From positions 62,001-126,000 of the forward strand of contig NZ_BMGA01000004.1 of the NCBI RefSeq assembly GCF_014639535.1: 64,000 nucleotides of DNA, read 5' to 3'. The notes under the pieces are model-generated. The model was not told the DNA's origin and searched no databases. It saw only the letters and a list, made by a program, of their open reading frames with translations. The stretch comes from Flavobacterium palustre (GTDB lineage Bacteria > Bacteroidota > Bacteroidia > Flavobacteriales > Flavobacteriaceae). Each line of letters starts with the position of its first letter. Within the stretch, counting starts at the first letter, position 1. This document shows, piece by piece, positions 1 through 64,000 of the stretch. Both the position numbers and the translations under genes were made by a program.

Positions 1-188
1 CAAAATCCCTGACGGAAAATTTTCTTTTTCTTATTGCAATTCAAGCATTGAAAACCTACAAAATCAATGGAAATATCTTTACCAATCAGCTGATTAACAT
101 TCAAAAAACTAGTTTCAAAAACCAAATAATATTGAATAGGTTTTCCATATTCGGTTTCCATTTTAGTAAGTACGCCTTCGTATTGCAT
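1..188 (-). CDS. DUF2797 family protein, N-terminal part (cut by window edge)
   Basis: The gene starts at an ATG at 188 and reads leftward out of the window, so only about 62 N-terminal residues are visible. They begin MQYEGVLTKMETEYGKPIQY and include FQCLNCNKKKK, half of a zinc-finger-like Cys pair. This resembles the start of DUF2797 proteins, which are conserved in Bacteroidota and have no settled function. It is divergent from the GH3 gene and the two share a short intergenic region of about 97 bases. The family call rests on memory of the N-terminal pattern. Confidence 0.6.
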   Translation of the reverse strand, partial: MQYEGVLTKMETEYGKPIQYYLVFETSFLNVNQLIGKDISIDFVGFQCLNCNKKKKIFRQGF

Positions 189-207
189 TAAGATTGAATT
201 TTTAAGG

Positions 208-237
208 TTTGCTGTTTCGTAAATTTTGCTATTTTTG
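208..237 (+). promoter_or_regulatory. Bacteroidota-type promoter for the GH3 gene
   Basis: TTTG at 208-211 and TATTTTTG at 230-237 are separated by 18 bases. This matches the Bacteroidota primary sigma consensus (TTTG, about 19 bases, TAnnTTTG). The start codon at 286 lies 48 bases downstream, giving a short leader. Confidence 0.6.
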
Positions 238-285
238 GTAAAGTTATTATTCCTAAGCTAAATTTCATAACCCTATTTTTTAAAA

Positions 286-1812
286 ATGCCAACACAGCTT
301 ATCAATTCATTTGCCTCTTGGGTTTTAAAACAACGAATCCATCAAATCGAACTTTTCCTGAAATACCCAAACGAGGTTCAGGAAGAGCTGCTTATGAATT
401 TAATTTCGGCTGCAAAAAACACCGAATTGGGTAAAAAATACAATTATGCTTCGATTAATTCCTATGCTACTTTTGCAGAAAGAATTCCGATTTCGACCTA
501 TGAAGAATTACAGCCTTTAATTGAAAGAACGCGTCAGGGAGAACAAAATGTTTTTTGGGAATCGCCTATCAAATGGTTTGCAAAATCCAGCGGAACTACC
601 AATGCCAAAAGCAAATTTATCCCTGTAAGCTACGAAGCACTAGAGGATTGCCATTACAAAGGCAGTAAGGATTTACTGTGTATGTATTTGAATAATAATG
701 AAAACTCGGAGCTATTTACAGGCAAAAGTTTACGTTTGGGAGGAAGTTCTCAAATTTACGAAGACAACAACAGTTTTTTCGGGGATTTATCGGCAATATT
801 GATTGAAAACATGCCTATTTGGGCTGAATTCAGCAGTACGCCCAGCAATAGAATTTCGTTAATGAGCGAATGGGAATCCAAAATGGCAGCCATTATCAAC
901 GAAACCAAAAGAGAAAATGTAACCAGCTTTGCAGGAGTTCCTTCGTGGATGCTGGTGTTAATGAACAAAATGCTTGAAGAAACCGGCAAAGGGAATTTAC
1001 TTGAAATTTGGCCAAACCTCGAAGTTTATTTTCACGGTGGCGTGAGTTTTAATCCGTATCGTGAACAATACCAAAACCTGCTACCTAAAAAAGATTTTAA
1101 ATATTACGAAATATACAATGCCTCCGAAGGTTTTTTTGCCATTCAGGACTTGAATCATTCCAGTGATTTATTATTAATGCTCGACTATGGAATTTTCTAT
1201 GAATTCATTCCAATGGATACTTTTGGAACACCCAATCAAAAAGTAATCCGTTTAGCCGATGTAGAATTGAATAAAAACTATGCTATTGTTATCACCACTA
1301 ATTCGGGATTGTTCCGCTATTTAGTGGGAGATACCGTGCGTTTTACTTCGCTAAATCCATTCAGAATCAGGGTTACCGGAAGAACCAAACACCACATCAA
1401 CGTTTTTGGAGAAGAATTAATGGTCGAAAATACCGATCAGGCACTTGCCAAAGCCTGTCATATCACCCATGCTGAAATAATAGACTATACCGTTGCACCA
1501 ATTTTTATGGATGGAAAAGAAAAAGGAGCACACGAATGGATGATTGAGTTTAAGAAAAAACCGGCTGACATGAATGTTTTTCAAAAAGCGTTGGACGAAA
1601 CTTTACAAACTTTGAATTCCGACTACGAGGCCAAACGCTACAACAACATGACGCTAAATCCTTTGGTAATTAATGTTGCCAGAGAGCACTTGTTTTATGA
1701 TTGGTTGAAAGACAATAACAAACTGGGGGGACAACACAAAATTCCAAGATTGTCCAATCAACGAGATTATCTGGAGCAATTGAAAAGTATGCAAGAGAAA
1801 GTGATAGTATAA
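286..1812 (+). CDS. GH3 auxin-responsive-promoter family protein (adenylating acyl-amido synthetase)
   Basis: This 508-residue protein has the length and motifs of the GH3 family, ANL-type enzymes that adenylate a carboxylic acid and join it to an amine. Visible motifs are the nucleotide-binding loop KSSGTTNAKSKFIP (about residues 100-113), the YNASEGFFA block (about 278-287), and GLFRYLVGDTVRF followed by RIRVTGR (about 340-365), which links to the C-terminal lid domain. Bacterial GH3 homologues are common in Flavobacteria, but their substrates are mostly unknown, so no plant-hormone role is implied. It has its own promoter at 208-237 and no co-directional neighbour downstream. Confidence 0.85.
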   Translation: MPTQLINSFASWVLKQRIHQIELFLKYPNEVQEELLMNLISAAKNTELGKKYNYASINSYATFAERIPISTYEELQPLIERTRQGEQNVFWESPIKWFAKSSGTTNAKSKFIPVSYEALEDCHYKGSKDLLCMYLNNNENSELFTGKSLRLGGSSQIYEDNNSFFGDLSAILIENMPIWAEFSSTPSNRISLMSEWESKMAAIINETKRENVTSFAGVPSWMLVLMNKMLEETGKGNLLEIWPNLEVYFHGGVSFNPYREQYQNLLPKKDFKYYEIYNASEGFFAIQDLNHSSDLLLMLDYGIFYEFIPMDTFGTPNQKVIRLADVELNKNYAIVITTNSGLFRYLVGDTVRFTSLNPFRIRVTGRTKHHINVFGEELMVENTDQALAKACHITHAEIIDYTVAPIFMDGKEKGAHEWMIEFKKKPADMNVFQKALDETLQTLNSDYEAKRYNNMTLNPLVINVAREHLFYDWLKDNNKLGGQHKIPRLSNQRDYLEQLKSMQEKVIV

Positions 1813-1820
1813 TTATTTTA

Positions 1821-1935
1821 GCCACGAATTCACTAATTTATATAATATCAAAATTCCACTAAGAAAAGTAATTTTAAAATTTAGTGGCATTGTAAAAAGA
1901 TAGTCTCTTTTGCATTTTATTCGTGAATTCGTGGC
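1821..1935. repeat. Intergenic element with 13-bp terminal inverted repeats
   Basis: The gap between the GH3 gene and the convergent SRPBCC gene is bounded by GCCACGAATTCAC (1821-1833) and its exact reverse complement (1923-1935). A nested pair, CCACTAA (about 1856-1862) and TTAGTGG (about 1880-1886), lies inside. It can fold into a long cruciform or hairpin and may end transcription from both sides. It has no ORF and looks like a small dispersed palindromic element, but only one copy is in this window. Confidence 0.6.
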
Positions 1936-1947
1936 TTAAAAAACTTA

Positions 1948-2478
1948 TTATTTTTCCAAAATCTTCTTCAAATTAGCTAAATTTTGAGTTTGTGCATCGG
2001 TGATGAATTTCTTCCCTATCAACGACATTAAATTCATTGGATAATCGGAATGCCCATAGAATTCATTGGTGATTTTAGTTTGATTTCCCGAAACATCCTC
2101 TACAAAAGTAGCCGCTTTAGCATCTCCTTTCATTGGTCGTTCAAAATGCAAATCGACATCAATCCTGTCATCGGTAATTTTTGAAATTTGCTGCGAGCCT
2201 TCGCCTACATTATCGTCTTTACTATTCCATTCCGCCTTAAAACCTACAGTTCCGTCAGTTCCGGTATAATTCATCACAACATTAGGATCCTGCATCACCC
2301 ATACACTATATTCTTCCTGATTTTTAATCAGTTTCACATAATTAAAAACTTTTTCTTTTGGTGTATTGATTGTCGCAGAAACGGAAACGGTATAATCCTT
2401 TGGAACAAACAAAGCTACTACTAAAAGCAATACTATCAGAGCTAAAAGTCCAAATACTATTTTTTTGATTATTCTCAT
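1948..2478 (-). CDS. Membrane-anchored SRPBCC (polyketide cyclase-like) protein
   Basis: The protein has 176 residues. An N-terminal hydrophobic helix (about residues 5-26) is followed by the sequence VSATINTPKEKVFNYV, the usual start of an SRPBCC/START-like domain that forms a hydrophobic ligand cavity. The domain runs to the C-terminus and includes a conserved FYGHSDYPMN segment. It is the last gene of a five-gene co-directional run, starting two bases after the preceding VOC gene. The ligand is unknown. The single N-terminal helix suggests an inner-membrane anchor rather than a cleaved signal. Confidence 0.75.
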   Translation of the reverse strand: MRIIKKIVFGLLALIVLLLVVALFVPKDYTVSVSATINTPKEKVFNYVKLIKNQEEYSVWVMQDPNVVMNYTGTDGTVGFKAEWNSKDDNVGEGSQQISKITDDRIDVDLHFERPMKGDAKAATFVEDVSGNQTKITNEFYGHSDYPMNLMSLIGKKFITDAQTQNLANLKKILEK

Positions 2479-2480
2479 AC

Positions 2481-2915
2481 TTATTGCTTTTCATTTTTAT
2501 CAAAATTGACCATCCAATTAATTCCAAACTTATCGGTAAACATCCCAAAATAAGCTCCCCAAAAAGTATCCGCCATTGGCATATAAGCATTTCCTCCCGC
2601 TGATAATCCGTTAAAAATTCGATTGGCTTCCTGCTTACTTTCGACATTAACAGAAATAGACATATTTCCACCAAAAACCACATCACCACTGGCCGAATTG
2701 CTATCACTTCCCATTAAAACAGCTGAACCAATAGGCAGGCAAACGTGCATGATTCTATTTCCTTCTTCTTCTGACAATTCAGGAGTATTATCGCCTGCCG
2801 GCATATCTTTAAACCTTCCAATGTATGGAAAATCTCCTCCAAAAACGGATTTATAAAACAAAAATGCTGCTTCGCAATTACCATTAAAAATTAAATACGG
2901 ATTGATTGTTGTCAT
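2481..2915 (-). CDS. VOC family protein (PhnB-like)
   Basis: The protein has 144 residues and begins MTTINPYLIFNGNCEAAFLF, the typical opening of PhnB/3-demethylubiquinone methyltransferase-like VOC proteins. The GGDFPYIGRFKDMP, HVCLPIGSAVLMGSD and WGAYFGMFTDKFGINWMVN segments match the beta-alpha-beta-beta-beta repeats of the fold. Many members of this subfamily lack the full glyoxalase metal triad and have no known reaction. It sits between two SRPBCC genes. Confidence 0.8.
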   Translation of the reverse strand: MTTINPYLIFNGNCEAAFLFYKSVFGGDFPYIGRFKDMPAGDNTPELSEEEGNRIMHVCLPIGSAVLMGSDSNSASGDVVFGGNMSISVNVESKQEANRIFNGLSAGGNAYMPMADTFWGAYFGMFTDKFGINWMVNFDKNEKQ

Positions 2916-2934
2916 GATTCTTATTTTAAATTAA

Positions 2935-3378
2935 TTATTCTTCTGATAATTCTTTTATCAGAGCTAATGCCTTTGAAAATGTAGTATTAAAATGCTCAAT
3001 ATATTTCTCAGTCGTATCTACTGTAGCCTCCAGAACAGTCATTCCGTTACTGGCAGTTAAACGGTAGGTTTCCATGGCACCAACCCATTCCTGAGTTGCA
3101 GTATCAACAGGCAAAACTTCATGGTTTTTCATCATATTCAAATGTCGGAAAGCCATATATTCATTTTCTGTTTTCTTTTCTATAATGCTATACATTCCTT
3201 CACCATTGGGTGTAAGAAATTGAACAAAACCTCCTTCTTCCCAGTCGCTTATAGCATAACTGCCTTCGCAAAAAACACCCGTCCATTTTCTATAACTGGC
3301 TTCTTCCCACAAAACTGACCAAACTTTTTCTCTGGACGCCTGAATTTCAATCTTAAAAGTTAATGTTTTCATATTCAA
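2935..3378 (-). CDS. SRPBCC domain protein (AHSA1-like)
   Basis: This 147-residue cytoplasmic protein starts TLTFKIEIQASREKVWSVLW, the classic first strand and helix of SRPBCC/AHSA1 domains. It has EEGGFVQFLTPNGEGMYSII and TAEWVGAMETYRL-like strands and a long C-terminal helix. Two in-frame ATGs (codons 1 and 3) are possible starts. It lies in the alternating SRPBCC/VOC cluster. The ligand cannot be told from sequence. Confidence 0.75.
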   Translation of the reverse strand: MNMKTLTFKIEIQASREKVWSVLWEEASYRKWTGVFCEGSYAISDWEEGGFVQFLTPNGEGMYSIIEKKTENEYMAFRHLNMMKNHEVLPVDTATQEWVGAMETYRLTASNGMTVLEATVDTTEKYIEHFNTTFSKALALIKELSEE

Positions 3379-3384
3379 TATTTA

Positions 3385-3792
3385 TTAAGACAATTTACTA
3401 AAATCCATATACAAAACACCCCAACGATGTCCGTCTAAATCAGCAAAACCACACCCATACATCCAACCCTGACTCAAAGCCGGTTTTGAAAAGACTGTTC
3501 CTCCGGCTTCTTCAACCCTGTGGGCAATGGCATCAACTTCCTCCCAACTTTCGGCATCAATTGATATTAAAACCTCCGAACTTAGTTTGGTATCTGTAAT
3601 TGGATTTTTTATAAATTCCTGAAACATGGTTTCTTCAAAAAGCATGATTACAAAATTATTTTCACCAACTAACAAACAGGTTGAATATTCTGTATCATGC
3701 TGCTCATTGAAAGAGAAACCAAGTTTAGAAAAAAACATCTTGGATTGCTTAATATCTTTTACCGGAAGATTAAGCCATATTTGTTTTGCCAT
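3385..3792 (-). CDS. VOC/glyoxalase-fold protein
   Basis: The protein has 135 residues. It opens with IWLNLPVKDIKQSKMFFSKL and has SEVLISIDAESWEEVDAIAHRVEEAGGTVFSKP in the middle, then GWMYGCGFADLDGHRWGVLY near the C-terminus. These are typical of glyoxalase/bleomycin-resistance/dioxygenase superfamily proteins. No antibiotic or substrate can be assigned. It lies 6 bases upstream of the next SRPBCC gene in transcription order, so the two are probably cotranscribed. Confidence 0.8.
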   Translation of the reverse strand: MAKQIWLNLPVKDIKQSKMFFSKLGFSFNEQHDTEYSTCLLVGENNFVIMLFEETMFQEFIKNPITDTKLSSEVLISIDAESWEEVDAIAHRVEEAGGTVFSKPALSQGWMYGCGFADLDGHRWGVLYMDFSKLS

Positions 3793-3802
3793 CGTATTGA
3801 AT

Positions 3803-4213
3803 TTAGCTCAAATTATTCTCAACGTACCTCTTAAAATTATCCAATATAGCCTGCCAACCCTGATATTGTAACTCTTCTGAATTTACTGATTCGGGTTCAA
3901 AATATTCTCTGACTTCAAATCCATCTTCCAGCTCTTCAAAAACAATAATAACTACTCTTCCGTCTTCGATAGTATAAGCAATTAATTTTTTGTCTAAAAC
4001 AGCGCAATATGTTCCAACAAAGTCAAAACTCATTGTTCCGTCTTTTGAAGCCATAGTCGATTTAAATCTACCACCTACTTTCAAATCATTCTCTGCAAAA
4101 GGTGTATGCCAATCTTCAGAAGCCATATTCCACTGGGTAATATGCTCCGGCAATGTCCATAAATCCCAAATCTTGTCTATGGGAGCCTGAATTTTTGTTT
4201 GAACTGTTATCAT
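3803..4213 (-). CDS. SRPBCC family protein (AHSA1-like)
   Basis: The protein has 136 residues. ITVQTKIQAPIDKIWDLWTL is the diagnostic N-terminal strand-helix, followed by PEHITQWNMASEDWHTP, GGRFKSTMASKDGTMSFDF and a C-terminal helix QGWQAILDNFKRYVEN. This pattern matches proteins annotated as activator of Hsp90 ATPase 1-like, though direct Hsp90 involvement in bacteria is not established. It is the first gene of the five-gene leftward cluster 4213-1948. A clear consensus promoter is not visible upstream. Confidence 0.8.
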   Translation of the reverse strand: MITVQTKIQAPIDKIWDLWTLPEHITQWNMASEDWHTPFAENDLKVGGRFKSTMASKDGTMSFDFVGTYCAVLDKKLIAYTIEDGRVVIIVFEELEDGFEVREYFEPESVNSEELQYQGWQAILDNFKRYVENNLS

Positions 4214-4266
4214 TGTACGTTATTTAAGTCTGTATTATAAAAATACAATTTTAAACGTAACGAAAT

Positions 4267-4303
4267 AAAAAAACCTTAGCTCAAAATTAAAGCTAAGGTT
4301 TTT
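4267..4303 (-). terminator. Rho-independent terminator of serB
   Basis: A 13-bp perfect stem, 4269-4281 paired with 4291-4303, encloses a 9-base loop. On the minus strand it is followed by a run of T. It lies just after the serB stop codon at 4325. Confidence 0.8.
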
Positions 4304-4324
4304 AAAACGTTATATCTAAGCTAT

Positions 4325-5563
4325 TTAGATATTATCCATCATATCAATATGACGGTCATGATACCCTAATAGATATAAAACTCCGTCAAGACCCAAACTC
4401 GAAATAGAAGTTGCCGCACTTTCTTTTACCGTAGGTTTAGCATGAAAAGCAATTCCTAATCCTGCTAAATTAATCATTGGTAAATCATTGGCACCATCAC
4501 CCACAGCAATCGTTTGATTGATGTGAATCCCTTCTTTTTCAGCAATTGCTTTTAGGAATTCAGCTTTCTTTTGACCGTCAACAATTTCACCAATATAATT
4601 ACCTGTTAATTTACCGTCTTTAATCTCTAACTCATTAGCATGAACATAATCAATACCTAATTCTTTTTGCAAATAATTTCCAAAATAGGTAAATCCTCCT
4701 GACAAAATAGCGGTTTTATAACCATAATATTTTAGGGCTTTCATCAATCGGTGCGCGCCTTTGGTAATTGGCAAATTGATGGCGACATTATGCAAAACAT
4801 CTTCACTTAAACCTTCCAGCAAAGCCATACGTTTTTTGAAGCTTTCGCTAAAATCAATCTCACCATTCATCGCCGATTCAGTAATAGCTCTCACCTGCTC
4901 TCCAACACCGGCCAATTCTGCTAGCTCATCTATTACTTCTGTCTGAATCAAAGTCGAATCCATATCAAAACACACCAAACGACGGTTTCTTCTGTAAATA
5001 TTGTCTTCCTGGAAAGAGATATCAACGTCTAAAGTTCTGGAAATTTCCATAAAACTGGCTGTCATAACGGTTTTGTCTACAATTTCTCCCGAAACCGATA
5101 ATTGCACACAAGAACGGGGATATACTTCTGTTTCTACAATAGAAGTTCTTCCTGTTAATCTTTTTATCGAATCAATATTCAGATTTTGGTCGGACATTAT
5201 TTTAGTCACCGCGGCCAATTGTCCCGCAGCTAGTGTCTCTCCTAAAATATTGATGATATAACGTTGTTTAGACTGTGCTTTTACCCATTTCTCATAATCC
5301 TCAATGGTAATAGGAATAAATTTCACTTTTATCCCTAATTCATAAGCCTTAAACAACAAGTCTTTTAAAACCGGAGCCGAAGAAGAACCAGCTTCAATTT
5401 CGAACAAAATTCCTAACGAAAGTGTATCGTGGATATCCGCTTGTCCTATATCTAAAATAACGGCATTATACATCGCCAATACTGATGTTAAACCAGCTGT
5501 TACCCCTGGTTTATCTTGACCAGAAACTTTTAATAAAATTATCTCTTTATCCTCAATTGCCAT
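4325..5563 (-). CDS. serB: Phosphoserine phosphatase with two N-terminal ACT domains
   Basis: SerB catalyses the last step of serine synthesis, phosphoserine to serine. The 412-residue protein has an N-terminal ACT-like domain (about residues 5-85, starting ILLKVSGQDKPGVTAGL), a second regulatory domain (about 100-175), and a C-terminal HAD phosphatase. The HAD motifs are visible: FDMDSTLIQTE (nucleophile and acid Asp), ILSGGFTYFGNYL, and VGDGANDLPMI. The tandem ACT arrangement is like the long form of SerB in mycobacteria and suggests amino-acid feedback. It is monocistronic, with a terminator at 4267-4303. Confidence 0.93.
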   Translation of the reverse strand: MAIEDKEIILLKVSGQDKPGVTAGLTSVLAMYNAVILDIGQADIHDTLSLGILFEIEAGSSSAPVLKDLLFKAYELGIKVKFIPITIEDYEKWVKAQSKQRYIINILGETLAAGQLAAVTKIMSDQNLNIDSIKRLTGRTSIVETEVYPRSCVQLSVSGEIVDKTVMTASFMEISRTLDVDISFQEDNIYRRNRRLVCFDMDSTLIQTEVIDELAELAGVGEQVRAITESAMNGEIDFSESFKKRMALLEGLSEDVLHNVAINLPITKGAHRLMKALKYYGYKTAILSGGFTYFGNYLQKELGIDYVHANELEIKDGKLTGNYIGEIVDGQKKAEFLKAIAEKEGIHINQTIAVGDGANDLPMINLAGLGIAFHAKPTVKESAATSISSLGLDGVLYLLGYHDRHIDMMDNI

Positions 5564-5674
5564 TTTTAATCTATATTGATTTTAGAAGCGACAAAAATCG
5601 ACAATCTATTGTAGATAAAAAAAAATATCGCGTGTTTTTTACAAAGAGATGATTTTAAGCTAACTCAAACTCAT

Positions 5675-5710
5675 AAAAAAACCCGTCTCGTTCTAAAAAA
5701 CGAGACGGGT
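5675..5710 (-). terminator. Terminator downstream of clpX
   Basis: ACCCGTCTCGTT (5681-5692) pairs with AACGAGACGGGT (5699-5710). On the minus strand the stem is followed by a run of six T (5675-5680). It ends the tig-clpP-clpX direction of transcription, 22 bases past the clpX stop. Confidence 0.9.
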
Positions 5711-5732
5711 TTAAAATTGTATCGATTAAAAA

Positions 5733-6965
5733 TTATGAGGCAATCTCTAATCGCTTCAATAAATTTTTATTTAAAGTTTCCTGAGCGTAGTCTTTATCAA
5801 TTTCTAATATTTTATCATCAGAACTTGGCAATTCGTACATTGCATCCGTTAAGATAGCTTCACAAAGTGAACGCAATCCACGAGCTCCTAATTTGTATTC
5901 CAAAGCCTTATCAACAATAAAATCCAAAGCTTCATCAGTAATGGTGAATTCCACCTCATCCATTAAAAACAATTTTTGATATTGTTTAATCAACGCATTT
6001 TTAGGCTGGGTCAAAATAGCACGCAAAGTTGCTCTGTCCAAAGGATCCATGTGTGTTAACACCGGTAAACGACCAATAATCTCAGGAATCAATCCGAAAT
6101 CCTTAATATCTTTAGGAATAATATATTGCAACAAATTGTCTTTGTCAATAGCATCCGTATTTTTAGATGAACTATAACCTACTGCCTGACGATTTAAACG
6201 TTTAGAAATAATTCTTTCTACACCATCAAAAGCACCACCGGCAATAAACAAAATGTTTTGTGTATTCACCTCAACAAATTTTTGATCCGGGTGTTTACGT
6301 CCTCCTTTTGGTGGCACATTCACAACCGTTCCTTCAAGCAATTTTAACAAAGCCTGTTGTACTCCTTCGCCTGAAACATCACGTGTTATAGACGGATTGT
6401 CGCTCTTACGGGCAATTTTGTCAATTTCGTCAATAAATACAATTCCGCGTTCAGCCTTAGCCACATCATAATCGGCAGCCTGCAAAAGACGCGTTAAAAT
6501 ACTTTCAACATCTTCCCCCACATAACCTGCTTCAGTCAACACGGTAGCATCTACAATAGCCAAAGGAACATCCAACATTTTAGCAATGGTTTTTGCCACT
6601 AATGTTTTTCCTGTTCCGGTTTGTCCCACCATAATGATGTTACTTTTTTCAATCTCTACTTCGTCTTCCAGTTGCTGTTGCATCAAACGTTTGTAGTGAT
6701 TGTACACCGCCACCGACATCACTTTTTTAGTTTGGTCTTGTCCAATAACGTATTGATCCAGGAAAGCTCTGATTTCTTTTGGCTTTAACAAAATCAAATC
6801 ACCAATTAATTTTGAACTTCCGCTTGATTTCAACTCTTCAAGAACAATTCCATGAGCCTGTTCGATACATCTGTCGCAAATATGCGCATTTATTCCAGCA
6901 ATCAATAAATTGGTTTCCGGCTTTTTTCTCCCACAAAACGAACACTCTAATACTTCTTTTGCCAT
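5733..6965 (-). CDS. clpX: ATP-dependent Clp protease ATP-binding subunit ClpX
   Basis: ClpX unfolds tagged substrates and feeds them to ClpP. From the ATG at 6965 the protein has 410 residues. The open frame extends 17 codons upstream, but [15 protein letters not shown] is the family N-terminus. It has a four-Cys zinc domain (CSFC and CDRC), Walker A GQTGTGKT, the pore loop GYVGEDVE, Walker B IVFIDEID, and [10 protein letters not shown]. The upstream extension is Gln/Thr/Asn/Lys-rich and comes from a repeat in the clpP-clpX spacer, which argues against the longer start. It lies directly downstream of clpP, so the two are probably cotranscribed. Confidence 0.95.
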
Positions 6966-6979
6966 TCTTTTTTGTTTGT

Positions 6980-7029
6980 GGTTTGTTGTTTGTTGTTTTG
7001 GACGAACCATAAACAATAAACAACAAACC
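6980..7029 (-). repeat. Long inverted repeat in the clpP-clpX spacer
   Basis: Bases 6980-6998 and 7011-7029 are inverted repeats of 19 bases with one mismatch, separated by 12 bases. The arms are G/T-rich on one side and A/C-rich on the other. The transcript could form a stable stem 15 bases upstream of the clpX start codon and influence clpX translation or processing. There is no T-run, so it is not an obvious terminator. Confidence 0.65.
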
Positions 7030-7038
7030 CTTAACTAA

Positions 7039-7713
7039 TTATCCTCTTATTAAAACTTCATCAATCATTCCGTACTGTTTTGCCTCTTCGGCAATCATCC
7101 AGTAATCACGCTCACTATCGGCATATACTTTATCAAATTCCTGTCCTGAATGATGAGAAATAATTCTGTATAACTCATCTTTCAATTTCAACATTTCGCG
7201 TAAGTTGATTTCCATATCAGATGCAACACCTTGTGCTCCTCCTGATGGTTGGTGAATCATTACTCTTGAATGTGGTAAAGCCGAACGTTTTCCTGCTGCA
7301 CCGGCGCATAACAATACTGCTCCCATAGAAGCTGCCATTCCGGTACAAATTGTCGCTACATCAGGTTTGATATATTGCATGGTATCATAAATCCCTAATC
7401 CGGCATAAACACTTCCTCCCGGAGAGTTCAAATAAATCTGAATATCCTTAGAGGCATCAGCGCTTTCTAAGAAAAGTAATTGTGCCTGAACGATGTTTGC
7501 AATCTGGTCATCAATTCCTGTTCCCAGAAAAATAATTCTATCCATCATCAGCCTTGAGAAAACGTCTAATTGCGAAATGTTTAATTGACGTTCTTCAATA
7601 ATATACGGAGTCATATTAGTAGGTGTCATCGCATTTACGATTTTATCGTAATACATAGCATTTACTCCTTGGTGCTTTGTAGCAAACTTTTTAAATTCTT
7701 TACCGTAATTCAT
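7039..7713 (-). CDS. clpP: ATP-dependent Clp protease proteolytic subunit ClpP
   Basis: ClpP is the tetradecameric serine peptidase partner of ClpX. At 224 residues it fits the family with a modest N-terminal extension. Motifs include IYLNSPGGSVYAGLGIYDTM, the catalytic Ser in CTGMAASMGAVLL, the catalytic His in RVMIHQPSGG, and the catalytic Asp in the DSERDYWM segment. It lies between tig and clpX, the same order as in many bacteria. Confidence 0.95.
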   Translation of the reverse strand: MNYGKEFKKFATKHQGVNAMYYDKIVNAMTPTNMTPYIIEERQLNISQLDVFSRLMMDRIIFLGTGIDDQIANIVQAQLLFLESADASKDIQIYLNSPGGSVYAGLGIYDTMQYIKPDVATICTGMAASMGAVLLCAGAAGKRSALPHSRVMIHQPSGGAQGVASDMEINLREMLKLKDELYRIISHHSGQEFDKVYADSERDYWMIAEEAKQYGMIDEVLIRG

Positions 7714-7832
7714 ATCTATTTGTTCTATGTTTTAAGTTATATCTTATTTTTTCATTAAAGCAAAGGTCATACCTCTTTACAAATAATGTCATTCTGTCTT
7801 GTTTTTTGTTTTCACAAACATTTAAAACAAAA

Positions 7833-7858
7833 GAGCGCCAAAAAAACTTCTGACGCTC
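7833..7858 (-). terminator. Probable terminator after tig
   Basis: On the minus strand GAGCGTC pairs with GGCGCTC (one G-U pair) across a 12-base loop, followed by TTTTGTTTT. It is 55 bases beyond the tig stop. It would separate tig from clpP or act as an attenuator between them. Confidence 0.6.
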
Positions 7859-7913
7859 AAATATAACTATTTTTTTAACTTTTGGCTAATGCCAAAGCTA
7901 TTCACGAGATTAT

Positions 7914-9239
7914 TTATTCTCCGTAAGAAGCTGCAATAAATTCTTCGTAAGTCACTTCTTTAGTAGTTGGATTTGCTTTTTCTTTAAACAACTCCAATAA
8001 TTTTTCAGCAACTACCTGATCAGAAAGTCTTTTCACTTCGTCTTGGTTAGATAAAACTCTGGCAACAATTCCTTCAACTTCCTCGTCAGTAGGATTCGTT
8101 TGTCCGAATTGAGCCATTTGAATTCTAATATTTTTAGCTGTAAAAGCTTTTAAATCTTCAAAAGTAATTTTGATATCGTTTTGAGATAATGCTTTTCCTT
8201 CGATTAATTGGAAACGCAATCCTTTTTCAGAACGAGCGTATTCTACCTCAGCTTCTTCTGCAGTTAATTTTTTCTCACCTACAGTTTGCAACCATTTTTT
8301 CAAGAATTCAGCTGGTAAATCGAATTTTGTGTTTTCGATTAAAAACTCAGTTACATCTCCTAATAATTTTTGATCCGCTTGTTGCACAAATTGAGACTCA
8401 GCATCTTCTTTAATTTTTGATTTCAATTCTTCTAAAGAAGCTACTTTTCCTTCTCCGAATAATTTATCAAATAATTCTTGGTTTAATTCAGCTGGTTCAG
8501 ATACAGTGATTGCTTCGATTGTAAAATCAACATCAACCGCTAAAGTGTGAACCACATCATGACTTACTTTTAAGTAATCCATTAATTGGTGATCATCCTG
8601 GAATAAACCTTGTGTATTTACTGTAACTACATCACCTACTTTTTTACCGATGAATTTATCAGCAGTAGCTTTGTCTTTGAAAACATCCAAAGAGATAGTT
8701 GTAGTATTTCCGATTCCTTCCGCTTCGTTAGTGAAAATCCCTTTCAAATCAGCACCTTCTACAACAACCTCTTGTGGAATAGCATTTCCAAATTGTTTTT
8801 GAATACGCTCTACTTGTCCGTCGATTAATTTATCGTCGGCAGTAACTACATATTTTACGATATCGTTTTTAGCATCTAAGTCTAATTCGAAGTTTGGCAC
8901 TAAACCAATTTCAAATTCGAAAACTAATTCTTCAGCTGACCAATCTAAATTTTCGTTTACTTTAGGAAGTGGAGTACCTAAAAGATTTAATCTTTCAGAC
9001 TGAATGTAACGCTCTAAAGCCAAGTCAACTACTTTCTTAACCTCTTCTTGTTTAATTGCTTTACCATATTGTTTTTCAACAAGGTCTTTAGGCACAGCAC
9101 CTTTTCTAAAACCTTTTACTTGTGCTAAAGGCATTTTTTCGTTGATTCTTTTAGCTACCTGACCTTTGTAATCCATGTGAACCACAGTCATTACAATTGT
9201 CTCGTTTACAGCGTCTATTGCTACTCTTTTAATATCCAT
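7914..9239 (-). CDS. tig: Trigger factor (ribosome-associated chaperone)
   Basis: Trigger factor binds the ribosome exit tunnel and shields nascent chains. The 441-residue protein has an N-terminal ribosome-binding domain including the signature KGFRKGAVPKDLVEKQYG (about residues 43-60; the usual form is GFRxGxxP). A central region has reduced likeness to the FKBP domain (about 155-235), and a long helical C-terminal domain follows. Loss of obvious PPIase residues is common in Bacteroidota trigger factors. Its own promoter is visible upstream, and clpP and clpX follow. Confidence 0.92.
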   Translation of the reverse strand: MDIKRVAIDAVNETIVMTVVHMDYKGQVAKRINEKMPLAQVKGFRKGAVPKDLVEKQYGKAIKQEEVKKVVDLALERYIQSERLNLLGTPLPKVNENLDWSAEELVFEFEIGLVPNFELDLDAKNDIVKYVVTADDKLIDGQVERIQKQFGNAIPQEVVVEGADLKGIFTNEAEGIGNTTTISLDVFKDKATADKFIGKKVGDVVTVNTQGLFQDDHQLMDYLKVSHDVVHTLAVDVDFTIEAITVSEPAELNQELFDKLFGEGKVASLEELKSKIKEDAESQFVQQADQKLLGDVTEFLIENTKFDLPAEFLKKWLQTVGEKKLTAEEAEVEYARSEKGLRFQLIEGKALSQNDIKITFEDLKAFTAKNIRIQMAQFGQTNPTDEEVEGIVARVLSNQDEVKRLSDQVVAEKLLELFKEKANPTTKEVTYEEFIAASYGE

Positions 9240-9273
9240 CTTCTTCTTTAATTTACGTAATAAAATTGGACGG

Positions 9274-9305
9274 CAAAATTATAAAATTTTTATAAGTTCA
9301 GCAAG
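9274..9305 (-). promoter_or_regulatory. Promoter of tig
   Basis: Reading the minus strand, TAATTTTG (9281-9274) fits TAnnTTTG. CTTG (9305-9302) lies 20 bases upstream as a weaker -33 element. The tig ATG is 35 bases downstream of the -7 element. Confidence 0.5.
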
Positions 9306-9616
9306 CTTTTTGCATCGGAACCTTTAGTATTGAATTCAAGGCAGTTATTTAACCAAAAATCGACTTACATTTTTTATTTTTAATTCAACTAAAAACAACA
9401 AAAACTAAATGATTTGTGAAAGTCAAAACTTCTAAAACACACTAAACATTTCCGTAATACGTTATATTTAATAATCTCATTTCTTACATTATCATAAAAA
9501 AAACTATTTTTTTTAACACTATTTCTTCTTGTTTTTAGCAATCTATATTTATACTTTTATAGCAAACCCTAGGTGATTCGCCACTTACAAAGACCATAAA
9601 TCCTTAATTCATTAAG
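9306..9616. other. AT-rich intergenic region between tig and the PAS kinase
   Basis: About 310 bases hold no ORF, tRNA or strong hairpin. The right part should contain the promoter for the kinase at 9617, but no sequence matches the -33/-7 consensus well; the nearest is TATATTTA near 9545. Nothing else is visible. Confidence 0.5.
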
Positions 9617-12600
9617 ATGGAAATACCACATATACCAGAAAACGAAGATCAAAGATTAGCAGAACTTCATTCGTACCAAATTATTGGGACTCTAGAAAAC
9701 GAAGATTACGATTTTTTGACCCGAATGGCAGCCGAAATTTGTGGAACAAAAATCTCTTTAATTAGCCTTATTACCGAAAATAAACAATGGTTTTTATCTC
9801 ATCATGGATTAAAAGAACGTGAAACAGCAAAAGATTTAGCTTTTTGTGCTCACGCTATCAATCAACCTAATGAAATTTTCATCATCGAAGATTCTAACAA
9901 GGACGAACGTTTTTTTGACAATCCATTAGTTACTGATTACCCAAAAGTGATATTTTATGCAGGAATACCATTAATTAATGAAAACGGCTTCCCTTTAGGC
10001 ACAATTTGCGTTATTGACGACAATCCTAAAAAACTTTCTGAAAAGCAAATTGACTCATTAAAATTACTCGCTAAACAAGTAATCAATCTATTAGAACTTC
10101 GCAGAAAAACTTTTGAACTAAAAGAACAAAATAAAGAATTTGAAAAAACATCTCTTTTATTCAATGAAAGTCAACGAATCAATAAAATTGGTGCTTGGGA
10201 GCTAGACTTATCCAATGGGATTGCTTTTTGGACTGATGAAGTTTATCAAATTCATGAGGTAGCGAATGATTTAGTTTTTGACAAAACGAAAGGGATTGAA
10301 TTTTATCATCCTGACGATAGACACATTATAATAAATGCTATCGAAAACACAATAAAAACAGGAAAACCTTTTGATGTGCAATGTCGTTTTATTACAGCCA
10401 AAAACAATTTCAAATGGGTACGTTCATCTGGTAAGGCATGGATCGAAAACGGAAAAATCACCAAACTTTTTGGAACTTTTCAAGACATCACAAAATTCAA
10501 AGAATCAGAACAGAAATACCAAGGAATTTTCAACTCTACGTTTTCATTTATTGGCTTATTGGATATTAAAGGAATTTTAATTGAAGCCAACGAAACCGCT
10601 ATCAAAACAGCTGGTATTAAATCAGAAGATGTTATTGGCAAACCATTTTGGGATTGTTATTGGTGGCAAATTTCAAAAGAGACCCAAAAAACCTTAAAAG
10701 AAAATTTCAATAAAGTACTAAATGGGGAAGAAATCTCATATGAAGTATTAATATGGATTGCTAATCAAAATCCGGTAACGATACTTTTCAGTATGCGCCC
10801 AGTTTTTGACCAAAACAACAATGTTGTTTTTATCGTTCCGGAAGGAAGACCTATTCAAAAAATAGTCGATGATCGTTTTCGTTTTAAAGCCCTTTTAGAA
10901 GGAACTAATGTGGGTACCTGGGAATGGAATGTTCAAAGCGGAGAAACTATTTTCAATGAACGTTGGGCAGAAATAGTAGGCTATACATTGGAAGAATTGC
11001 AACCAATAAGTATAGATACCTGGATAAAACTCGCCCATCCTGATGATCTGGAAGAATCTGGACGAAGATTAAATTTATGCTTTGAAGGAAAAGCTGAATT
11101 CTACGAATTAGAAGCTCGTATGAAGCATAAAGACGGTAACTGGGTTTGGGTTCATGACAGAGGAAAAGTTTTCAGCTGGACTGACGATGGTAAACCACTT
11201 ATGATGTATGGAACTCATAAAGACATCACCGAAAGAAAATTCAGAGAAGAAAAATTACGCATCAACGAAGAGGCTTTCAGAGGCAACTTTGAACAGGCAG
11301 CCATAGGTATGGCATTATTAAACGAAAAAGGACAATGGTTAAAAGTCAACAAAAAACTTTGTCAAATCATAGGTTATTCAGAGGATGAATTAATAAAACT
11401 CACTTTTCAAGACATCACACATCCTGATGATCTGGAAGCCGATTTAAATTTACTTGAAGAATTAATCAACGGCAACCGTGATGGCTACACCATGGAAAAA
11501 CGTTATTTTCACAAAAGCGGACAAATCATTCATGCCATACTGGGTGTATCAATGGTACGGGATGAAAATGGAGCTATTTTATACTTTATCTCCCAAATAT
11601 TAGATATTACGGCTCAAAAAAAATTCGAAAGACAATTAGCAAAAACCAATGCGTATAACGAAGCTTTGCTAAATGCCAGCTCCGAAGTAGCCATTATAGG
11701 TACAGATCTTAATGGAACAATTACCGCATTTAATGAGGGTGCAGAATTTTTATTAGGTTATAAAGCCGAAGAAGTAATTAGCAAAGTTACTCCCCAAATC
11801 ATTCATATTGCTGAGGAAGTAATTAATGTTGGTCAGGAAATCTATGAAAAAACAGGTGAAAAAGTAGAAGGTTTTGATGTTTTTGTACATAAAGCCCGAA
11901 AAGGAATTTCCGAAACCAGAGAGTGGACATATGTTAGAAAAGACGGAAGTACATTTCTTGTTTTATTATCAGTTAACCCGCTTATTCAAAACGGAGTATT
12001 AACCGGTTTTCTGGGTGTAGCCACGGATATTAGCAACTTAAAAAAGGCCGAACAGGAAACTCTTGCTTTACTGGAAATTGCAGAATCACAAAACGAACGC
12101 CTAAAAAACTTTGCTTACATTGTTTCTCATAATTTACGTTCACACTCAGGAGGTATTAGTACATTAATTGAAATGATAGAATCTGATTATCCGGATTTTG
12201 GACAAACCGAGTTTTTTGATTATTTAAAAAAATCCTCTTCAAATCTTTCCGAAACCATAGAACATCTAACCGAAGTAGTCCAAATTAATCTATCTACCAA
12301 AGAAAAATTTAAAAACGTTTCCTTAAATACCGTCATTGAAAAGAACGTCAATAGCTTAATCACTCAGACTAAAAGGCAAAATATCAAAATTTCAAACGAA
12401 GTAAATACAAATACCACTGTAAAAGCAATCCCTGCCTATCTAGATAGTGTAGTAATGAACTTCATTACAAATGCAATCAAGTATAAATCAAACGAGCGTG
12501 AAAGTTATTTGAAAATTCAAACTGAAGAAACCAACAAACATGTCATTCTAAAATTTATTGACAATGGTTTAGGAATTGACTTAAAAAAGCATGGTCACAA

Positions 12601-12766
12601 ACTATTTGGCATGTACAAAACCTTTCACAACCACAGCGACTCCAGAGGTATTGGTCTATTTATAACCAAAAACCAAATAGAATCGATGAATGGTAAAATT
12701 GAAGTCGAAAGTGAAGTAAACATTGGTACAACTTTTAAAATATATTTAGAACATGAAAAAATTTGA
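9617..12766 (+). CDS. GAF/multi-PAS sensor histidine kinase
   Basis: This 1049-residue protein has no transmembrane segment. An N-terminal GAF domain (about residues 15-160) contains FCAHAINQPNE and AGIPLINENGFPLGTICVID. About five PAS/PAC units follow (roughly 185-295, 300-420, 425-545, 550-670, 675-810), several ending in DIT-type linkers such as GTHKDITERK. The kinase core has the phosphoacceptor His in IVSHNLRSHSGG, an N-box NFITNAIKYKS, and G boxes DNGLGID and RGIGLFITKNQ. It is a soluble multi-input sensor, perhaps for light, redox or a small ligand. The cognate receiver overlaps its 3' end by 14 bases. Confidence 0.9.
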   Translation: MEIPHIPENEDQRLAELHSYQIIGTLENEDYDFLTRMAAEICGTKISLISLITENKQWFLSHHGLKERETAKDLAFCAHAINQPNEIFIIEDSNKDERFFDNPLVTDYPKVIFYAGIPLINENGFPLGTICVIDDNPKKLSEKQIDSLKLLAKQVINLLELRRKTFELKEQNKEFEKTSLLFNESQRINKIGAWELDLSNGIAFWTDEVYQIHEVANDLVFDKTKGIEFYHPDDRHIIINAIENTIKTGKPFDVQCRFITAKNNFKWVRSSGKAWIENGKITKLFGTFQDITKFKESEQKYQGIFNSTFSFIGLLDIKGILIEANETAIKTAGIKSEDVIGKPFWDCYWWQISKETQKTLKENFNKVLNGEEISYEVLIWIANQNPVTILFSMRPVFDQNNNVVFIVPEGRPIQKIVDDRFRFKALLEGTNVGTWEWNVQSGETIFNERWAEIVGYTLEELQPISIDTWIKLAHPDDLEESGRRLNLCFEGKAEFYELEARMKHKDGNWVWVHDRGKVFSWTDDGKPLMMYGTHKDITERKFREEKLRINEEAFRGNFEQAAIGMALLNEKGQWLKVNKKLCQIIGYSEDELIKLTFQDITHPDDLEADLNLLEELINGNRDGYTMEKRYFHKSGQIIHAILGVSMVRDENGAILYFISQILDITAQKKFERQLAKTNAYNEALLNASSEVAIIGTDLNGTITAFNEGAEFLLGYKAEEVISKVTPQIIHIAEEVINVGQEIYEKTGEKVEGFDVFVHKARKGISETREWTYVRKDGSTFLVLLSVNPLIQNGVLTGFLGVATDISNLKKAEQETLALLEIAESQNERLKNFAYIVSHNLRSHSGGISTLIEMIESDYPDFGQTEFFDYLKKSSSNLSETIEHLTEVVQINLSTKEKFKNVSLNTVIEKNVNSLITQTKRQNIKISNEVNTNTTVKAIPAYLDSVVMNFITNAIKYKSNERESYLKIQTEETNKHVILKFIDNGLGIDLKKHGHKLFGMYKTFHNHSDSRGIGLFITKNQIESMNGKIEVESEVNIGTTFKIYLEHEKI

Positions 12767-13151
12767 TCTGTTATGCATCATAGAAGATGATCCAACACAC
12801 CTGTTCATAACCAAAAAAATGATTGAAATGTCAGGTATGGTAGAAAACATTATGGTCTATAAAAACGGTAAAGAGGCCTATGACAAACTGAAAGCTATCT
12901 TTCTTTCTAGTGAAAAGCTTCCTGAAATTATATTATTAGACCTAAATATGCCTGTTTGGGATGGCTGGCAATTTTTAGATGAATTCACTAAAATACCTAT
13001 TAAAACTAAAATTACCATATACATACTTACCAGCTCCAATAGTGAGGAAGATAAACAAAGAGCAGAAGAATACAATTTAAACGGGAATTATTTAATAAAA
13101 CCTATCAGTCTGAAAGAAATCAAAACTGTATTGGAAGAAATTAATCATTAA
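12753..13151 (+). CDS. Single-domain response regulator (CheY/Rcp1-like)
   Basis: The 132-residue protein consists of one receiver domain. The acidic pair is in IIEDDPTH (E11, D12, D13), the phosphoacceptor is D63 in LLDLNMPVWDGW, the Ser/Thr switch is in YILTSSN, and the Lys is in YLIKPIS. The loop insertion and DLNMP motif resemble Rcp1-type regulators that pair with multi-PAS or phytochrome kinases. It has no output domain, so it must act through protein contacts or a phosphorelay. Its start lies inside the kinase gene, so the two are translationally coupled. Confidence 0.92.
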   Translation: MKKFDLLCIIEDDPTHLFITKKMIEMSGMVENIMVYKNGKEAYDKLKAIFLSSEKLPEIILLDLNMPVWDGWQFLDEFTKIPIKTKITIYILTSSNSEEDKQRAEEYNLNGNYLIKPISLKEIKTVLEEINH

Positions 13152-13163
13152 AAAAGAAGACCC

Positions 13164-13994
13164 CTATAAAACAGGATTCTTTTTTTGTATACGAAGCATG
13201 TTTCCTATTTGTAAAACACCTTCCTGACCAGCAATCACATTTTGCCCAAATATCACCTTTTTACCTACTTTACGGTATTGCGATAAAGTGTGCAAAGGTT
13301 CTTTGCCTGCAAAATTCCCATTTTCAGGATCTACGGTAGTCATAACACAACGTCCACAGGGTTTTACGCCATAAAAAACAAGCGAACCAATTGTAAACTC
13401 TTTCCATGTTTCTTCTTCATAAGCTTCGCCTCCTGTGAAAACAATATTAGGTCGAAAACGAAGTATCGGAACAGGAATTGCTAATCGTGAATTTAAATCA
13501 TCTAAAGAAGATTGACCTATCAGTAAAAACGGAAATCCATCTGAAAAAGCAGTCTCATTATCAGCACTCACCGCATAATCAGGATCTACTTTTCGGTGAT
13601 TTTCTTCGGGCATATACACCAGCTTTGCTACAAAACCCAATCGTTCAGAAAACCACGCATTGGCATTATCACTTACCTCATAAGCTTCCACTTCATCTTC
13701 CCAAATTTGGACTTTGATTTTGCTTTTTAGTTTGGGATAATCAGTCGCAACACTAACTTTCAAAGCTTCTGATTGTTTTCCTTTATGGGTAATTTTCAAA
13801 AATTCAGAATCCATTTCGGGCTGAAACAAAGCTAATTCGGGATGTTCTCTTTGGGTAACAAACAGTCCATTTTCATCCACCAGCAACCAACGGCGGTCAT
13901 TTTCCAAACCACGAACGGTAACTTTAGCTTCTTTTAAAGCAATTCCGCCCAATGATTTTACAGGATAAATCCAGATTTCTGAAAGTTGCAACAT
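13164..13994 (-). CDS. MOSC domain protein (YcbX/mARC-like)
   Basis: From the ATG at 13994 the protein has 276 residues; an upstream in-frame ATG at 14051 would add 19 residues unlike the family. MLQLSEIWIYPVKSLGGIAL is the typical MOSC N-terminal beta-barrel start. The C-terminal MOSC domain has RFRPNIVFTGGEAYEEETW and the conserved molybdenum-cofactor Cys in KPCGRCVMTTVDPENG. Members bind sulfurated molybdenum cofactor and reduce N-hydroxylated compounds. It converges with the response regulator, with only 12 bases between stops. Confidence 0.85.
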   Translation of the reverse strand: MLQLSEIWIYPVKSLGGIALKEAKVTVRGLENDRRWLLVDENGLFVTQREHPELALFQPEMDSEFLKITHKGKQSEALKVSVATDYPKLKSKIKVQIWEDEVEAYEVSDNANAWFSERLGFVAKLVYMPEENHRKVDPDYAVSADNETAFSDGFPFLLIGQSSLDDLNSRLAIPVPILRFRPNIVFTGGEAYEEETWKEFTIGSLVFYGVKPCGRCVMTTVDPENGNFAGKEPLHTLSQYRKVGKKVIFGQNVIAGQEGVLQIGNMLRIQKKNPVL

Positions 13995-14044
13995 TTTATT
14001 TTTTTTCAAAAATAATAAAAAACTATAAATAGCTGGATTCTTTA

Positions 14045-14108
14045 AAACCATTAAGGTAGTTAAGAAAATTAAGTAAAACTTAATGAACCTTAACTACCTT
14101 AATGGTTT
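14045..14108. repeat. Long nested hairpin element
   Basis: A perfect 20-bp inverted repeat (14045-14064 with 14089-14108) encloses an inner 7-bp hairpin, ATTAAGT (14068-14074) with ACTTAAT (14078-14084). It lies between the MOSC gene start and the metal module. No T-run follows, so a simple terminator is less likely than a dispersed palindrome or RNA-processing site. Confidence 0.7.
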
Positions 14109-14189
14109 AAATTTTATGAAACTCTTATTTTTAGCCTCTATTTTCAACCAGAGATTATTCAGATTATCACAGATTATTTAAAAAATTTC

Positions 14190-14242
14190 GTGAACTTTGC
14201 GAAAAACTTCGTGTCTCGATAGCTATCGGGATTGTGGTTAAA
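14190..14242. repeat. Dispersed intergenic repeat, copy 1
   Basis: This 53-base stretch matches the reverse complement of 63211-63263 at 49 positions. All four differences are transitions. It contains an imperfect form of the 18-base palindrome TCCCGATAGCTATCGGGA (14214-14231). Confidence 0.8.
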
Positions 14243-14263
14243 AAAAAGACTAAAACAAAAACT

Positions 14264-14863
14264 CTATTTAATTTCTTTTATCATTCCTCCACATTCCAGC
14301 ATTTCTGAACCATAATACGGATTTCTGATGGCTTTCATTTCGCTTATCCAATAACCGCTTTTTCCTTCATCATACATTGGACAATAATCCTGAAACAATT
14401 TTTTATTTGTCCCAAAAGTAGCAATCAGGCTTGTTATATTTTTGCTTAAAACAGCAAAAGATTTTCTTTGCTGATCTATTTTCCCTGAATTCGACACAAT
14501 TAAAGCCGCTTGTTTTTTAGCTTCTTCTGTAGCTTCAGAATATTTGTCTTTTAATTCAACTGCTATTTTATCAGTTTTGGTAGCCTCAACCGCTTTAGAA
14601 AAATCAGCCGCCATTGTTGCCGCTTCAGCAGAATTGTCATTTGCCAGGGCATTTTTAATTTCCAAATAACTATCGATAATAGCCTCAGTGGAAACAGATG
14701 CTTTTACAACATCACTAACCTCTGTAATTTCCTCAATTGCTGCTGCTTCCTCTGCTTTTGCAGTTTCGACTACAGTTTTTGATTTTTCCTCCTCTTTATT
14801 TTTCTGATTACAACTGAAGCATACAACGGCTAATAAAAGACTGGAAAGAATTATTTTTTTCAT
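14264..14863 (-). CDS. DUF3347 lipoprotein of a metal-handling module
   Basis: From ATG 14863 the protein has 199 residues with signal MKKIILSSLLLAVVCFSC and a lipobox Cys at residue 18; the open frame extends 13 codons upstream without a signal. A Glu/Ala/Lys-rich linker (about 20-55) leads to a DUF3347 domain. Its C-terminal block DYCPMYDEGKSGYW and NPYYGSEMLECGGMI carries Cys and Met residues suited to Cu(I) binding. DUF3347 is often found with CusB-like efflux proteins. It is last in the leftward operon with two HMA proteins, so a periplasmic copper-binding role is likely but inferred. Confidence 0.8.
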   Translation of the reverse strand: MKKIILSSLLLAVVCFSCNQKNKEEEKSKTVVETAKAEEAAAIEEITEVSDVVKASVSTEAIIDSYLEIKNALANDNSAEAATMAADFSKAVEATKTDKIAVELKDKYSEATEEAKKQAALIVSNSGKIDQQRKSFAVLSKNITSLIATFGTNKKLFQDYCPMYDEGKSGYWISEMKAIRNPYYGSEMLECGGMIKEIK

Positions 14864-14888
14864 TTTTAAAATTTTAGAATTATTAAAA

Positions 14889-15692
14889 TTAATTGGTTGC
14901 ATTAAAAAAAGTGTACTCTAACTTCAACAAAATACTATTGGTGCTAACGCGTTCCATTTCGCTATATATTTGGCGACGATATGCCAAATCTATTCGAGCC
15001 TGACTATTGATAATAAACTGAACCGAAGGTACAACATCCAGATAAGATTTCCCATTTTGATTCAATCGTTGTCCTAAAAACTCCAGCATTGTATTGATAT
15101 TTGTCTGCTTGAAATTAGTGTATTTTTTAGGATACATCAATTGCCCAATCGAAAAAGTATAATTCATGGCACTATTGCTGAATGTATCCGGAAAAATATT
15201 ATCCTGATTATTCAGGGCTCTTTCGTAACTTACCGAAGCACTCAAAGCGGTTTTATTTATCAATTGAGTGGCTACAGCTCCTATTTCATAACCCGAATTC
15301 ATACCCATAGTCTCTATATCTTCCTGATGAACATTAGCATTACTCGTACTGATTCGCCCAAAAACCGCCAGTCTAAAATGACTATGCAAATCATCAACCG
15401 AGAAAAATCGATATTTAGCATACAAACTTCCTCCTTCTAAAGTTAAATCACCTTTTTTATCACTCAAAAAAGCCGAAGCATGAATCATCCAATCCTTGTT
15501 TACACCCCACATTAATTCGGGCATATTATGGTAATTATAACCATCGTTTTTCTTGAAAGCAAAGAGACTCATATCCCTGACGCCTATCGAGCCTGTAGGC
15601 ATATTACTGGCAGGTTCGGTCATTACAAATAATTCCTGCGCATTGATTTGAAACGACAACAAACACAGTGTTACTATTATAAATTTCCTCAT
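14889..15692 (-). CDS. Outer-membrane beta-barrel protein of the metal module
   Basis: The 267-residue protein has a cleavable signal (MRKFIIVTLCLLSFQINAQ). It has alternating hydrophobic strands throughout and ends in an aromatic-rich strand KLEYTFFNATN. The segment MPTGSIGVRDMSLF and the strand pattern resemble transporter-like barrels found beside copper and heavy-metal genes in Flavobacteria. It starts exactly after the preceding HMA gene's stop, so the two are tightly coupled. It may be a porin or metal-responsive barrel; the substrate is unknown. Confidence 0.65.
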   Translation of the reverse strand: MRKFIIVTLCLLSFQINAQELFVMTEPASNMPTGSIGVRDMSLFAFKKNDGYNYHNMPELMWGVNKDWMIHASAFLSDKKGDLTLEGGSLYAKYRFFSVDDLHSHFRLAVFGRISTSNANVHQEDIETMGMNSGYEIGAVATQLINKTALSASVSYERALNNQDNIFPDTFSNSAMNYTFSIGQLMYPKKYTNFKQTNINTMLEFLGQRLNQNGKSYLDVVPSVQFIINSQARIDLAYRRQIYSEMERVSTNSILLKLEYTFFNATN

Positions 15693-16220
15693 CTATATAG
15701 TTTTTACATAATAGATTCCTTCTTGGGTTCCAAAACCAATATATTTCGACAGCATTTTGGTCGATTGTTTGTACTCTTTTTTAGTTACAAAACCACTATT
15801 CAGTACTTTTAATCTAAGTGTAGCACCGGTAATATCCTCGTCAGGATTCACAAAAACATAAGTTCCACTTGCATTTTTAAAACTTGTATTATCTTTTACC
15901 CGAACTGCGTTATCAACATCTACAGTCAAAACCATGGAACCCACAAAGAATCCGGCTTTTTCAATGCTCGTTCTTAATGCCTGAGGCGTAATTCCACTAT
16001 TCTTTTTTAAAGAAACCATAAAAGTATTGGCATTCAAATCGATTATTACTTTTTCAACTTCAGGCATTGCCTTAAGTTGTTTATTGATAGCATTCGAACA
16101 CATTGAACAAGTTAAGCCGGTAGCTATAATTTCGGCTTTCGAAATTTGGGAATACGAATTTATAACAGCAAACAGCATTACAAATACGAGCAATAGTTTT
16201 TTTATATTATCAATTTTCAT
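15693..16220 (-). CDS. Secreted heavy-metal-associated (HMA) domain protein
   Basis: The 175-residue protein has a signal peptide ending near NSYSQ (about residue 25). An HMA domain follows with the metal site GLTCSMCSNAINKQL (CxxC) and the usual EVEKVIIDLNANTFMVSL strand. The C-terminal half (about 105-175) is an unassigned beta-rich extension. HMA domains bind soft metals such as Cu(I). A periplasmic location for a chaperone-like HMA is unusual outside Bacteroidota. It abuts the downstream barrel gene with no gap. Confidence 0.82.
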   Translation of the reverse strand: MKIDNIKKLLLVFVMLFAVINSYSQISKAEIIATGLTCSMCSNAINKQLKAMPEVEKVIIDLNANTFMVSLKKNSGITPQALRTSIEKAGFFVGSMVLTVDVDNAVRVKDNTSFKNASGTYVFVNPDEDITGATLRLKVLNSGFVTKKEYKQSTKMLSKYIGFGTQEGIYYVKTI

Positions 16221-16251
16221 TGCTTTTAAATTTTGAAAATTATCAATGTAA

Positions 16252-16291
16252 TACAGCCTTTAGGAATTTTAAAAACAACCTAAAGGCTGTA
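16252..16291. repeat. 13-bp stem hairpin between two HMA genes
   Basis: TACAGCCTTTAGG (16252-16264) pairs perfectly with CCTAAAGGCTGTA (16279-16291) across 14 bases. There is no strong T-run on either side. It may stabilise or partly terminate the operon transcript between the two HMA genes. Confidence 0.6.
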
Positions 16292-16307
16292 GCACTAAAA
16301 GAATAAT

Positions 16308-16688
16308 TTAGTGATGATTTTTATCTTTTTTCTCTGTAGTTCCGGAAGAATCTCTGTCATACTGACAACAAGTATGCAGTTTTTTGTATTGTTCTTCGGT
16401 AGCGGAGAATTTCTCGTTATCGTATCCGGCTTTGGCAATTCGGTTTAAAATTTCATCCGCATTTGTCTTAGAGGAATCATAGGTCAAAGTTGCCATTTTA
16501 CTATCTACATCCCAGTTTACAACAGCAACTTTTTTTAAGTTACCTGCTTTTTCAATGTTCTTTTTGCACATTTCACAGTTGCCTGATATTTTTACAGTTT
16601 CTGTTTTTTTGTTTTTAACTTGTGCATTAACAGCCAGAGTTGATAGCAATACAACTACTGCTATCATTATTTTTTTTAATGATTTCAT
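16308..16688 (-). CDS. Secreted HMA-domain metallochaperone-like protein
   Basis: The 126-residue protein has a signal peptide MKSLKKIMIAVVVLLSTLAV followed by NAQ. An HMA-like domain has ISGNCEMCKKNIEKAG (CxxC) and VNWDVDSKMATLTYD. The C-terminal tail adds HTCCQYDRD and a His-rich end KNHH, both potential extra metal ligands. It is probably cotranscribed with the HMA gene 87 bases downstream. Copper is the likeliest metal, by family and context. Confidence 0.83.
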   Translation of the reverse strand: MKSLKKIMIAVVVLLSTLAVNAQVKNKKTETVKISGNCEMCKKNIEKAGNLKKVAVVNWDVDSKMATLTYDSSKTNADEILNRIAKAGYDNEKFSATEEQYKKLHTCCQYDRDSSGTTEKKDKNHH

Positions 16689-16789
16689 GATTTTATATAT
16701 TTATTTGAATAAAAAGTTAATCAATAACAGCAAGCAGACAAAAACGCCTTTGCACATTTATTTAATTAACCGAAAATTTGAATGATTGT

Positions 16790-16805
16790 AAAGTAAATTT
16801 ACTTT
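16790..16805. promoter_or_regulatory. Perfect 16-bp palindrome upstream of the HMA genes
   Basis: AAAGTAAATTTACTTT is a perfect palindrome about 100 bases upstream of the HMA gene start at 16688 and 37 bases past the end of the Cys-rich gene. Its position suits a repressor or activator site for the metal operon. It is AT-rich, so chance formation is possible. Confidence 0.4.
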
Positions 16806-16841
16806 GAATTTGATACACCAATGGCTATCAAAAAAGAAATT

Positions 16842-17210
16842 TTAGGCTATTTTAGGAATAAGCCAAAGTGAAGTATATCCATCGGAAAGGACAGATATTA
16901 CATGAGAGAAATTTTGTTTTTTTTCAGTAATACTAAAAAGAGGTTTTAGTATTTCATAGTGCATGGGAGCAGCAATTCCAATATTTACGGGAGAAACACT
17001 ACACATGGATTGTCCGCATTTACCGGAACAACCTTTGTCTTTCGTTTCTTTGGATTTTGATTTTTTGCTACAGCAATCGTGCTTTTTTGATTTGGAAGAC
17101 ATTTCCATTTTGCAGGAATGTTTTCCTGAACCTGCCCCACAAGCATACGCAGAACCGGGCATCAAAAAGAAACCCAGTAATACCAACAATATGAAGTAGA
17201 TTTTGTTCAT
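16842..17210 (-). CDS. Small secreted Cys/Lys-rich protein, probable metal binder
   Basis: From ATG 17210 the protein has 122 residues; an in-frame ATG seven codons upstream lacks the signal-like start. MNKIYFILLVLLGFFLMPGS is a signal peptide. The mature N-terminal half is dense in Cys, Lys and Ser (for example HDCCSKKSK, KGCSGKCGQSMC), with about a dozen Cys, and the C-terminal half is ordinary. I do not recognise a named family. Being first in a leftward run of HMA and DUF3347 genes supports a periplasmic metal-sequestering role. Confidence 0.65.
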   Translation of the reverse strand: MNKIYFILLVLLGFFLMPGSAYACGAGSGKHSCKMEMSSKSKKHDCCSKKSKSKETKDKGCSGKCGQSMCSVSPVNIGIAAPMHYEILKPLFSITEKKQNFSHVISVLSDGYTSLWLIPKIA

Positions 17211-17294
17211 TTTAAATCCATTATGACACAAAATTAATAAATTTTATTTTGCCAAAATAAAAGCCGTTTGTATTTATGATTATTTTATAAATTA

Positions 17295-17633
17295 CTAATC
17301 CTTCACAAAAAGATTGACAATAGATTGTGAAACCGATAATATAATACTAAAAAGCAAGGCTGTAAAAAAAGAATCAACATCAAAACCGCCTACAATATTA
17401 TCACACAATATAATAATTAAACCATTGATGACTAACAAAAACAGTCCTAGTGTAAAAAAAGTAATTGGCAAGGTAAACAATACCAAAATAGGCTTAATAA
17501 AAACATTTAGCAATCCTAAAACTATTGCTACTATAATTGATGTTGAAAAACTGGCTACATGCACACCTTTCATAAAATGAGAAATAAGCAATACTAAGAT
17601 GGAAGTAGTTAAAATTCTAATAATTAATTTCAT
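17295..17633 (-). CDS. Phage holin family (4-TM) membrane protein
   Basis: The 112-residue protein has four hydrophobic helices (about residues 5-20, 28-50, 55-80, 85-108). The pattern VLGLLNVFIKPILVLFTLPI matches the holin_4_2/YvlD-type small membrane family. Despite the name, members are chromosomal and not tied to phages. No phage genes are nearby. A good promoter is present at 17655-17684. Confidence 0.8.
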   Translation of the reverse strand: MKLIIRILTTSILVLLISHFMKGVHVASFSTSIIVAIVLGLLNVFIKPILVLFTLPITFFTLGLFLLVINGLIIILCDNIVGGFDVDSFFTALLFSIILSVSQSIVNLFVKD

Positions 17634-17654
17634 TGACTGTATTTTTTAATAGCT

Positions 17655-17684
17655 CAAAAATACTACTATTTTAAATTGTGGCAA
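17655..17684 (-). promoter_or_regulatory. Promoter of the holin-family gene
   Basis: On the minus strand TTG (17684-17682) and TATTTTTG (17662-17655) are separated by 19 bases, matching the Bacteroidota consensus. The -33 element overlaps the stem of the upstream terminator. Confidence 0.55.
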
Positions 17685-17706
17685 TTTCTTTAAATAAGAA
17701 ATTGCC
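17680..17706 (-). terminator. Hairpin downstream of the GH43 gene
   Basis: GGCAATTTCTT (17680-17690) pairs perfectly with AAGAAATTGCC (17696-17706) around a TAAAT loop, 15 bases beyond the GH43 stop. The following tract on the minus strand is AT-rich but not a pure T-run, so termination may be partial. Confidence 0.6.
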
Positions 17707-17721
17707 AAATCCTACGTCGTT

Positions 17722-19641
17722 TTATTTTGCTACTCCTTCAGATGTCATAATAACTCTTTTTAAAGTACCATCCGAATTATATTCCAATTTATCAATACAA
17801 ACAGAACGACTGTAGCTACTACCATTTGTTTGCATTGCTCCGTTATGATAAATAAAATAAGGCTTTCCTTTAAACTCCAGTATTGCCTGATGATTCGTAT
17901 TTGAATTTCCGGCAATTTCATTTAAAATCCCTTTATACACATATGGACCTTCGATGGAATCCGCCATGGCGTAGGCAATTTTTTCAGGAAAACCGCTAGC
18001 ATAACTCAGATAGTATTTTCCATCCTTTTTATGTACCCAGGGAGCTTCGGTAAATTGTAATCCCTCAAAATCGATTTTTTTAACCGGACCATCCAGTTCA
18101 ATCATATTCTCTTTCAGCTTAGCATAATAGCAAACTCCATTCCCCCAAAACAACCAAGCCTGTCCGTCATCATCAATAAAAACTGCAGGATCGATGCACG
18201 TCCAGCCATGAGTAGAAGCAAAACAATCAGCATTTGTTAAAAGTGGTTTCCCTAAAGCATCTTTATAAGGACCTTGCGGCTTATCAGCCACCGCTACTCC
18301 TATTCCAGAACCGTTGGTACTGATATACCAATAGTATTTCCCATTTCTTTTAATAGCGTGTCCGGCATAAGCATCATTGGTTTTATCCCATTTAAAATCT
18401 TCGATTTTTAAAGGAACAGGATATTCGGTCCAATTTTTCAAATCGGTGGTTGAAAAAACCAACCAATCTTTCAATTTATAGCCTTTTTGTCCGCCTTCAT
18501 AATCATGACCGGTAAATAGCCAAAGCGTATCCTTTTCCACAAATGCAGCCGGATCAGCAGTATATTTATGCTTAATAATTGGATTTCCTGCCGATTGAAA
18601 ACGATAACTTCCATCCTTTGACAATAACAAACTTTGTGGCACTCCTCCCCATTTTTCGTTTAATCGTTGCGCTTCTTCTTTAGTGATACTAATTACACTT
18701 CCGTGTCTTGGGAAGAAATCTTTCGTAAATGATTCTGTTTTTTCGGTAAAATGATACAAATCTTTGGAACGCTGAAATTCATATCGACCACTAGAATACA
18801 AATCATACATCAAAATGTATTCGTCACTGTTATTTAATTTAAAAACCGAAGAGCCTTCTACATTCGTATTTGTATTAGCATAAGCATCTAAATATTCGAA
18901 GCTTTCTTTCCATGGCCCATGCAATTTCTTGCTTGTAGCCTGTTTGATTCCGTTTTTAATTTCTTTGCCATTTTCATCTTTGGTATTTCCTTTATAAAAG
19001 AAATGATACATCCCGTCTTTATAAATAATATCTCCGTCAATAGCGCCGTCTTTTGGGCTGAACATTAACTGAGGTTCTTTTTCAAAACCGGTAAAATCTT
19101 TATTGGCATAGGCACAATAAAAATCCAATTTTTCATTGTATTTAAATCGAACTGTAAAATACACCAAATACTTTTTGGCTTTGGTATCATAAAATGTCTG
19201 TGGAGCCCACACCCATTTGATCCCTTTGAATTTCACCGGATATAATTTTTCTAAATCAATAACACTTGATTTCCAATCCAACAGATTATCAGACTTAAGT
19301 AAAGTGATTCCCGGATTATAATCCCAGCCATTTTTTTTAGTATTCATATCGGTTGCCACCATATAAAAACGGTTTCCGTCTGCACTTCTTAAAATATGCG
19401 GATCGCGAATTCCTCCTGTATTTGAAATATCTTTAGATGCTACTACAGGTTCATTATTATTTAAGGCTTTCCAATTTACCGCATCATCACTCACGGCAAA
19501 ACGCAGTTGTTCCTGCTTTTCGCCAGCTCCTTTACCTTCGAAGTAAGCAAACAAGTAGCCTTCCATCTTTTTATTTTGGGCAACTAAACCTGAAAAACCT
19601 ATAATCGTAAAAAGAATTGTTTTTAATACATATTTATTCAT
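17722..19641 (-). CDS. Two-domain GH43 family glycoside hydrolase
   Basis: The 639-residue protein has a signal peptide ending LVAQ (about residue 22). It has two five-bladed propeller regions. The N-terminal one (about 27-345) has GGIRDPHILRSADGNRFYMV and ends PRHGSVISITKEEAQRL. The C-terminal one (about 355-635) has the three GH43 acids in context: KYTADPAAFV, CIDPAVFIDDDG and FTEAPWVHKK. GH43 enzymes cut arabinose- or xylose-containing polysaccharides. It lies 12 bases after another GH43 gene that resembles its N-terminal half, so the two probably share an operon and a substrate. No SusC/SusD pair is nearby. Confidence 0.88.
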   Translation of the reverse strand: MNKYVLKTILFTIIGFSGLVAQNKKMEGYLFAYFEGKGAGEKQEQLRFAVSDDAVNWKALNNNEPVVASKDISNTGGIRDPHILRSADGNRFYMVATDMNTKKNGWDYNPGITLLKSDNLLDWKSSVIDLEKLYPVKFKGIKWVWAPQTFYDTKAKKYLVYFTVRFKYNEKLDFYCAYANKDFTGFEKEPQLMFSPKDGAIDGDIIYKDGMYHFFYKGNTKDENGKEIKNGIKQATSKKLHGPWKESFEYLDAYANTNTNVEGSSVFKLNNSDEYILMYDLYSSGRYEFQRSKDLYHFTEKTESFTKDFFPRHGSVISITKEEAQRLNEKWGGVPQSLLLSKDGSYRFQSAGNPIIKHKYTADPAAFVEKDTLWLFTGHDYEGGQKGYKLKDWLVFSTTDLKNWTEYPVPLKIEDFKWDKTNDAYAGHAIKRNGKYYWYISTNGSGIGVAVADKPQGPYKDALGKPLLTNADCFASTHGWTCIDPAVFIDDDGQAWLFWGNGVCYYAKLKENMIELDGPVKKIDFEGLQFTEAPWVHKKDGKYYLSYASGFPEKIAYAMADSIEGPYVYKGILNEIAGNSNTNHQAILEFKGKPYFIYHNGAMQTNGSSYSRSVCIDKLEYNSDGTLKRVIMTSEGVAK

Positions 19642-19653
19642 GTTGTGCTATTT

Positions 19654-20760
19654 TTATTTTTCAAATGAAAAGTTTGTATTCCAATGCTTCGCTAATTGAA
19701 GTGCTTCTTTTTTTGTTAAATGAATAACCGAACCATGCTTTTGAACCGTAAAATTGGTACGTCTCATCACACCCTCATCAAAATGACCAAGATCAGTAAA
19801 TGTTTTAAAATCGGTAGTTTCTGCAAATCCGAAATTATGTGGATTAACACTAAAAATATCGTACATCAACACCCATTTATTGTCGCTTAAACGCTGAAAT
19901 ACATTTGGAGCTTCGCATGATTTTTTTTCGAAATCTATTTGTTCCGGCTGATAAACATAACCACTGTTTATTTTATCCGAAAATGCCATTTTAATTCCGC
20001 CAGGATTTTCCTGTGCCACATACATCATGCAAAATCTTCCATCCGGCAATTTTGTAATATCAGCATCTAAAACCTGTTTTGTGCTATCCGGATATTCAAA
20101 AAGAATTTCCGGAGTTGTTTCCAATGCTGTAAAATCCTTATTCATATAAGCATAATACAATTGGGTTTTTCCTTTGCCTTTTCGCATCGTAAAATAAATC
20201 ATGATTCTGTCCTTCACTTCATCATAAATCAATTCGGGAGCCCAAACACAACCCACATTCCACTCCGGATAAGCCTTATCGATATCTAAAATAGAATGTG
20301 ACCAGTGAATTAAATCTTTTGATTTCATCAAAACCAAATCCCTGTTGTTCCCCCAGTCGTATTTATCCCCGGGACGCTCCCATTCGGTTTCACGATAACC
20401 TTTTTGTTTACCGTAAATATGCAAATCGGTCATAGCCAGATAAAAGTAGCCATCGTTGCCACGCATAATATAAGGATCACGAATTCCTTTTTGCTCGGCA
20501 ATCGTGTCGCCTGCAATAACCGGTTTACCACTGTTAACATCAGTAAAGCTATAACCATCTTTACTTAATGCAAAATACAATCCGTGAGTATCATCCTTAA
20601 AGTAAGTCATTAAATAGGCACTCATTTTTTCTTTCGAAGAGTGATTATTTTTATTTTTCACTGAACCACAACTTTGCAAAAGCAGCATTGTCAACAGGAA
20701 CAAAACAACTCTTTTTGGTTCAAAACGTTTCAAAAAATCAGAACAAATAGTAACAATCAT
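19654..20760 (-). CDS. GH43-like family lipoprotein
   Basis: From ATG 20760 the protein has 368 residues. The signal ends in lipobox LLLQSC (Cys about residue 32), followed by GSVKNKN with no acidic export signal, so a periplasmic-facing lipoprotein is likely. The single propeller has GIRDPYIMRGNDGYFYLAMTD, VWAPELIYDE and DADITKLPDG. Its C-terminal KHGSVIHLTKKEALQLAKHW closely parallels the N-terminal domain of the next gene. Substrate is probably a plant or algal hemicellulose or arabinan, by family only. Confidence 0.82.
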   Translation of the reverse strand: MIVTICSDFLKRFEPKRVVLFLLTMLLLQSCGSVKNKNNHSSKEKMSAYLMTYFKDDTHGLYFALSKDGYSFTDVNSGKPVIAGDTIAEQKGIRDPYIMRGNDGYFYLAMTDLHIYGKQKGYRETEWERPGDKYDWGNNRDLVLMKSKDLIHWSHSILDIDKAYPEWNVGCVWAPELIYDEVKDRIMIYFTMRKGKGKTQLYYAYMNKDFTALETTPEILFEYPDSTKQVLDADITKLPDGRFCMMYVAQENPGGIKMAFSDKINSGYVYQPEQIDFEKKSCEAPNVFQRLSDNKWVLMYDIFSVNPHNFGFAETTDFKTFTDLGHFDEGVMRRTNFTVQKHGSVIHLTKKEALQLAKHWNTNFSFEK

Positions 20761-20844
20761 TTTTATTTTGGTTTGGTGGTTAAATAATATTTTTTCGAAG
20801 AGCACAAACATAAGTGTTTTTTATACATTTATCAAAATATATCT

Positions 20845-20872
20845 AAAAAAAACAGCAACCCGAAAGTTGCTG
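20845..20872 (-). terminator. Terminator after the alpha/beta hydrolase gene
   Basis: CAGCAAC (20853-20859) pairs with GTTGCTG (20866-20872). On the minus strand it is followed by eight T. It lies 35 bases beyond the stop at 20907. Confidence 0.85.
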
Positions 20873-20906
20873 CTCTGTATAAATCATTTAGTTCTATTTT
20901 CAAACA

Positions 20907-21668
20907 TTATTTTAAAAACGAAATCACCATTTGGTAAAACAAGACCGGATTTTCGGCATGAAGCCAATGTCCTGCATTTGGAATTGTTTCTAATTTCATG
21001 AGTGGAAAATGAGCAGCTATATTTTCAACATCTGAGTCTAAAATATAATTGGAACTACCGCCACGGATGAAAAGTGTTGGTTTTTCAAAAACCAATTCCG
21101 ATGGCAAAGGAACTCCTATCTCTACAACTTCTTTATTTAAAACAGCCAAATTAAATCGGAATGCCAATTGTCCCGGTTCTTGCCAATACAGATTTTTTAG
21201 CAAAAATTGTCTGGTTCCAAAATCGGTGATGTACTCACTTAAAGTTGCTTCAACATCGGCACGACTTGGTTTAACCGAAAAATCCACAGCGTTCAATCCC
21301 GCTAAAATGGTTTGATGATGTGGCGCATAATATTTAGGACCAATATCGGCAACAATTAATTTTTCGACCATTTCAGGGAATCGGGTTGCAAAAAGCATCG
21401 CTATTTTCCCGCCCATTGAATGCCCTAAAATATTGATTGACTCCAAAGAATGAGCCTGACAATAGTCAAAAACATCCTGAACCATTAATTCGTAACTAAA
21501 CTCTTCCGATTGAAAACTGCGCCCGTGATTGCGCATATCAATCATGTGTACCTGAAAACCTTCAGCTGCAAATTGCTGCCCTAAGGTTTTCCAATTGTCG
21601 GACATTCCCAGAAATCCGTGTATAATTAAAAAAGGGTTCCCTTCTCCTTCTATTTTTGAATAAAGCAT
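20907..21668 (-). CDS. Alpha/beta-fold hydrolase (YbfF-like esterase)
   Basis: The 253-residue cytoplasmic protein has the oxyanion segment IIHGFLGMSDNWKTLG and the nucleophile elbow GHSMGGKIAM (Ser). It has a C-terminal His in NAGHWLHAENP and an acidic residue near DSDVENI. MRNHGRS is typical of the YbfF/YfbB subfamily, which hydrolyses short acyl esters including acyl-CoA in some members. The physiological substrate is unknown. It appears monocistronic. Confidence 0.85.
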   Translation of the reverse strand: MLYSKIEGEGNPFLIIHGFLGMSDNWKTLGQQFAAEGFQVHMIDMRNHGRSFQSEEFSYELMVQDVFDYCQAHSLESINILGHSMGGKIAMLFATRFPEMVEKLIVADIGPKYYAPHHQTILAGLNAVDFSVKPSRADVEATLSEYITDFGTRQFLLKNLYWQEPGQLAFRFNLAVLNKEVVEIGVPLPSELVFEKPTLFIRGGSSNYILDSDVENIAAHFPLMKLETIPNAGHWLHAENPVLFYQMVISFLK

Positions 21669-21689
21669 TTATTAGATTTTAAAAAATTA

Positions 21690-21839
21690 TTCCACAAAGT
21701 CTTGCAAAGTAAACACAGAGATACGCTAAGAGAATTACCATTTACTATTTTGAAAAAACTTGGAGTCTTTTCGAAAACAGATATTATTTTCTTTGTGACC
21801 CTCTGCTAAATCCTTGGCGCATCTTTGCGAAACAAAAAG
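21690..21839. repeat. Degenerate intergenic repeat region
   Basis: This spacer between the hydrolase and pdxJ contains phrases shared with the repeats at 14190 and 63211, for example CTTTGCGAAA (21823-21832) and CACAAAGT, in scrambled order. No ORF or consensus promoter is obvious. I read it as decayed copies of the same repeat family. Confidence 0.4.
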
Positions 21840-22553
21840 TTATTTCAATTTTCGCAAGTACATATTAACTACGTTTTCCAAACCAAGATACAAAGCCTCG
21901 GAAATCAAAGCATGACCAATAGAAACCTCCAATAATCCCGGGATATTCTGTTTAAAAAACTGAATATTATCTAAACTTAAATCATGTCCTGCATTGATTC
22001 CTAAACCTAAGTCATTGGCCAAAACAGCCGATTTCACATAAGGCTCAATTCCTTTTTCATTCCCTAAAGCATATTGATGTGCAAAAGCTTCGGTGTATAA
22101 TTCAATTCTATCTGTTCCTGTTTTTTTTGCTCCTTCAATCATTTCAAGAACCGGATCAACAAATATAGAGGTACGAATTCCATTGCGTTGAAACTCCTGA
22201 ATCATCTCGGTTAAATAAGCCTGATTTTTCACCGTATCCCAACCCGCAGAAGAAGTAATCGCCCCAATAGCATCCGGAACAAGAGTTACCTGATCCGGTT
22301 TACACTCCAAAACTAAATCAATAAAATTATGCTGTGGATTTCCTTCGATATTGTATTCAGTATAAACTATCGATTTCAAATCGCGGGCATCCTGATAACG
22401 AATGTGACGCTCATCGGGACGTGGATGAATGGTGATTCCCTGTCCGCCAAATTTTTGAATATCGGTCGCTACTTTCAATAAATCCGGGACATTTCCTCCA
22501 CGGGCATTACGTAAAGTTGCTATTTTATTGATGTTTACACTTAATTTTGTCAT
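21840..22553 (-). CDS. pdxJ: Pyridoxine 5'-phosphate synthase
   Basis: PdxJ condenses 1-deoxyxylulose 5-phosphate with aminoacetone 3-phosphate to form pyridoxine 5'-phosphate, a vitamin B6 precursor. The 237-residue TIM barrel starts [20 protein letters not shown] and has the signatures [34 protein letters not shown] and [12 protein letters not shown] with [13 protein letters not shown]. All match the family. A -7-like TATTTTTG on the minus strand (22600-22593) lies upstream. No other B6 genes are adjacent. Confidence 0.95.
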
Positions 22554-22668
22554 TGGAACAATTTTTGATTACGAAAAACTATAATTTGGTTACAAAAATA
22601 CAAAGTAAAAGCTAGGCGATTTTGCCTTTTTTTGATTATTTTGCATAAAAATTGAGCATTCAAACAAA

Positions 22669-23325
22669 ATGGAAATTACAAACTACATCACTAACGATTT
22701 CAAACCTATTGACAGCCAGGAAACTATTGGTACTGTTAGGGATTTTTTGGGCGATTTCAATTTTTCTCACTTCCCTGTAGTCGAAGAAGAAATCTACATA
22801 GGAAGTATTTCGGCGGAAGATGTTGAAACTTTTGAAGAAGAAAAAAAAGTTCAGGATTACAAATACAGTCTGGAAACTTTTTTCATCAGAACAGATGCTA
22901 TCTGGATGGAAGTTTTAGAAGTTTTTGCTAAAAACCATTCCAATTTGATTCCGGTTTTAGACGAAAACAATAAGTATGTTGGTTATTATGAAATGGAAGA
23001 CATCATCAATTTTTTCCATCAGACTCCTTTTATCAAAGAACAGGGTGCTATAGTAAAAATCAGAAAAGGGATTCTGGACTATTCGATGAGTCAAATTACT
23101 CAAATTGTCGAAAGCAATAACGGCAAACTTTTAGGATTGTTTATATCCGAATCTGATATTGACAGTGTCGAAGTAACTATAAAAATAAGTTCCGGAGCCA
23201 TCAATGAAATTATCCAAACCTTTAGAAGATACAATTACGAAATTATATCCGAACACCACGAAGACACTTATATCACTAATTTAAAAGAACGTTCAGACTA
23301 TTTAGACAAATATCTTAACATGTAA
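22669..23325 (+). CDS. CBS-domain protein
   Basis: The 218-residue cytoplasmic protein has a tandem CBS pair (about residues 5-130). The segment IDSQETIGTVRDFLGDFNFSHFPVV and a second part ending NLIPVLDENNKYVGYYEMEDII are visible. A C-terminal ACT-like or small regulatory segment (about 140-210) includes LLGLFISESDIDSVEVTIKI. CBS pairs sense adenine nucleotides. It is directly upstream of NAD kinase, with 5 bases between them, which suggests an energy-linked control of NADP formation, although this is inference. Confidence 0.85.
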   Translation: MEITNYITNDFKPIDSQETIGTVRDFLGDFNFSHFPVVEEEIYIGSISAEDVETFEEEKKVQDYKYSLETFFIRTDAIWMEVLEVFAKNHSNLIPVLDENNKYVGYYEMEDIINFFHQTPFIKEQGAIVKIRKGILDYSMSQITQIVESNNGKLLGLFISESDIDSVEVTIKISSGAINEIIQTFRRYNYEIISEHHEDTYITNLKERSDYLDKYLNM

Positions 23326-23330
23326 ACCCA

Positions 23331-24215
23331 ATGAAAATAGCCATTTACGGTCAATATTATCAAAATAGTACAGAACCAATTATAAAAGACATCTTTGTAT
23401 TTTTCAACAAAAGAAACATCGAAATAGTCATCGAATCCAAATTCTTAGCGCTAATTCAGGAAAAAAAAATCATCGAAAAAGAATACAAAACCTTTAGTTC
23501 CCACACCGAATTAGACTCTGGTTTTGACATGCTTTTAAGCATCGGAGGAGACGGAACCATTTTAAGAGCTGCTGCCTTAGTTAGAAATTCAGGAATACCA
23601 ATATTAGGTATCAACGCAGGAAGACTGGGCTTTCTGGCCACCGTTCAAAAAGAAAAAATCGACGAATTTTTGCAGATTGTAATCGATAAAAAATATACGC
23701 TTTCTAAAAGAACATTGCTAAGTTTGACTTCTACTCCTGAGAACGAAGCTCTGAACGACATTAACTTTGCCATGAATGAAGTTTCGGTAAGCAGAAAAGA
23801 CACCACATCGATGATTACAATAGAAACCTATCTCAATGGAGAAATTTTAAACTCATATTGGGCTGACGGACTTATCATTTCAACTCCTACAGGTTCTACC
23901 GGATATTCACTAAGTTGCGGCGGACCAATATTAACTCCTGACGTGAAAAGTTTAGTCATCACACCTATTGCTCCTCATAATCTTAACGCAAGACCATTAG
24001 TTATTCCTGATGAAACCGAAATCATGTTAAAGGTTTCCGGCAGAGAAGAAAATTATTTAGTTTCACTGGATTCCAGGATTACATCTATGGGAAATGAAAC
24101 GGTTTTAACCATTAAAAAAACGCCATTTCAAATTAATATGGTCGAAATCCCTAACGAAACTTTCTTAAAAACCTTAAGAAGCAAATTGCTTTGGGGAGAA
24201 GACAAAAGAAATTAG
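23331..24215 (+). CDS. nadK: NAD kinase
   Basis: NadK phosphorylates NAD to NADP. The 294-residue protein carries the GGDGT signature (SIGGDGTILRA), ILGINAGRLGFL, the FAMNEVSVSR substrate loop, the WADGLIISTPTGSTGYSLS glycine-rich motif, and PIAPHNLNARPLVIPD near the C-terminus. Length and order are typical. It is coupled to the CBS gene upstream. Confidence 0.95.
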   Translation: MKIAIYGQYYQNSTEPIIKDIFVFFNKRNIEIVIESKFLALIQEKKIIEKEYKTFSSHTELDSGFDMLLSIGGDGTILRAAALVRNSGIPILGINAGRLGFLATVQKEKIDEFLQIVIDKKYTLSKRTLLSLTSTPENEALNDINFAMNEVSVSRKDTTSMITIETYLNGEILNSYWADGLIISTPTGSTGYSLSCGGPILTPDVKSLVITPIAPHNLNARPLVIPDETEIMLKVSGREENYLVSLDSRITSMGNETVLTIKKTPFQINMVEIPNETFLKTLRSKLLWGEDKRN

Positions 24216-24336
24216 TTTTTTATCTGCTAATTTATACAATACGATCAAAATTTAACGTTTAAATAAAAACAAAAACGACTTCTGATTAAGATAAATGGAT
24301 TTTTTTTCAAAAAAAAGTACATTTATTTCAACGGGC

Positions 24337-24366
24337 ATTGTTTCGTATTGATAATTGTTATATTTG
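24337..24366 (+). promoter_or_regulatory. Promoter of the envelope-biogenesis operon
   Basis: ATTG (24337-24340) and TATATTTG (24359-24366) are separated by 18 bases. The -7 box lies 12 bases before the ATG at 24378 and downstream of an alternative ATG at 24348, so it decides the start of the DUF6089 gene. Confidence 0.65.
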
Positions 24367-24377
24367 CAGAATTTTCT

Positions 24378-25067
24378 ATGAAAATGAAAAAAAATTTAAG
24401 CGTAATAATAGGTCTTTTGCTAAGCGTGAGTTTACAGGCACAAATACACGAAATAGGAGTTTTTATTGGCGGAAGTAACTACATAGGCGATGTAGGATCA
24501 ACCACTTATATTGCACCTGGTGAGCCTGCATTTGGCATTTTGTACAAATGGAACAAAAGCCCAAGACATTCCTGGAGAATCTCCTATTCGCAGTCCACAA
24601 TTACTGCTGACGACCGCGATTCTGAAGAACCCGGAAGAAGTCTTAGAGGCTATCATTTTGAAAATAGCATAAAAGAACTATCTTTAGCCCTTGAATTCAA
24701 CTTTTTTGATTTTGATCTTCACACCTTAGACCGTAAAATCACGCCTTATGTGACTTCGGGAATTAATTTTTTAAGGTATGACGATTTATATGTCGAATTA
24801 GGAGAAACTAAGAAAAATAAAGGAAAAAGCGGGATTGCAATTCCGATGATTGTAGGAATAAAATCCAAAATATCAAGAAGCTTTGTATTAGGAGTTGAGG
24901 CTGGAGCACGCTATACTTTTACTGATAATCTTGATGGCAGCAACCCAAAAGACAACAGCTTAAGCCTATTGCGTTTTGGAAATTTAAATAATAATGATTG
25001 GTATGTTTTTTCGGGGATAACATTAACTTATACCTTTGGCGAAAAACCCTGCTACTGTCCACAATAA
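24378..25067 (+). CDS. DUF6089 family outer-membrane beta-barrel protein
   Basis: From ATG 24378 the protein has 229 residues with signal MKMKKNLSVIIGLLLSVSLQ and AQ cleavage. The mature protein starts IHEIGVFIGGSNYIGDVG, typical of DUF6089 barrels in Flavobacteria, and ends in an aromatic strand and Cys pair KPCYCPQ. It lies 3 bases upstream of uppS, in a locus with bamA and Skp-like chaperones. The earlier ATG at 24348 overlaps the promoter and is unlikely to be used. Function is unknown. Confidence 0.8.
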   Translation: MKMKKNLSVIIGLLLSVSLQAQIHEIGVFIGGSNYIGDVGSTTYIAPGEPAFGILYKWNKSPRHSWRISYSQSTITADDRDSEEPGRSLRGYHFENSIKELSLALEFNFFDFDLHTLDRKITPYVTSGINFLRYDDLYVELGETKKNKGKSGIAIPMIVGIKSKISRSFVLGVEAGARYTFTDNLDGSNPKDNSLSLLRFGNLNNNDWYVFSGITLTYTFGEKPCYCPQ

Positions 25068-25070
25068 AAA

Positions 25071-25811
25071 ATGAGCATACTGGATACTTTAAATAAAAAC
25101 AACTTACCTAAACACCTTGCCATTATTATGGACGGCAATGGTCGTTGGGCAAAAAAACAAGGCTTATTGCGATCAATAGGTCACGAAAACGGCACAAAAT
25201 CTGTAAAGATCACCATAGAGAACTGTATCAAATTAGGTATTGAAAACCTAACATTGTATGCCTTTTCTACCGAAAACTGGAACAGACCGAAACTGGAGGT
25301 TGAAACCCTGATGAAATTATTAATCAAGTCCTTACAAAAGGAATTTAGTACTTTTCAAGAAAACAATATCAAACTCAATGCGATAGGAAACATTGAACTG
25401 ATGCCAAAATCAGCTCAAAAAGTACTTCTTGATGTAATAGAAAAAACGAAAAATAATACCCGAATGACCCTAACGTTAGCCCTCAGTTACGGTTCAAGAG
25501 AGGAAATAGTAAACGCAGTAAAGAAGATTTCTGATAAAGTTAAAAATAATATAATTTCAATTGACGCTATTGACGATTCAATTATAAATGAGCATCTTTA
25601 CACGCAAAATCTACCCGATGTAGATTTATTAATTAGAACAAGCGGAGAACACAGAATAAGCAATTTCTTACTATGGCAAATTGCTTATGCTGAATTATTT
25701 TTTTCTGAAGTTATGTGGCCTGATTTCAGAGAAGAGCACCTCTATGAGGCACTCATGAGTTATCAAAAAAGAGAACGTAGATTTGGAAAAACAAGTGAAC
25801 AAATTAAATAA
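25071..25811 (+). CDS. uppS: Isoprenyl transferase (undecaprenyl diphosphate synthase)
   Basis: UppS makes the C55 lipid carrier for peptidoglycan and surface glycans. The 246-residue protein has IIMDGNGRWAKKQG (catalytic Asp), TLYAFSTENWNRP, ALSYGSREEIV and DLLIRTSGEHRISNF, all diagnostic. It overlaps the annotated bamA frame by 29 bases, so the two are coupled in translation. The upstream neighbour is DUF6089. Confidence 0.95.
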   Translation: MSILDTLNKNNLPKHLAIIMDGNGRWAKKQGLLRSIGHENGTKSVKITIENCIKLGIENLTLYAFSTENWNRPKLEVETLMKLLIKSLQKEFSTFQENNIKLNAIGNIELMPKSAQKVLLDVIEKTKNNTRMTLTLALSYGSREEIVNAVKKISDKVKNNIISIDAIDDSIINEHLYTQNLPDVDLLIRTSGEHRISNFLLWQIAYAELFFSEVMWPDFREEHLYEALMSYQKRERRFGKTSEQIK

Positions 25812-28482
25812 TTTTTTAGTGTTGAATAAAAGTATCAAGGCATTACTTACCCTAGTATTTCTGGGAAGTTTTTCACAAATAAAGGCACAAGACAGAGTAC
25901 CATTTGACCAGGGCAAAAAATACATCTTAGCCAAGGTTGAATTGACCAATAAAATCAGTTTTAACGACCAAACAGTAGTCACTTTTGCAGGTTTACAAAA
26001 AGGGCAGGAAATCACAGTACCCGGTGAAGAAATCAGTTCGGCAATCAAAAAACTGGGGAAACTGGGACTTTTTGACGAAATTTCGTTTTACGTTAATCGC
26101 ATTGAGAACGACAGCATCTACCTGGATTTAGACATCAAAGAACTTCCTAAATTAAATGATGTAAAATTTGTAGGCGTTAAGAAAAGTAAAACCGAAGCTT
26201 TAATCAAAGACAATAGCCTCACAAAGGGCAAAGTAGTAAACGAAAACTTGATTACTACAACTAAAAACTACATCGAAAACAAGTATAAAAAAGACGGTTT
26301 TTTTAATACTAAAGTTAATATTAATACGGTAAAAGACACTTCAGCCATCAATCAGGTAAATATGGTTGTGAGCGTTGACAAAGGCGATAAGATAAAAATC
26401 AGCGCTATTGACTTTGAAGGCAACACCAAACTTTCGGATAAAAAATTGCGTGGTGCAATGAAAGACACCAAGCAAAAAAATCCTATTCGTTTATTGAAGG
26501 CATCAAAATTTGTCAAAGAAAAATACAAAGAAGATTTAGACAAAATAATTGAAGCTTACAAAGAAAAAGGTTATCGTGATGCCCGAATTGTCTCGGATAC
26601 TGTAAGTTACAACAAAGACAAAAACACCTTAGCTATCAAAGTAAATGTTGAAGAAGGAAATAAATATTACTTTGGAAACATTAAATTCTTAGGAAACACT
26701 GTCTATTCAGATCAATTTCTAAACCGAATTTTGGGTATTAAAAAAGGAGAAACCTACAACGGAGTTTTACTTGAAAAAAGAATTGCCGATAAATCAAAAC
26801 CTGACGGAGAAGACATTACCAATTTATACCAAAACAATGGTTATTTATTCTCTAACATCAATGCGGTAGAAGTAAAAACAGCCAATGATACTATTGATTT
26901 TGAAGTGAGAGTAACCGAAGGTCCTTTGGCTTATTTTAACCACATTACCGTAGTAGGAAACGACAAAACCAATGACCGTGTTATCTATAGAGAATTAAGA
27001 ACCAAACCGGGAGAAAAATACAGTAAAGAAAATCTGGTGCGAACAGTGCGTGAAATAGGTCAGCTGGGTTATTTTGACCCTGAAGCTATTGATCCAAAAT
27101 TCAAAAACGTGGATGGTGCTGCCGGAACAGTTGATATTGAATACAACTTAGTTGAAAAAGGATCCAGCCAAATTGAACTTCAGGGAGGTTACGGCGGAGG
27201 TGGTTTCATTGGAACTTTAGGACTTTCATTCAACAACTTCTCGGCAAGAAACATAGGAAACAAAGCTGCTTATAAACCATTACCAATGGGTGACGGTCAA
27301 AAAGTATCCTTACGTTTACAGGGAAGTACTTATTTCCAAACGTATAGTGTATCGTTCTCTGAACCTTGGTTTGGACAAAAAAAGCCAGTACAATTCAGTT
27401 CATCGATTTCATACAGTAAACAATTCTTAAACAACTTTATCACTTTTGACGTTGATAAATCCAGAAGTTTTAACATTTTTACCGTATCGCTGGGACTTGC
27501 AAAACGTTTAACCGTTCCTGATGATTTCTTTGTATTATCACAATCTGTAAGTTACCAACATTATGATTTGAATAATTACAATACAGGATTATTTACTTTT
27601 GGAAACGGATCTTCAAGAAACCTGGCTTATACCGTAGGACTTTCAAGAAGCAACAAAGGGGTAAATCCAATATTCCCAACTTACGGTTCTGAATTTAGTA
27701 TTTCTGCAAAATTCACACCTCCTTACTCTTTATTTAACGGAGTTGATTATGGAGATTTAGAAAATCAGGAAGCTTACAAACTAAAATATGATCCAGATGC
27801 AGGATTAACAATTGACAACAGCAATGGAATTCCTACAGAAAACGACTATCTCAAAAGAACAAGTTCAGGAACTTATTTGAGAGCAAACTCTGCATCAGAC
27901 GCTTCTGCTGATAACGCCAAAGTAGATCAAAAAAAATACAATTGGTTAGAATATTATAAAATTAAGTTCAAAGCGGATTGGTACACCAAAGTTTATGGTA
28001 AATTTGTTCTAAGAACATTAACTGAATTTGGATTCCTTGGTGCATACAACCAAGAGAGAGGTTTAGTTCCTTTTGAAAGATTTTTTGTGGGTGGAGACGG
28101 TATGGCAAACTTTGCAATGGATGGTAGAGAAACCGTTCAGTTAAGAGGATATCCTAACAGCTCATTAACACCACTTCAAAATGGAGCACAAGTTGGAGCC
28201 ACAGTATATAATAAATTCTCTATGGAATTGCGTTATCCTATAACATTAAAAGCAGCAGCATCTATTTATGCACTGGCTTTTCTGGAAGCAGGTAATGCCT
28301 TTAACAATTTCAAAACCTACAATCCGTTTGACATCAAACGTTCAGCGGGACTTGGTTTAAGAGTATTTATGCCGGCATTTGGATTACTAGGAATTGATTT
28401 TGCGCATGGATTTGATGCCTTACCGGGATTAAATACTCCAAACGGATGGGAAACTCATTTCATTATTGGGCAACAATTTTAA
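25783..28482 (+). CDS. bamA: Outer-membrane protein assembly factor BamA
   Basis: BamA is the central insertase for outer-membrane barrels. The 899-residue protein has a signal ending around IKAQ, periplasmic POTRA repeats (about residues 50-430; for example ISAIDFEGNTKLSDKKLR and YFGNIKFLGNTVYSDQ), and a C-terminal 16-strand barrel. The barrel ends FIIGQQF with the terminal Phe used for recognition. The ATG at 25783 overlaps uppS by 29 bases. GTG 25819 or TTG 25822, just after the uppS stop, would put the signal peptide at the N-terminus and may be the true start. Two Skp-like genes follow. Confidence 0.93.
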   Translation: MEKQVNKLNNFLVLNKSIKALLTLVFLGSFSQIKAQDRVPFDQGKKYILAKVELTNKISFNDQTVVTFAGLQKGQEITVPGEEISSAIKKLGKLGLFDEISFYVNRIENDSIYLDLDIKELPKLNDVKFVGVKKSKTEALIKDNSLTKGKVVNENLITTTKNYIENKYKKDGFFNTKVNINTVKDTSAINQVNMVVSVDKGDKIKISAIDFEGNTKLSDKKLRGAMKDTKQKNPIRLLKASKFVKEKYKEDLDKIIEAYKEKGYRDARIVSDTVSYNKDKNTLAIKVNVEEGNKYYFGNIKFLGNTVYSDQFLNRILGIKKGETYNGVLLEKRIADKSKPDGEDITNLYQNNGYLFSNINAVEVKTANDTIDFEVRVTEGPLAYFNHITVVGNDKTNDRVIYRELRTKPGEKYSKENLVRTVREIGQLGYFDPEAIDPKFKNVDGAAGTVDIEYNLVEKGSSQIELQGGYGGGGFIGTLGLSFNNFSARNIGNKAAYKPLPMGDGQKVSLRLQGSTYFQTYSVSFSEPWFGQKKPVQFSSSISYSKQFLNNFITFDVDKSRSFNIFTVSLGLAKRLTVPDDFFVLSQSVSYQHYDLNNYNTGLFTFGNGSSRNLAYTVGLSRSNKGVNPIFPTYGSEFSISAKFTPPYSLFNGVDYGDLENQEAYKLKYDPDAGLTIDNSNGIPTENDYLKRTSSGTYLRANSASDASADNAKVDQKKYNWLEYYKIKFKADWYTKVYGKFVLRTLTEFGFLGAYNQERGLVPFERFFVGGDGMANFAMDGRETVQLRGYPNSSLTPLQNGAQVGATVYNKFSMELRYPITLKAAASIYALAFLEAGNAFNNFKTYNPFDIKRSAGLGLRVFMPAFGLLGIDFAHGFDALPGLNTPNGWETHFIIGQQF

Positions 28483-28517
28483 AAATTGCTTAACTGATTT
28501 TCTAATACTTTAAAGTT

Positions 28518-29717
28518 ATGAGAAAACATTTTTTATTGCTATTTTTAGCCGCGATTGCTGCAAACAGCCTTCATTCGCAAACTCGTGGAAACAGAGTGGG
28601 TTTTATTGACATGGAATACATTTTACAAAATGTAAAGAGTTATAACGAATCTAATTCGCTGTTAGAAGAAAAAGCAGAAAAATGGAAACAGGAAATAGAA
28701 GCTAAAAAACTAGAAATCAACAAGGTCAAAGAGGCACTCACCGCAGAGAAAGCTTTATTAACCAAATCATTAATCGAAGAAAGAGAAACAGAAATCAGCT
28801 TTCTGGAAAATGAACTATTAGAACTGCAACAAAAAAGATTTGGCCCAAATGGTTTACTGATGAGTCAGAAAACCTTATTAGTAAAACCAATACAAGACCA
28901 GGTTTTTACAGCAGTTCAGGATATTGCCGAAGCAAAAAAGTATGATTTCATTTTTGACAAATCCTCTGATTTAACGATGATTTTTGCCGACAAAAGATTT
29001 GACATCAGCGATCAGGTACTACGAATCATTACCCGAACTGAAAAAAGAGAACAGCTAAGCAAAAAAGAATTAGCAGCCGAAGAAGAAAAGGAAAACAAAG
29101 AAGATGCTATAGACGACAATCCAGGTCTTGCTGAAAGACAAAAAATCTTAGACGAAAGAAAAGCGGCAAGAGACAAGATAATGACCGACAGAAAAGCAGC
29201 CGTAGAACAAAAGAAAAAAGAATACGAAGAAAGAAGACAAAAAATCTTAGACGAAAGAGCCGCCAAAAAAAATGGCACGATTTCTGAAACAGCTAAAACA
29301 GAGGTTCAAAAAGTTGCAACTCTGGACGCTCCAACTGAAACTGAAATAGCCAAACAAAAGGCAGCAGATGCTAAAGCGAAAGCAGTTGAAGAAAGAAACA
29401 AAACAATTGAAGACCGTAAAAAAGAATTAGAAGAAAGAAGACAAAAAATTCTGGATGACAGAGCCGCAGCTGCTGCCGCAAAAAAAACAACAAGTTCGAG
29501 CGATACTAAAACTGAAGTTGTAAAAGACACAACAAAACCATCGCAAACGGAAGCAGAATTAGCCAAACAAAAAATAGAAGAAGCTAAAACAAAATCTCTG
29601 GAAGAAAGAAAAAAAATTATTGAAGATCGCAAAAAAGCATTAGAAGAAAGAAGATTACAAATTATTAAACAAAGAGACTCTATCAAAGCTGCTAGAGAAG
29701 AAAAATTAAAACAATAA
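28518..29717 (+). CDS. OmpH/Skp family chaperone with long repeat-rich C-terminus
   Basis: The 399-residue protein has a signal peptide (ends about NSLHSQ, residue 20) and an OmpH/Skp domain (about 25-180) with VGFIDMEYILQNV and a coiled-coil hairpin. The C-terminal half (about 190-399) is a charged Lys/Glu/Arg coiled coil. It holds repeated units such as EERRQKILDERAA and EERRQKILDDRAA. Skp normally has about 160 residues, so this is more than double. It may bridge the periplasm or bind several clients. It lies between bamA and a normal-length paralogue. Confidence 0.88.
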   Translation: MRKHFLLLFLAAIAANSLHSQTRGNRVGFIDMEYILQNVKSYNESNSLLEEKAEKWKQEIEAKKLEINKVKEALTAEKALLTKSLIEERETEISFLENELLELQQKRFGPNGLLMSQKTLLVKPIQDQVFTAVQDIAEAKKYDFIFDKSSDLTMIFADKRFDISDQVLRIITRTEKREQLSKKELAAEEEKENKEDAIDDNPGLAERQKILDERKAARDKIMTDRKAAVEQKKKEYEERRQKILDERAAKKNGTISETAKTEVQKVATLDAPTETEIAKQKAADAKAKAVEERNKTIEDRKKELEERRQKILDDRAAAAAAKKTTSSSDTKTEVVKDTTKPSQTEAELAKQKIEEAKTKSLEERKKIIEDRKKALEERRLQIIKQRDSIKAAREEKLKQ

Positions 29718-29743
29718 ATTAATTACTTAATATTTTAAAACCA

Positions 29744-30244
29744 ATGAAACAAATTAAAACTTTATTAATTGCTGCTCTTTTCGTTTTTGGAGCAAACCAA
29801 ACCATCAATGCACAAGCTAAGGTTGCCCATGTAGATACAGGTGAAATTATGTCAAAAATGCCGGCTATGCTTGATGCTCAAAGTCAATTAGAAAAATTAA
29901 GCACTACATACGACGCCGATTACAAAAAAATGGTAGAAGAATATCAGGCTAAATTAAAAAAGTATGAGGCTGAATCTACAACTGTAACTGAAGCTGTAAA
30001 CACTGAACGTGGTAAAGAAGTTCAGGATATGCAAAAAAGAATTGTTGATTTTAGAGATAACGCTCAAAAAGAATTACAACAAAAAGAATCTGATATTGTA
30101 AAACCATTAATGGAAAAAGTGAGAGCTGCAATCCAAAAAGTAGGTAAAGCGAAAGGTTTCCAATATATTTTAGACAGTGCTAATCTTTTATTAGCTGATG
30201 GTCCAAACATCACCGCTGACGTTAAAAAAGACTTAGGATTCTAA
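29744..30244 (+). CDS. skp: OmpH/Skp family periplasmic chaperone
   Basis: The 166-residue protein has a signal ending NAQ (about residue 24) followed by KVAHVDTGEIMSKMPAM. A long coiled-coil hairpin (about 45-125) and a C-terminal segment KAKGFQYILDSANLLLADG follow, as in Skp/OmpH. Skp holds unfolded outer-membrane proteins before delivery to BamA. It follows the longer paralogue by 26 bases, and a strong terminator at 30268-30308 ends the operon. Confidence 0.9.
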   Translation: MKQIKTLLIAALFVFGANQTINAQAKVAHVDTGEIMSKMPAMLDAQSQLEKLSTTYDADYKKMVEEYQAKLKKYEAESTTVTEAVNTERGKEVQDMQKRIVDFRDNAQKELQQKESDIVKPLMEKVRAAIQKVGKAKGFQYILDSANLLLADGPNITADVKKDLGF

Positions 30245-30267
30245 TCCACAATCTTATAAAATCAAAA

Positions 30268-30308
30268 AAACCGCTCTTTTATCTACACAGAATTGAGCGG
30301 TTTTTTTT
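30268..30308 (+). terminator. Terminator after skp
   Basis: AAACCGCTC (30268-30276) pairs with GAGCGGTTT (30295-30303), followed by a T-run on the plus strand. It also has an A-run on its left side, so it could act in both directions. murI therefore probably has its own promoter or relies on read-through. Confidence 0.88.
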
Positions 30309-30356
30309 ATGCGTTATTTTTAGGAAAATTAATCTGTAGCTATTAAATTTGTTTCA

Positions 30357-31130
30357 ATGGACAACAACAAACCAATAGGTGTTTTTGACTCCGGCATAGG
30401 AGGAACTTCAATCTGGAAAGAGATTCATAATCTTTTACCAAACGAAAAAACCATTTACTTAGCCGACAGCAAAAACGCTCCTTATGGTGAAAAATCCAGA
30501 GAAGAAATCATTAGGTTAAGCATGAAAAACACGGATTTTCTGCTTGACATGAATTGCAAACTCATTGTTGTAGCCTGTAACACAGCGACCACCAATGCTA
30601 TATGGGAATTACGAGCAAAATACGACGTCCCGTTTATAGGCATTGAACCTGCCATAAAACCAGCCGCAATTAATTCCAAAACCCAAATTATAGGCATTCT
30701 GGCCACTAAAGGCACTTTGAACAGCGAATTGTTTCATAAAACAACTGAAATGTTCCAGCACATCAAAATCATTGAACAAATTGGCTATGGTCTGGTCGAA
30801 TTAATCGAAAACGGTCAAATTGATTCAGCGGAGATGAACCAATTATTACATTCCTATTTACAACCCATGATTGAGGCCAACATTGATTTTCTTGTACTGG
30901 GCTGCAGTCATTATCCGTATCTCATCCCTCAAATAAGAACTATTCTTCCCGATCATATTCAGATAATCGATTCCGGTTTGGCCGTGGCAAGACAAACACA
31001 AAATCTATTAAGCCAAATCGGTTTTAATAGTGACAATAACAACCAGCCCATTTTTTATACGAATACCAATCCTAAAGTGCTGCAAAACATTTTAGGTGAC
31101 AAGTATAATGTACAAGAAAAAGATTTTTAA
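30357..31130 (+). CDS. murI: Glutamate racemase
   Basis: MurI makes D-glutamate for peptidoglycan. The 257-residue protein has IGVFDSGIGGTSIW (substrate Asp and Ser), the first catalytic Cys in VVACNTATTNAIW, and the second in LVLGCSHYPYLIPQ. These positions match the two-cysteine mechanism. It is convergent with the FadL-like gene, with one base between the stops. A mild oddity is the short spacing after the skp terminator, with no clear promoter. Confidence 0.94.
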   Translation: MDNNKPIGVFDSGIGGTSIWKEIHNLLPNEKTIYLADSKNAPYGEKSREEIIRLSMKNTDFLLDMNCKLIVVACNTATTNAIWELRAKYDVPFIGIEPAIKPAAINSKTQIIGILATKGTLNSELFHKTTEMFQHIKIIEQIGYGLVELIENGQIDSAEMNQLLHSYLQPMIEANIDFLVLGCSHYPYLIPQIRTILPDHIQIIDSGLAVARQTQNLLSQIGFNSDNNNQPIFYTNTNPKVLQNILGDKYNVQEKDF

Positions 31131-31131
31131 A

Positions 31132-32373
31132 CTATTCTATTTTTCTTTTTACAAACCAAATTCCGTCCAAAGACAGATTAAGCGATATTTTGTGATAATT
31201 CTCTTTTATCAATCCATTGCTAATCCTTCCTTTTTGTCCGTATGAATACGAAATATTAAGTGCCGAAAACGTATTTTCGATAGGCAGAGAAATCCCAAAA
31301 GAAACCGCCTTATTTTCAATTCGTTTATTGTCTATTTCTAAAAAACCGCTATCATAATTCAACCCGGCCGAGAACTGAACCCTATCAAAATAATTCCTTA
31401 GATTTTTTCCTTTTCGAAAAGAAAATCCTAGTTTAAACTTATCCTGATTGAGATAACTTCCATACATTGCATTCTGATTGGTATTTTCCCAAAAAGCTTT
31501 CTCATAATCGGCGCTTATGCCAAATTTGTTCTTAAACATTTTATGAAAACCAACTGAAAATTCGGTTGGTAAATAGTAATCATCTACATCGGAACTGGCT
31601 TGAGATTCTATTGTATTGGAAGCTTCCAGATCAGCGTTATAACTCACCACCGATTGAACCTTTGTAGCATTGACCTGCGAAGGTGATTTAAAATTAGCAC
31701 CGATGGTAAAAGTAGAATCAACCTTAAATTGTGCGCCCACATTTAACCGAACACCACTATAACTGGATTCCTTATCAATTGTAGTAACCGAATTACCAAT
31801 TAAATACTCCCTGTTATCCGTTGTACTTCCAAAAAGCACTGAAGTAACTAAACCCAAAGCTAATTTTTTACCAATTCGATGTCCGTAAGAAATATCAAAA
31901 TTGTTCAAACCTCCAGTTCCTGTTGCACTCAAAGTATATTCTTCATTGCTATCCTGTATTGGCAATTTATAATCCGATATTTTAAATCCTGCACTGGAAT
32001 ATGGTTTCAAAGAAAGACTAACCGCTGATTTTGAACTCAATGGAAAAGCAAATGCAATATGTGAAAACTGTACGTTATTTCGATTTTCTTTTTTAGACAA
32101 ATTTTGATAGGAAGTTTGAATGGCCTTCCCTCCTACATCAAACAAAAAGTGATTTTGATACATAAATCCTAAAGAAGCCGGATTCAAATTATTAATAAAT
32201 CGCTCCGATGGCAAGGCTACTCCCGAAGAACCCATAGCTGAAATGGCTCCAAAATCAGAATCATACAAACTTCCTAAACCATAAATCGAATAAGGAGAAC
32301 TGGACAAACTTTGTGAAAATGTGCTAAAAGAAGCCATCATCAAAAAGAATAAAAAGGTGATTTTATTTTTCAT
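31132..32373 (-). CDS. FadL-like outer-membrane protein
   Basis: The 413-residue protein has a signal MKNKITFLFFLMMASFSTFS and starts with SLSSSPYSIYGLGSLYDSDFG. The N-terminal plug-like NNLNPASLGF motif and many amphipathic strands are typical of OmpP1/FadL-type barrels, used for uptake of hydrophobic compounds. The gene begins exactly at the base after the stop of the DUF4270 gene, so the pair forms one transcript. The substrate is not known. Confidence 0.75.
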   Translation of the reverse strand: MKNKITFLFFLMMASFSTFSQSLSSSPYSIYGLGSLYDSDFGAISAMGSSGVALPSERFINNLNPASLGFMYQNHFLFDVGGKAIQTSYQNLSKKENRNNVQFSHIAFAFPLSSKSAVSLSLKPYSSAGFKISDYKLPIQDSNEEYTLSATGTGGLNNFDISYGHRIGKKLALGLVTSVLFGSTTDNREYLIGNSVTTIDKESSYSGVRLNVGAQFKVDSTFTIGANFKSPSQVNATKVQSVVSYNADLEASNTIESQASSDVDDYYLPTEFSVGFHKMFKNKFGISADYEKAFWENTNQNAMYGSYLNQDKFKLGFSFRKGKNLRNYFDRVQFSAGLNYDSGFLEIDNKRIENKAVSFGISLPIENTFSALNISYSYGQKGRISNGLIKENYHKISLNLSLDGIWFVKRKIE

Positions 32374-33696
32374 CTAATAAGAGATATAATAAATTTTCAA
32401 TTGAATTTTATTTCCGATATTTTTTTGATTCCCTAAAACCAATCTGTTAACCGCCTTAGAAATATTGGGAATAGTTAAAATAAGTGCCGACCTGTCATCG
32501 GATTGCTTCGTCATTTCAGTTTGCATAAAAGTCCCCAAAGGAATACTGTAACCAATATTTTCATCAAATTCATCTTCGGTTTTATTCAGCACAGCATAAA
32601 TAGGAGTTCCAGCCGCCGAATTGAGTGTACCCCCTATTCGGTTTAACTGATCGGCAACAAATACATTTAATGAATCTGCCAATGGATAAGTTTTAGAATA
32701 GGTATTATTCACCGGACGAATAATTAACTGAGCATCAACAATAGCACCTTTTTCGGTTATGTATTTTAATTCTTTTATATTCGGAAAATCAACTCTGCAA
32801 GCCAGTCCGGTTCCCGATTGAATAAAAGATTGATTAGCAGTTAAATTTGCTGACAAACGCCCTGTAGTTCCGGGTAATTCACTTAAAACAGTACCCGTCC
32901 GGTCTAAGGAAATTCGATTAAACTGTTTCGCATAATCACTAATGGTAAATTCTTTTAAAATTGAGGTTTCCGAATCGGTTACTTTTTTTGAATAATAGAG
33001 CTGAAGTTTACTTGTAACTCCATACCCTATTACACAGCCTGAAGTTGTTGTCAGTGATTGAATAGTCAGCCCCTTAAAATACTCCACAAACTCTTCCTGA
33101 GTAGTAATTTCTCTCTTCTTGAGTTTTTGAAAAAGAGCATCCCCAAAAGTATTATCCAATTTAACAAAAATAGAATCCTGCCGGAGTGGCTGTGGCAAAA
33201 ATGAAGCTGTACCTAAACTCACTACGTCATAACTCAAACTCGAATTATTATAAAAATTATCATCTTCTGAATTAGGCTTCACTTTTTGCAATAAACGATG
33301 AACACTAATAGATTGTACTTTGGTAGTATCACCATAATAATACTTATCCGGGATTAAAACCATTCGAATGGAATCAAAAACATAATTAGCTCCTTCGGTA
33401 TCCGAACTGGTTGTTTGTAAATTATAACCCGAAGATGTGAGCTCGAAATAACTGTCTGATTTTACTTTTCCAAAAATGGGATCATCATAATTCCCTAAAA
33501 GTATTCTGCTTTGATTAGACGTAACCAAGGAATCAAAATTGATGGTCGAAACTTCAACCGTTGCAGTATCAATCAAAATCACTTTATTAGTCACCGATAA
33601 ATTATCTGAACCCACTACAAATTCTCCCGCATCTACATCAGAATCACACGAAACAAAAAGCACTCCAACAAACAATAGGATAAACAATCTATACAT
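32374..33696 (-). CDS. DUF4270 domain lipoprotein
   Basis: The 440-residue protein has a lipoprotein signal MYRLFILLFVGVLFVSC (Cys17), followed by DSDVDAGEF. Acidic residues just after the Cys resemble the Bacteroidota signal for export to the cell surface. The rest is beta-rich, with SRILLGNYDDPIFGKVKSD and YYGDTTKVQSISVHRL segments typical of DUF4270. No catalytic motif is seen. It is first in a two-gene operon with the FadL-like barrel, which suggests a surface lipoprotein acting with that channel, by position only. Confidence 0.83.
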   Translation of the reverse strand: MYRLFILLFVGVLFVSCDSDVDAGEFVVGSDNLSVTNKVILIDTATVEVSTINFDSLVTSNQSRILLGNYDDPIFGKVKSDSYFELTSSGYNLQTTSSDTEGANYVFDSIRMVLIPDKYYYGDTTKVQSISVHRLLQKVKPNSEDDNFYNNSSLSYDVVSLGTASFLPQPLRQDSIFVKLDNTFGDALFQKLKKREITTQEEFVEYFKGLTIQSLTTTSGCVIGYGVTSKLQLYYSKKVTDSETSILKEFTISDYAKQFNRISLDRTGTVLSELPGTTGRLSANLTANQSFIQSGTGLACRVDFPNIKELKYITEKGAIVDAQLIIRPVNNTYSKTYPLADSLNVFVADQLNRIGGTLNSAAGTPIYAVLNKTEDEFDENIGYSIPLGTFMQTEMTKQSDDRSALILTIPNISKAVNRLVLGNQKNIGNKIQLKIYYISY

Positions 33697-33926
33697 ATAA
33701 CATTTTTGGACAAATATAGCAGAGCACTATTTACAAAGCCTAACAACATATACAAGCGGGGATTTTGCGTCTATAAAAGCTGATTTTTAATCTACAAAAC
33801 AATAAGCGCCATGCAAATTGAATTCAACCGGACAAATCCTCAATTTGTCTATAAAAAACAGTCATCCATATATCTTCTTTTTTTAAAATAGACAGAGCAG
33901 CTACTTTTGGCTCAATAAAAAAATAA

Positions 33927-34769
33927 ATGAAGTTAAAAGTAATTACAACTCTGATTTTTATGATGTCAATTCCTGAGATAACTGCCCAAAGCAACTATTC
34001 ACTTGAATTGAATTTAAAGACAATTCCAACCCGGGAAATCACCAAAAATGAATCCGGAATTGGCTTTTATTTTCATCAAAATTTAGATTCCAAAAACAAA
34101 ATCACAAACAGTCTGACATACAAAAACAGTAGTTTGAATTATAGTTTGCACAATGATGTTTCCGAAAACAACAATAAATACAACTGGATAGAAAACAAAC
34201 TGGTATTGACACATCAAATAAACAATAAAATCAATTGGGATTTAGAATTGAAAACTGTAGCTTCTTTTGAAAATAAATTAAATATCCCTGACATCACCCT
34301 CCTTGGAGGTGCAGGAATTGGTTATGCTTTTAACGAAAAAAACAACATCCATCTGGGAGTACAAAGAATGACCGTTTTCGGCAAAGCTCAAATACTTCCT
34401 ACGTTTGCTTTTCAGAGTCAGTTCAATTCCAATACATCCATTGAAATCGGATTCCCAAATTCAAGCATTCGCTATTCCAATAATGAACGAAACGCTTTCC
34501 GACTAACAAACGTATTTGATGGTGAATATTACAATCTGGATCAGCCAAAAGTGATCAATAATCTAAGCGCAACTAAAATAAGTTTCTCCCAGATGACCAC
34601 TGCATTAGAATATGAGAGAAATGTTGACAGCAACTGGTATATGAGTTTTCAGGGAGGCTATCAATTTGACAAAAAATACACATTAACAAACAATAGAGGA
34701 ACAACAAAATATAATTTCGACGCTAATGATGGTTTCCTCTTTAACATTGGCATAAAATACAAACAGTAA
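33927..34769 (+). CDS. Putative outer-membrane beta-barrel protein
   Basis: The 280-residue protein has a signal ending ITAQS (about residue 21). The mature sequence begins NYSLELNLKTIP and consists of short amphipathic strands rich in Asn, Lys and aromatic residues, ending LFNIGIKYKQ. I do not recognise a named family. A -7-like TACTTTTG at 33902-33909 lies 17 bases before the ATG, but a -33 element is unclear. It is first in a rightward unit with a Kelch lipoprotein and a LytS/LytR pair. Confidence 0.65.
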   Translation: MKLKVITTLIFMMSIPEITAQSNYSLELNLKTIPTREITKNESGIGFYFHQNLDSKNKITNSLTYKNSSLNYSLHNDVSENNNKYNWIENKLVLTHQINNKINWDLELKTVASFENKLNIPDITLLGGAGIGYAFNEKNNIHLGVQRMTVFGKAQILPTFAFQSQFNSNTSIEIGFPNSSIRYSNNERNAFRLTNVFDGEYYNLDQPKVINNLSATKISFSQMTTALEYERNVDSNWYMSFQGGYQFDKKYTLTNNRGTTKYNFDANDGFLFNIGIKYKQ

Positions 34770-34783
34770 CAAATAAAAAAATT

Positions 34784-35788
34784 ATGGCTATTTTAAAAGG
34801 AAGAACGTTAATCACCATGCTGTTCATGGGATTAGTATTTGTGGGTTGCAGCAATGACGATGAAGAAGAATTATTAGGAAACTGGATTAAGAAATCTTCA
34901 TTTGACGGTCCTGCCAGATCCAGTGCAAGCAGTTTTGTAATAGGTTCTTATGCTTATGTTGCTACAGGATACACGGGTGATGAGTACTTAAAAGACCTTT
35001 GGGCATACAATTCGGATGGCGATTATTGGGAACAAAAAGCCGATTTTACAGGAGTGGCACGAAGTTCTGCTTCCGGATTTGAGTTAGACGGAAAAGGATA
35101 CATAGGTCTTGGATACGACGGAACCAATAAACTAAAAGATTTCTTTCAGTATAATCCGGACACGAACAGCTGGACTCAAAAAGCTGATTTTGCCGGAAGT
35201 GCACGCTATTCGGCTGTAGGATTTCAAGTGGGAGGAAAAGCCTATTTTGGAACCGGATATGACAACAACTTCCTAAAAGATTTTTATCAATACGATGCTA
35301 ATACCGACAGTTGGACACAGGTTAATGGTTTTAGCGGAAATAAACGACGTAATGCTTCGGTTTTTATTATTGACAACAGAGCTTATCTGGTAGCAGGAAT
35401 CAACAACGGCACTTATCAGGTCGATTTCTGGATGTTTGACCCAAGTACCGAAACCTGGACTAAAAAACGTGATATTGACCAGGACGATGATGACGATGAA
35501 ACATACAACGACGATTATGTAATTACTCGTTCTAACGCATCGGCATTTTCAATAAACGGATTAGGATATCTGGCTTGTGGAGAAAGTTCTAAAACCATTT
35601 GGGAATACAATCCCTCAACTGATGTTTGGCAAGAAAAAACAGCACTGGAAGGAGCAGGAAGAACCGATGCAATAGGATTTTCAATCAACGAAAGAGGTTT
35701 TGTACTATTAGGAAGATCAGGTTCTTCTTATTATGATGATGTATGGGAATTTAAACCACTGGAAGAACAAAATGACGATGATAATTAA
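34784..35788 (+). CDS. Kelch-repeat surface lipoprotein
   Basis: The 334-residue protein has signal MAILKGRTLITMLFMGLVF and lipobox VGC (Cys22), followed by SNDDEEE, an acidic tract like the Bacteroidota surface-export signal. About six Kelch units follow, each of roughly 45-50 residues (for example SWTQKADFAGSAR and AYFGTGYDN), forming a beta-propeller. An Asp-rich insertion (DIDQDDDDDET, about residues 228-238) may bind calcium. Kelch propellers bind ligands or glycans. Its position upstream of DUF4907 and LytS/LytR genes suggests a sensory or regulated surface role. Confidence 0.85.
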   Translation: MAILKGRTLITMLFMGLVFVGCSNDDEEELLGNWIKKSSFDGPARSSASSFVIGSYAYVATGYTGDEYLKDLWAYNSDGDYWEQKADFTGVARSSASGFELDGKGYIGLGYDGTNKLKDFFQYNPDTNSWTQKADFAGSARYSAVGFQVGGKAYFGTGYDNNFLKDFYQYDANTDSWTQVNGFSGNKRRNASVFIIDNRAYLVAGINNGTYQVDFWMFDPSTETWTKKRDIDQDDDDDETYNDDYVITRSNASAFSINGLGYLACGESSKTIWEYNPSTDVWQEKTALEGAGRTDAIGFSINERGFVLLGRSGSSYYDDVWEFKPLEEQNDDDN

Positions 35789-36119
35789 CACAAACACAAA
35801 ATTCTTCCGGAATCACATCCGGAAGAATCGTTTATTCTTTGCGTCAATAAGCTGTTTACTACTTTTAATAGCCTGTAACAACAAACAAGACTTGAGCTTA
35901 GAATCCATAAAAACACCAACTGGCTGGGGATATGTGATTAAAAAAAATGACAAAATTATGATCAGACAATCTATAATTCCTGTCATTCAAGACGTCAAAT
36001 CATTTGAAAATGAAGAAGATGCACTGAAAACAGGGAATTTGGTTTTAGACAAATTGAAACAACAAACATCACCCACAATTACAAAAAAAGATTTAATTTT
36101 ATTGTCAATTAGAATCTAA
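35772..36119 (+). CDS. DUF4907 family lipoprotein
   Basis: The start at ATG 35772 (a second ATG at 35778 is equally possible) overlaps the end of the Kelch gene and gives about 115 residues. An ATG 13 codons upstream lies deeper in the Kelch gene and adds a non-signal stretch. The lipobox is LLLLIAC, and the mature part has TGWGYVIKKNDKIMIRQSIIP and a block near SFENEEDALKTGNLV, as in DUF4907. The domain is small and of unknown function. The stop is directly followed by the LytS ATG. Confidence 0.78.
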   Translation: MTMIINTNTKFFRNHIRKNRLFFASISCLLLLIACNNKQDLSLESIKTPTGWGYVIKKNDKIMIRQSIIPVIQDVKSFENEEDALKTGNLVLDKLKQQTSPTITKKDLILLSIRI

Positions 36120-37202
36120 ATGAACATAGAGGGAATTACAAACAACAATACTAACAAAATACTGATACACAGTATTATTTGGTGCTTTTTAATAATTGCC
36201 TCCTTACTGCCGTTTTATCAAAATTTCACCAGCATTAATGCCGAATTTTATATCCAATGGTCCAGTGGTATTGTATTGTTTTATGCTAACTACTTTTATT
36301 TTGTACCCAAATTACTTTTACAAAAAAAACACACAGCATATTTAGCAATAATAGTAAGCCTTGTTACGATTTTAAGCTGTATTAAAATTTTCTATTTCAG
36401 CCCTGATTTTCATAAACCGGAAATGGCTCAAAGAATATTTGACATTAATGGAAAAGAAATCATTCGGGATAAAATTTTTCAAAAAAAACCTCCATTTTTC
36501 TTTAAATTTTTTCCTTCTTTATTTTATTTATTCATTGTTTCGATTAGCACTTTAATCAAAACACTTTCAGAATTTTACACTAACGAACAAAACAAATTAA
36601 TTTCTGAAACCAATAAAACATCAACAGAATTAAACTATTTAAGAAAGCAAACTAATCCACATTTTCTGTTCAATGCCTTGAATAGTATTTATTCATTAGC
36701 CTATAAAAAATCCGATTTAGTTCCGGATGCTATTGTAACTTTGTCCGAAATGATGCGTTATATGTTGTATGAAACCGACAACAAAGCTGTATCTTTAGAA
36801 AAGGAAATCAACTATATTAAAAACTATATTGATTTACAAAAATTGCGATTAAACAACATCGAAAACATCTTTTTAAACATTCATGGCGATACCAGAAACA
36901 AATTAATTGAGCCTTTATTACTGATTTCGTTTATTGAAAATGCTTTTAAATATGGAACCGATTATAAAGGAGCCGCTTTTGTAAAAATCAAAATCAGTAT
37001 AGAAAATAATATCCTGGATTTTTGGATTGAAAATAAAATTGAAAACCAAATCAAAGACCCAAACAACTCCGGAATTGGTTTAACCAATATTAAAAACAGA
37101 CTGAATATTTTATATCCAAACGCACACCAACTGGCTATTGAACAAACGGATAACAAATACAGCGTTCATTTGAATTTAGAATTAGAAACATTGGAAAAAT
37201 AA
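36120..37202 (+). CDS. LytS-type sensor histidine kinase
   Basis: The 360-residue protein has four membrane helices (about residues 15-32, 47-62, 72-93, 135-152). A His_kinase domain carries the phosphoacceptor H181 in QTNPHFLFNALNSIYSL, followed by a GHKL ATPase with IENAFKYG and GIGLTNIKNRL. It lacks an extracellular sensor domain beyond short loops, so the signal may come from the neighbouring lipoproteins. The start abuts the DUF4907 stop, and the LytTR regulator starts 2 bases after its stop. Confidence 0.92.
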   Translation: MNIEGITNNNTNKILIHSIIWCFLIIASLLPFYQNFTSINAEFYIQWSSGIVLFYANYFYFVPKLLLQKKHTAYLAIIVSLVTILSCIKIFYFSPDFHKPEMAQRIFDINGKEIIRDKIFQKKPPFFFKFFPSLFYLFIVSISTLIKTLSEFYTNEQNKLISETNKTSTELNYLRKQTNPHFLFNALNSIYSLAYKKSDLVPDAIVTLSEMMRYMLYETDNKAVSLEKEINYIKNYIDLQKLRLNNIENIFLNIHGDTRNKLIEPLLLISFIENAFKYGTDYKGAAFVKIKISIENNILDFWIENKIENQIKDPNNSGIGLTNIKNRLNILYPNAHQLAIEQTDNKYSVHLNLELETLEK

Positions 37203-37204
37203 AC

Positions 37205-37927
37205 ATGATGAAGTGTGTAATTATTGATGACGAACCCTTAGCGGTTGATTTAATCAAAGAGTTTGTAAGCAAAGTAGAAAGTCTCGAACTCATCAATACT
37301 TTCAATAATGCTATTGATGCCATCGCGATGATTAATACTTCCAATGTGGATTTGATTTTTTTAGATATAGAAATGCCACATTTTTCAGGTATCGATTTCC
37401 TAAACGCCATTGACAAAAAACCTTTAGTAATTTTCACAACAGCTTATTCCGATTATGCTGTAGAAGGATTTAATCTTGGCGCCGTCGATTATTTGGTAAA
37501 ACCAATTCCTTTTAATCGTTTTTTAAAATCGGTTATGAGAGCACAACAACTATTTCTTTCTAATAAAACAGCTCCGACAACTGCTACTCTTCCGACGGCT
37601 ACTTCTGAAACAGAACCTGATTTTATGTTTGTGCGTTCAGAATACGAAAATGTAAAAATTAATTTTTCAGATATTTTATTTATCGAAGGATTAAAAGATT
37701 ATGTAAAAATATACACTACTGATAATAAATACACCCTAACTTTAACCAGCTTAATCAAACTGGAAAACACACTTTCCTCTAAAGGTTTTGCCCGAATTCA
37801 CCGCTCGTATATTATCAATATCAAATACGTGAAATCCATACAAAAAAACAAGGTATTAATTGCCGACAAGCGAATTCCTATCAGCGAAAGCTACAAAACC
37901 GCTTTCTTTGAAAAAATTAATTTGTAA
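37205..37927 (+). CDS. LytTR family response regulator
   Basis: The 240-residue protein has a receiver (about residues 1-120; acidic D8-D9, phosphoacceptor D54 in IFLDIEMPHFSG, Lys in DYLVKPIPF). A Thr/Ala-rich linker leads to a LytTR DNA-binding domain (about 140-238), with FVRSEYENVKINFSDILFIE and RIHRSYIINIKYV. LytTR proteins bind direct repeats and often regulate surface genes. It is translationally linked to the kinase and ends one base before the convergent carbonic anhydrase stop. Confidence 0.93.
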   Translation: MMKCVIIDDEPLAVDLIKEFVSKVESLELINTFNNAIDAIAMINTSNVDLIFLDIEMPHFSGIDFLNAIDKKPLVIFTTAYSDYAVEGFNLGAVDYLVKPIPFNRFLKSVMRAQQLFLSNKTAPTTATLPTATSETEPDFMFVRSEYENVKINFSDILFIEGLKDYVKIYTTDNKYTLTLTSLIKLENTLSSKGFARIHRSYIINIKYVKSIQKNKVLIADKRIPISESYKTAFFEKINL

Positions 37928-38446
37928 TTATTCCTGTTCTTTAAACCAACTGGAATACAACAAATAATTTTCGGCAATACGCTCAATCTCGCCCGCAAAA
38001 CTAGATTGGTTGATATCTTTTACTTTCTTAGCAGGCACTCCCGCCCATATAGAACCTGAAGTGACCACGGTATTTTGAGTAATTACCGCACCTGCTGCAA
38101 TAATAGAATTACTTTCGATAGTACAATTGTCCATTACTATAGCTCCCATTCCTATTAAGACATTGTCCTGTACCACACAGCCGTGAACTATTGCATTGTG
38201 TCCAATTGAAACATTATTTCCTATTATCGTTGGGTATTTTTGATAGGTACAATGAATAACGGCTCCATCCTGAATATTGACTTTGTTGCCAATTTTGATA
38301 TAATTCACATCACCTCTTACTACTGCATTAAACCAAACACTGCAAGAAGCTCCAAAAGTAACATCGCCAACAATGGTAGCATTTTCAGCTACATAACAAT
38401 CCTCAGGAATACTGGGTGATTTCCCTTTAACCGCTTTTATTATCAT
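37928..38446 (-). CDS. Gamma-carbonic anhydrase family protein
   Basis: The 172-residue protein is a left-handed beta helix of hexapeptide repeats. Zinc-ligand-like His residues are in DGAVIHCTY, VSIGHNAIVHGC. DVTFGASCSVWFNAVVRGD is the family signature. Related proteins are YrdA/PaaY; many bind zinc, but activity is not certain. Its stop abuts the stop of the LytTR gene on the other strand, with no bases between. Confidence 0.88.
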   Translation of the reverse strand: MIIKAVKGKSPSIPEDCYVAENATIVGDVTFGASCSVWFNAVVRGDVNYIKIGNKVNIQDGAVIHCTYQKYPTIIGNNVSIGHNAIVHGCVVQDNVLIGMGAIVMDNCTIESNSIIAAGAVITQNTVVTSGSIWAGVPAKKVKDINQSSFAGEIERIAENYLLYSSWFKEQE

Positions 38447-38491
38447 TTCTAAGTGTAAATTATTTTATACAAATGAATTTATATTAAAGTT

Positions 38492-38507
38492 CTCCCGATA
38501 GTTCGGG
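38492..38507. repeat. Short palindrome related to the dispersed repeat
   Basis: TCCCGATAGTTCGGGA has 6-bp arms (TCCCGA/TCGGGA) and a TAGT centre. It resembles the perfect palindrome TCCCGATAGCTATCGGGA at 63222-63239. It lies in the gap between the carbonic anhydrase gene and the PorP/SprF gene. Confidence 0.5.
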
Positions 38508-38574
38508 ACTGGTGTAATGCCGATGTAATATGAAAATAGTACTATGCATTGGACTATTGAATATACAATCGGTA

Positions 38575-39573
38575 TTAGTTGATTGCAGGACAGTGACATT
38601 CGTATTTTTCACGTTTGCAAAACAAATTAAGACCTAATGTAATTTGGTGAAAACCACCTGTACCAAATTTCACATCTCCTCCCAATTGAGAATAGGTATA
38701 AGCAAACATAAAATTATTGTAGTTCACACCTAAAATAGGGGTAATAGACTGGTATCTTTGTCTTGATGTTCCATTGCCGTTGTTAAATTCAGCTCCGTCA
38801 AAACTGGTTCTGTACGACAAACCGGCCCATAATGTACCAAAATCCATGGCTTTGTATGCTTTCATATTAAGATCAATAGCCTTTTCAGTAGTTTGGCTAG
38901 TATATTGAAACAACACCGAAGGTTCCCATAAAATTCGGTCTCTGTCACCAAAAATATAGCCTGTGCTTAAAATAAATTTTCTCAAATTATCACTTTCATA
39001 TCCGGAATAAATCTTACGTCGGGTTTCAATTGCATTTTTAATAGTTCCGTGTACATAAAAATCCAAATAGTTGTAAGACATCCCAATATCTACATTAAAA
39101 TAAGACGCTTTTTGAACAATTGTCCCGTCAACTATTGGATCAAAATCTCCTGATTGTATAAAAGAAGTCTCATCCAACTGACTTTGAATCAAACCTCCGC
39201 TAATACCAAAAGACAACTGATTCAAATCGATTTCATCTCTGGAAAACATCAAATGATAAGCATAAGTCAGTTTCATTCCTTTTTGAGAATGATAACCATT
39301 TTTATCATTGAAAAGAATAATTCCTCCACCGGCTTTCTCGCCTATTCTGCCGTTATAACTTAAGGTTTGAAGCGAAGGTGCATCTTCCTGGTCAAACCAT
39401 TGTTTACGGGCTGTTAATCTCAGTTTAGCACAATTAGAAGCTCCTGCCATCGAAGGATGCAGCAGGTAATAATTATCTGAAAGATAATCTGAATATACAG
39501 GAATACCTTCCTGAGAATAGGAATACAAACCAATAAAAAAACAGATTAAAAAATAGTTGAATTTAGTATTCAT
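38575..39573 (-). CDS. PorP/SprF family type IX secretion membrane protein
   Basis: From ATG 39573 the protein has 332 residues, with signal MNTKFNYFLICFFIGLYSYS. Codon 1 at 39591 is a weaker alternative. The mature start EGIPVYSDYLSDNYYLLHPSMAGASNC is the hallmark of PorP/SprF, outer-membrane proteins that anchor substrates of the type IX secretion system. A large adhesin gene usually sits beside sprF-like genes, but none is present here, so this is an orphan copy. It ends with a Cys pair KREKYECHCPAIN. Confidence 0.87.
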   Translation of the reverse strand: MNTKFNYFLICFFIGLYSYSQEGIPVYSDYLSDNYYLLHPSMAGASNCAKLRLTARKQWFDQEDAPSLQTLSYNGRIGEKAGGGIILFNDKNGYHSQKGMKLTYAYHLMFSRDEIDLNQLSFGISGGLIQSQLDETSFIQSGDFDPIVDGTIVQKASYFNVDIGMSYNYLDFYVHGTIKNAIETRRKIYSGYESDNLRKFILSTGYIFGDRDRILWEPSVLFQYTSQTTEKAIDLNMKAYKAMDFGTLWAGLSYRTSFDGAEFNNGNGTSRQRYQSITPILGVNYNNFMFAYTYSQLGGDVKFGTGGFHQITLGLNLFCKREKYECHCPAIN

Positions 39574-39694
39574 GTAATAGATTATATTCATCAGGATGCT
39601 TTATAAAACAACCAAAACTTTAGCCAAAAACTAAAGTTAAGTTAATTTATTCATTAATAATCCAAATATAGTTAATCATAGAAAATAACTTTAC

Positions 39695-39716
39695 TAAATT
39701 TGTAAAAATTTACAAA
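39695..39716 (+). promoter_or_regulatory. Promoter -7 element and overlapping palindrome upstream of nfu
   Basis: TAAATTTG (39695-39702) is a good -7 box, with no clear -33. TTTGTAAA (39699-39706) and TTTACAAA (39709-39716) form an 8-bp inverted repeat across two bases, overlapping the -7 element and ending 4 bases before the ATG. It could be an operator for an iron-sulfur or redox regulator, but AT-richness raises the chance of a random match. Confidence 0.45.
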
Positions 39717-39720
39717 AATC

Positions 39721-40620
39721 ATGACAAAAATAACCGTTAAAGAAACACAAAACCCTACGATATTAAAGTTTGAATTTGAGGATTTTATTACCAGAAACGA
39801 AAGTTTTGAGTTTAAAAACATAGATGAAGCCAAATCTTCTCCTCTTGCCCAACAATTATTTTATTTACCATTTGTAAAAACCGTTTATATTTCGGGCAAT
39901 TTTATTGCTATCGAAAGATTCAGCATTGTAGAATGGGACGATGTTAAAGAAGCTGTTGCTGAGCAAATTGAAAACTTTGTAAACAATGGAGGTGTCATTA
40001 TTAACCTTGATGACAACAAACCTAAAAAACAACCCATTACAGTTTACGGAGAAACAACTCCAAATCCTTCGGCATTAAAATTTGTAGTAAGCAGAATGCT
40101 GACTAAAAACGCAGTCGAATATAAAAACATCGACCAAACTGCTTCTTCACCATTGGCAAAAGAATTATTCAAATTTCCTTATGTGAAAGAAATTTTCATT
40201 GATGAAAATTATATTTCTGTAACCAAATACGACTTAAACAGCTGGGACGAAATTACCTTAGAACTAAGAACTTTCATCAAACAATATATTGAAAATGGCG
40301 GAATTGTACTTGATGACAGTGTTGTAATCAATGCCGAAAAGCAAGAGCAAATTAAAAACGAGGAGTTCGAAAAACTGGATGTTACTTCGCAACAAATCAT
40401 CAATATCTTAGAAGAATACGTAAAACCCGCAGTAGCTGCCGACGGTGGAAATATTGCTTTTGAATCTTATGACGAAGAAAGCAAAACAGTAAAGGTAATT
40501 CTTCAGGGAGCTTGCAGTGGCTGTCCTTCTTCAACTTTTACCTTAAAATCAGGAATCGAAAACATGTTGAAAAGCATGCTAAATGATGACAGAATTCAGG
40601 TTGAAGCTATTAATGCTTAA
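39721..40620 (+). CDS. NifU/Nfu iron-sulfur scaffold protein with duplicated Nfu_N domain
   Basis: Nfu carries [4Fe-4S] clusters to target proteins. The 299-residue protein has two related N-terminal domains: residues about 1-90 (TQNPTILKFEF) and about 100-190 (TPNPSALKFVV). Both include SSPLAQQLF or SSPLAKELF. The C-terminal NifU domain (about 220-295) has the cluster-binding Cys pair in GACSGCPSSTFTLKSG. The duplication is common in Bacteroidota. A terminator at 40641-40670 follows, so it is monocistronic. Confidence 0.93.
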   Translation: MTKITVKETQNPTILKFEFEDFITRNESFEFKNIDEAKSSPLAQQLFYLPFVKTVYISGNFIAIERFSIVEWDDVKEAVAEQIENFVNNGGVIINLDDNKPKKQPITVYGETTPNPSALKFVVSRMLTKNAVEYKNIDQTASSPLAKELFKFPYVKEIFIDENYISVTKYDLNSWDEITLELRTFIKQYIENGGIVLDDSVVINAEKQEQIKNEEFEKLDVTSQQIINILEEYVKPAVAADGGNIAFESYDEESKTVKVILQGACSGCPSSTFTLKSGIENMLKSMLNDDRIQVEAINA

Positions 40621-40640
40621 AACAGCCCCTCTTAAAAAGC

Positions 40641-40670
40641 AAAAAGCGTTTCGATTGAAACGCTTTTTTT
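40641..40670 (+). terminator. Terminator after nfu (possibly bidirectional)
   Basis: A perfect 12-bp stem (40641-40652 with 40657-40668) has a GATT loop and is followed by T on the plus strand; an A-run on the other side could serve the kup transcript too. Confidence 0.9.
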
Positions 40671-40714
40671 ATGATCTCGAATCAGAATATAACATTTAGT
40701 TTATCATTCCGATG

Positions 40715-40760
40715 AAGGAGGAATCTCATCAAGTTGATCACACAATGGAGATCACTCCTT
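40715..40760. repeat. Imperfect inverted repeat between nfu and kup
   Basis: AAGGAGGAATCTC (40715-40727) and GAGATCACTCCTT (40748-40760) are inverted repeats with two mismatches across 20 bases, followed by T on the plus strand. It is convergent with kup and may be a second terminator for the plus-strand transcript or a repeat element. Confidence 0.5.
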
Positions 40761-40770
40761 TTTTTGATTA

Positions 40771-42741
40771 TCACCTCATTTCCCGATTCAATTTGATGTT
40801 GGTTATTGGCTGATAAACCAACGGAATTTGTTCTATTTCAACATCTGATTTTTCTAATCCGAACGCTTTCTCATCACTTACTCCCAAACGTTTCAAGAAG
40901 AAATAACCATTCAACAAAAGACCTTCACGCAAGGCAAATTCGTTTTCAATTGACAAAAATTTCTCGATAACAACAAATTTAAAATCGGGTTCATTGTTGT
41001 ATTTGCTGGATCCATCTGATCTAATATGCAAATTGAGCTCTTTATTGGCTACTAATTCTTTGACAATATATTTGAAATACAATTCCGTTTTAGGCTGAAT
41101 CCTGAAACCAACATTAATATTTACCTTAATCACTTTATCCTCAACCAATTCAGACACATCATAAGACAACGTAAAAGGGTCTTCGGTGCGATTAATATGT
41201 AAAAACCAATATACATCCGCTCGTTTCGGTTTTTTGGAAAAAATAGATTTGATGATTTTTTCTTCTATTTCATATCTTCTGTCGGCTTTAGAAAGATAAA
41301 TTAAATGGGTTGCAAATTTAGGAATAGCATCATCCTGACTTAACTCGGCCAGTTGAGTACTATACTTGCCTAATTGTACAAATTGAGTGAATTTGTTATT
41401 GATTTTTCGGGCAAAATACCAAACATACATTACTATAAAAATAAACAATTCAAAAAATAAAAACATCCAACGTTCCTTAATTTTAGCCACATTGGCAATA
41501 AAAAAAGAAATTTCTATAGCCCCAAAAACAGTAAGAAATAAAATAACATATATTTTTTTCCATTTTAATCGGTAATAAATAAAATAGCTTAATAACAGGG
41601 AAGTCATCATCATTGTTATGGTAATAGAAAAACCATAAGCCGCTTCCATGTGAGCGCTTTCTTTAAAATAAATCATCATTAAAACACAACCAAACCAAAG
41701 TATCGCATTGATACTTGGAATGTAGATTTGACCTTTACTATCACTGGGTTGTCTTACAGTAACTCTTGGCCAGAAATTAAGATTCATAGCTTCACTAATT
41801 AACGTAAAACTACCACTTATCAATGCTTGCGAAGCTATGATTGTAGCACAGGTTGATATCATAATACTAGGAAGCAAAAACCAAGTAGGTATGATTTCAA
41901 AGAATGGGTTTCTGCCATTTAACAATGGCTCTCCCTGATGCATCAACCAGGCTGCCTGCCCTAAATATGCAATAACTAAACTTATTTTTACATAAATCCA
42001 GGTAATACGAATGTTTTTAATTCCACAATGTCCTAAATCAGAGTATAAAGCTTCAGCTCCTGTTGTACAAAGAAAAACAGCACCTAACAACCAAAACCCA
42101 TTGGGATAATTAACTAATAAATCATAGGCATAATATGGATTTAATGCCTTCAAAATATCCGGATGATGATTGATTTGATTGATTCCGGCAACAAATAACA
42201 TGGTAAACCAAACAGTCATAATAGGACCGAAAGTCTCCCCTATTACCTGTGTCCCAAAACGCTGGAAGAAAAATAATAACGACAAAATAGCTACCACAAT
42301 GCCTATGGTCAAAAAATTACCCGGGATAATTGTGTTTTCCAACCCCTTAACCATACTCAGTCCTTCAATAGCTGATGAAACAGAAATGGGTGGTGTAATA
42401 ATACCATCAGCTAATAAAGTGGTCGCTCCCAGTATCGTTGGGATTACTAATTTTTTACCATAGCGTCTCACTAATGCGTAGAGAGAGAAAATCCCGCCTT
42501 CTCCCTGATTATCGGCTCGAAGGGTGAGCCAGATATACTTGATGGTGGTTTGAAAAATCAAGGTCCAAAACACACAGGAAACTCCACCATAAACCAACAT
42601 TGTATTAATCTCTTTGGTGCCAATTATTGCTTTGAAAACGTATAGCGGACTCGTTCCAATATCTCCGTAAATAATCCCAAGTGCGACTAAAAGAGACGCA
42701 ATTGTTACCTTATTTGCAACTCCATTTTTTGTTGTATTCAT
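40771..42741 (-). CDS. kup: KUP-family potassium uptake protein
   Basis: From ATG 42741 the protein has 656 residues; 13 codons of upstream frame are not family-like. Kup is a proton-coupled K+ importer. LLVALGIIYGDIGTSPLYVF is the diagnostic N-terminal motif. About twelve transmembrane helices span residues 15-430, including GGIFSLYALVRRYG and CTTGAEALYSDLGHCG. A cytoplasmic C-terminal region of about 200 residues follows. It is transcribed in the same direction as, and 98 bases after, the KdpE-like gene, with candidate binding repeats between them. Confidence 0.94.
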   Translation of the reverse strand: MNTTKNGVANKVTIASLLVALGIIYGDIGTSPLYVFKAIIGTKEINTMLVYGGVSCVFWTLIFQTTIKYIWLTLRADNQGEGGIFSLYALVRRYGKKLVIPTILGATTLLADGIITPPISVSSAIEGLSMVKGLENTIIPGNFLTIGIVVAILSLLFFFQRFGTQVIGETFGPIMTVWFTMLFVAGINQINHHPDILKALNPYYAYDLLVNYPNGFWLLGAVFLCTTGAEALYSDLGHCGIKNIRITWIYVKISLVIAYLGQAAWLMHQGEPLLNGRNPFFEIIPTWFLLPSIMISTCATIIASQALISGSFTLISEAMNLNFWPRVTVRQPSDSKGQIYIPSINAILWFGCVLMMIYFKESAHMEAAYGFSITITMMMTSLLLSYFIYYRLKWKKIYVILFLTVFGAIEISFFIANVAKIKERWMFLFFELFIFIVMYVWYFARKINNKFTQFVQLGKYSTQLAELSQDDAIPKFATHLIYLSKADRRYEIEEKIIKSIFSKKPKRADVYWFLHINRTEDPFTLSYDVSELVEDKVIKVNINVGFRIQPKTELYFKYIVKELVANKELNLHIRSDGSSKYNNEPDFKFVVIEKFLSIENEFALREGLLLNGYFFLKRLGVSDEKAFGLEKSDVEIEQIPLVYQPITNIKLNREMR

Positions 42742-42799
42742 TATATATTTGATTAAAAATTCTAATGATACAAAGTTCAACCAAATGGTATTTACAGAA

Positions 42800-42840
42800 T
42801 ATAAAGATAAATATGCCTGATATAAAGATTTTATAAAGAT
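42800..42840 (-). promoter_or_regulatory. Phased TATAAAGAT repeats upstream of kup (candidate response-regulator site)
   Basis: TATAAAGAT occurs at 42800-42808, 42821-42829 and 42832-42840, with starts 21 and 11 bases apart, about two and one helical turns. On the minus strand the right-hand pair reads TTTATA-N5-TTTATA, close to the direct-repeat KdpE box known from E. coli as I recall it. The left end is 59 bases upstream of the kup ATG. The right repeat touches the last base of the KdpE-like stop codon. Confidence 0.6.
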
Positions 42841-43517
42841 TAACTAAAGCGATAGCCCACGCCACTTTCTGTAATAATGTGCTTAGGCTGATTTGGATTT
42901 TCTTCTATTTTTTTACGCAGTGTTGCAACAAAAACTCTCAGATATTGGGTTTCGGTCTGATAACCAATACCCCAAATCTCCTTTAAAATATACTGATGGG
43001 TCAAAACCCGACCTTCGTTCTTCATAAAAAGAGCCAATAAATTAAATTCGGTAGAAGTAAGTTTAACTATTTCGTTGTTTCGCTTTACTATTCGTGCTCC
43101 AAAATCTATTTGTAAATCATCACAAGAAAGAATACTACTGTCATTATGTAATTGGTTTCTACGAATGGCCGAACGAATTCGGGCAAGAAGTTCGGCAGTT
43201 CTGAAAGGTTTTGTCAAATAATCGGTAGCACCGTTATCAAGGGCTTTTACAATATCTTCTTCACTATCCTGAACCGACAGTATAACAATTGCCTTATTGT
43301 ACCAAGCACGGAGTTCTTGAAGAATTTCGTGACCACTTTTATCAGGTAAACCAATATCCAGTAAAATTAATTCAGGGGGATGATTCACGGCTAAAATCAT
43401 CCCTTCTTTTCCTGTTTCAGCAAACCAGACTTTGTAGTCGTTACTCTCTAAAGTTATTTCGAGTAATTTTCTAATTGGTGCTTCATCATCAATAACCAGT
43501 ATTTCTGCTTTATTCAT
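42840..43517 (-). CDS. kdpE: KdpE-like OmpR-family response regulator
   Basis: The 225-residue protein has a receiver (about residues 1-120; phosphoacceptor D54 in LILLDIGLPDKSGHE, Lys in DYLTKPFRTAEL). A winged-helix Trans_reg_C domain (about 130-224) has LTSTEFNLLALFMKNEGRV and the recognition region YLRVFVATLRKKIE. Its sequence style and pairing with a DUF4118 kinase match KdpE, the regulator of the kdpFABC K+ ATPase in other bacteria. The structural kdp genes are not in the window; kup is next. Confidence 0.88.
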   Translation of the reverse strand: MNKAEILVIDDEAPIRKLLEITLESNDYKVWFAETGKEGMILAVNHPPELILLDIGLPDKSGHEILQELRAWYNKAIVILSVQDSEEDIVKALDNGATDYLTKPFRTAELLARIRSAIRRNQLHNDSSILSCDDLQIDFGARIVKRNNEIVKLTSTEFNLLALFMKNEGRVLTHQYILKEIWGIGYQTETQYLRVFVATLRKKIEENPNQPKHIITESGVGYRFS

Positions 43518-44595
43518 TTTTGAGATGATTTAAATAAGACGTTTCTGCCAGTATACTTATAGTGAAGCAAGCCCCGGAATGATTTGGATTATTTTTTAAT
43601 ACAATTGTTCCGTTGTGCGCTTCAACAAAACCTTTTACTATAGACAAACCCAGACCGCTTCCTCCTGTTTTTGTATTGGGTAAACGATAAAATTTATTAA
43701 ATACAAATGGAATTTCTTTCTCAGGAAAACCATTTCCGTTATCCGAAACGGAAAACACACAACAATCTGATTGATACTGAACATCAATTGTTATAATGGT
43801 ATTTTCAGGAGTATATTGTATCGCATTGGTGACTAAATTTTGAATAATTTCTTCAATCAACCCAGTGTCTAATTTGAATAATGGCAGTTGTTCATTTGGA
43901 GTAAAATGAATGGTATGATTGTGTTTAGTAGGAGTATTTTTCTGAATAAGAGTACAAATAAGTTCATTTATATCACACCAATCCTCTTTTAGTTTTAACA
44001 TCCCCGTTTCCAGTCGGCTCATGTTTAATAAATTTTCAACTTGTCCATTGAGTCGAATACCTGCCTTATCAATTTCTTCCAATAATTCTGCCTGATTAGT
44101 TTCAGAAAGTTTGTTTTTATTTTCTTTCAGAATATCGACAGAACCAATAATAGTAGCAATTGGAGTTCGCAACTCATGAGAAAGTGAATTCAGCAAGGTA
44201 TCATAAAGCTGTAATGTTTTTACTTTTTCTTCCTTTTCACGTACTTTATTTTCGGCTTCCCTGATTTTAAAAGTAAAAACAGCACTTACTAACGCAATGA
44301 TAAGATACATTAAAAACAACAGGATATTTTCAGTATCCGTAATGTGAAATGTAAAAAGTGGCTCAATAAAGAAATAGTTTAAAATCAAACCGCTCAGAAC
44401 AGCCGTCAGTAACACAGGAAAAATATCAAAAAGCATCGCTACAAACGAAACAATCATTAACAAAACGAGAGCTGTAATACGATAATCAATATATTTTGAC
44501 GAAAAAAAACAAATTACAGATACTACAAATATTAATATTATGCTAATCAAGCATTGCTTTACTATGGAGTACTTTTGGGCTTTAAATTTTATCAA
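43510..44595 (-). CDS. kdpD: KdpD-like sensor histidine kinase lacking the N-terminal KdpD/Usp domains
   Basis: The 361-residue protein is about 540 residues shorter than E. coli KdpD. It keeps four membrane helices of the DUF4118 domain (about residues 13-115, including PVLLTAVLSGLILNYFFIEP). A HisKA domain follows, with the phosphoacceptor His in LNSLSHELRTPIATIIG (about H140), then an HATPase with QNLVTNAIQYTPEN and SGLGLSIVKGFVEAHNG. It overlaps the regulator gene by 8 bases. The missing N-terminal domains normally bind nucleotide and help sense K+, so signal input may differ. The long form may be split elsewhere in the genome. Confidence 0.88.
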   Translation of the reverse strand: MIKFKAQKYSIVKQCLISIILIFVVSVICFFSSKYIDYRITALVLLMIVSFVAMLFDIFPVLLTAVLSGLILNYFFIEPLFTFHITDTENILLFLMYLIIALVSAVFTFKIREAENKVREKEEKVKTLQLYDTLLNSLSHELRTPIATIIGSVDILKENKNKLSETNQAELLEEIDKAGIRLNGQVENLLNMSRLETGMLKLKEDWCDINELICTLIQKNTPTKHNHTIHFTPNEQLPLFKLDTGLIEEIIQNLVTNAIQYTPENTIITIDVQYQSDCCVFSVSDNGNGFPEKEIPFVFNKFYRLPNTKTGGSGLGLSIVKGFVEAHNGTIVLKNNPNHSGACFTISILAETSYLNHLKNE

Positions 44596-44615
44596 AATAA
44601 GATTAAAATAACTTA

Positions 44616-45284
44616 TTATTTTTTAGAAGTCGTAATCATGAAATCTTTCAAGTAATAAGGCTCAAAATAAGCTACATCTACAAAATCATTCTTTAAAAAT
44701 TTATCATAACTCAATGCGCTCATCTCTTTTGCAGACGGATATACAATTTCATCCAAAAACACAAAATTCTCTTTAGTTAAAACCGTTTTACATTTCCCGG
44801 CACAATCACCCACAAAATACAAGGTTTCCTCAAATTCCTGAAAAGAATCTTCCGTGATAACCTCTGCAAGAATAGCTCTTTTTGATTCTAAATTGCTCGA
44901 AAAAACAGCGCTATAGACTTCCATTCTTCGGGCATCTAACATCGGAACAATTAACCCTTTTTCAATCTTTGCCTGAGCTGCTAATGATTGCAAGGTATCC
45001 ACAGCAATCAACGGAATCCCCAGAGCATAACACAAACCTTTTGCCGCCGAAACGCCTATTCTAAGTCCAGTGTAAGAACCCGGTCCCTGACTTACCGCTA
45101 TAGCAGCCAAATCAGAATAGCTGATTCCCGCTGCTGCAATGCTTTCTTCAATAAACACATGCAAACGTTCGGCATGCGAATAACCTTCCTCTGCTATTTC
45201 GTTACAAACAATCGTTTTCCCTTCTTTGGCAATGGAAACAGAACATCTTTTAGTAGCCGTTTCTATGTTCAGTATATAGTTCAA
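44616..45284 (-). CDS. tsaB: tRNA threonylcarbamoyladenosine biosynthesis protein TsaB
   Basis: TsaB partners TsaD and TsaE in making t6A37 of ANN-decoding tRNAs. The 222-residue protein has NIETATKRCSVSIAKEG, the PGSYTGLRIGVSAAKGLCYA region, and MLDARRMEVYSAVF. These match the ASKHA-fold TsaB family. It is a single gene between the KdpD-like kinase and an efflux adaptor, all on the same strand. Confidence 0.92.
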   Translation of the reverse strand: MNYILNIETATKRCSVSIAKEGKTIVCNEIAEEGYSHAERLHVFIEESIAAAGISYSDLAAIAVSQGPGSYTGLRIGVSAAKGLCYALGIPLIAVDTLQSLAAQAKIEKGLIVPMLDARRMEVYSAVFSSNLESKRAILAEVITEDSFQEFEETLYFVGDCAGKCKTVLTKENFVFLDEIVYPSAKEMSALSYDKFLKNDFVDVAYFEPYYLKDFMITTSKK

Positions 45285-45347
45285 TGGTATTTATTTTTTT
45301 TTTGCAAAGGTCGAAAAAAATTCAAATGTGTCCGAAAAAGAACAGTC

Positions 45348-46643
45348 TTATTTCTTAGTCTCTTCCGTTTTAAGCTTCACTTTATTGCCTGAATTTAATT
45401 CTTTACTTACAGTTGTATAAGGTCCGGTAATGACTTCATCGCCTTTTTTGACACCGCTTATAATTTCAATATTAGTATCGTCCTGAATTCCTGTTTTCAC
45501 AATCTTAATTTTAGCCTTATCACCTACTTTCAGGAAAACACATTCAAATTTCTTATCACTTTTAGGCGCTTCCTTTTTCTCCTCTTTCGGATCAGGAATT
45601 TCTTTATCTGAAATCGCTACAGCCGTCGTATCCGATTTTACAACAACAGCACTAATTGGTACTGCCAAAACATTTTTCTTGGTTTTGGTAATAATATCCA
45701 CCGTAGCAGTCATTCCGGGTCTGAATGGTGAATAGGTTTCTGGTTTTCCAACTAATAAATCCTGATAAGACTCTTTTTGAATTCGAACTTTTACTTTAAA
45801 ATTAGTCACCTGATCGGCGGTCAAAGTGGAACTGGCGGAATTAGAAATACTAGTTACAACTCCTTTGAATTGTTTTTTCAAATAGGCATCTACTTCAACA
45901 TTCGCCAAATCACCAACTTTAATTTTCACAATATCATTTTCATTTACATCTACTTCAACCTCCATATTATTCAAATTGGCTACTCTTAAAAGCTCGGTTC
46001 CTGCCATTTGTTGCGTTCCTAAAACGCGCTCACCTATCTCGACATTCAATACTGAAATTGTTCCGTCGGCCGGTGCATAAATGGTCGTTCTCCCTAAATT
46101 ATCTTTGGCTTCATTAACAGAAGCCGAAGCACTCTGCACATTGTAATAAGCCGACTGTCTGGTTGCTTTTGCAACCTCAAATGAGGCAATAGATTTATCC
46201 CAGTCTGATCTTGAGATTACTCCTTTTTCATACAAGGTTTTATTTCTTTCGTAATTGGCTTTAGCTTCTTTGAAACTGGCTTCGGATTGAGTCAAACCAG
46301 CTTTTGTTCCGGATAAATTAGAAACCGAACGATTGTAACTTGAGGTATATAAATCAGGATTTATTTTTACTAACAAATCCCCTTTTTTAACCACCTGACC
46401 TTCTTTTACATTCAACAAAATGATTTCGCCAGAAACTTCCGGTGCAATTTTCACTTCGATTTCAGGTTGAATTTTCCCGGTTGCCGAAACGGTCTCTACA
46501 ATAGTCATAGGCACAATTTTGGCGGTTTCTATTTCTTTGACATCGTCTTTATTTCCAAAAACACCTTTTTTCCCAAAGTATAACAATGAACCAATTACAA
46601 CTACAAAAACAGCAGCAAGGATATAAATATTTTTTTTAGACAT
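45348..46643 (-). CDS. Periplasmic adaptor (membrane fusion) protein of an efflux system
   Basis: The 431-residue protein has an N-terminal membrane anchor (about residues 7-25). Then come a barrel-sandwich/lipoyl domain (VSATGKIQPEIEVKIAPEVSG and VKEGQVVKKGDLLVKINPD), a helical hairpin (about 110-185), and beta-barrel regions with PFRPGMTATVDIITKTKK. A Lys/Glu-rich insertion (DKEIPDPKEEKKEAPKSD) lies near residues 345-365. This is the HlyD/MacA type, which links an inner-membrane pump to TolC. The TolC gene is 7 bases upstream, but no ABC or RND pump gene is in the operon here. Confidence 0.88.
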   Translation of the reverse strand: MSKKNIYILAAVFVVVIGSLLYFGKKGVFGNKDDVKEIETAKIVPMTIVETVSATGKIQPEIEVKIAPEVSGEIILLNVKEGQVVKKGDLLVKINPDLYTSSYNRSVSNLSGTKAGLTQSEASFKEAKANYERNKTLYEKGVISRSDWDKSIASFEVAKATRQSAYYNVQSASASVNEAKDNLGRTTIYAPADGTISVLNVEIGERVLGTQQMAGTELLRVANLNNMEVEVDVNENDIVKIKVGDLANVEVDAYLKKQFKGVVTSISNSASSTLTADQVTNFKVKVRIQKESYQDLLVGKPETYSPFRPGMTATVDIITKTKKNVLAVPISAVVVKSDTTAVAISDKEIPDPKEEKKEAPKSDKKFECVFLKVGDKAKIKIVKTGIQDDTNIEIISGVKKGDEVITGPYTTVSKELNSGNKVKLKTEETKK

Positions 46644-46650
46644 AACTTAT

Positions 46651-48021
46651 TTATTTTTTTATGATGGGAATTCCAAAGTAGAATTCTAAAATTTTAGTTT
46701 TAAAAATATAATCGTATTTGGTTCTTATTACTTCCGATTGCGCATTGGCCAACAGCGTTTGCGACTGACTCAATTCGAAAGCATTCATCAAACCTACTTC
46801 AAATTTTTCTTTTGAATAATTATAAGACTGCATTCTGGCATCTAAGGCTTCAATTGCCGATTCATAGGCTTTCAAAGCTCCCTTAGCATCGGTAAAAGCG
46901 GTATAAACATTACGCTGCAAATCCAATTGTTGTTGTTCTAAAGCAATTTTAGATTTTTCTAAATTCACCTTATTTCGCTCCACATTATTACGAACAGCAA
47001 AACCACTAAAAATAGGAATGTTCAATTGTGCACCAAAAGACTGACCTTTGTTATCATTAAACTGATCCATAAATTTAGGAGGCGGCTGCGTTCCTATAAT
47101 AGCACCGGTGTTGTCTCTAAGAGCAATATCAGCATAAGAAACACGGCTGTTAAAATTATAAAAACCTCTTAAAGTGGGTTGATAAGCCGCTCTTGCTATA
47201 GCCACATTTTTTTCGGCAATTTCAAGATTGGTCTGTGCAATTTTCAACTCCACCCGTTGCTGTTTTGCTTTATCATAAATTGATGTTGGCGTTTGCGACA
47301 AAAGAGACTGTTCCATTTGAAACTCATTAACATCAACAACATCAAAATTGTCAAAACTATCCAATTGTAATAATTGAGCCAAGCTTAACTTTGCAATCAA
47401 CAAGGTATTTTGGGCATTAATTACTTTCTGATTATCGGCTGCAATAGTGGCTTTGACGTCCAACAAATCACCTTTGGGCAAATTACCTGCATTTACTAAT
47501 TCCTGAGTCCGGTTCAATTGTTTATTATCAATAGCCAATTGCTCATTCTGAACCTTTAAATTTTCTTTATTAAACAGCACCTGCAAATAAGCATTAGCTA
47601 CATTCAGCGCAATATCTTCCTGCATTTTTTGCAATTGGTATTTGGCAGCAACTATAGAAAGATTGGCTTTTCTTAAAGTATATACATTTTGCAGACCTTT
47701 GTAAATATCAATCCCAACATTAGCTCCGGCCGAAGTAAACTGAATGGTTTGATTTTGTAAAAGTCCGGTGGTAATATCCTGATTCAAACCAATATTCCAG
47801 GAATGAGAAGCACTGGCTGAAACATTAGGTAAAAAACCGCCAAAAGCATCTTTCTTATCAATTTGAGCAGTTTGAATATCCAAATCCGACTGTCTGATGG
47901 AAATATTGTGTTCCAAAGCATATTTTACACAGTCTTCTAAGGACCAAAGACGCGATTGTGCATTCGAATAAAAACTAATTATTATAAAAAATAACGAACT
48001 ATAATATATTTTTGGACTCAT
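46651..48021 (-). CDS. TolC family outer-membrane efflux channel
   Basis: The 456-residue protein has a signal ending SNAQS (about residue 22). It has two repeated helical-hairpin regions, with LEDCVKYALEHNISIRQSDL near the N-terminus and QSQTLLANAQSEVIRTKYDYIF near the C-terminus. TolC channels span the outer membrane and periplasm to export drugs, peptides or other cargo. A -7-like TATTTTTG on the minus strand (48063-48056) is 35 bases before the ATG. It is the first gene of an operon with the adaptor. Confidence 0.9.
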   Translation of the reverse strand: MSPKIYYSSLFFIIISFYSNAQSRLWSLEDCVKYALEHNISIRQSDLDIQTAQIDKKDAFGGFLPNVSASASHSWNIGLNQDITTGLLQNQTIQFTSAGANVGIDIYKGLQNVYTLRKANLSIVAAKYQLQKMQEDIALNVANAYLQVLFNKENLKVQNEQLAIDNKQLNRTQELVNAGNLPKGDLLDVKATIAADNQKVINAQNTLLIAKLSLAQLLQLDSFDNFDVVDVNEFQMEQSLLSQTPTSIYDKAKQQRVELKIAQTNLEIAEKNVAIARAAYQPTLRGFYNFNSRVSYADIALRDNTGAIIGTQPPPKFMDQFNDNKGQSFGAQLNIPIFSGFAVRNNVERNKVNLEKSKIALEQQQLDLQRNVYTAFTDAKGALKAYESAIEALDARMQSYNYSKEKFEVGLMNAFELSQSQTLLANAQSEVIRTKYDYIFKTKILEFYFGIPIIKK

Positions 48022-48191
48022 ATTTATTCGAACTAAATGAAGTAAAGTTACTACACAAAAATAGCTTTTTATAATTAAGAATAATCACAACTTTTAAAAA
48101 CATTTAACAGTCTAACAAATTAAAATATACTCACTTAAATTAGCCAAGAGAATAAAAGCTTTTTCTAATTTTACAGCCTCAAATCAATCTC

Positions 48192-49598
48192 ATGAAAAAA
48201 ATTGTCTTTTTAGTTGTTTTCACAAACCTGCTGACCATTATCGGCTGTTCAACATCAAAAAAAATAGCTACTCTAAAACCCGAACCGGACGATGCGAGCC
48301 CAATTGTTTACAACAATGTTCCGTCATTTATCAATTTACCTATCAGTATCAAACTAAAAGACATTGAAAATCAAACCAACACAGCACTAAATGGCTTGAT
48401 ATACGAAGACAACAATATTGAGGATGATGATATAGAAATGACAATTTGGAAATTAGGCCCTATCACCATCAAAAATGGCAACAGTACAACTTCAGACAAA
48501 ATCACCACTGTACTTCCTCTAAAAGCAACCATAAAATACCGTATCGGAACCAAAACAATGGGCGTTTCAATGTACAACACCAAAGAATTTCACCTAAACG
48601 GAATTGTCACCCTAAACAGCACCGTAAGTTTAAACAACTGGAAACTCAAAACACAAACAGAGTTAGCCTCTTTAGACTGGAATGAAAGTCCTACTATGAG
48701 CATTTTTGGCAAAAATATGCCCGTAACGTACCTTATTAACCCTTCAATCAAATTATTCAAATCTAAAATTGAACATAAAATTGATGCCGCTATTGAAAAA
48801 TCAACTGATTTTAAGCCTAATGTGCTTTCGGCATTAGAAAAAATATGCTCTCCTTTTCAAATGAATGAAGCCTATGAAAGCTGGCTCCGTATTGTTCCAA
48901 CCGAAATTTATTCAACAGCTGCTCATTTAAAAAACGAATCTTTTCTATTGCAAATGGGTATGAAATGCAACATGGAAACCATAATAGGGCAAGTACCGGA
49001 AACCAAATTCAACCCAAATCAAATTACACTGAAAGCGGTGAGCAAAATACCCAATCAGATTACAGCCAATATTACTGCTGTATCAAGTTATGCCGACGCT
49101 TCGAGAATAATAAAGAAAAACTTCGCAGGAGAAGAATTTTCATCCGGCAGCCGAAAAATTAAAGTCGAAGACGTTGCCATCTGGCACAAAAGCGGAAAAA
49201 TGGTTATTGCCTTAGATTTGAGTGGCTCTTTAAACGGAACAATTTATTTGGCAGGATTTCCAAAATACAATCCTGAGAAAAAAGAAATATACTTTGACGG
49301 ACTGGATTATGCCTTAGACACTAAAAACAAATTAATGCGCACTGCCAACTGGCTGGCTCAGGGTATTATTTTAAAAAAAATTCAGGAGAACTGCCGCTAT
49401 TCCATCAAACCTAACCTCGAAGAAGGAAAGAAAACCATGCTCAATTACCTGAATAATTATTCACCAATGCCAGGTGTTTTTGTAAATGGAAAAATGGACG
49501 ATATTCAATTTCAAAAGATCGAACTAAGCCAAAATGCCATTATCGCTTTTGTAAAAGTAAACGGAGCCATCAACATTACCGTTGACGGTTTTAAATAA
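48192..49598 (+). CDS. DUF4403 family lipoprotein
   Basis: The 468-residue protein has a lipoprotein signal MKKIVFLVVFTNLLTIIGC (Cys19), followed by STSKKIA, so an inner-facing lipoprotein is likely. The mature part has VPSFINLPISIKLKDIENQ and long beta-rich segments, including HKSGKMVIALDLSGSLNGTIYL and GRVFVNGKMDD-like strands near the C-terminus, matching DUF4403. That family is proposed to form a tubular lipid-binding fold like BPI/TULIP, but this is not shown here. It is convergent with the small Cys protein gene, 2 bases apart. Confidence 0.8.
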   Translation: MKKIVFLVVFTNLLTIIGCSTSKKIATLKPEPDDASPIVYNNVPSFINLPISIKLKDIENQTNTALNGLIYEDNNIEDDDIEMTIWKLGPITIKNGNSTTSDKITTVLPLKATIKYRIGTKTMGVSMYNTKEFHLNGIVTLNSTVSLNNWKLKTQTELASLDWNESPTMSIFGKNMPVTYLINPSIKLFKSKIEHKIDAAIEKSTDFKPNVLSALEKICSPFQMNEAYESWLRIVPTEIYSTAAHLKNESFLLQMGMKCNMETIIGQVPETKFNPNQITLKAVSKIPNQITANITAVSSYADASRIIKKNFAGEEFSSGSRKIKVEDVAIWHKSGKMVIALDLSGSLNGTIYLAGFPKYNPEKKEIYFDGLDYALDTKNKLMRTANWLAQGIILKKIQENCRYSIKPNLEEGKKTMLNYLNNYSPMPGVFVNGKMDDIQFQKIELSQNAIIAFVKVNGAINITVDGFK

Positions 49599-49600
49599 AC

Positions 49601-49816
49601 TTACTTCGTTTTATTTTTTCTCATTTGATAAACAAAATAACCAATTACAGCTACTAACAAATAAGGCACCACCATTAAAAAAACAATACCGTCATTGACC
49701 GCTTTTGCCTTTTCCACATTAGCATCTCCGGCCAAGGCAGCACGACACATAGCACATTGGGCATAAGAAGAAATTCCAAAAAAGAAAAAACAAATTCCAA
49801 AAAGAACAGTCTTCAA
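49601..49816 (-). CDS. Small membrane protein with CAMC motif (oxidase-cluster associated)
   Basis: I place the start at a TTG at 49816, giving 71 residues: MKTVLFGICFFFFGISSYAQ as a signal, then CAMCRAALAGDANVEKAKAVN and a second helix VPYLLVAVIGYFVYQ. An ATG start at 49930 would add 38 residues translated from a repetitive intergenic tract and would bury the signal. The CxxC may bind metal or form a disulfide. It follows DUF420 and SCO genes, so an oxidase-assembly link is plausible. I do not recognise a named family. Confidence 0.6.
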   Translation of the reverse strand: MKTVLFGICFFFFGISSYAQCAMCRAALAGDANVEKAKAVNDGIVFLMVVPYLLVAVIGYFVYQMRKNKTK

Positions 49817-49910
49817 TTTGAACCCGAGCGCTAGCGAATTGGCGAAGCAATTTAAAATTTGATATTGGGCATTTTTACTTCCAACTTCTAACTTCTGACT
49901 TTTAAATTTA
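49817..49910 (-). repeat. Repetitive tract between DUF420 and the CAMC gene
   Basis: On the minus strand the tract contains AGTCAGAAGTTAGAAGTTGG, a short GAAGTT direct repeat, followed by a segment with AGCGCT. It is open in frame with the CAMC gene, which makes the apparent longer ORF. The tract looks like low-complexity intergenic DNA rather than coding sequence. Confidence 0.5.
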
Positions 49911-50447
49911 GTGAACATAATAAGGAGCAATCATTAAATAAACAATAACACCAGTAACAGCCACATACAACCAGATAGGAAAAGTAATTTTAGCAATTTT
50001 TTTATGCTTATCAAACACCTGAGCCAAAGCTCTGACATAGGTAATTAAAACCAGCGGAATAATCGCAATAGACAAGAGTATATGAGTTATCAGAATAAAA
50101 AAGTAAACATACTTTACAATTCCTTCACCGCCAAATTTGGTCGAGTCAGAAGTCATGTGATAAGCCACATACATTGCTAAAAAGGCAACTGAACAGGCAA
50201 TTGCTGTTTTCATCAAATTTTCATGCAATTTAATATTCCCTTTTTTTACTGCAATAACCGCTAAAACCAGCAAGATTGCTGTAATTCCGTTTATTGTTGC
50301 ATAAATAGGCGGCAGAAACGAAAGCGGCTCAACATCATACCCTAATTTTCTCAAATTAACACCAAAAAGTAAAGCCACCACTAACGGAATTGCTACCGAT
50401 AATACTACAATCCACTTATTGTATTTTGTTTCTAATTTTTTTTCCAT
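49908..50447 (-). CDS. DUF420 family membrane protein (CtaM-like)
   Basis: The 179-residue protein has five predicted membrane helices (about residues 13-30, 45-63, 78-95, 112-135, 153-172). His residues are in AYHMTSD and ILITHILLSIAIIPL and resemble DUF420/CtaM, a factor in heme-copper oxidase maturation in Firmicutes. It lies 3 bases after the SCO gene in the same leftward operon, which supports a role in cytochrome oxidase assembly. Confidence 0.85.
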   Translation of the reverse strand: MEKKLETKYNKWIVVLSVAIPLVVALLFGVNLRKLGYDVEPLSFLPPIYATINGITAILLVLAVIAVKKGNIKLHENLMKTAIACSVAFLAMYVAYHMTSDSTKFGGEGIVKYVYFFILITHILLSIAIIPLVLITYVRALAQVFDKHKKIAKITFPIWLYVAVTGVIVYLMIAPYYVH

Positions 50448-50450
50448 AAC

Positions 50451-51137
50451 CTATTCCGCTAATAACACACTAATATCTTGTTGAATATCTCTAACTCCTG
50501 CTTTTTCTAAACCGTCATAATATAAAATCGGATTCCCAAATTCGTCTTTTCGGCAACGGATATTACCATTTTTATCTATCAAAGCAAACATCCCCGAGTG
50601 TTCAAATCCACCACTCACTTTACTATTTTCACCTGCATAAAGATTAAAACCTTTGTTGGCCAAATCAAATATGGTTTGCCTGTCGCCTGTTAGAAAATTC
50701 CAATTAGACGATTTAACACCTAATAATTCTGCATGCGATTTCAAAACTTCGGGAGTATCGTGTTTGGGATCAATGGTAATAGAAACGATTCCAAAATTAG
50801 GATTCCCAAAGAATTTCTTTTCTAAAACCAGCATACTTTGATTCATTTTTGGACAAATGGAAGGACATGTTGTAAAGAAAAATTCCAATACATACACTTT
50901 CCCTTTATAAGTAGCATTATTAATTTTTTTATTATCCTGATTGATTAACTCAAATTTTGGAGCCGGTCCAATTTTTACCAAAGACTCTTCCGAACTCATT
51001 CCTGAATCCACTTTATCCAAACGATTACCTTTTACAACAGCACCATTTTGAATACGGGAAACAATCTTTGGAACGGCATAAATTCCAAAAATTAAAACAA
51101 TAAAAGCAATCCCGATGTATGATTTATTTTTTAACAT
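50451..51137 (-). CDS. SCO1/SenC family copper chaperone
   Basis: The 228-residue protein has an N-terminal anchor helix (about residues 7-24). The thioredoxin-fold domain has the Cu-binding Cys pair and context FFFTTCPSICPKMNQSM, and the conserved His in GGFEHSGMFALID. SCO proteins deliver copper to the CuA site of subunit II. Subunit II itself is not in the window. Neighbours are oxidase genes. Confidence 0.93.
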   Translation of the reverse strand: MLKNKSYIGIAFIVLIFGIYAVPKIVSRIQNGAVVKGNRLDKVDSGMSSEESLVKIGPAPKFELINQDNKKINNATYKGKVYVLEFFFTTCPSICPKMNQSMLVLEKKFFGNPNFGIVSITIDPKHDTPEVLKSHAELLGVKSSNWNFLTGDRQTIFDLANKGFNLYAGENSKVSGGFEHSGMFALIDKNGNIRCRKDEFGNPILYYDGLEKAGVRDIQQDISVLLAE

Positions 51138-51146
51138 AATTTGTAT

Positions 51147-51788
51147 TTACAGCTTTTTTGTAGCGTTATGATTCTTTTTAAGCGCAGCACGATATTCATA
51201 AAGAATAATCTTAAAATCGTCTAACATTTCATTGCTCAATTCTGAAGGATGAAAAGTATTGTAACCTTCCTTATACTCTTTAGCATCTTTTCTTCCTCTT
51301 AAATTTCTTTGTTTATCGATTATAAAAACATTAGAAGTCCCCACATTAGCATCTAACTGATGTTCTAATTTTAATTGCTTGTAATAGGATTGTATTTCTT
51401 GGGGAGTTGCAAAAACAAAATGCCATTGAGAAACATCTGTAAAATCATCAAAAGCATCCATAATATTTTGAATATCTTTTTCAGTTCCTAACGGACAAAC
51501 CATTACAAACTGTAAATCCTTAAAAGAATGATAGCGCTGATAAATTTTTTCATTCAAATTAAAAAGATTTCCTCTGTTTTTCAGAATTTCAGTTCCGGAA
51601 AACCCCAGAATAGTAATTTTATTATCTAAAGTTACCTTTTCACCTTTTAAAGATTTCCAATCACCTAAATCGGCAACCTTAGGGGTAATTACAGGCAGCT
51701 TAGTAAAACTATTCACACCAGAAGCAAAAAAAAGATAAGCAACAATAGGAAGAATAAAGAGGGTAAAAAGAACTATATTTTTTTTCAT
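51147..51788 (-). CDS. Thioredoxin-fold membrane-anchored protein of the oxidase cluster
   Basis: From ATG 51788 the protein has 213 residues. The open frame continues 39 codons upstream into the coxIV gene and across its terminator, so the long start is rejected. MKKNIVLFTLFILPIVAYLF is a signal anchor. The rest has KITILGFSGTEILKNRGNLF, LQFVMVCPLGTEKDIQ and NVFIIDKQRNLRGRKDAKE, which look like a thioredoxin/SCO-type fold but without the CxxxC pair. It may be a degenerate SCO relative. It lies 9 bases upstream of the SCO gene. Confidence 0.65.
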   Translation of the reverse strand: MKKNIVLFTLFILPIVAYLFFASGVNSFTKLPVITPKVADLGDWKSLKGEKVTLDNKITILGFSGTEILKNRGNLFNLNEKIYQRYHSFKDLQFVMVCPLGTEKDIQNIMDAFDDFTDVSQWHFVFATPQEIQSYYKQLKLEHQLDANVGTSNVFIIDKQRNLRGRKDAKEYKEGYNTFHPSELSNEMLDDFKIILYEYRAALKKNHNATKKL

Positions 51789-51820
51789 CAGAGAAAAATT
51801 AATTTTAAGTGCAAAAATAA

Positions 51821-51850
51821 AAAAAGGCACGCAATGCGTGCCCTTTTTTT
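51821..51850 (-). terminator. Terminator after coxIV
   Basis: GGCACGC (51826-51832) pairs with GCGTGCC (51836-51842) around an AAT loop. Flanking A-run and T-run make it look active on the minus strand, ending the cyoE-coxIII-coxIV operon, and perhaps on the other strand too. Confidence 0.88.
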
Positions 51851-51864
51851 GAATTAATATAGTG

Positions 51865-52215
51865 TTAAAAATTCCATTTAATGGTTGAATCTTTAAAAAC
51901 CCCATAAATATAGTTCCCTTCTGTCAACAGAATGAAAAGCAAGTATAATACAAGAAAAACTACTGGTAAAACTACTGACCATCTAAGACTGGAAGTTTCT
52001 CCTTCCATGTGCATAAAAGCCCAAACAATGTAATAAGCTTTAAAAACAGTTAGTATATAAAAAATCCAGTTTAACAAATTCATACCAAGAAAATGGCTGA
52101 AATTTAATGACGCAGGTTTATAAATACCTAAAATAACCTCTATAATTGTAACTACTGATAATATCGCGAATACTTTCCAGATTCTAGCAGTGTTTGATTC
52201 ATGTGCGTGTGACAT
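51865..52215 (-). CDS. Cytochrome c oxidase subunit IV family protein
   Basis: The 116-residue protein has three hydrophobic helices (about residues 10-28, 38-62, 78-98). The NWIFYILTVFKAYYIVWAFMHMEGE segment is typical of the CtaF/CoxIV subunit of bacterial caa3-type oxidases. It is last in the operon, 18 bases after subunit III, and is followed by the terminator at 51821-51850. Confidence 0.87.
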   Translation of the reverse strand: MSHAHESNTARIWKVFAILSVVTIIEVILGIYKPASLNFSHFLGMNLLNWIFYILTVFKAYYIVWAFMHMEGETSSLRWSVVLPVVFLVLYLLFILLTEGNYIYGVFKDSTIKWNF

Positions 52216-52233
52216 AATAATAACTTTAAAAAA

Positions 52234-53211
52234 TTAAACCAGATAGAAAACTGTGAAAACAAATACCCATACTAAGTCAACAAAGTGCCAGTATAGCCCA
52301 ACTTTCTCCACCATTTCATAACTTTTTCTTTTCTCGTATGTTCCAAGCAGAACATTAAAGAATATAATGATATTGATAATAACTCCTGAGAAAACGTGGA
52401 ATCCGTGGAATCCGGTAATAAAGAAGAAGAAATCAGCAAACAACTTACTTCCGTATTCGTTTCTTTCTAAGTTAGCTCCTTCCACTACATAAGCTGCCTG
52501 AGCTAATCTTTCTTCTGATTCGGCTCTGGAAAGAACAGTTTTCTCTTTTTTCTCAGTCAACACCTCAGTTCTAATTAATAAATCAGGGTGCGCTTTAAAT
52601 CCGGCCTGTACTTCAGCAACTGAGTAAGAAGGCAAATCAGCCTCTTCCATAAACCAGGTTGCTTTACTTCTTGACAACTGAGCTCTTTCTTCCGGTAAAG
52701 TCGCAGCAAAATCAGCAAGCGCTACACGCTTTCCGTCTTTATCAACAAACTGCAATAAACTTCCACCTTTTGTTTCGATAGCACCATATTCTCCCTGAAT
52801 GAAGTTTTTCCACTCCCAAGCCTGAGAACCAACGAAAATCAAACCACCAATAATGGTTAAGAACATATACAAAATTACTTTGTTTTTCTTCATCTGATGT
52901 CCTGCATCAACAGCCAAAACCATCGTTACAGAAGAGAAAATCAAAATAAATGTCATTAATGCTACATAATACATAGGAGCAGTAACTCCGTGTAAAAATG
53001 GGAAGTGAGTAAACACTTCATCAGCCAAAGGCCAAGTTTCAATAAATTTAAATCTAGAAAAACCGTAAGCTGCTAGAAATCCAGAGAATGTTAAGGCATC
53101 TGATACGATAAAAAACCACATCATCATTTTTCCATAACTTGCTCTCATTGGCTCATTGCCGCCTCCCCAAGTTTTTTCTTCACTATTTGCAGTAGTAACT
53201 GTCGCTTCCAT
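52234..53211 (-). CDS. Cytochrome c oxidase subunit III with large loop insertion
   Basis: The 325-residue protein has helices at about residues 30-50, 80-105, 115-135, 258-285 and 300-323, with the signature FFFFITGFHGFHVFSGVI. Between the third helix and the signature it carries an insertion of roughly 100 residues (about 145-250), rich in Glu, Lys and Ala. The neighbouring paralogue and most subunit III proteins have only a short loop there. Subunit III stabilises the proton-pumping core. Its N-terminal region is GGGNEPMRASYGKMMMWFFI, as in other family members. Confidence 0.9.
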   Translation of the reverse strand: MEATVTTANSEEKTWGGGNEPMRASYGKMMMWFFIVSDALTFSGFLAAYGFSRFKFIETWPLADEVFTHFPFLHGVTAPMYYVALMTFILIFSSVTMVLAVDAGHQMKKNKVILYMFLTIIGGLIFVGSQAWEWKNFIQGEYGAIETKGGSLLQFVDKDGKRVALADFAATLPEERAQLSRSKATWFMEEADLPSYSVAEVQAGFKAHPDLLIRTEVLTEKKEKTVLSRAESEERLAQAAYVVEGANLERNEYGSKLFADFFFFITGFHGFHVFSGVIINIIIFFNVLLGTYEKRKSYEMVEKVGLYWHFVDLVWVFVFTVFYLV

Positions 53212-53253
53212 AAAAGTTATTCGTTAAAAAGTTTCCAAATTTACGTTTTTTTC

Positions 53254-53841
53254 TTATTTAAAGAAATATAAAAATAAAAATAATAAAACCCACAGCAAGT
53301 CCAAAAAGTGCCAGTACATTGCACCTAGTTCTATACCAAGAGTTTGAGTCGAATTGTATTTTTGTTTAAAATGATTATAAATTATAATTAAAAGTGAAAT
53401 TAAGCCTCCCGCCAGGTGCAATAAGTGCATAAAGGCAATAATATAAAGAAAAGTTACCGTAATAGAACTTCCCTCTCCTGTCATATAATAACCCCTTTCT
53501 ATGATTTGCCCAAAACCTACAAATTGAGAAACCACAAACAACACTCCAAGAACCAAAGTAGCTAAAAGCATTATTGTAGTTTGAGATTTATTGTCTTTTT
53601 GAATTGCTTTCTTTGCCAAATAAAAAGTCACACTACAACCAATTATCACAAGAGTACTAATATAAAAAGCTATTGGCAACTCAAAATCCTTTAACCAATC
53701 CACCCTTGATTTACTCACCACAAAAGCACTGGTCAATCCCGCAAACATCATAGTCATACTAATCATTGCAAACAACAAAATCAACTTATAAGACCTTGCC
53801 GTTCTTTCTTTTTGCTCTTCAGCTGTCATTGTAACTTCCAT
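53254..53841 (-). CDS. Cytochrome c oxidase subunit III-like protein
   Basis: The 195-residue protein has five helices. The start EQKERTARSYKLILLFAMIS is followed by MMFAGLTSAFVVSKSRVDWL, and the end is ELGAMYWHFLDLLWVLLFLF. This is the heme-copper oxidase subunit III fold. It is a compact paralogue of the next gene, without its insertion. It lies 2 bases after cyoE, so the operon order is cyoE, coxIII-short, coxIII-long, coxIV. Confidence 0.9.
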   Translation of the reverse strand: MEVTMTAEEQKERTARSYKLILLFAMISMTMMFAGLTSAFVVSKSRVDWLKDFELPIAFYISTLVIIGCSVTFYLAKKAIQKDNKSQTTIMLLATLVLGVLFVVSQFVGFGQIIERGYYMTGEGSSITVTFLYIIAFMHLLHLAGGLISLLIIIYNHFKQKYNSTQTLGIELGAMYWHFLDLLWVLLFLFLYFFK

Positions 53842-53843
53842 AA

Positions 53844-54782
53844 CTATCTTAAAAATTTATCAATTATATAAACCAACTGCAATAATGAAATATACGAAAC
53901 ACTCACCAACATTAATGTTCTGGCGGCTTTTGCTGTTCTAAGCTTATACAAACGAACTGCATAATACAACATCCAAAGCCCCAGTAAAAGAACAATACCA
54001 GCCGCTATTTCAGAAATAAATAACTTTCCCGTATATCCAATGGACGGCAACAACGAAGCAACAATTAACCAAACAGTGTATAAAATAACCTGCAAAGCCG
54101 TTCCTTTATCTTTTTTCCCTGTTGGCAACATAAAAATTCCTGCCTTCTCATAATCTTCATACAAAAACCAGCCAATTGCCCAAAAATGAGGAAACTGCCA
54201 GAAAAACTGAATTAAAAACAAAGTTCCTGCTTCAATCCCAAAATTACCTGTGGCAGCCACCCAGCCCAACATAAACGGAATCGCTCCGGGAAAAGCCCCC
54301 ACAAATACCGATAATGAAGTAATCGTTTTAAGCGGAGTATAAACACTGGTATATAAAAATATAGAGATTGCCCCAAACATGGCTGTTTTAGGATTAATCA
54401 AATACAATAACACAAGTCCAATTACCGTAAGCAAACTGGCAACCACCAGAGCTAAATTAGGAGACATTCTTCCTGACGGCACCGGACGGTTTTTAGTACG
54501 ATCCATCAAAGCATCAATATCTTTCTCAATTACCTGATTGAATGCGTTTGAAGCTCCTACCATACAATAACCACCCACACAAAGCATCAACAAAACCGAC
54601 CATTCAAAAGGCTGTGAATCACTAAAACCCAGAAGATAACCCGCAATAGACGAAAACAACACACTAATGGCCAATCCGGCCTTAGTGATTTCTTTAAAAT
54701 CGGTAAAAATAGATTTCAGGGAAACTGTAGTTGTAGTTGTGCTCAATGCCGTTTTCGTTAGGTTTTTGTAAAACTGCTGCAA
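53844..54782 (-). CDS. cyoE: Protoheme IX farnesyltransferase (heme O synthase)
   Basis: The enzyme adds a farnesyl group to heme B to make heme O for terminal oxidases. The 312-residue membrane protein has about eight or nine helices. The Asp-rich prenyl-diphosphate site is NAFNQVIEKDIDALMDRTKNR, and the second motif is WQFPHFWAIGWFLYEDYEKA. The N-terminal first 25 residues vary in the family, so the start is provisional. It begins the oxidase operon. The name ctaB is an equal synonym. Confidence 0.93.
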   Translation of the reverse strand: MQQFYKNLTKTALSTTTTTVSLKSIFTDFKEITKAGLAISVLFSSIAGYLLGFSDSQPFEWSVLLMLCVGGYCMVGASNAFNQVIEKDIDALMDRTKNRPVPSGRMSPNLALVVASLLTVIGLVLLYLINPKTAMFGAISIFLYTSVYTPLKTITSLSVFVGAFPGAIPFMLGWVAATGNFGIEAGTLFLIQFFWQFPHFWAIGWFLYEDYEKAGIFMLPTGKKDKGTALQVILYTVWLIVASLLPSIGYTGKLFISEIAAGIVLLLGLWMLYYAVRLYKLRTAKAARTLMLVSVSYISLLQLVYIIDKFLR

Positions 54783-54906
54783 AAGTAACGCATCGAAAGG
54801 GAATTGACAAAAAACTAATCATAAAATATTGTTGAAGAAAATACTAAACAAAAAATAGATTTTTGCTATCCGACTAAACACCATCATTTCGATTAAGAAT
54901 ATAAAA

Positions 54907-56061
54907 TCATTTTGCCTTTTTGGCATTTGACTTTTTATATTTGTTCCACCAAATTATAAATCCGGTAATTGGTAAAGAAGCACAAACCAAAGAAGCAAAA
55001 AAAGCTAAAATCTTTGTATAAATCCCACCTATACTTCCTACATGCAAATCATAATTAAGTGAAGCAACCCGGCTTCCTAATTGTAAATTATTAGAAGATT
55101 TCAACTTATCCAGCTGTCCGCTTAACTGATCAAAATAATACCAGTAAAAAACACCTGTTCTGTTTTTTTCAATTCGTACCTGAATTCCCTGAGGTTCTTT
55201 AACATCTTTTTCTAATCGAATAGAAAGCTGGTCAGCACTAGAATGTTTTGTCAGCACATAATTCAATCCGTTATCTAAAACTGTCGCAGATTTTTGAGGT
55301 ACAAACGGAAGTGAAACTTCTTTTTCTTCATTATCTAAGGAATTCAATTGATTCGAAATAGCTTTTTTAAAAGCAGGAAAAGCAAACATCAAACCTGTGA
55401 AAGCAAACAATAAGGCAAATAACAAACTGTAAAAACCTAAAACATTATGTAAATCATAATTGAATCGTTTTTTACTTGCCTTAAATTTTATCGAAAAACT
55501 ATTTTTAATTGTTTTAGGTTTCCATTTTTTTGGCCACCATAAAACAATTCCTGTCAGACACAAAACAGCAAAAAAGATAGTCGAAAAACCAACTATAAAA
55601 TGACCATAGTTTTTTCCTAAAAGTAAATTCATGTGCAGCTGAAGCACAATTTGAAAAAAATTCATTTTAGTATTTTCAACCACTAGTACTTTTCCGGTAT
55701 ATGGATTTACGAATACCCTTTTGTGATAAACAAAATAATCCGAGTACAAAAAAGCATCTTTATTCGTTTTTACTGCTCTAAAAATCCAGGTTCGGTCTTT
55801 TTGAGGAAAAACTTCAACACGACTTACTTTCTCACCTGTATTTAATTGCTTTTGGGCGATCGCTATAAGTTGGGTTAAAGCAATCGGCTTAGAAGAAGAT
55901 TCAACTGGCTGTTCAATAAAAAATTTTTCAGGATGAGTCATCAATTGCAACTCATCCTGAAAAACAGTAAGACATCCGGTAAGGCTAACAATCAAAACTA
56001 CAAGTCCCGAAATTAAACCCAACCATTTATGTAACCATAAAATCTTTTTTTTGAACATCAT
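54907..56061 (-). CDS. PepSY-associated TM protein (possible ferric-siderophore reductase)
   Basis: The 384-residue protein has four membrane helices (about residues 15-33, 155-178, 205-230, 345-370) around two periplasmic PepSY-like regions. Motifs include KILWLHKWLGLISGLVVLIV at the N-terminus, LHMNLLLGKNYGHFIVG, and FNYDLHNVLGFYSLL, with His residues suited to heme binding. Such proteins beside TonB receptors are thought to reduce ferric siderophores at the inner membrane. It overlaps the receptor stop by one base. An equal start is the second Met. Confidence 0.87.
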   Translation of the reverse strand: MMFKKKILWLHKWLGLISGLVVLIVSLTGCLTVFQDELQLMTHPEKFFIEQPVESSSKPIALTQLIAIAQKQLNTGEKVSRVEVFPQKDRTWIFRAVKTNKDAFLYSDYFVYHKRVFVNPYTGKVLVVENTKMNFFQIVLQLHMNLLLGKNYGHFIVGFSTIFFAVLCLTGIVLWWPKKWKPKTIKNSFSIKFKASKKRFNYDLHNVLGFYSLLFALLFAFTGLMFAFPAFKKAISNQLNSLDNEEKEVSLPFVPQKSATVLDNGLNYVLTKHSSADQLSIRLEKDVKEPQGIQVRIEKNRTGVFYWYYFDQLSGQLDKLKSSNNLQLGSRVASLNYDLHVGSIGGIYTKILAFFASLVCASLPITGFIIWWNKYKKSNAKKAK

Positions 56062-58376
56062 TAAAATTTATAACGCAAATTTAAGCTGGTCATCATACCT
56101 GTACCCATTACATAATCTGCATTTACAGCACGATATTGACTTAAAGTAGTGTAATAACTGTTGTTTAATAAATTTTCAACACCTAAATTTAATGACCAGT
56201 TTTTATTAAACGAATAACTTCCGGCAAAATTAACCAAATTCACTGTCGAAATAGGCCCTTCGCTATTATTATATTTCCCTGTACTATTTAATGCAAAACG
56301 GTCACGACATCCTGTATGCACCCAAGATAATTGTAAGTTCCAGTCAGAAGTTGGCTTATACGTAATAAAACCCGTTGCTTTAGGCGGAGCAATACGTGAT
56401 CCGTTTAAGTAAACACTACTTCCATCATCAAATTTAGCTTTCCCATCTACATAAGAATAACTTCCTCCTACATTAAGCTGATTTGAAAATCTGTAATCTA
56501 ATGTAATCTCATATCCTTTTACATTTTCAGGTTCGCGTTGCGCTACTAAATAACCGCCTACATCAACAAGATTCGCACCTAATTTTGAAGTACTGATATA
56601 GTAAGCTGCCGTTAAGTTAAAATCGTAAAATTTACTAGAAAAACCAGCTTCATAATTATTAGTAATGATTGGATCAGTTTCTAAGCTTGCAATAGTATTT
56701 GCTGTAGCTCTACGTAAAATCCGACCTAATTCATTAATAGCAAATGCCTGTGAAAAACTTACAAATGGATTAAAAAATTCATATTTATTAAAACGTAAAC
56801 CGGCATTAAACATCGTAGCATTATACGGAATCTTACCTCCTTCTACAAAAATACTTCCTGTATTATTAGGCCCTGTTGCTATCGTATTGTAATCTTTAAC
56901 ACGAACAGTTGCATTTTCATAACGAACTCCTCCTTTGAAAATTAAATTTTCTAACACATCTACTTTCAATTGCGCATAAGGAGCAATATTCAACATATCC
57001 ATTTTAGGAATATACACACGTCCATCCACTAAATCCTGAAAAGTAACATCATTCAAAACATCAATACCATAAGTAATTTCAGAAGGCAATGAAGCAATTG
57101 TAAATGGCGTATTCAAGTTAATCCGTGTTCCGTTTTTATTCGAATTAATCATTGTTTGCCCCGGACCATACCAAGCCGTTCCAGCAGCCACATAACGATT
57201 CATTGACTGAAAGGAATTCAAATATGCCGAAACATCCAATTGTGTTGTATTAAACAAATTATTTTTCGAAAAAGTGAACATGAAATTATGATTGAACGGT
57301 GTTCCTGCATTTTCACCTGGCTCTGTTCCGCGAACACCAATAGTTGGAGTCTCACCATACACACCAGCCTGACTAATATATTTAGCTTTTTGAGTACTTC
57401 CGTAAAAATTGTATACTACATTGAAATTAGTATGTTCATCCATATTGTAACCTAATTTCACAAAAGCATTTGCCTGATGAGAATTAGACAAACCATCCGT
57501 TTGCCCTAACGGTCTTCCTTTGGCATCTCTTTGAAGCGCAGTATAATCATAAGATCCTCCAAGAACATAACTAAATTTATCTTTTCTTCCATTAAAAAAC
57601 TGAGAAACACGGTAACCAAAAGTTTCTTTACTATGGAGTGGGTTAAAAGTTGTTCCTACTGTAGTTACACCTTCAAAACTATTCACTAAAGGCGCTTTTT
57701 TAGTAATATAATTAATAATACCTCCTCCTGAACCATTTCCGTAAATAGAAGTCGCACCTTTAATTACCTCAATACGCTCAACAGCATTAGCATCGATTGT
57801 ACGTAAATCACGAGCTCCATTCATTAACGGTGTCGATTGTGGAATTCCATCTATTAAAACCAAAACCTGTCTTCCACGCAATGTCTGTCCGGAACTTGTT
57901 GCTTTGTTTGTTGTTGTTCCTAATCCCGGAATCACATTTCCTAAAATAGAAGCCAAATTGGTATTAATACTGCTTTGCTGCTGAATTTCTTTCTGGCTCA
58001 TAATCGTAACCGAAGAAGGAATCGTAGCTATATTTTCTTGTTTTCTACCGGCTGTAATCACTACTTCCTGTAGTTGATTTTCATTACTCAAAACAATTTT
58101 GATTACATTTTTCTCTTCTAAATTCGAAAAAACATAAGAAAGCGGTTGGTAATTTTGAGCCGAAATCAAAATGGTCTTACTTTCAATTTGACTGCTCAAA
58201 ACTATAGCTTCACCTGAAAGACTAGTTGTTCCAACAACCTTATTGTTTGATATAATTGAAGCATTCGCAATTGGTTTTTTCGATTCATTTTCAATTTTTA
58301 AGCGAAGCGATTGTGCATTTAAAACTGTTGTAAATAACACTAAAAAGGGGTAGAAAAAAAGTAATTTAAAATTCAT
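56061..58376 (-). CDS. TonB-dependent siderophore receptor
   Basis: From ATG 58376 the protein has 771 residues; the open frame extends 20 codons upstream without a signal. The signal ends VLNAQS (about residue 22). A carboxypeptidase-regulatory-like domain (about 23-100) precedes a plug (about 115-225) with EVVITAGRKQENIATIPSSV and VLVIDGIPQSTPLMNGARDL. The C-terminal 22-strand barrel ends MTSLNLRYKF with terminal Phe. It is linked to a PepSY gene, which supports ferric-siderophore uptake, although heme or another metal chelate cannot be excluded. Confidence 0.92.
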   Translation of the reverse strand: MNFKLLFFYPFLVLFTTVLNAQSLRLKIENESKKPIANASIISNNKVVGTTSLSGEAIVLSSQIESKTILISAQNYQPLSYVFSNLEEKNVIKIVLSNENQLQEVVITAGRKQENIATIPSSVTIMSQKEIQQQSSINTNLASILGNVIPGLGTTTNKATSSGQTLRGRQVLVLIDGIPQSTPLMNGARDLRTIDANAVERIEVIKGATSIYGNGSGGGIINYITKKAPLVNSFEGVTTVGTTFNPLHSKETFGYRVSQFFNGRKDKFSYVLGGSYDYTALQRDAKGRPLGQTDGLSNSHQANAFVKLGYNMDEHTNFNVVYNFYGSTQKAKYISQAGVYGETPTIGVRGTEPGENAGTPFNHNFMFTFSKNNLFNTTQLDVSAYLNSFQSMNRYVAAGTAWYGPGQTMINSNKNGTRINLNTPFTIASLPSEITYGIDVLNDVTFQDLVDGRVYIPKMDMLNIAPYAQLKVDVLENLIFKGGVRYENATVRVKDYNTIATGPNNTGSIFVEGGKIPYNATMFNAGLRFNKYEFFNPFVSFSQAFAINELGRILRRATANTIASLETDPIITNNYEAGFSSKFYDFNLTAAYYISTSKLGANLVDVGGYLVAQREPENVKGYEITLDYRFSNQLNVGGSYSYVDGKAKFDDGSSVYLNGSRIAPPKATGFITYKPTSDWNLQLSWVHTGCRDRFALNSTGKYNNSEGPISTVNLVNFAGSYSFNKNWSLNLGVENLLNNSYYTTLSQYRAVNADYVMGTGMMTSLNLRYKF

Positions 58377-58399
58377 TTTTAAAATAGTTAACAAAGACA

Positions 58400-58465
58400 G
58401 AACACAATTATTCTTATTTAGACTTATTCTTTGCAAAGATACTGCTATTCTATTTTTATTTACAA
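58400..58465 (-). promoter_or_regulatory. Promoter region of the TonB receptor with possible iron-regulator site
   Basis: On the minus strand TATCTTTG (58441-58434) fits the -7 box, with TTG (58465-58463) 21 bases upstream. Just downstream lies TTATTC at 58410 and again at 58425 in plus-strand view, around TTTAGA, an AT-rich partly symmetric tract that may be a Fur-type site. The operator is a guess. Confidence 0.4.
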
Positions 58466-58545
58466 CAAATCGTTACAAAACTTTTTTTCGCTCCTCCAAA
58501 TGTTCAAACATCAATTTAAATTTCATAAAACCATTTGCAAAATAA

Positions 58546-58575
58546 AACGCCACAACTCAGATGAATTGTGGCGTT
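58546..58575 (-). terminator. Terminator after the RemB-like gene
   Basis: AACGCCACAA (58546-58555) pairs with TTGTGGCGTT (58566-58575). On the minus strand it is followed by TTATTTT. It lies 43 bases beyond the stop at 58618. Confidence 0.8.
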
Positions 58576-58617
58576 ATTACAGTTTGTAAATTGTTTATTT
58601 TCAGCTTTTTATTTCTA

Positions 58618-60738
58618 CTAATAATCAAAATACCAGTTAAAAATATCCGAGCGTAAACCTATAGAAAACCAATTGGTACTTTCTTTAAAAACCGTTGCAG
58701 TATTTTCCTTTGGATTAAAATCCCTGTAAATATAACTGGCAAAAAGTTTCAAATTAGTAGAAGGATTAATCAAATAACCTCCCTGAATGTCTGTCATGAA
58801 AAATTTGGTTTTATTCCCCTGTCCTACTTTCACTCCCGAATTCGCAAAACGATCCAAATCGTAATCACGATAAATATTAGTACCATAATTAGAATTCGCC
58901 CCCGTAGCAGCAAAATCAAAACCTCTTACCGCAGATGTTAATTTAAAATCAGCAAACCATCTTCCCTGGTGGTAGCGGGCAATAGCAATGAATTCGCCAA
59001 AATTAGCACCCCACTGATGTCCTAAACTTTGATTGTTATGCCCGTAATTCGTAATCGGTTCTGAATGCGAATACACATAAGGACGCACACGGTTGTACTC
59101 CAGTTGCAACAATAAATTAGGCACATTGAAAGCATTATAATATTTCGCCCCTAATTGATAGCCGTATTTATTTTTCCAACTATTATCACCTTCTTTAACA
59201 TCATTCAACGAAAATTCATCTAAGATAAACTGTCCGTAAAAGTTAATTTGATTATCCCATTTGTATTTAAAAGTCAATCCCAAAAGTGCATTCCCCGACT
59301 TAGAAGAAGAGCCAAATTCAACCGAACGGTAAAAAACAATCGGATTCACAAAACTAGCATCAAATCCTCTGTCATTACTATTAGTCCACACCACCGATTC
59401 GAAGAAACCTAAATTCAGTCTGTTAGAAACATTCCAACTCAAATAGTGATTCGCCATAAACTTGGTAGCATAGGTCTTATCCACCGTAACGTCCGGACGC
59501 ACATCTTTTAACCACATATAGGTATTGGTATATTTTATTTTCCAAAACTTGGTATTCAACTTAAAATAAGGATACGGACTGGCTCCGTCACTTTCCAGCA
59601 AAGAACGATAACCATCTCCTATGAAATTTCGACCATACCCCAATTGCATATCCATAAATGTATTGGGAGTAAAAGTAATATTGGCTTCCGCCAAAGGAAA
59701 ATCATAAGCATCGGTTTTAAATCTTTTTGCAATTCCTATTCCGGGAATAATCGCAGGATTTCCTCCCGAAGGCAATATCGACTCAGCATAACGATTGTAA
59801 TAATCCGCAAAACGCCCCTGACTTTCAAATAAAGTCGTTGAAAAATAAAGTTTATTTCCTAAACCTCCTCTAAAATTAATCGCACGTGTATTGACAAAAG
59901 TATTTATCGAAGTATTTCCGGATGCCTTCCCTAATTGCAAATCCAAAACCGGATTCAGCGTAAACCAATAATCCTCCCCTCTGATTTCAACCATGTTTTC
60001 ATTCCATAATTTTCGGGTCCACCAGTCGGAAGCATTTCTTTTCAATTTTTCATTTTCCTGTTTAAAATTGTAATACTTAGCCACTTCGGCATAAGTATAA
60101 GGTTTTGAAGCCGTATGATTGTTACTTCCCAGCTGATTTACAGCAGCATCAAATTGCGCATAATAACTGTGCGAAAACGGAATATTCAAATGACTTTCAA
60201 ACTCCGGATTATTGTATTTTTTATAAACAATATTGTCTAATTCGGTCAACTGCGGCGTAGTATTTCTAAGAATATCCGCTTTAGCCAAATTCTCAGCCGC
60301 CAAAGTTGCAGCACTTTTTAAAGGTATAGCAATCGTAATATTGTATTTCGAATATTCCGCTTTTCCGTTATAAGTAGCCGGAGTAATTTTGGGAAATTTT
60401 GCAAAAACACGTCTGGTTTCAGCTATCAAACTTTCATCAACCGCATTTACATAAATTACTTTAAAAACACCATTGGCATCTACTTCAAAAAGCACTTTGA
60501 CATTTCCTTTGAAATTATTCTGAACCAAATTTTCCGGAACCACAAAATTTTCAAAAACAAATTCCTGCACTTCTGTATAAAAACAATTTTCTAATGCCGA
60601 TGCTTCCAGATTTTCACATGTTGGAAAAACAGGAAAACGTTGCGAATTCAGCTCAACTCCGGAATTAAAATCCTGACTTTGGGCAAAACCCAAGCTCGTA
60701 AAAAAGCACAACACCAAAACTGGCAATATTTTTTTCAT
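58618..60738 (-). CDS. Outer-membrane barrel with N-terminal TonB_C-like domain (RemB/Wzi-like)
   Basis: The 706-residue protein has a signal ending LGFAQ (about residue 19). Residues about 45-135 resemble the C-terminal domain of TonB (GNVKVLFEVDANGVFKVIYV and PATYNGKAEY). The rest is a long beta-barrel with GGLGNKLYFSTTLFESQGRF and GYGRNFIGDGYRSLL, like Wzi capsule-assembly proteins and the Flavobacterium gliding protein RemB. The RemB call rests on memory. It sits 18 bases after deoC and is probably in the same transcript. Confidence 0.7.
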   Translation of the reverse strand: MKKILPVLVLCFFTSLGFAQSQDFNSGVELNSQRFPVFPTCENLEASALENCFYTEVQEFVFENFVVPENLVQNNFKGNVKVLFEVDANGVFKVIYVNAVDESLIAETRRVFAKFPKITPATYNGKAEYSKYNITIAIPLKSAATLAAENLAKADILRNTTPQLTELDNIVYKKYNNPEFESHLNIPFSHSYYAQFDAAVNQLGSNNHTASKPYTYAEVAKYYNFKQENEKLKRNASDWWTRKLWNENMVEIRGEDYWFTLNPVLDLQLGKASGNTSINTFVNTRAINFRGGLGNKLYFSTTLFESQGRFADYYNRYAESILPSGGNPAIIPGIGIAKRFKTDAYDFPLAEANITFTPNTFMDMQLGYGRNFIGDGYRSLLESDGASPYPYFKLNTKFWKIKYTNTYMWLKDVRPDVTVDKTYATKFMANHYLSWNVSNRLNLGFFESVVWTNSNDRGFDASFVNPIVFYRSVEFGSSSKSGNALLGLTFKYKWDNQINFYGQFILDEFSLNDVKEGDNSWKNKYGYQLGAKYYNAFNVPNLLLQLEYNRVRPYVYSHSEPITNYGHNNQSLGHQWGANFGEFIAIARYHQGRWFADFKLTSAVRGFDFAATGANSNYGTNIYRDYDLDRFANSGVKVGQGNKTKFFMTDIQGGYLINPSTNLKLFASYIYRDFNPKENTATVFKESTNWFSIGLRSDIFNWYFDY

Positions 60739-60756
60739 ATTCTTTATAATCAGCCT

Positions 60757-61500
60757 TTAATATTCTTTTTGATTCTTTTCACCTTTTACAATTGCTTTTG
60801 CTGCCGATGTCCCAATACGCTTCACACCTAATTTTATCATTTCCACCGCATCTTCATAGCTACGCACCCCACCAGCCGCTTTTACCGAAAGTGGCGATGC
60901 GTTTTCAAGCATCATAATAATCGAGGGGATTGTAGCCCCGTTAGGTTCATTATTTTTAGTCTGATAAAATCCGGTGGAAGATTTCACAAAAACTGCAGCA
61001 TAATCGGCTTCTTTAAAATGGCTCAGTACCACATTTTTTATCAAAGCCGATAACTGAATAATTTGTCTGTCAGTCAGCGCAGCAACTTCAATAATCCATT
61101 TGATGATTTTATTATGTTCTAATGCTAACTGAGTTCCTATTAAAATCTCCTCTTTTACCAAATCAATTTGTCCATTTTTAAAAGCCTGATAATTGCATAC
61201 AAAATCCAATTCGTCAGCCCCATCAGCGATCGCCTGACGGGCTTCACGCAATTTTTCTTCAATACCGGATTGTCCTTCGGGAAAATCAATCACGGTTCCT
61301 ATTTGAACATTCGATTCCGCTTCTGAAATTATTTTTTTAGCCAAAGCAACCATTTCCGGTCGAATCATAATAAGTTTAAAACGCTCCTCAACAGCTTCTC
61401 TAACAAAAGTCTCCACCACAGTCCGGTTTTGAATTTCATCCAGAGCCGCCTGTGAAGCTGTTTTTAAATAAGTGGAATCTATAAAAGGTCTAATATCCAT
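60757..61500 (-). CDS. deoC: Deoxyribose-phosphate aldolase
   Basis: DeoC splits 2-deoxyribose 5-phosphate into acetaldehyde and glyceraldehyde 3-phosphate. The 247-residue TIM barrel has DFPEGQSG, ELDFVCNYQAF, the Schiff-base Lys in AAVFVKSSTGFYQ, and SVKAAGGVRSYEDAVEMI. A -7-like TATTTTTG (minus, 61538-61531) lies 31 bases upstream of the ATG. It is located with tRNA-Leu upstream and the RemB-like gene downstream. Confidence 0.94.
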   Translation of the reverse strand: MDIRPFIDSTYLKTASQAALDEIQNRTVVETFVREAVEERFKLIMIRPEMVALAKKIISEAESNVQIGTVIDFPEGQSGIEEKLREARQAIADGADELDFVCNYQAFKNGQIDLVKEEILIGTQLALEHNKIIKWIIEVAALTDRQIIQLSALIKNVVLSHFKEADYAAVFVKSSTGFYQTKNNEPNGATIPSIIMMLENASPLSVKAAGGVRSYEDAVEMIKLGVKRIGTSAAKAIVKGEKNQKEY

Positions 61501-61596
61501 GTATTCCTTTCAGCATTTGTAGTTGAAAGACAAAAATACATTTAATTTTTTAATGAGATCCTTCTTGCTTAAGTTAAGCAAAAAAAATAAAGACAT

Positions 61597-61626
61597 AAAA
61601 AAAGCTTCCCGATTGAGAAGCTTTTT
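61597..61626 (-). terminator. Terminator after tRNA-Leu
   Basis: AAAAAGCTTC (61599-61608) pairs with GAAGCTTTTT (61617-61626), with T-run on the minus strand past 61599. It begins directly after the tRNA 3' end. Confidence 0.88.
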
Positions 61627-61627
61627 G

Positions 61628-61709
61628 TGCGGATAATAGGACTCGAACCTACACGCCTTGCGGCACCAGATCCTAAGTCTGGCACGTCTACCAATTTCGC
61701 CATATCCGC
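61628..61709 (-). tRNA. tRNA-Leu (anticodon TAG)
   Basis: The minus-strand sequence from 61709 folds as an 82-base class II tRNA. The acceptor stem GCGGATA pairs with its complement at 61629-61635, and the anticodon loop CTTAGGA in stem CCAGA/TCTGG gives TAG. A long variable arm (GTGCCGCAAGGCGT) and T loop GGTTCGAGTCC are present. The discriminator is A, and CCA is not encoded. A consensus promoter lies upstream and a terminator directly after. Confidence 0.95.
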
Positions 61710-61722
61710 TTAATTGTGGGTG

Positions 61723-61752
61723 CAAATATAAGGATACTTTCCAATATTCAAA
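61723..61752 (-). promoter_or_regulatory. Consensus promoter of tRNA-Leu
   Basis: On the minus strand TTTG (61752-61749) and TATATTTG (61730-61723) are separated by 18 bases, a near-perfect Bacteroidota promoter. The -7 box ends 13 bases before the tRNA 5' end. Confidence 0.8.
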
Positions 61753-61821
61753 GCAAAAAATTAAAAAAAATTATTATTCTGTTTTTTGTATTTTTGAAAG
61801 TATCAAAAGACAGCCCAATCA

Positions 61822-63210
61822 ATGGAAAACATTAATAATTATATCCAACAAAACAAAGAACGTTTCATCAACGAATTAATCGAATTACTCAAAATCCCTT
61901 CCGTAAGTGCCGACTCCGCTTACTCTCAGGATGTTATTGACACTTCCGAAGCTGTAAAAATCAGTCTCGAAAAAGCAGGTTGCGACAAAGTCGAAATATG
62001 CGAAACTAACGGCTACCCAATTGTTTATGGCGAGAAAATAATCGACCCGAATTTACCAACTGTTTTAGTTTACGGTCATTATGATGTACAGCCACCGGAT
62101 CCTGTTGAACTGTGGACTTCGCCTCCATTTGAACCCGTTATTAAAAAAACCGACATTCATCCCGAAGGCGCTATTTTTGCCCGTGGTGCTTGTGACGACA
62201 AAGGTCAGATGTACATGCACGTAAAAGCTTTCGAATACATGGTTAGCAACAACTGCCTGCCATGCAACGTTAAATTCATGATTGAAGGCGAGGAAGAAGT
62301 AGGCAGCGTGAACCTAAAAACTTTTGTTGAAAACAATACCGAAAAACTTAAAAACGATGTGATTTTAATTTCCGATACCGGAATGATTTCTAACCAACAA
62401 CCTTCTATCACTACTGGTTTGCGAGGCCTAAGTTATGTAGAAGTGGAAGTTACAGGACCTAGCCGTGATTTACATTCAGGATTGTATGGTGGTGCCGTTG
62501 CAAATCCTATCAATATCCTAAGCAAAATGATTGCTTCCTTACACGACGAAAACAATCGCATTACTATTCCGGGATTTTATGATAAAGTAGAAGAATTATC
62601 TTTGGAAGAAAGAACCGAAATGGCCAAAGCCCCTTTCGATATTGAAGATTATAAAAAAGCATTGGATTTAAAAGATGTTTATGGCGAAGCAGGCTATGTG
62701 ACCAATGAAAGAAACGCCATCCGCCCTACGCTGGACGTCAACGGAATCTGGGGCGGTTACACCGGTCAGGGTGCTAAAACGGTTATTCCATCTAAGGCTT
62801 TCGCCAAAATTTCGATGCGACTGGTTCCTAATCAGGACTGGGAAGAAATCACCGAATTATTCACCAAGCATTTTACCAATATTGCTCCCGCAGCAGTTAC
62901 CGTAAAAGTAACTCCGCATCACGGTGGTCAGGGTTATGTGACGCCAATTGACAGCATTGGTTACCAAGCCGCAAATATGGCTTACACCGAAACCTTTGGA
63001 ATTCCTGCCATTCCGGTACGCTCCGGCGGAAGCATTCCTATTGTAGCCTTATTCGAAAAAGAATTGAAAAGCAAAACCATACTAATGGGATTTGGCCTCG
63101 ACAGCGATGCCATTCATTCGCCAAATGAACATTTTGGGATTTTCAATTACTTAAAAGGAATTGAAACTATTCCGCTGTTTTATAAGTATTTTGTGGAGTT
63201 ATCAAAGTGA
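61822..63210 (+). CDS. M20 family metallopeptidase (dipeptidase)
   Basis: The 462-residue cytoplasmic enzyme has the zinc-site motifs VLVYGHYDVQPPDPVE, ARGACDDKGQMY and IEGEEEVGSVNL (catalytic Glu pair). A dimerisation domain (about 190-345) and GLDSDAIHSPNEHFGIF with the last His ligand follow. It is of the cytosolic dipeptidase/CNDP-like subgroup. A -7-like TATTTTTG (61789-61796) is 25 bases upstream, with no clear -33. A terminator follows at 63283. Confidence 0.92.
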   Translation: MENINNYIQQNKERFINELIELLKIPSVSADSAYSQDVIDTSEAVKISLEKAGCDKVEICETNGYPIVYGEKIIDPNLPTVLVYGHYDVQPPDPVELWTSPPFEPVIKKTDIHPEGAIFARGACDDKGQMYMHVKAFEYMVSNNCLPCNVKFMIEGEEEVGSVNLKTFVENNTEKLKNDVILISDTGMISNQQPSITTGLRGLSYVEVEVTGPSRDLHSGLYGGAVANPINILSKMIASLHDENNRITIPGFYDKVEELSLEERTEMAKAPFDIEDYKKALDLKDVYGEAGYVTNERNAIRPTLDVNGIWGGYTGQGAKTVIPSKAFAKISMRLVPNQDWEEITELFTKHFTNIAPAAVTVKVTPHHGGQGYVTPIDSIGYQAANMAYTETFGIPAIPVRSGGSIPIVALFEKELKSKTILMGFGLDSDAIHSPNEHFGIFNYLKGIETIPLFYKYFVELSK

Positions 63211-63263
63211 TTTAACCGCAATCCCGATAGCTATCGGGACACAAAGTTTTTCGCAAAGTTCGC
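63211..63263. repeat. Dispersed intergenic repeat, copy 2
   Basis: This 53-base stretch starts at the base after the M20 stop codon. Its reverse complement matches 14190-14242 at 49 positions. It includes the perfect 18-base palindrome TCCCGATAGCTATCGGGA at 63222-63239. Confidence 0.85.
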
Positions 63264-63282
63264 TAAGCTAAAAGAAACAAAA

Positions 63283-63314
63283 TCCGTTTATTCTTTAGAG
63301 TAAACGGAGTTTTT
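63283..63314 (+). terminator. Terminator after the M20 peptidase
   Basis: TCCGTTTA (63283-63290) pairs with TAAACGGA (63301-63308), followed by GTTTTT. It lies 72 bases past the stop codon, downstream of the dispersed repeat. Confidence 0.8.
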
Positions 63315-63405
63315 ATGAAACTTTCACTAGAGAAAATTATTATTCAATATCTTACTTAATGTTTGCATTAAATCATATTCAAATCTCTAAAATATCAAAC
63401 AGTAA

Positions 63406-63798
63406 TCAACCAATGTATTTAATTCCTAATTTTTCAAATTGATTATTTAGTTTATTATAATTTATTGGTTTTTCCAATACTGGATATTTTTTATTCAGAC
63501 CATTTTCTACATCATATTTATCACTTAATGCTTGACCCGTTAAAATTAAAATTTTTATGGGCTCAACAAGTGTTTTCTCAATTTTTTTTATTAAACCAAA
63601 CCCATCCAAACTGCTTTGAGAGGATAAGTCTAAATCAATAATTATTAAAGAATAATCTTGAAGTTTTTTGAGATCAGGAAAGCTATCGCTACTAGGATAA
63701 TTTTCTAATTTCAATGAATAATTGAAATATTTTTTATTCAAATATTTAAATGCAATTTCAACAGTATCATATTCGTTTTCAAAAATCGCTATTTTCAT
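63406..63798 (-). CDS. Divergent single-domain response regulator
   Basis: The 130-residue protein has a receiver-like fold. The phosphoacceptor is probably D55 in LIIIDLDLSSQSSLDG, with ILILTGQAL (Thr switch) and VLEKPINY (Lys). The N-terminal acidic pair is changed to IFENEYD (E7, N8, E9), unlike the usual Asp pair, so metal binding may differ. It has no output domain. It overlaps the upstream kinase-like gene by 20 bases, so the two are coupled. Confidence 0.8.
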   Translation of the reverse strand: MKIAIFENEYDTVEIAFKYLNKKYFNYSLKLENYPSSDSFPDLKKLQDYSLIIIDLDLSSQSSLDGFGLIKKIEKTLVEPIKILILTGQALSDKYDVENGLNKKYPVLEKPINYNKLNNQFEKLGIKYIG

Positions 63799-64000
63799 TT
63801 TCTTCTTTTTTAAATGATAATTTTAATTCAATAATATTCCCATCAACTTCTATGACACCTGAAACACACATTTCTTCTAATATAGACTTCATAATCAATA
63901 TCCCATGTGATGTTCTCTGCAAAATCTTATCTCTTTCAGTAGAATTAAAATCATCTCTTAATTCTAAAATATCTTTTTTATCTTCTATTTTGAATTGATT
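63779..64000 (-). CDS. Probable sensor histidine kinase, C-terminal end (cut by window edge)
   Basis: An open frame enters from the right edge and stops at a TGA at 63779, giving 73 visible residues. The segment RTSHGILIMKSILEEM resembles a weakly conserved G2-box region of GHKL ATPases (GLGLxxxK), followed by a final strand and IIELKLSFKKE. The regulator gene starts inside its 3' end. The kinase identity is inferred from this pairing and the short motif; the H-box lies outside the window. Confidence 0.5.
   Translation of the reverse strand, partial: NQFKIEDKKDILELRDDFNSTERDKILQRTSHGILIMKSILEEMCVSGVIEVDGNIIELKLSFKKEENENSDF

Follow-up and report, generated by a model that had tools for sequence, protein, structure and literature searches.

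The window analysed here is a stretch of 64,000 nucleotides from Flavobacterium palustre. Its minus strand carries a kdpD-like gene for a short histidine kinase (43510..44595), a gene for a KdpE-like response regulator (42840..43517) that overlaps the kinase gene by 8 bases, and kup, which encodes a K+ importer (40771..42741). The kinase, 361 aa in length, contains a DUF4118 membrane domain, HisKA and HATPase_c according to Pfam, and the Pfam search found neither the KdpD N-terminal domain (PF02702) nor a GAF domain in it. Its score against the NCBIfam KdpD family (165 bits, cut-off 1123) is below equivalog level. The regulator, of 225 aa, had KdpE as its best NCBIfam family with 219.1 bits, under the equivalog cut-off of 325, and E. 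coli KdpE as its best PDB match. The Kup protein (656 aa from the ATG at 42741) matched Pfam K_trans (PF02705) with 494.5 bits, and its 390.2 bits against NCBIfam kup TIGR00794 leave the equivalog cut-off of 539.6 unmet. The first-pass annotation had remarked that the K+ transporter beside the kinase-regulator pair is Kup in place of Kdp. Kdp is truly absent, as no KdpA was found in the 99.99% complete genome; the genome searches also found no TrkH and no KdpD N-terminal domain (PF02702).

Between the regulator gene and kup, the sequence TATAAAGAT occurs three times on the plus strand, with starts at 42800, 42821 and 42832 (spacings of 21 and 11). The last base of the third plus-strand copy, 42840, lies inside the stop codon of the regulator gene (42840-42842). 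Read on the minus (coding) strand, 42839-42821 is TCTTTATAAAATCTTTATA, which includes TTTATA-N5-TTTATA. These coordinates confirmed the description in the first-pass annotation of three copies with starts 21 and 11 bases apart, two of which form this direct repeat on the coding strand. The likeness to an E. coli KdpE site was also borne out by the account of that site in PMC3264566 (TTTATA and TTTACA, 5 bp apart). One amendment concerns the third copy. Two of the copies form box 1, TCTTTATA-AAA-TCTTTATA (42821..42839, minus strand), a predicted operator of the regulator that spans about -73 to -55 relative to the predicted start, whereas the third copy is the first unit of a separate box 2. 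This degenerate second candidate operator, TCTTTATA-TTC-TGTAAATA (42789..42807, minus strand), has three mismatches and lies at about -41 to -23.

The number of TATAAAGAT copies in the whole window, four, is unremarkable and was reached in 7 of 100 shuffles. To assess the clustering, we made 40,000 dinucleotide shuffles of the spacer region (101 bases, regulator stop codon to kup). Three copies of ATCTTTATA were found in none of these shuffles, the exact box TCTTTATA-N3-TCTTTATA in one, and TTTATA-N5-TTTATA in 93. The repeat cluster is not due to chance. Box 1 is the sole exact copy across the 3,970,070-base genome, and the three genomic sites with one mismatch are all within ORFs. At up to three mismatches there was no genome-wide excess (258 sites versus 287 for the reversed control). 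A DNA search with the spacer only was uninformative, with matches in 5 of 40 genomes at E<=0.001, the genome itself among them and the others short matches.

To place the repeats within a promoter, we used the published Bacteroidetes -7 element, TAnnTTTG at -12 to -5, with TTTG at -33, as given in PMC9723704 and PMC2483708. A kup -7 element, GAACTTTG, is predicted 10 bp after box 2 (42771..42778, minus strand), with transcription predicted to start near 42766. It begins with GA, not TA, and box 2 occupies the place of the expected -33 element. An E. coli-style reading of the promoter was dropped, as the scan gave 24 sites, no excess over the shuffle mean of 23.7.

Relatives were collected by searching named genomes for the regulator; the best 80 of 150 candidate loci were used. 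In 48 of the 80 loci, kup follows the regulator within 1.2 kb. Lack of conservation in relatives had been named in the first-pass annotation as a refutation, and the repeats passed this test: a box with at least 14 of 16 matching positions was found before kup in 39 of the 48 loci, and in the other nine the box was before the kinase gene of the kinase-regulator-kup array. Eight Flavobacteriaceae loci (L071-L075, L077, L079, L080) have no repeats before kup. The repeat-free kup spacers of these eight and of L066 had been considered as counter-evidence; this was dropped because each of these arrays has the box ahead of its kinase gene. At least one box of 14 or more was present in all 80 loci. 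In their 914,104 bases we counted 132 boxes at 14/16 or better, 92 at 15/16 or better and 52 exact boxes, versus 6, 0 and 0 for the reversed pattern.

Sorted by downstream gene, the 132 boxes were located before kup (47), the kinase gene (47), trk genes (22), a small protein gene preceding trkH (9), BBP2 porin genes (4) and no recognised gene (3, in L002 at a contig end, L040 and L077). Two of the 22 trk boxes are doubtful (L047:8001 and L047:8233, 492 and 724 nt before trkA and apparently within trkH). Where insertions lengthened the regulator-kup spacer (L008, L034, L035, L061, L063, L068), the distance from the box to kup was unchanged, and where kup was away from the regulator (L049, L056, L058), the box was still directly before kup. 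In loci without kup, boxes were found before TrkH genes, confirmed by Pfam for L011, L027, L028, L044, L050, L055 and L062. Outside the 80 loci, a distant KimA-like gene is preceded by a box in L237 (PDB KimA 6s3k, E 3.4e-10), and in L250 a box lies between the kinase gene and a divergent KimA-like gene (6s3k, E 1.9e-61). The kinase gene has no box before it in the window and in L001 and L004-L007 (9-11 of 16), the five nearest of the checked relatives that lack this box, and kup is therefore the main visible target there; the corresponding site in L003 reaches 14. The change of regulon to kup suggested in the first-pass annotation is well supported by sequence, but the regulon in relatives is wider, taking in trk, porin, kinase and KimA-like genes, and kdp in deep relatives. 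The presence of K+ genes near boxes is partly expected because the loci were found through the regulator, and related genomes are non-independent trials.

The promoter layout was compared across 39 kup promoters, 38 from relatives and one from the window. These have a second, weaker box at positions 32-50 counted from the start of box 1. The motif.AnnTTTG or.AnTTTTG starts 42 nt past the end of box 1, which is 10 bp past box 2, in 30 of the 39, and the corresponding -7 element is at 41 nt in a further six. Among 37 kinase-gene promoters (box within 45 nt), TAnnTTTG starts exactly 10 bp past the box in 25. Boxes at such positions are the layout expected of an activator of the OmpR/PhoB family. 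The range originally noted, 42800..42840, takes in box 1 together with the first unit of box 2, and the functional unit probably reaches as far as the -7 element at 42771.

Co-occurrence was analysed in a sample of 150 congeneric genomes, with the regulator called at E<=1e-60. The regulator was found in 29 genomes, the exact box in 30 and both in 26, so that the exact box was present in 26 of 29 regulator genomes versus 4 of 121 others (Fisher p ~1e-21, a value that ignores shared ancestry). In the other three regulator genomes (G003, G016, G148), 15/16 boxes are present. A kup of the window type (64-100% identity) was found in 27 of the 29 regulator genomes and in none of the 121 others, and by coordinates it adjoins the regulator in all 27; the commoner kup paralogue in congeners is about 50-55% identical to the window kup. 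Four genomes have the box without a regulator match. In L261 the gene is cut by the contig end, the boxes of L260 and L262 are before no K+ gene, and L263 is the fourth. The exact box of L262 is inside an unrelated ORF, and that of L260 is just past the 3' end of an ORF that we take, from its first residues, to be accC-like. Among further exact boxes from genomes without a regulator match, those of L242 and L243 are inside an unrelated response-regulator ORF, and our queries recognised no K+ gene beside L241. Nor was one recognised beside L240, a second exact box of the regulator genome G303. In a phylum-wide sample of 296 genomes, the regulator was found in 24, the exact box in 12 and both in 9, leaving 15 of the 24 regulator genomes without an exact box.

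To relate these loci to classical Kdp systems, we classified 105 regulator loci (the 80 best-ranked and 25 others) by transporter. We found 55 of kup type, 28 of trk type, 13 of kdp type, two KimA-like and seven with no recognised transporter, some of which are cut by contig ends. The KdpD N-terminal domain was present in all 13 kdp-type kinases (873-901 aa) and in none of the 83 kup and trk loci, whose kinases have 336-409 aa except for two of 208 and 313 (three lengths were not obtained). The kinases of the two KimA-like loci, of 508 and 523 aa, have a GAF domain, and the KdpD N-terminal domain was found in two of the seven unclassified loci. The kdp promoter was testable in 10 of the 13 kdp loci, as L246, L252 and L257 are cut before it. 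A box of 14-16 was found before the kdp genes in seven of these ten deep Bacteroidota loci. No box of 14 or more was found in L247, L253 and L259, of which L247 and L259 had less than 0.8 kb of upstream DNA. In a regulator tree built by a quick method, with several long branches and a root assumed among the kdp types, one branch (88 rows, SH-aLRT 97) unites the kup and trk types and excludes every kdp type. On this tree, the labels kup, trk and kdp require a minimum of five changes, and all five labels require 13.

Of the 55 congeneric genomes with KdpA, 20 kdp loci were fetched, including six also with the regulator. None of the 20 loci has a box of 14 or more before kdpA, and, judged by coordinates, the 2 kb around kdpA are free of exact boxes in all 55 genomes. 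All 20 loci (L268-L287) have a response-regulator receiver match upstream of kdpA; in L269, the one case examined, this response regulator has a sigma-54 activator domain. The KdpD N-terminal domain was above the cut-off in 55 of the 150 congeners, 54 of them within the 55 KdpA genomes, and in six of the 29 regulator genomes, the same six that have KdpA. The domain goes with the pump, not with this regulator. It is shown to be a serine kinase that inhibits KdpFABC in PMC11018627, a study of species in which a Kdp pump is annotated. This inhibition would account for the lack of the domain in genomes that have no pump.

Two of the congeneric loci, L268 (G062) and L269 (G094), have kdp genes directly upstream of a box-kinase-regulator-kup array, with the kup match in L269 split in two. 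This arrangement is perhaps an intermediate or a merged form. L269 also encodes a separate 375-aa KdpD-domain protein downstream of the kdp genes.

The residues of the regulator that could contact DNA were compared with those of E. coli KdpE, using residue numbering carried over through the PDB alignment. Binding by E. coli KdpE needs R193, R200 and T215, and R193 is conserved in KdpE, with the opposite charge in most other family members (binding data in PMC3264566). R194, R201 and T216 of the window's regulator match these three. In a partly redundant set of 196 regulator loci, 194 retain the matching residues and the other two have H at the first place. Three paralogues in the same genome have D there.

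We put the probability at roughly 0.87 that the KdpE-like regulator encoded next to the repeats uses them as its operator to control kup, within a KdpDE-derived switch whose transporter has been exchanged. Two regulator molecules would bind box 1 and, more weakly, box 2, and the regulator, bound in its phosphorylated form, would recruit RNA polymerase to kup once the short KdpD-like kinase signalled K+ limitation or turgor stress. The ancestor would have been a classical kdpFABC-KdpDE unit, from which the regulator, the membrane kinase core and the operator were retained. Another transporter would have taken the place of the regulated one, namely kup here and, in relatives, trkH/trkA or a KimA-like gene. 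The N-terminal serine-kinase domain, which acts on KdpFABC, would have been lost from the kinase. From comparison of sequences we infer binding by the regulator, activation and not repression, the K+ signal, and a direction of evolutionary change from kdp to kup and trk.

The regulator might instead bind the boxes and repress kup, for example at high K+, or have opposite effects at boxes 1 and 2, as a protein on box 2, which overlaps the promoter region, might equally get in the way of polymerase. We regard this as unlikely, since in both kup and kinase-gene promoters a box is in the -33 place, 10 bp before the -7 element, since box 1 is at the activating distance known from E. coli, and since the KdpE proteins of E. 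coli and M. smegmatis activate kdp in the accounts of PMC3264566 and PMC5401905. It is slightly less probable again that the repeats are the site of another OmpR-family regulator or of a nucleoid protein, or a general AT-rich element of kup promoters. The site is indeed very AT-rich, and the genome also encodes other OmpR-like regulators. However, the box co-occurs with this particular regulator in the 150 congeners and is also found before the kinase gene of the pair and before trk and kdp genes, the three paralogues differ from the regulator at the contact residue, and the second kup paralogue of the genome (C3:266013-267941) has no box before it (best 11/16).

A role of the repeats in RNA, as a terminator, leader or riboswitch, could be imagined for a site between two genes that are possibly transcribed together, as could a chance tandem repeat, but we consider either to be highly improbable. 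No Rfam families were found in 40500-45500, the folding z-score was -0.03, and no terminator-like site was called between the regulator gene and kup. The repeats are direct, not inverted, and chance is excluded by the shuffles and the reversed control.

An operator of the KdpE-like regulator, as we prefer to read the repeats, can be compared with known systems. In the Pho box, bound by PhoB at class II promoters, direct repeats with an 11-bp period replace the upstream promoter element, some 10 bp ahead of the core element. The spacing and position of the repeats are similar here, whereas the sequence and the regulator differ. The half-sites are like those of the E. coli KdpE operator (TTTATA-N5-TTTATA here, TTTATA-N5-TTTACA there), box 1 at its distance from a predicted start compares with the E. 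coli footprint at -72 to -50 (PMC3264566), and the three binding residues are kept. In contrast to the E. coli operator, the site is before kup and not kdpFABC, each half-site is preceded by a constant TC, an additional degenerate box is near the promoter, and the promoter is of Bacteroidetes type. KdpE sites are not universal, as the M. smegmatis motif has no noticeable similarity to others and that of C. acetobutylicum resembles the E. coli one (motif comparison in PMC5401905). The kinase-regulator pair and the DUF4118, HisKA and HATPase_c domains are shared with KdpD/KdpE as described in PMC11018627. Unlike KdpD/KdpE, the system has no N-terminal serine-kinase domain, no GAF domain and no KdpFABC in the genome, and both proteins fall under the NCBIfam equivalog cut-offs.

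KdpDE is the textbook two-component system tied to one pump. We think it likely, with less confidence than for the operator itself, that the KdpE operator and its regulator serve Bacteroidota as a module for K+ limitation that is independent of the transporter. The operator would have been carried from kdpFABC to kup, trk and KimA-like importers and to a porin, and the serine-kinase half of KdpD would have stayed with the pump. The kdpFABC genes of Flavobacterium have no box and stand behind another response-regulator gene, of sigma-54 type in the one case examined. Kup, commonly regarded as constitutive, would serve here for inducible K+ scavenging in a cell that has neither Kdp nor Trk. The kinds of component are known, and what appears to be new is that a conserved KdpE operator is combined with exchanged transporters and with a kinase lacking the pump-directed domain. 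We found no description of KdpE control of kup or trk in Bacteroidota in open-access full text, a search that left subscription papers mostly outside and does not prove absence from print; the portion of PMC10634447 covered by it has nothing on kup.

Evolution appears to have preserved the DNA site and the regulator better than the transporter under their control, and what the kinase lacks is precisely the domain known to have the missing pump as its substrate. One prediction is that Kup and Trk, for which annotation as constitutive comes easily, are regulated in this large phylum, and the site offers a simple sequence test for the K+-starvation regulon. The short kinase could serve as a minimal KdpD, consisting of membrane domain and kinase core, for asking which part senses K+.

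Genes for BBP2-type outer-membrane porins recurred in these loci. They were found after the box in L045, L056, L058, L059 and L263, after kup in L255 and near kdp in L269 and L244, which suggests a K+-related porin. In L263 (G127, 91% complete), the exact box at 123-141 is before the porin gene near a contig end, and neither the regulator nor Kup was detected in that genome. In L011:6939-7304, L044:6802-7173 and L055:8009-8356, the box and trkH are separated by a gene for a small protein of about 110-125 aa. The two that were checked, from L011 and L044, matched no Pfam family. Similar small-protein genes were observed in L014, L015, L019, L026, L027, L057 and L264.
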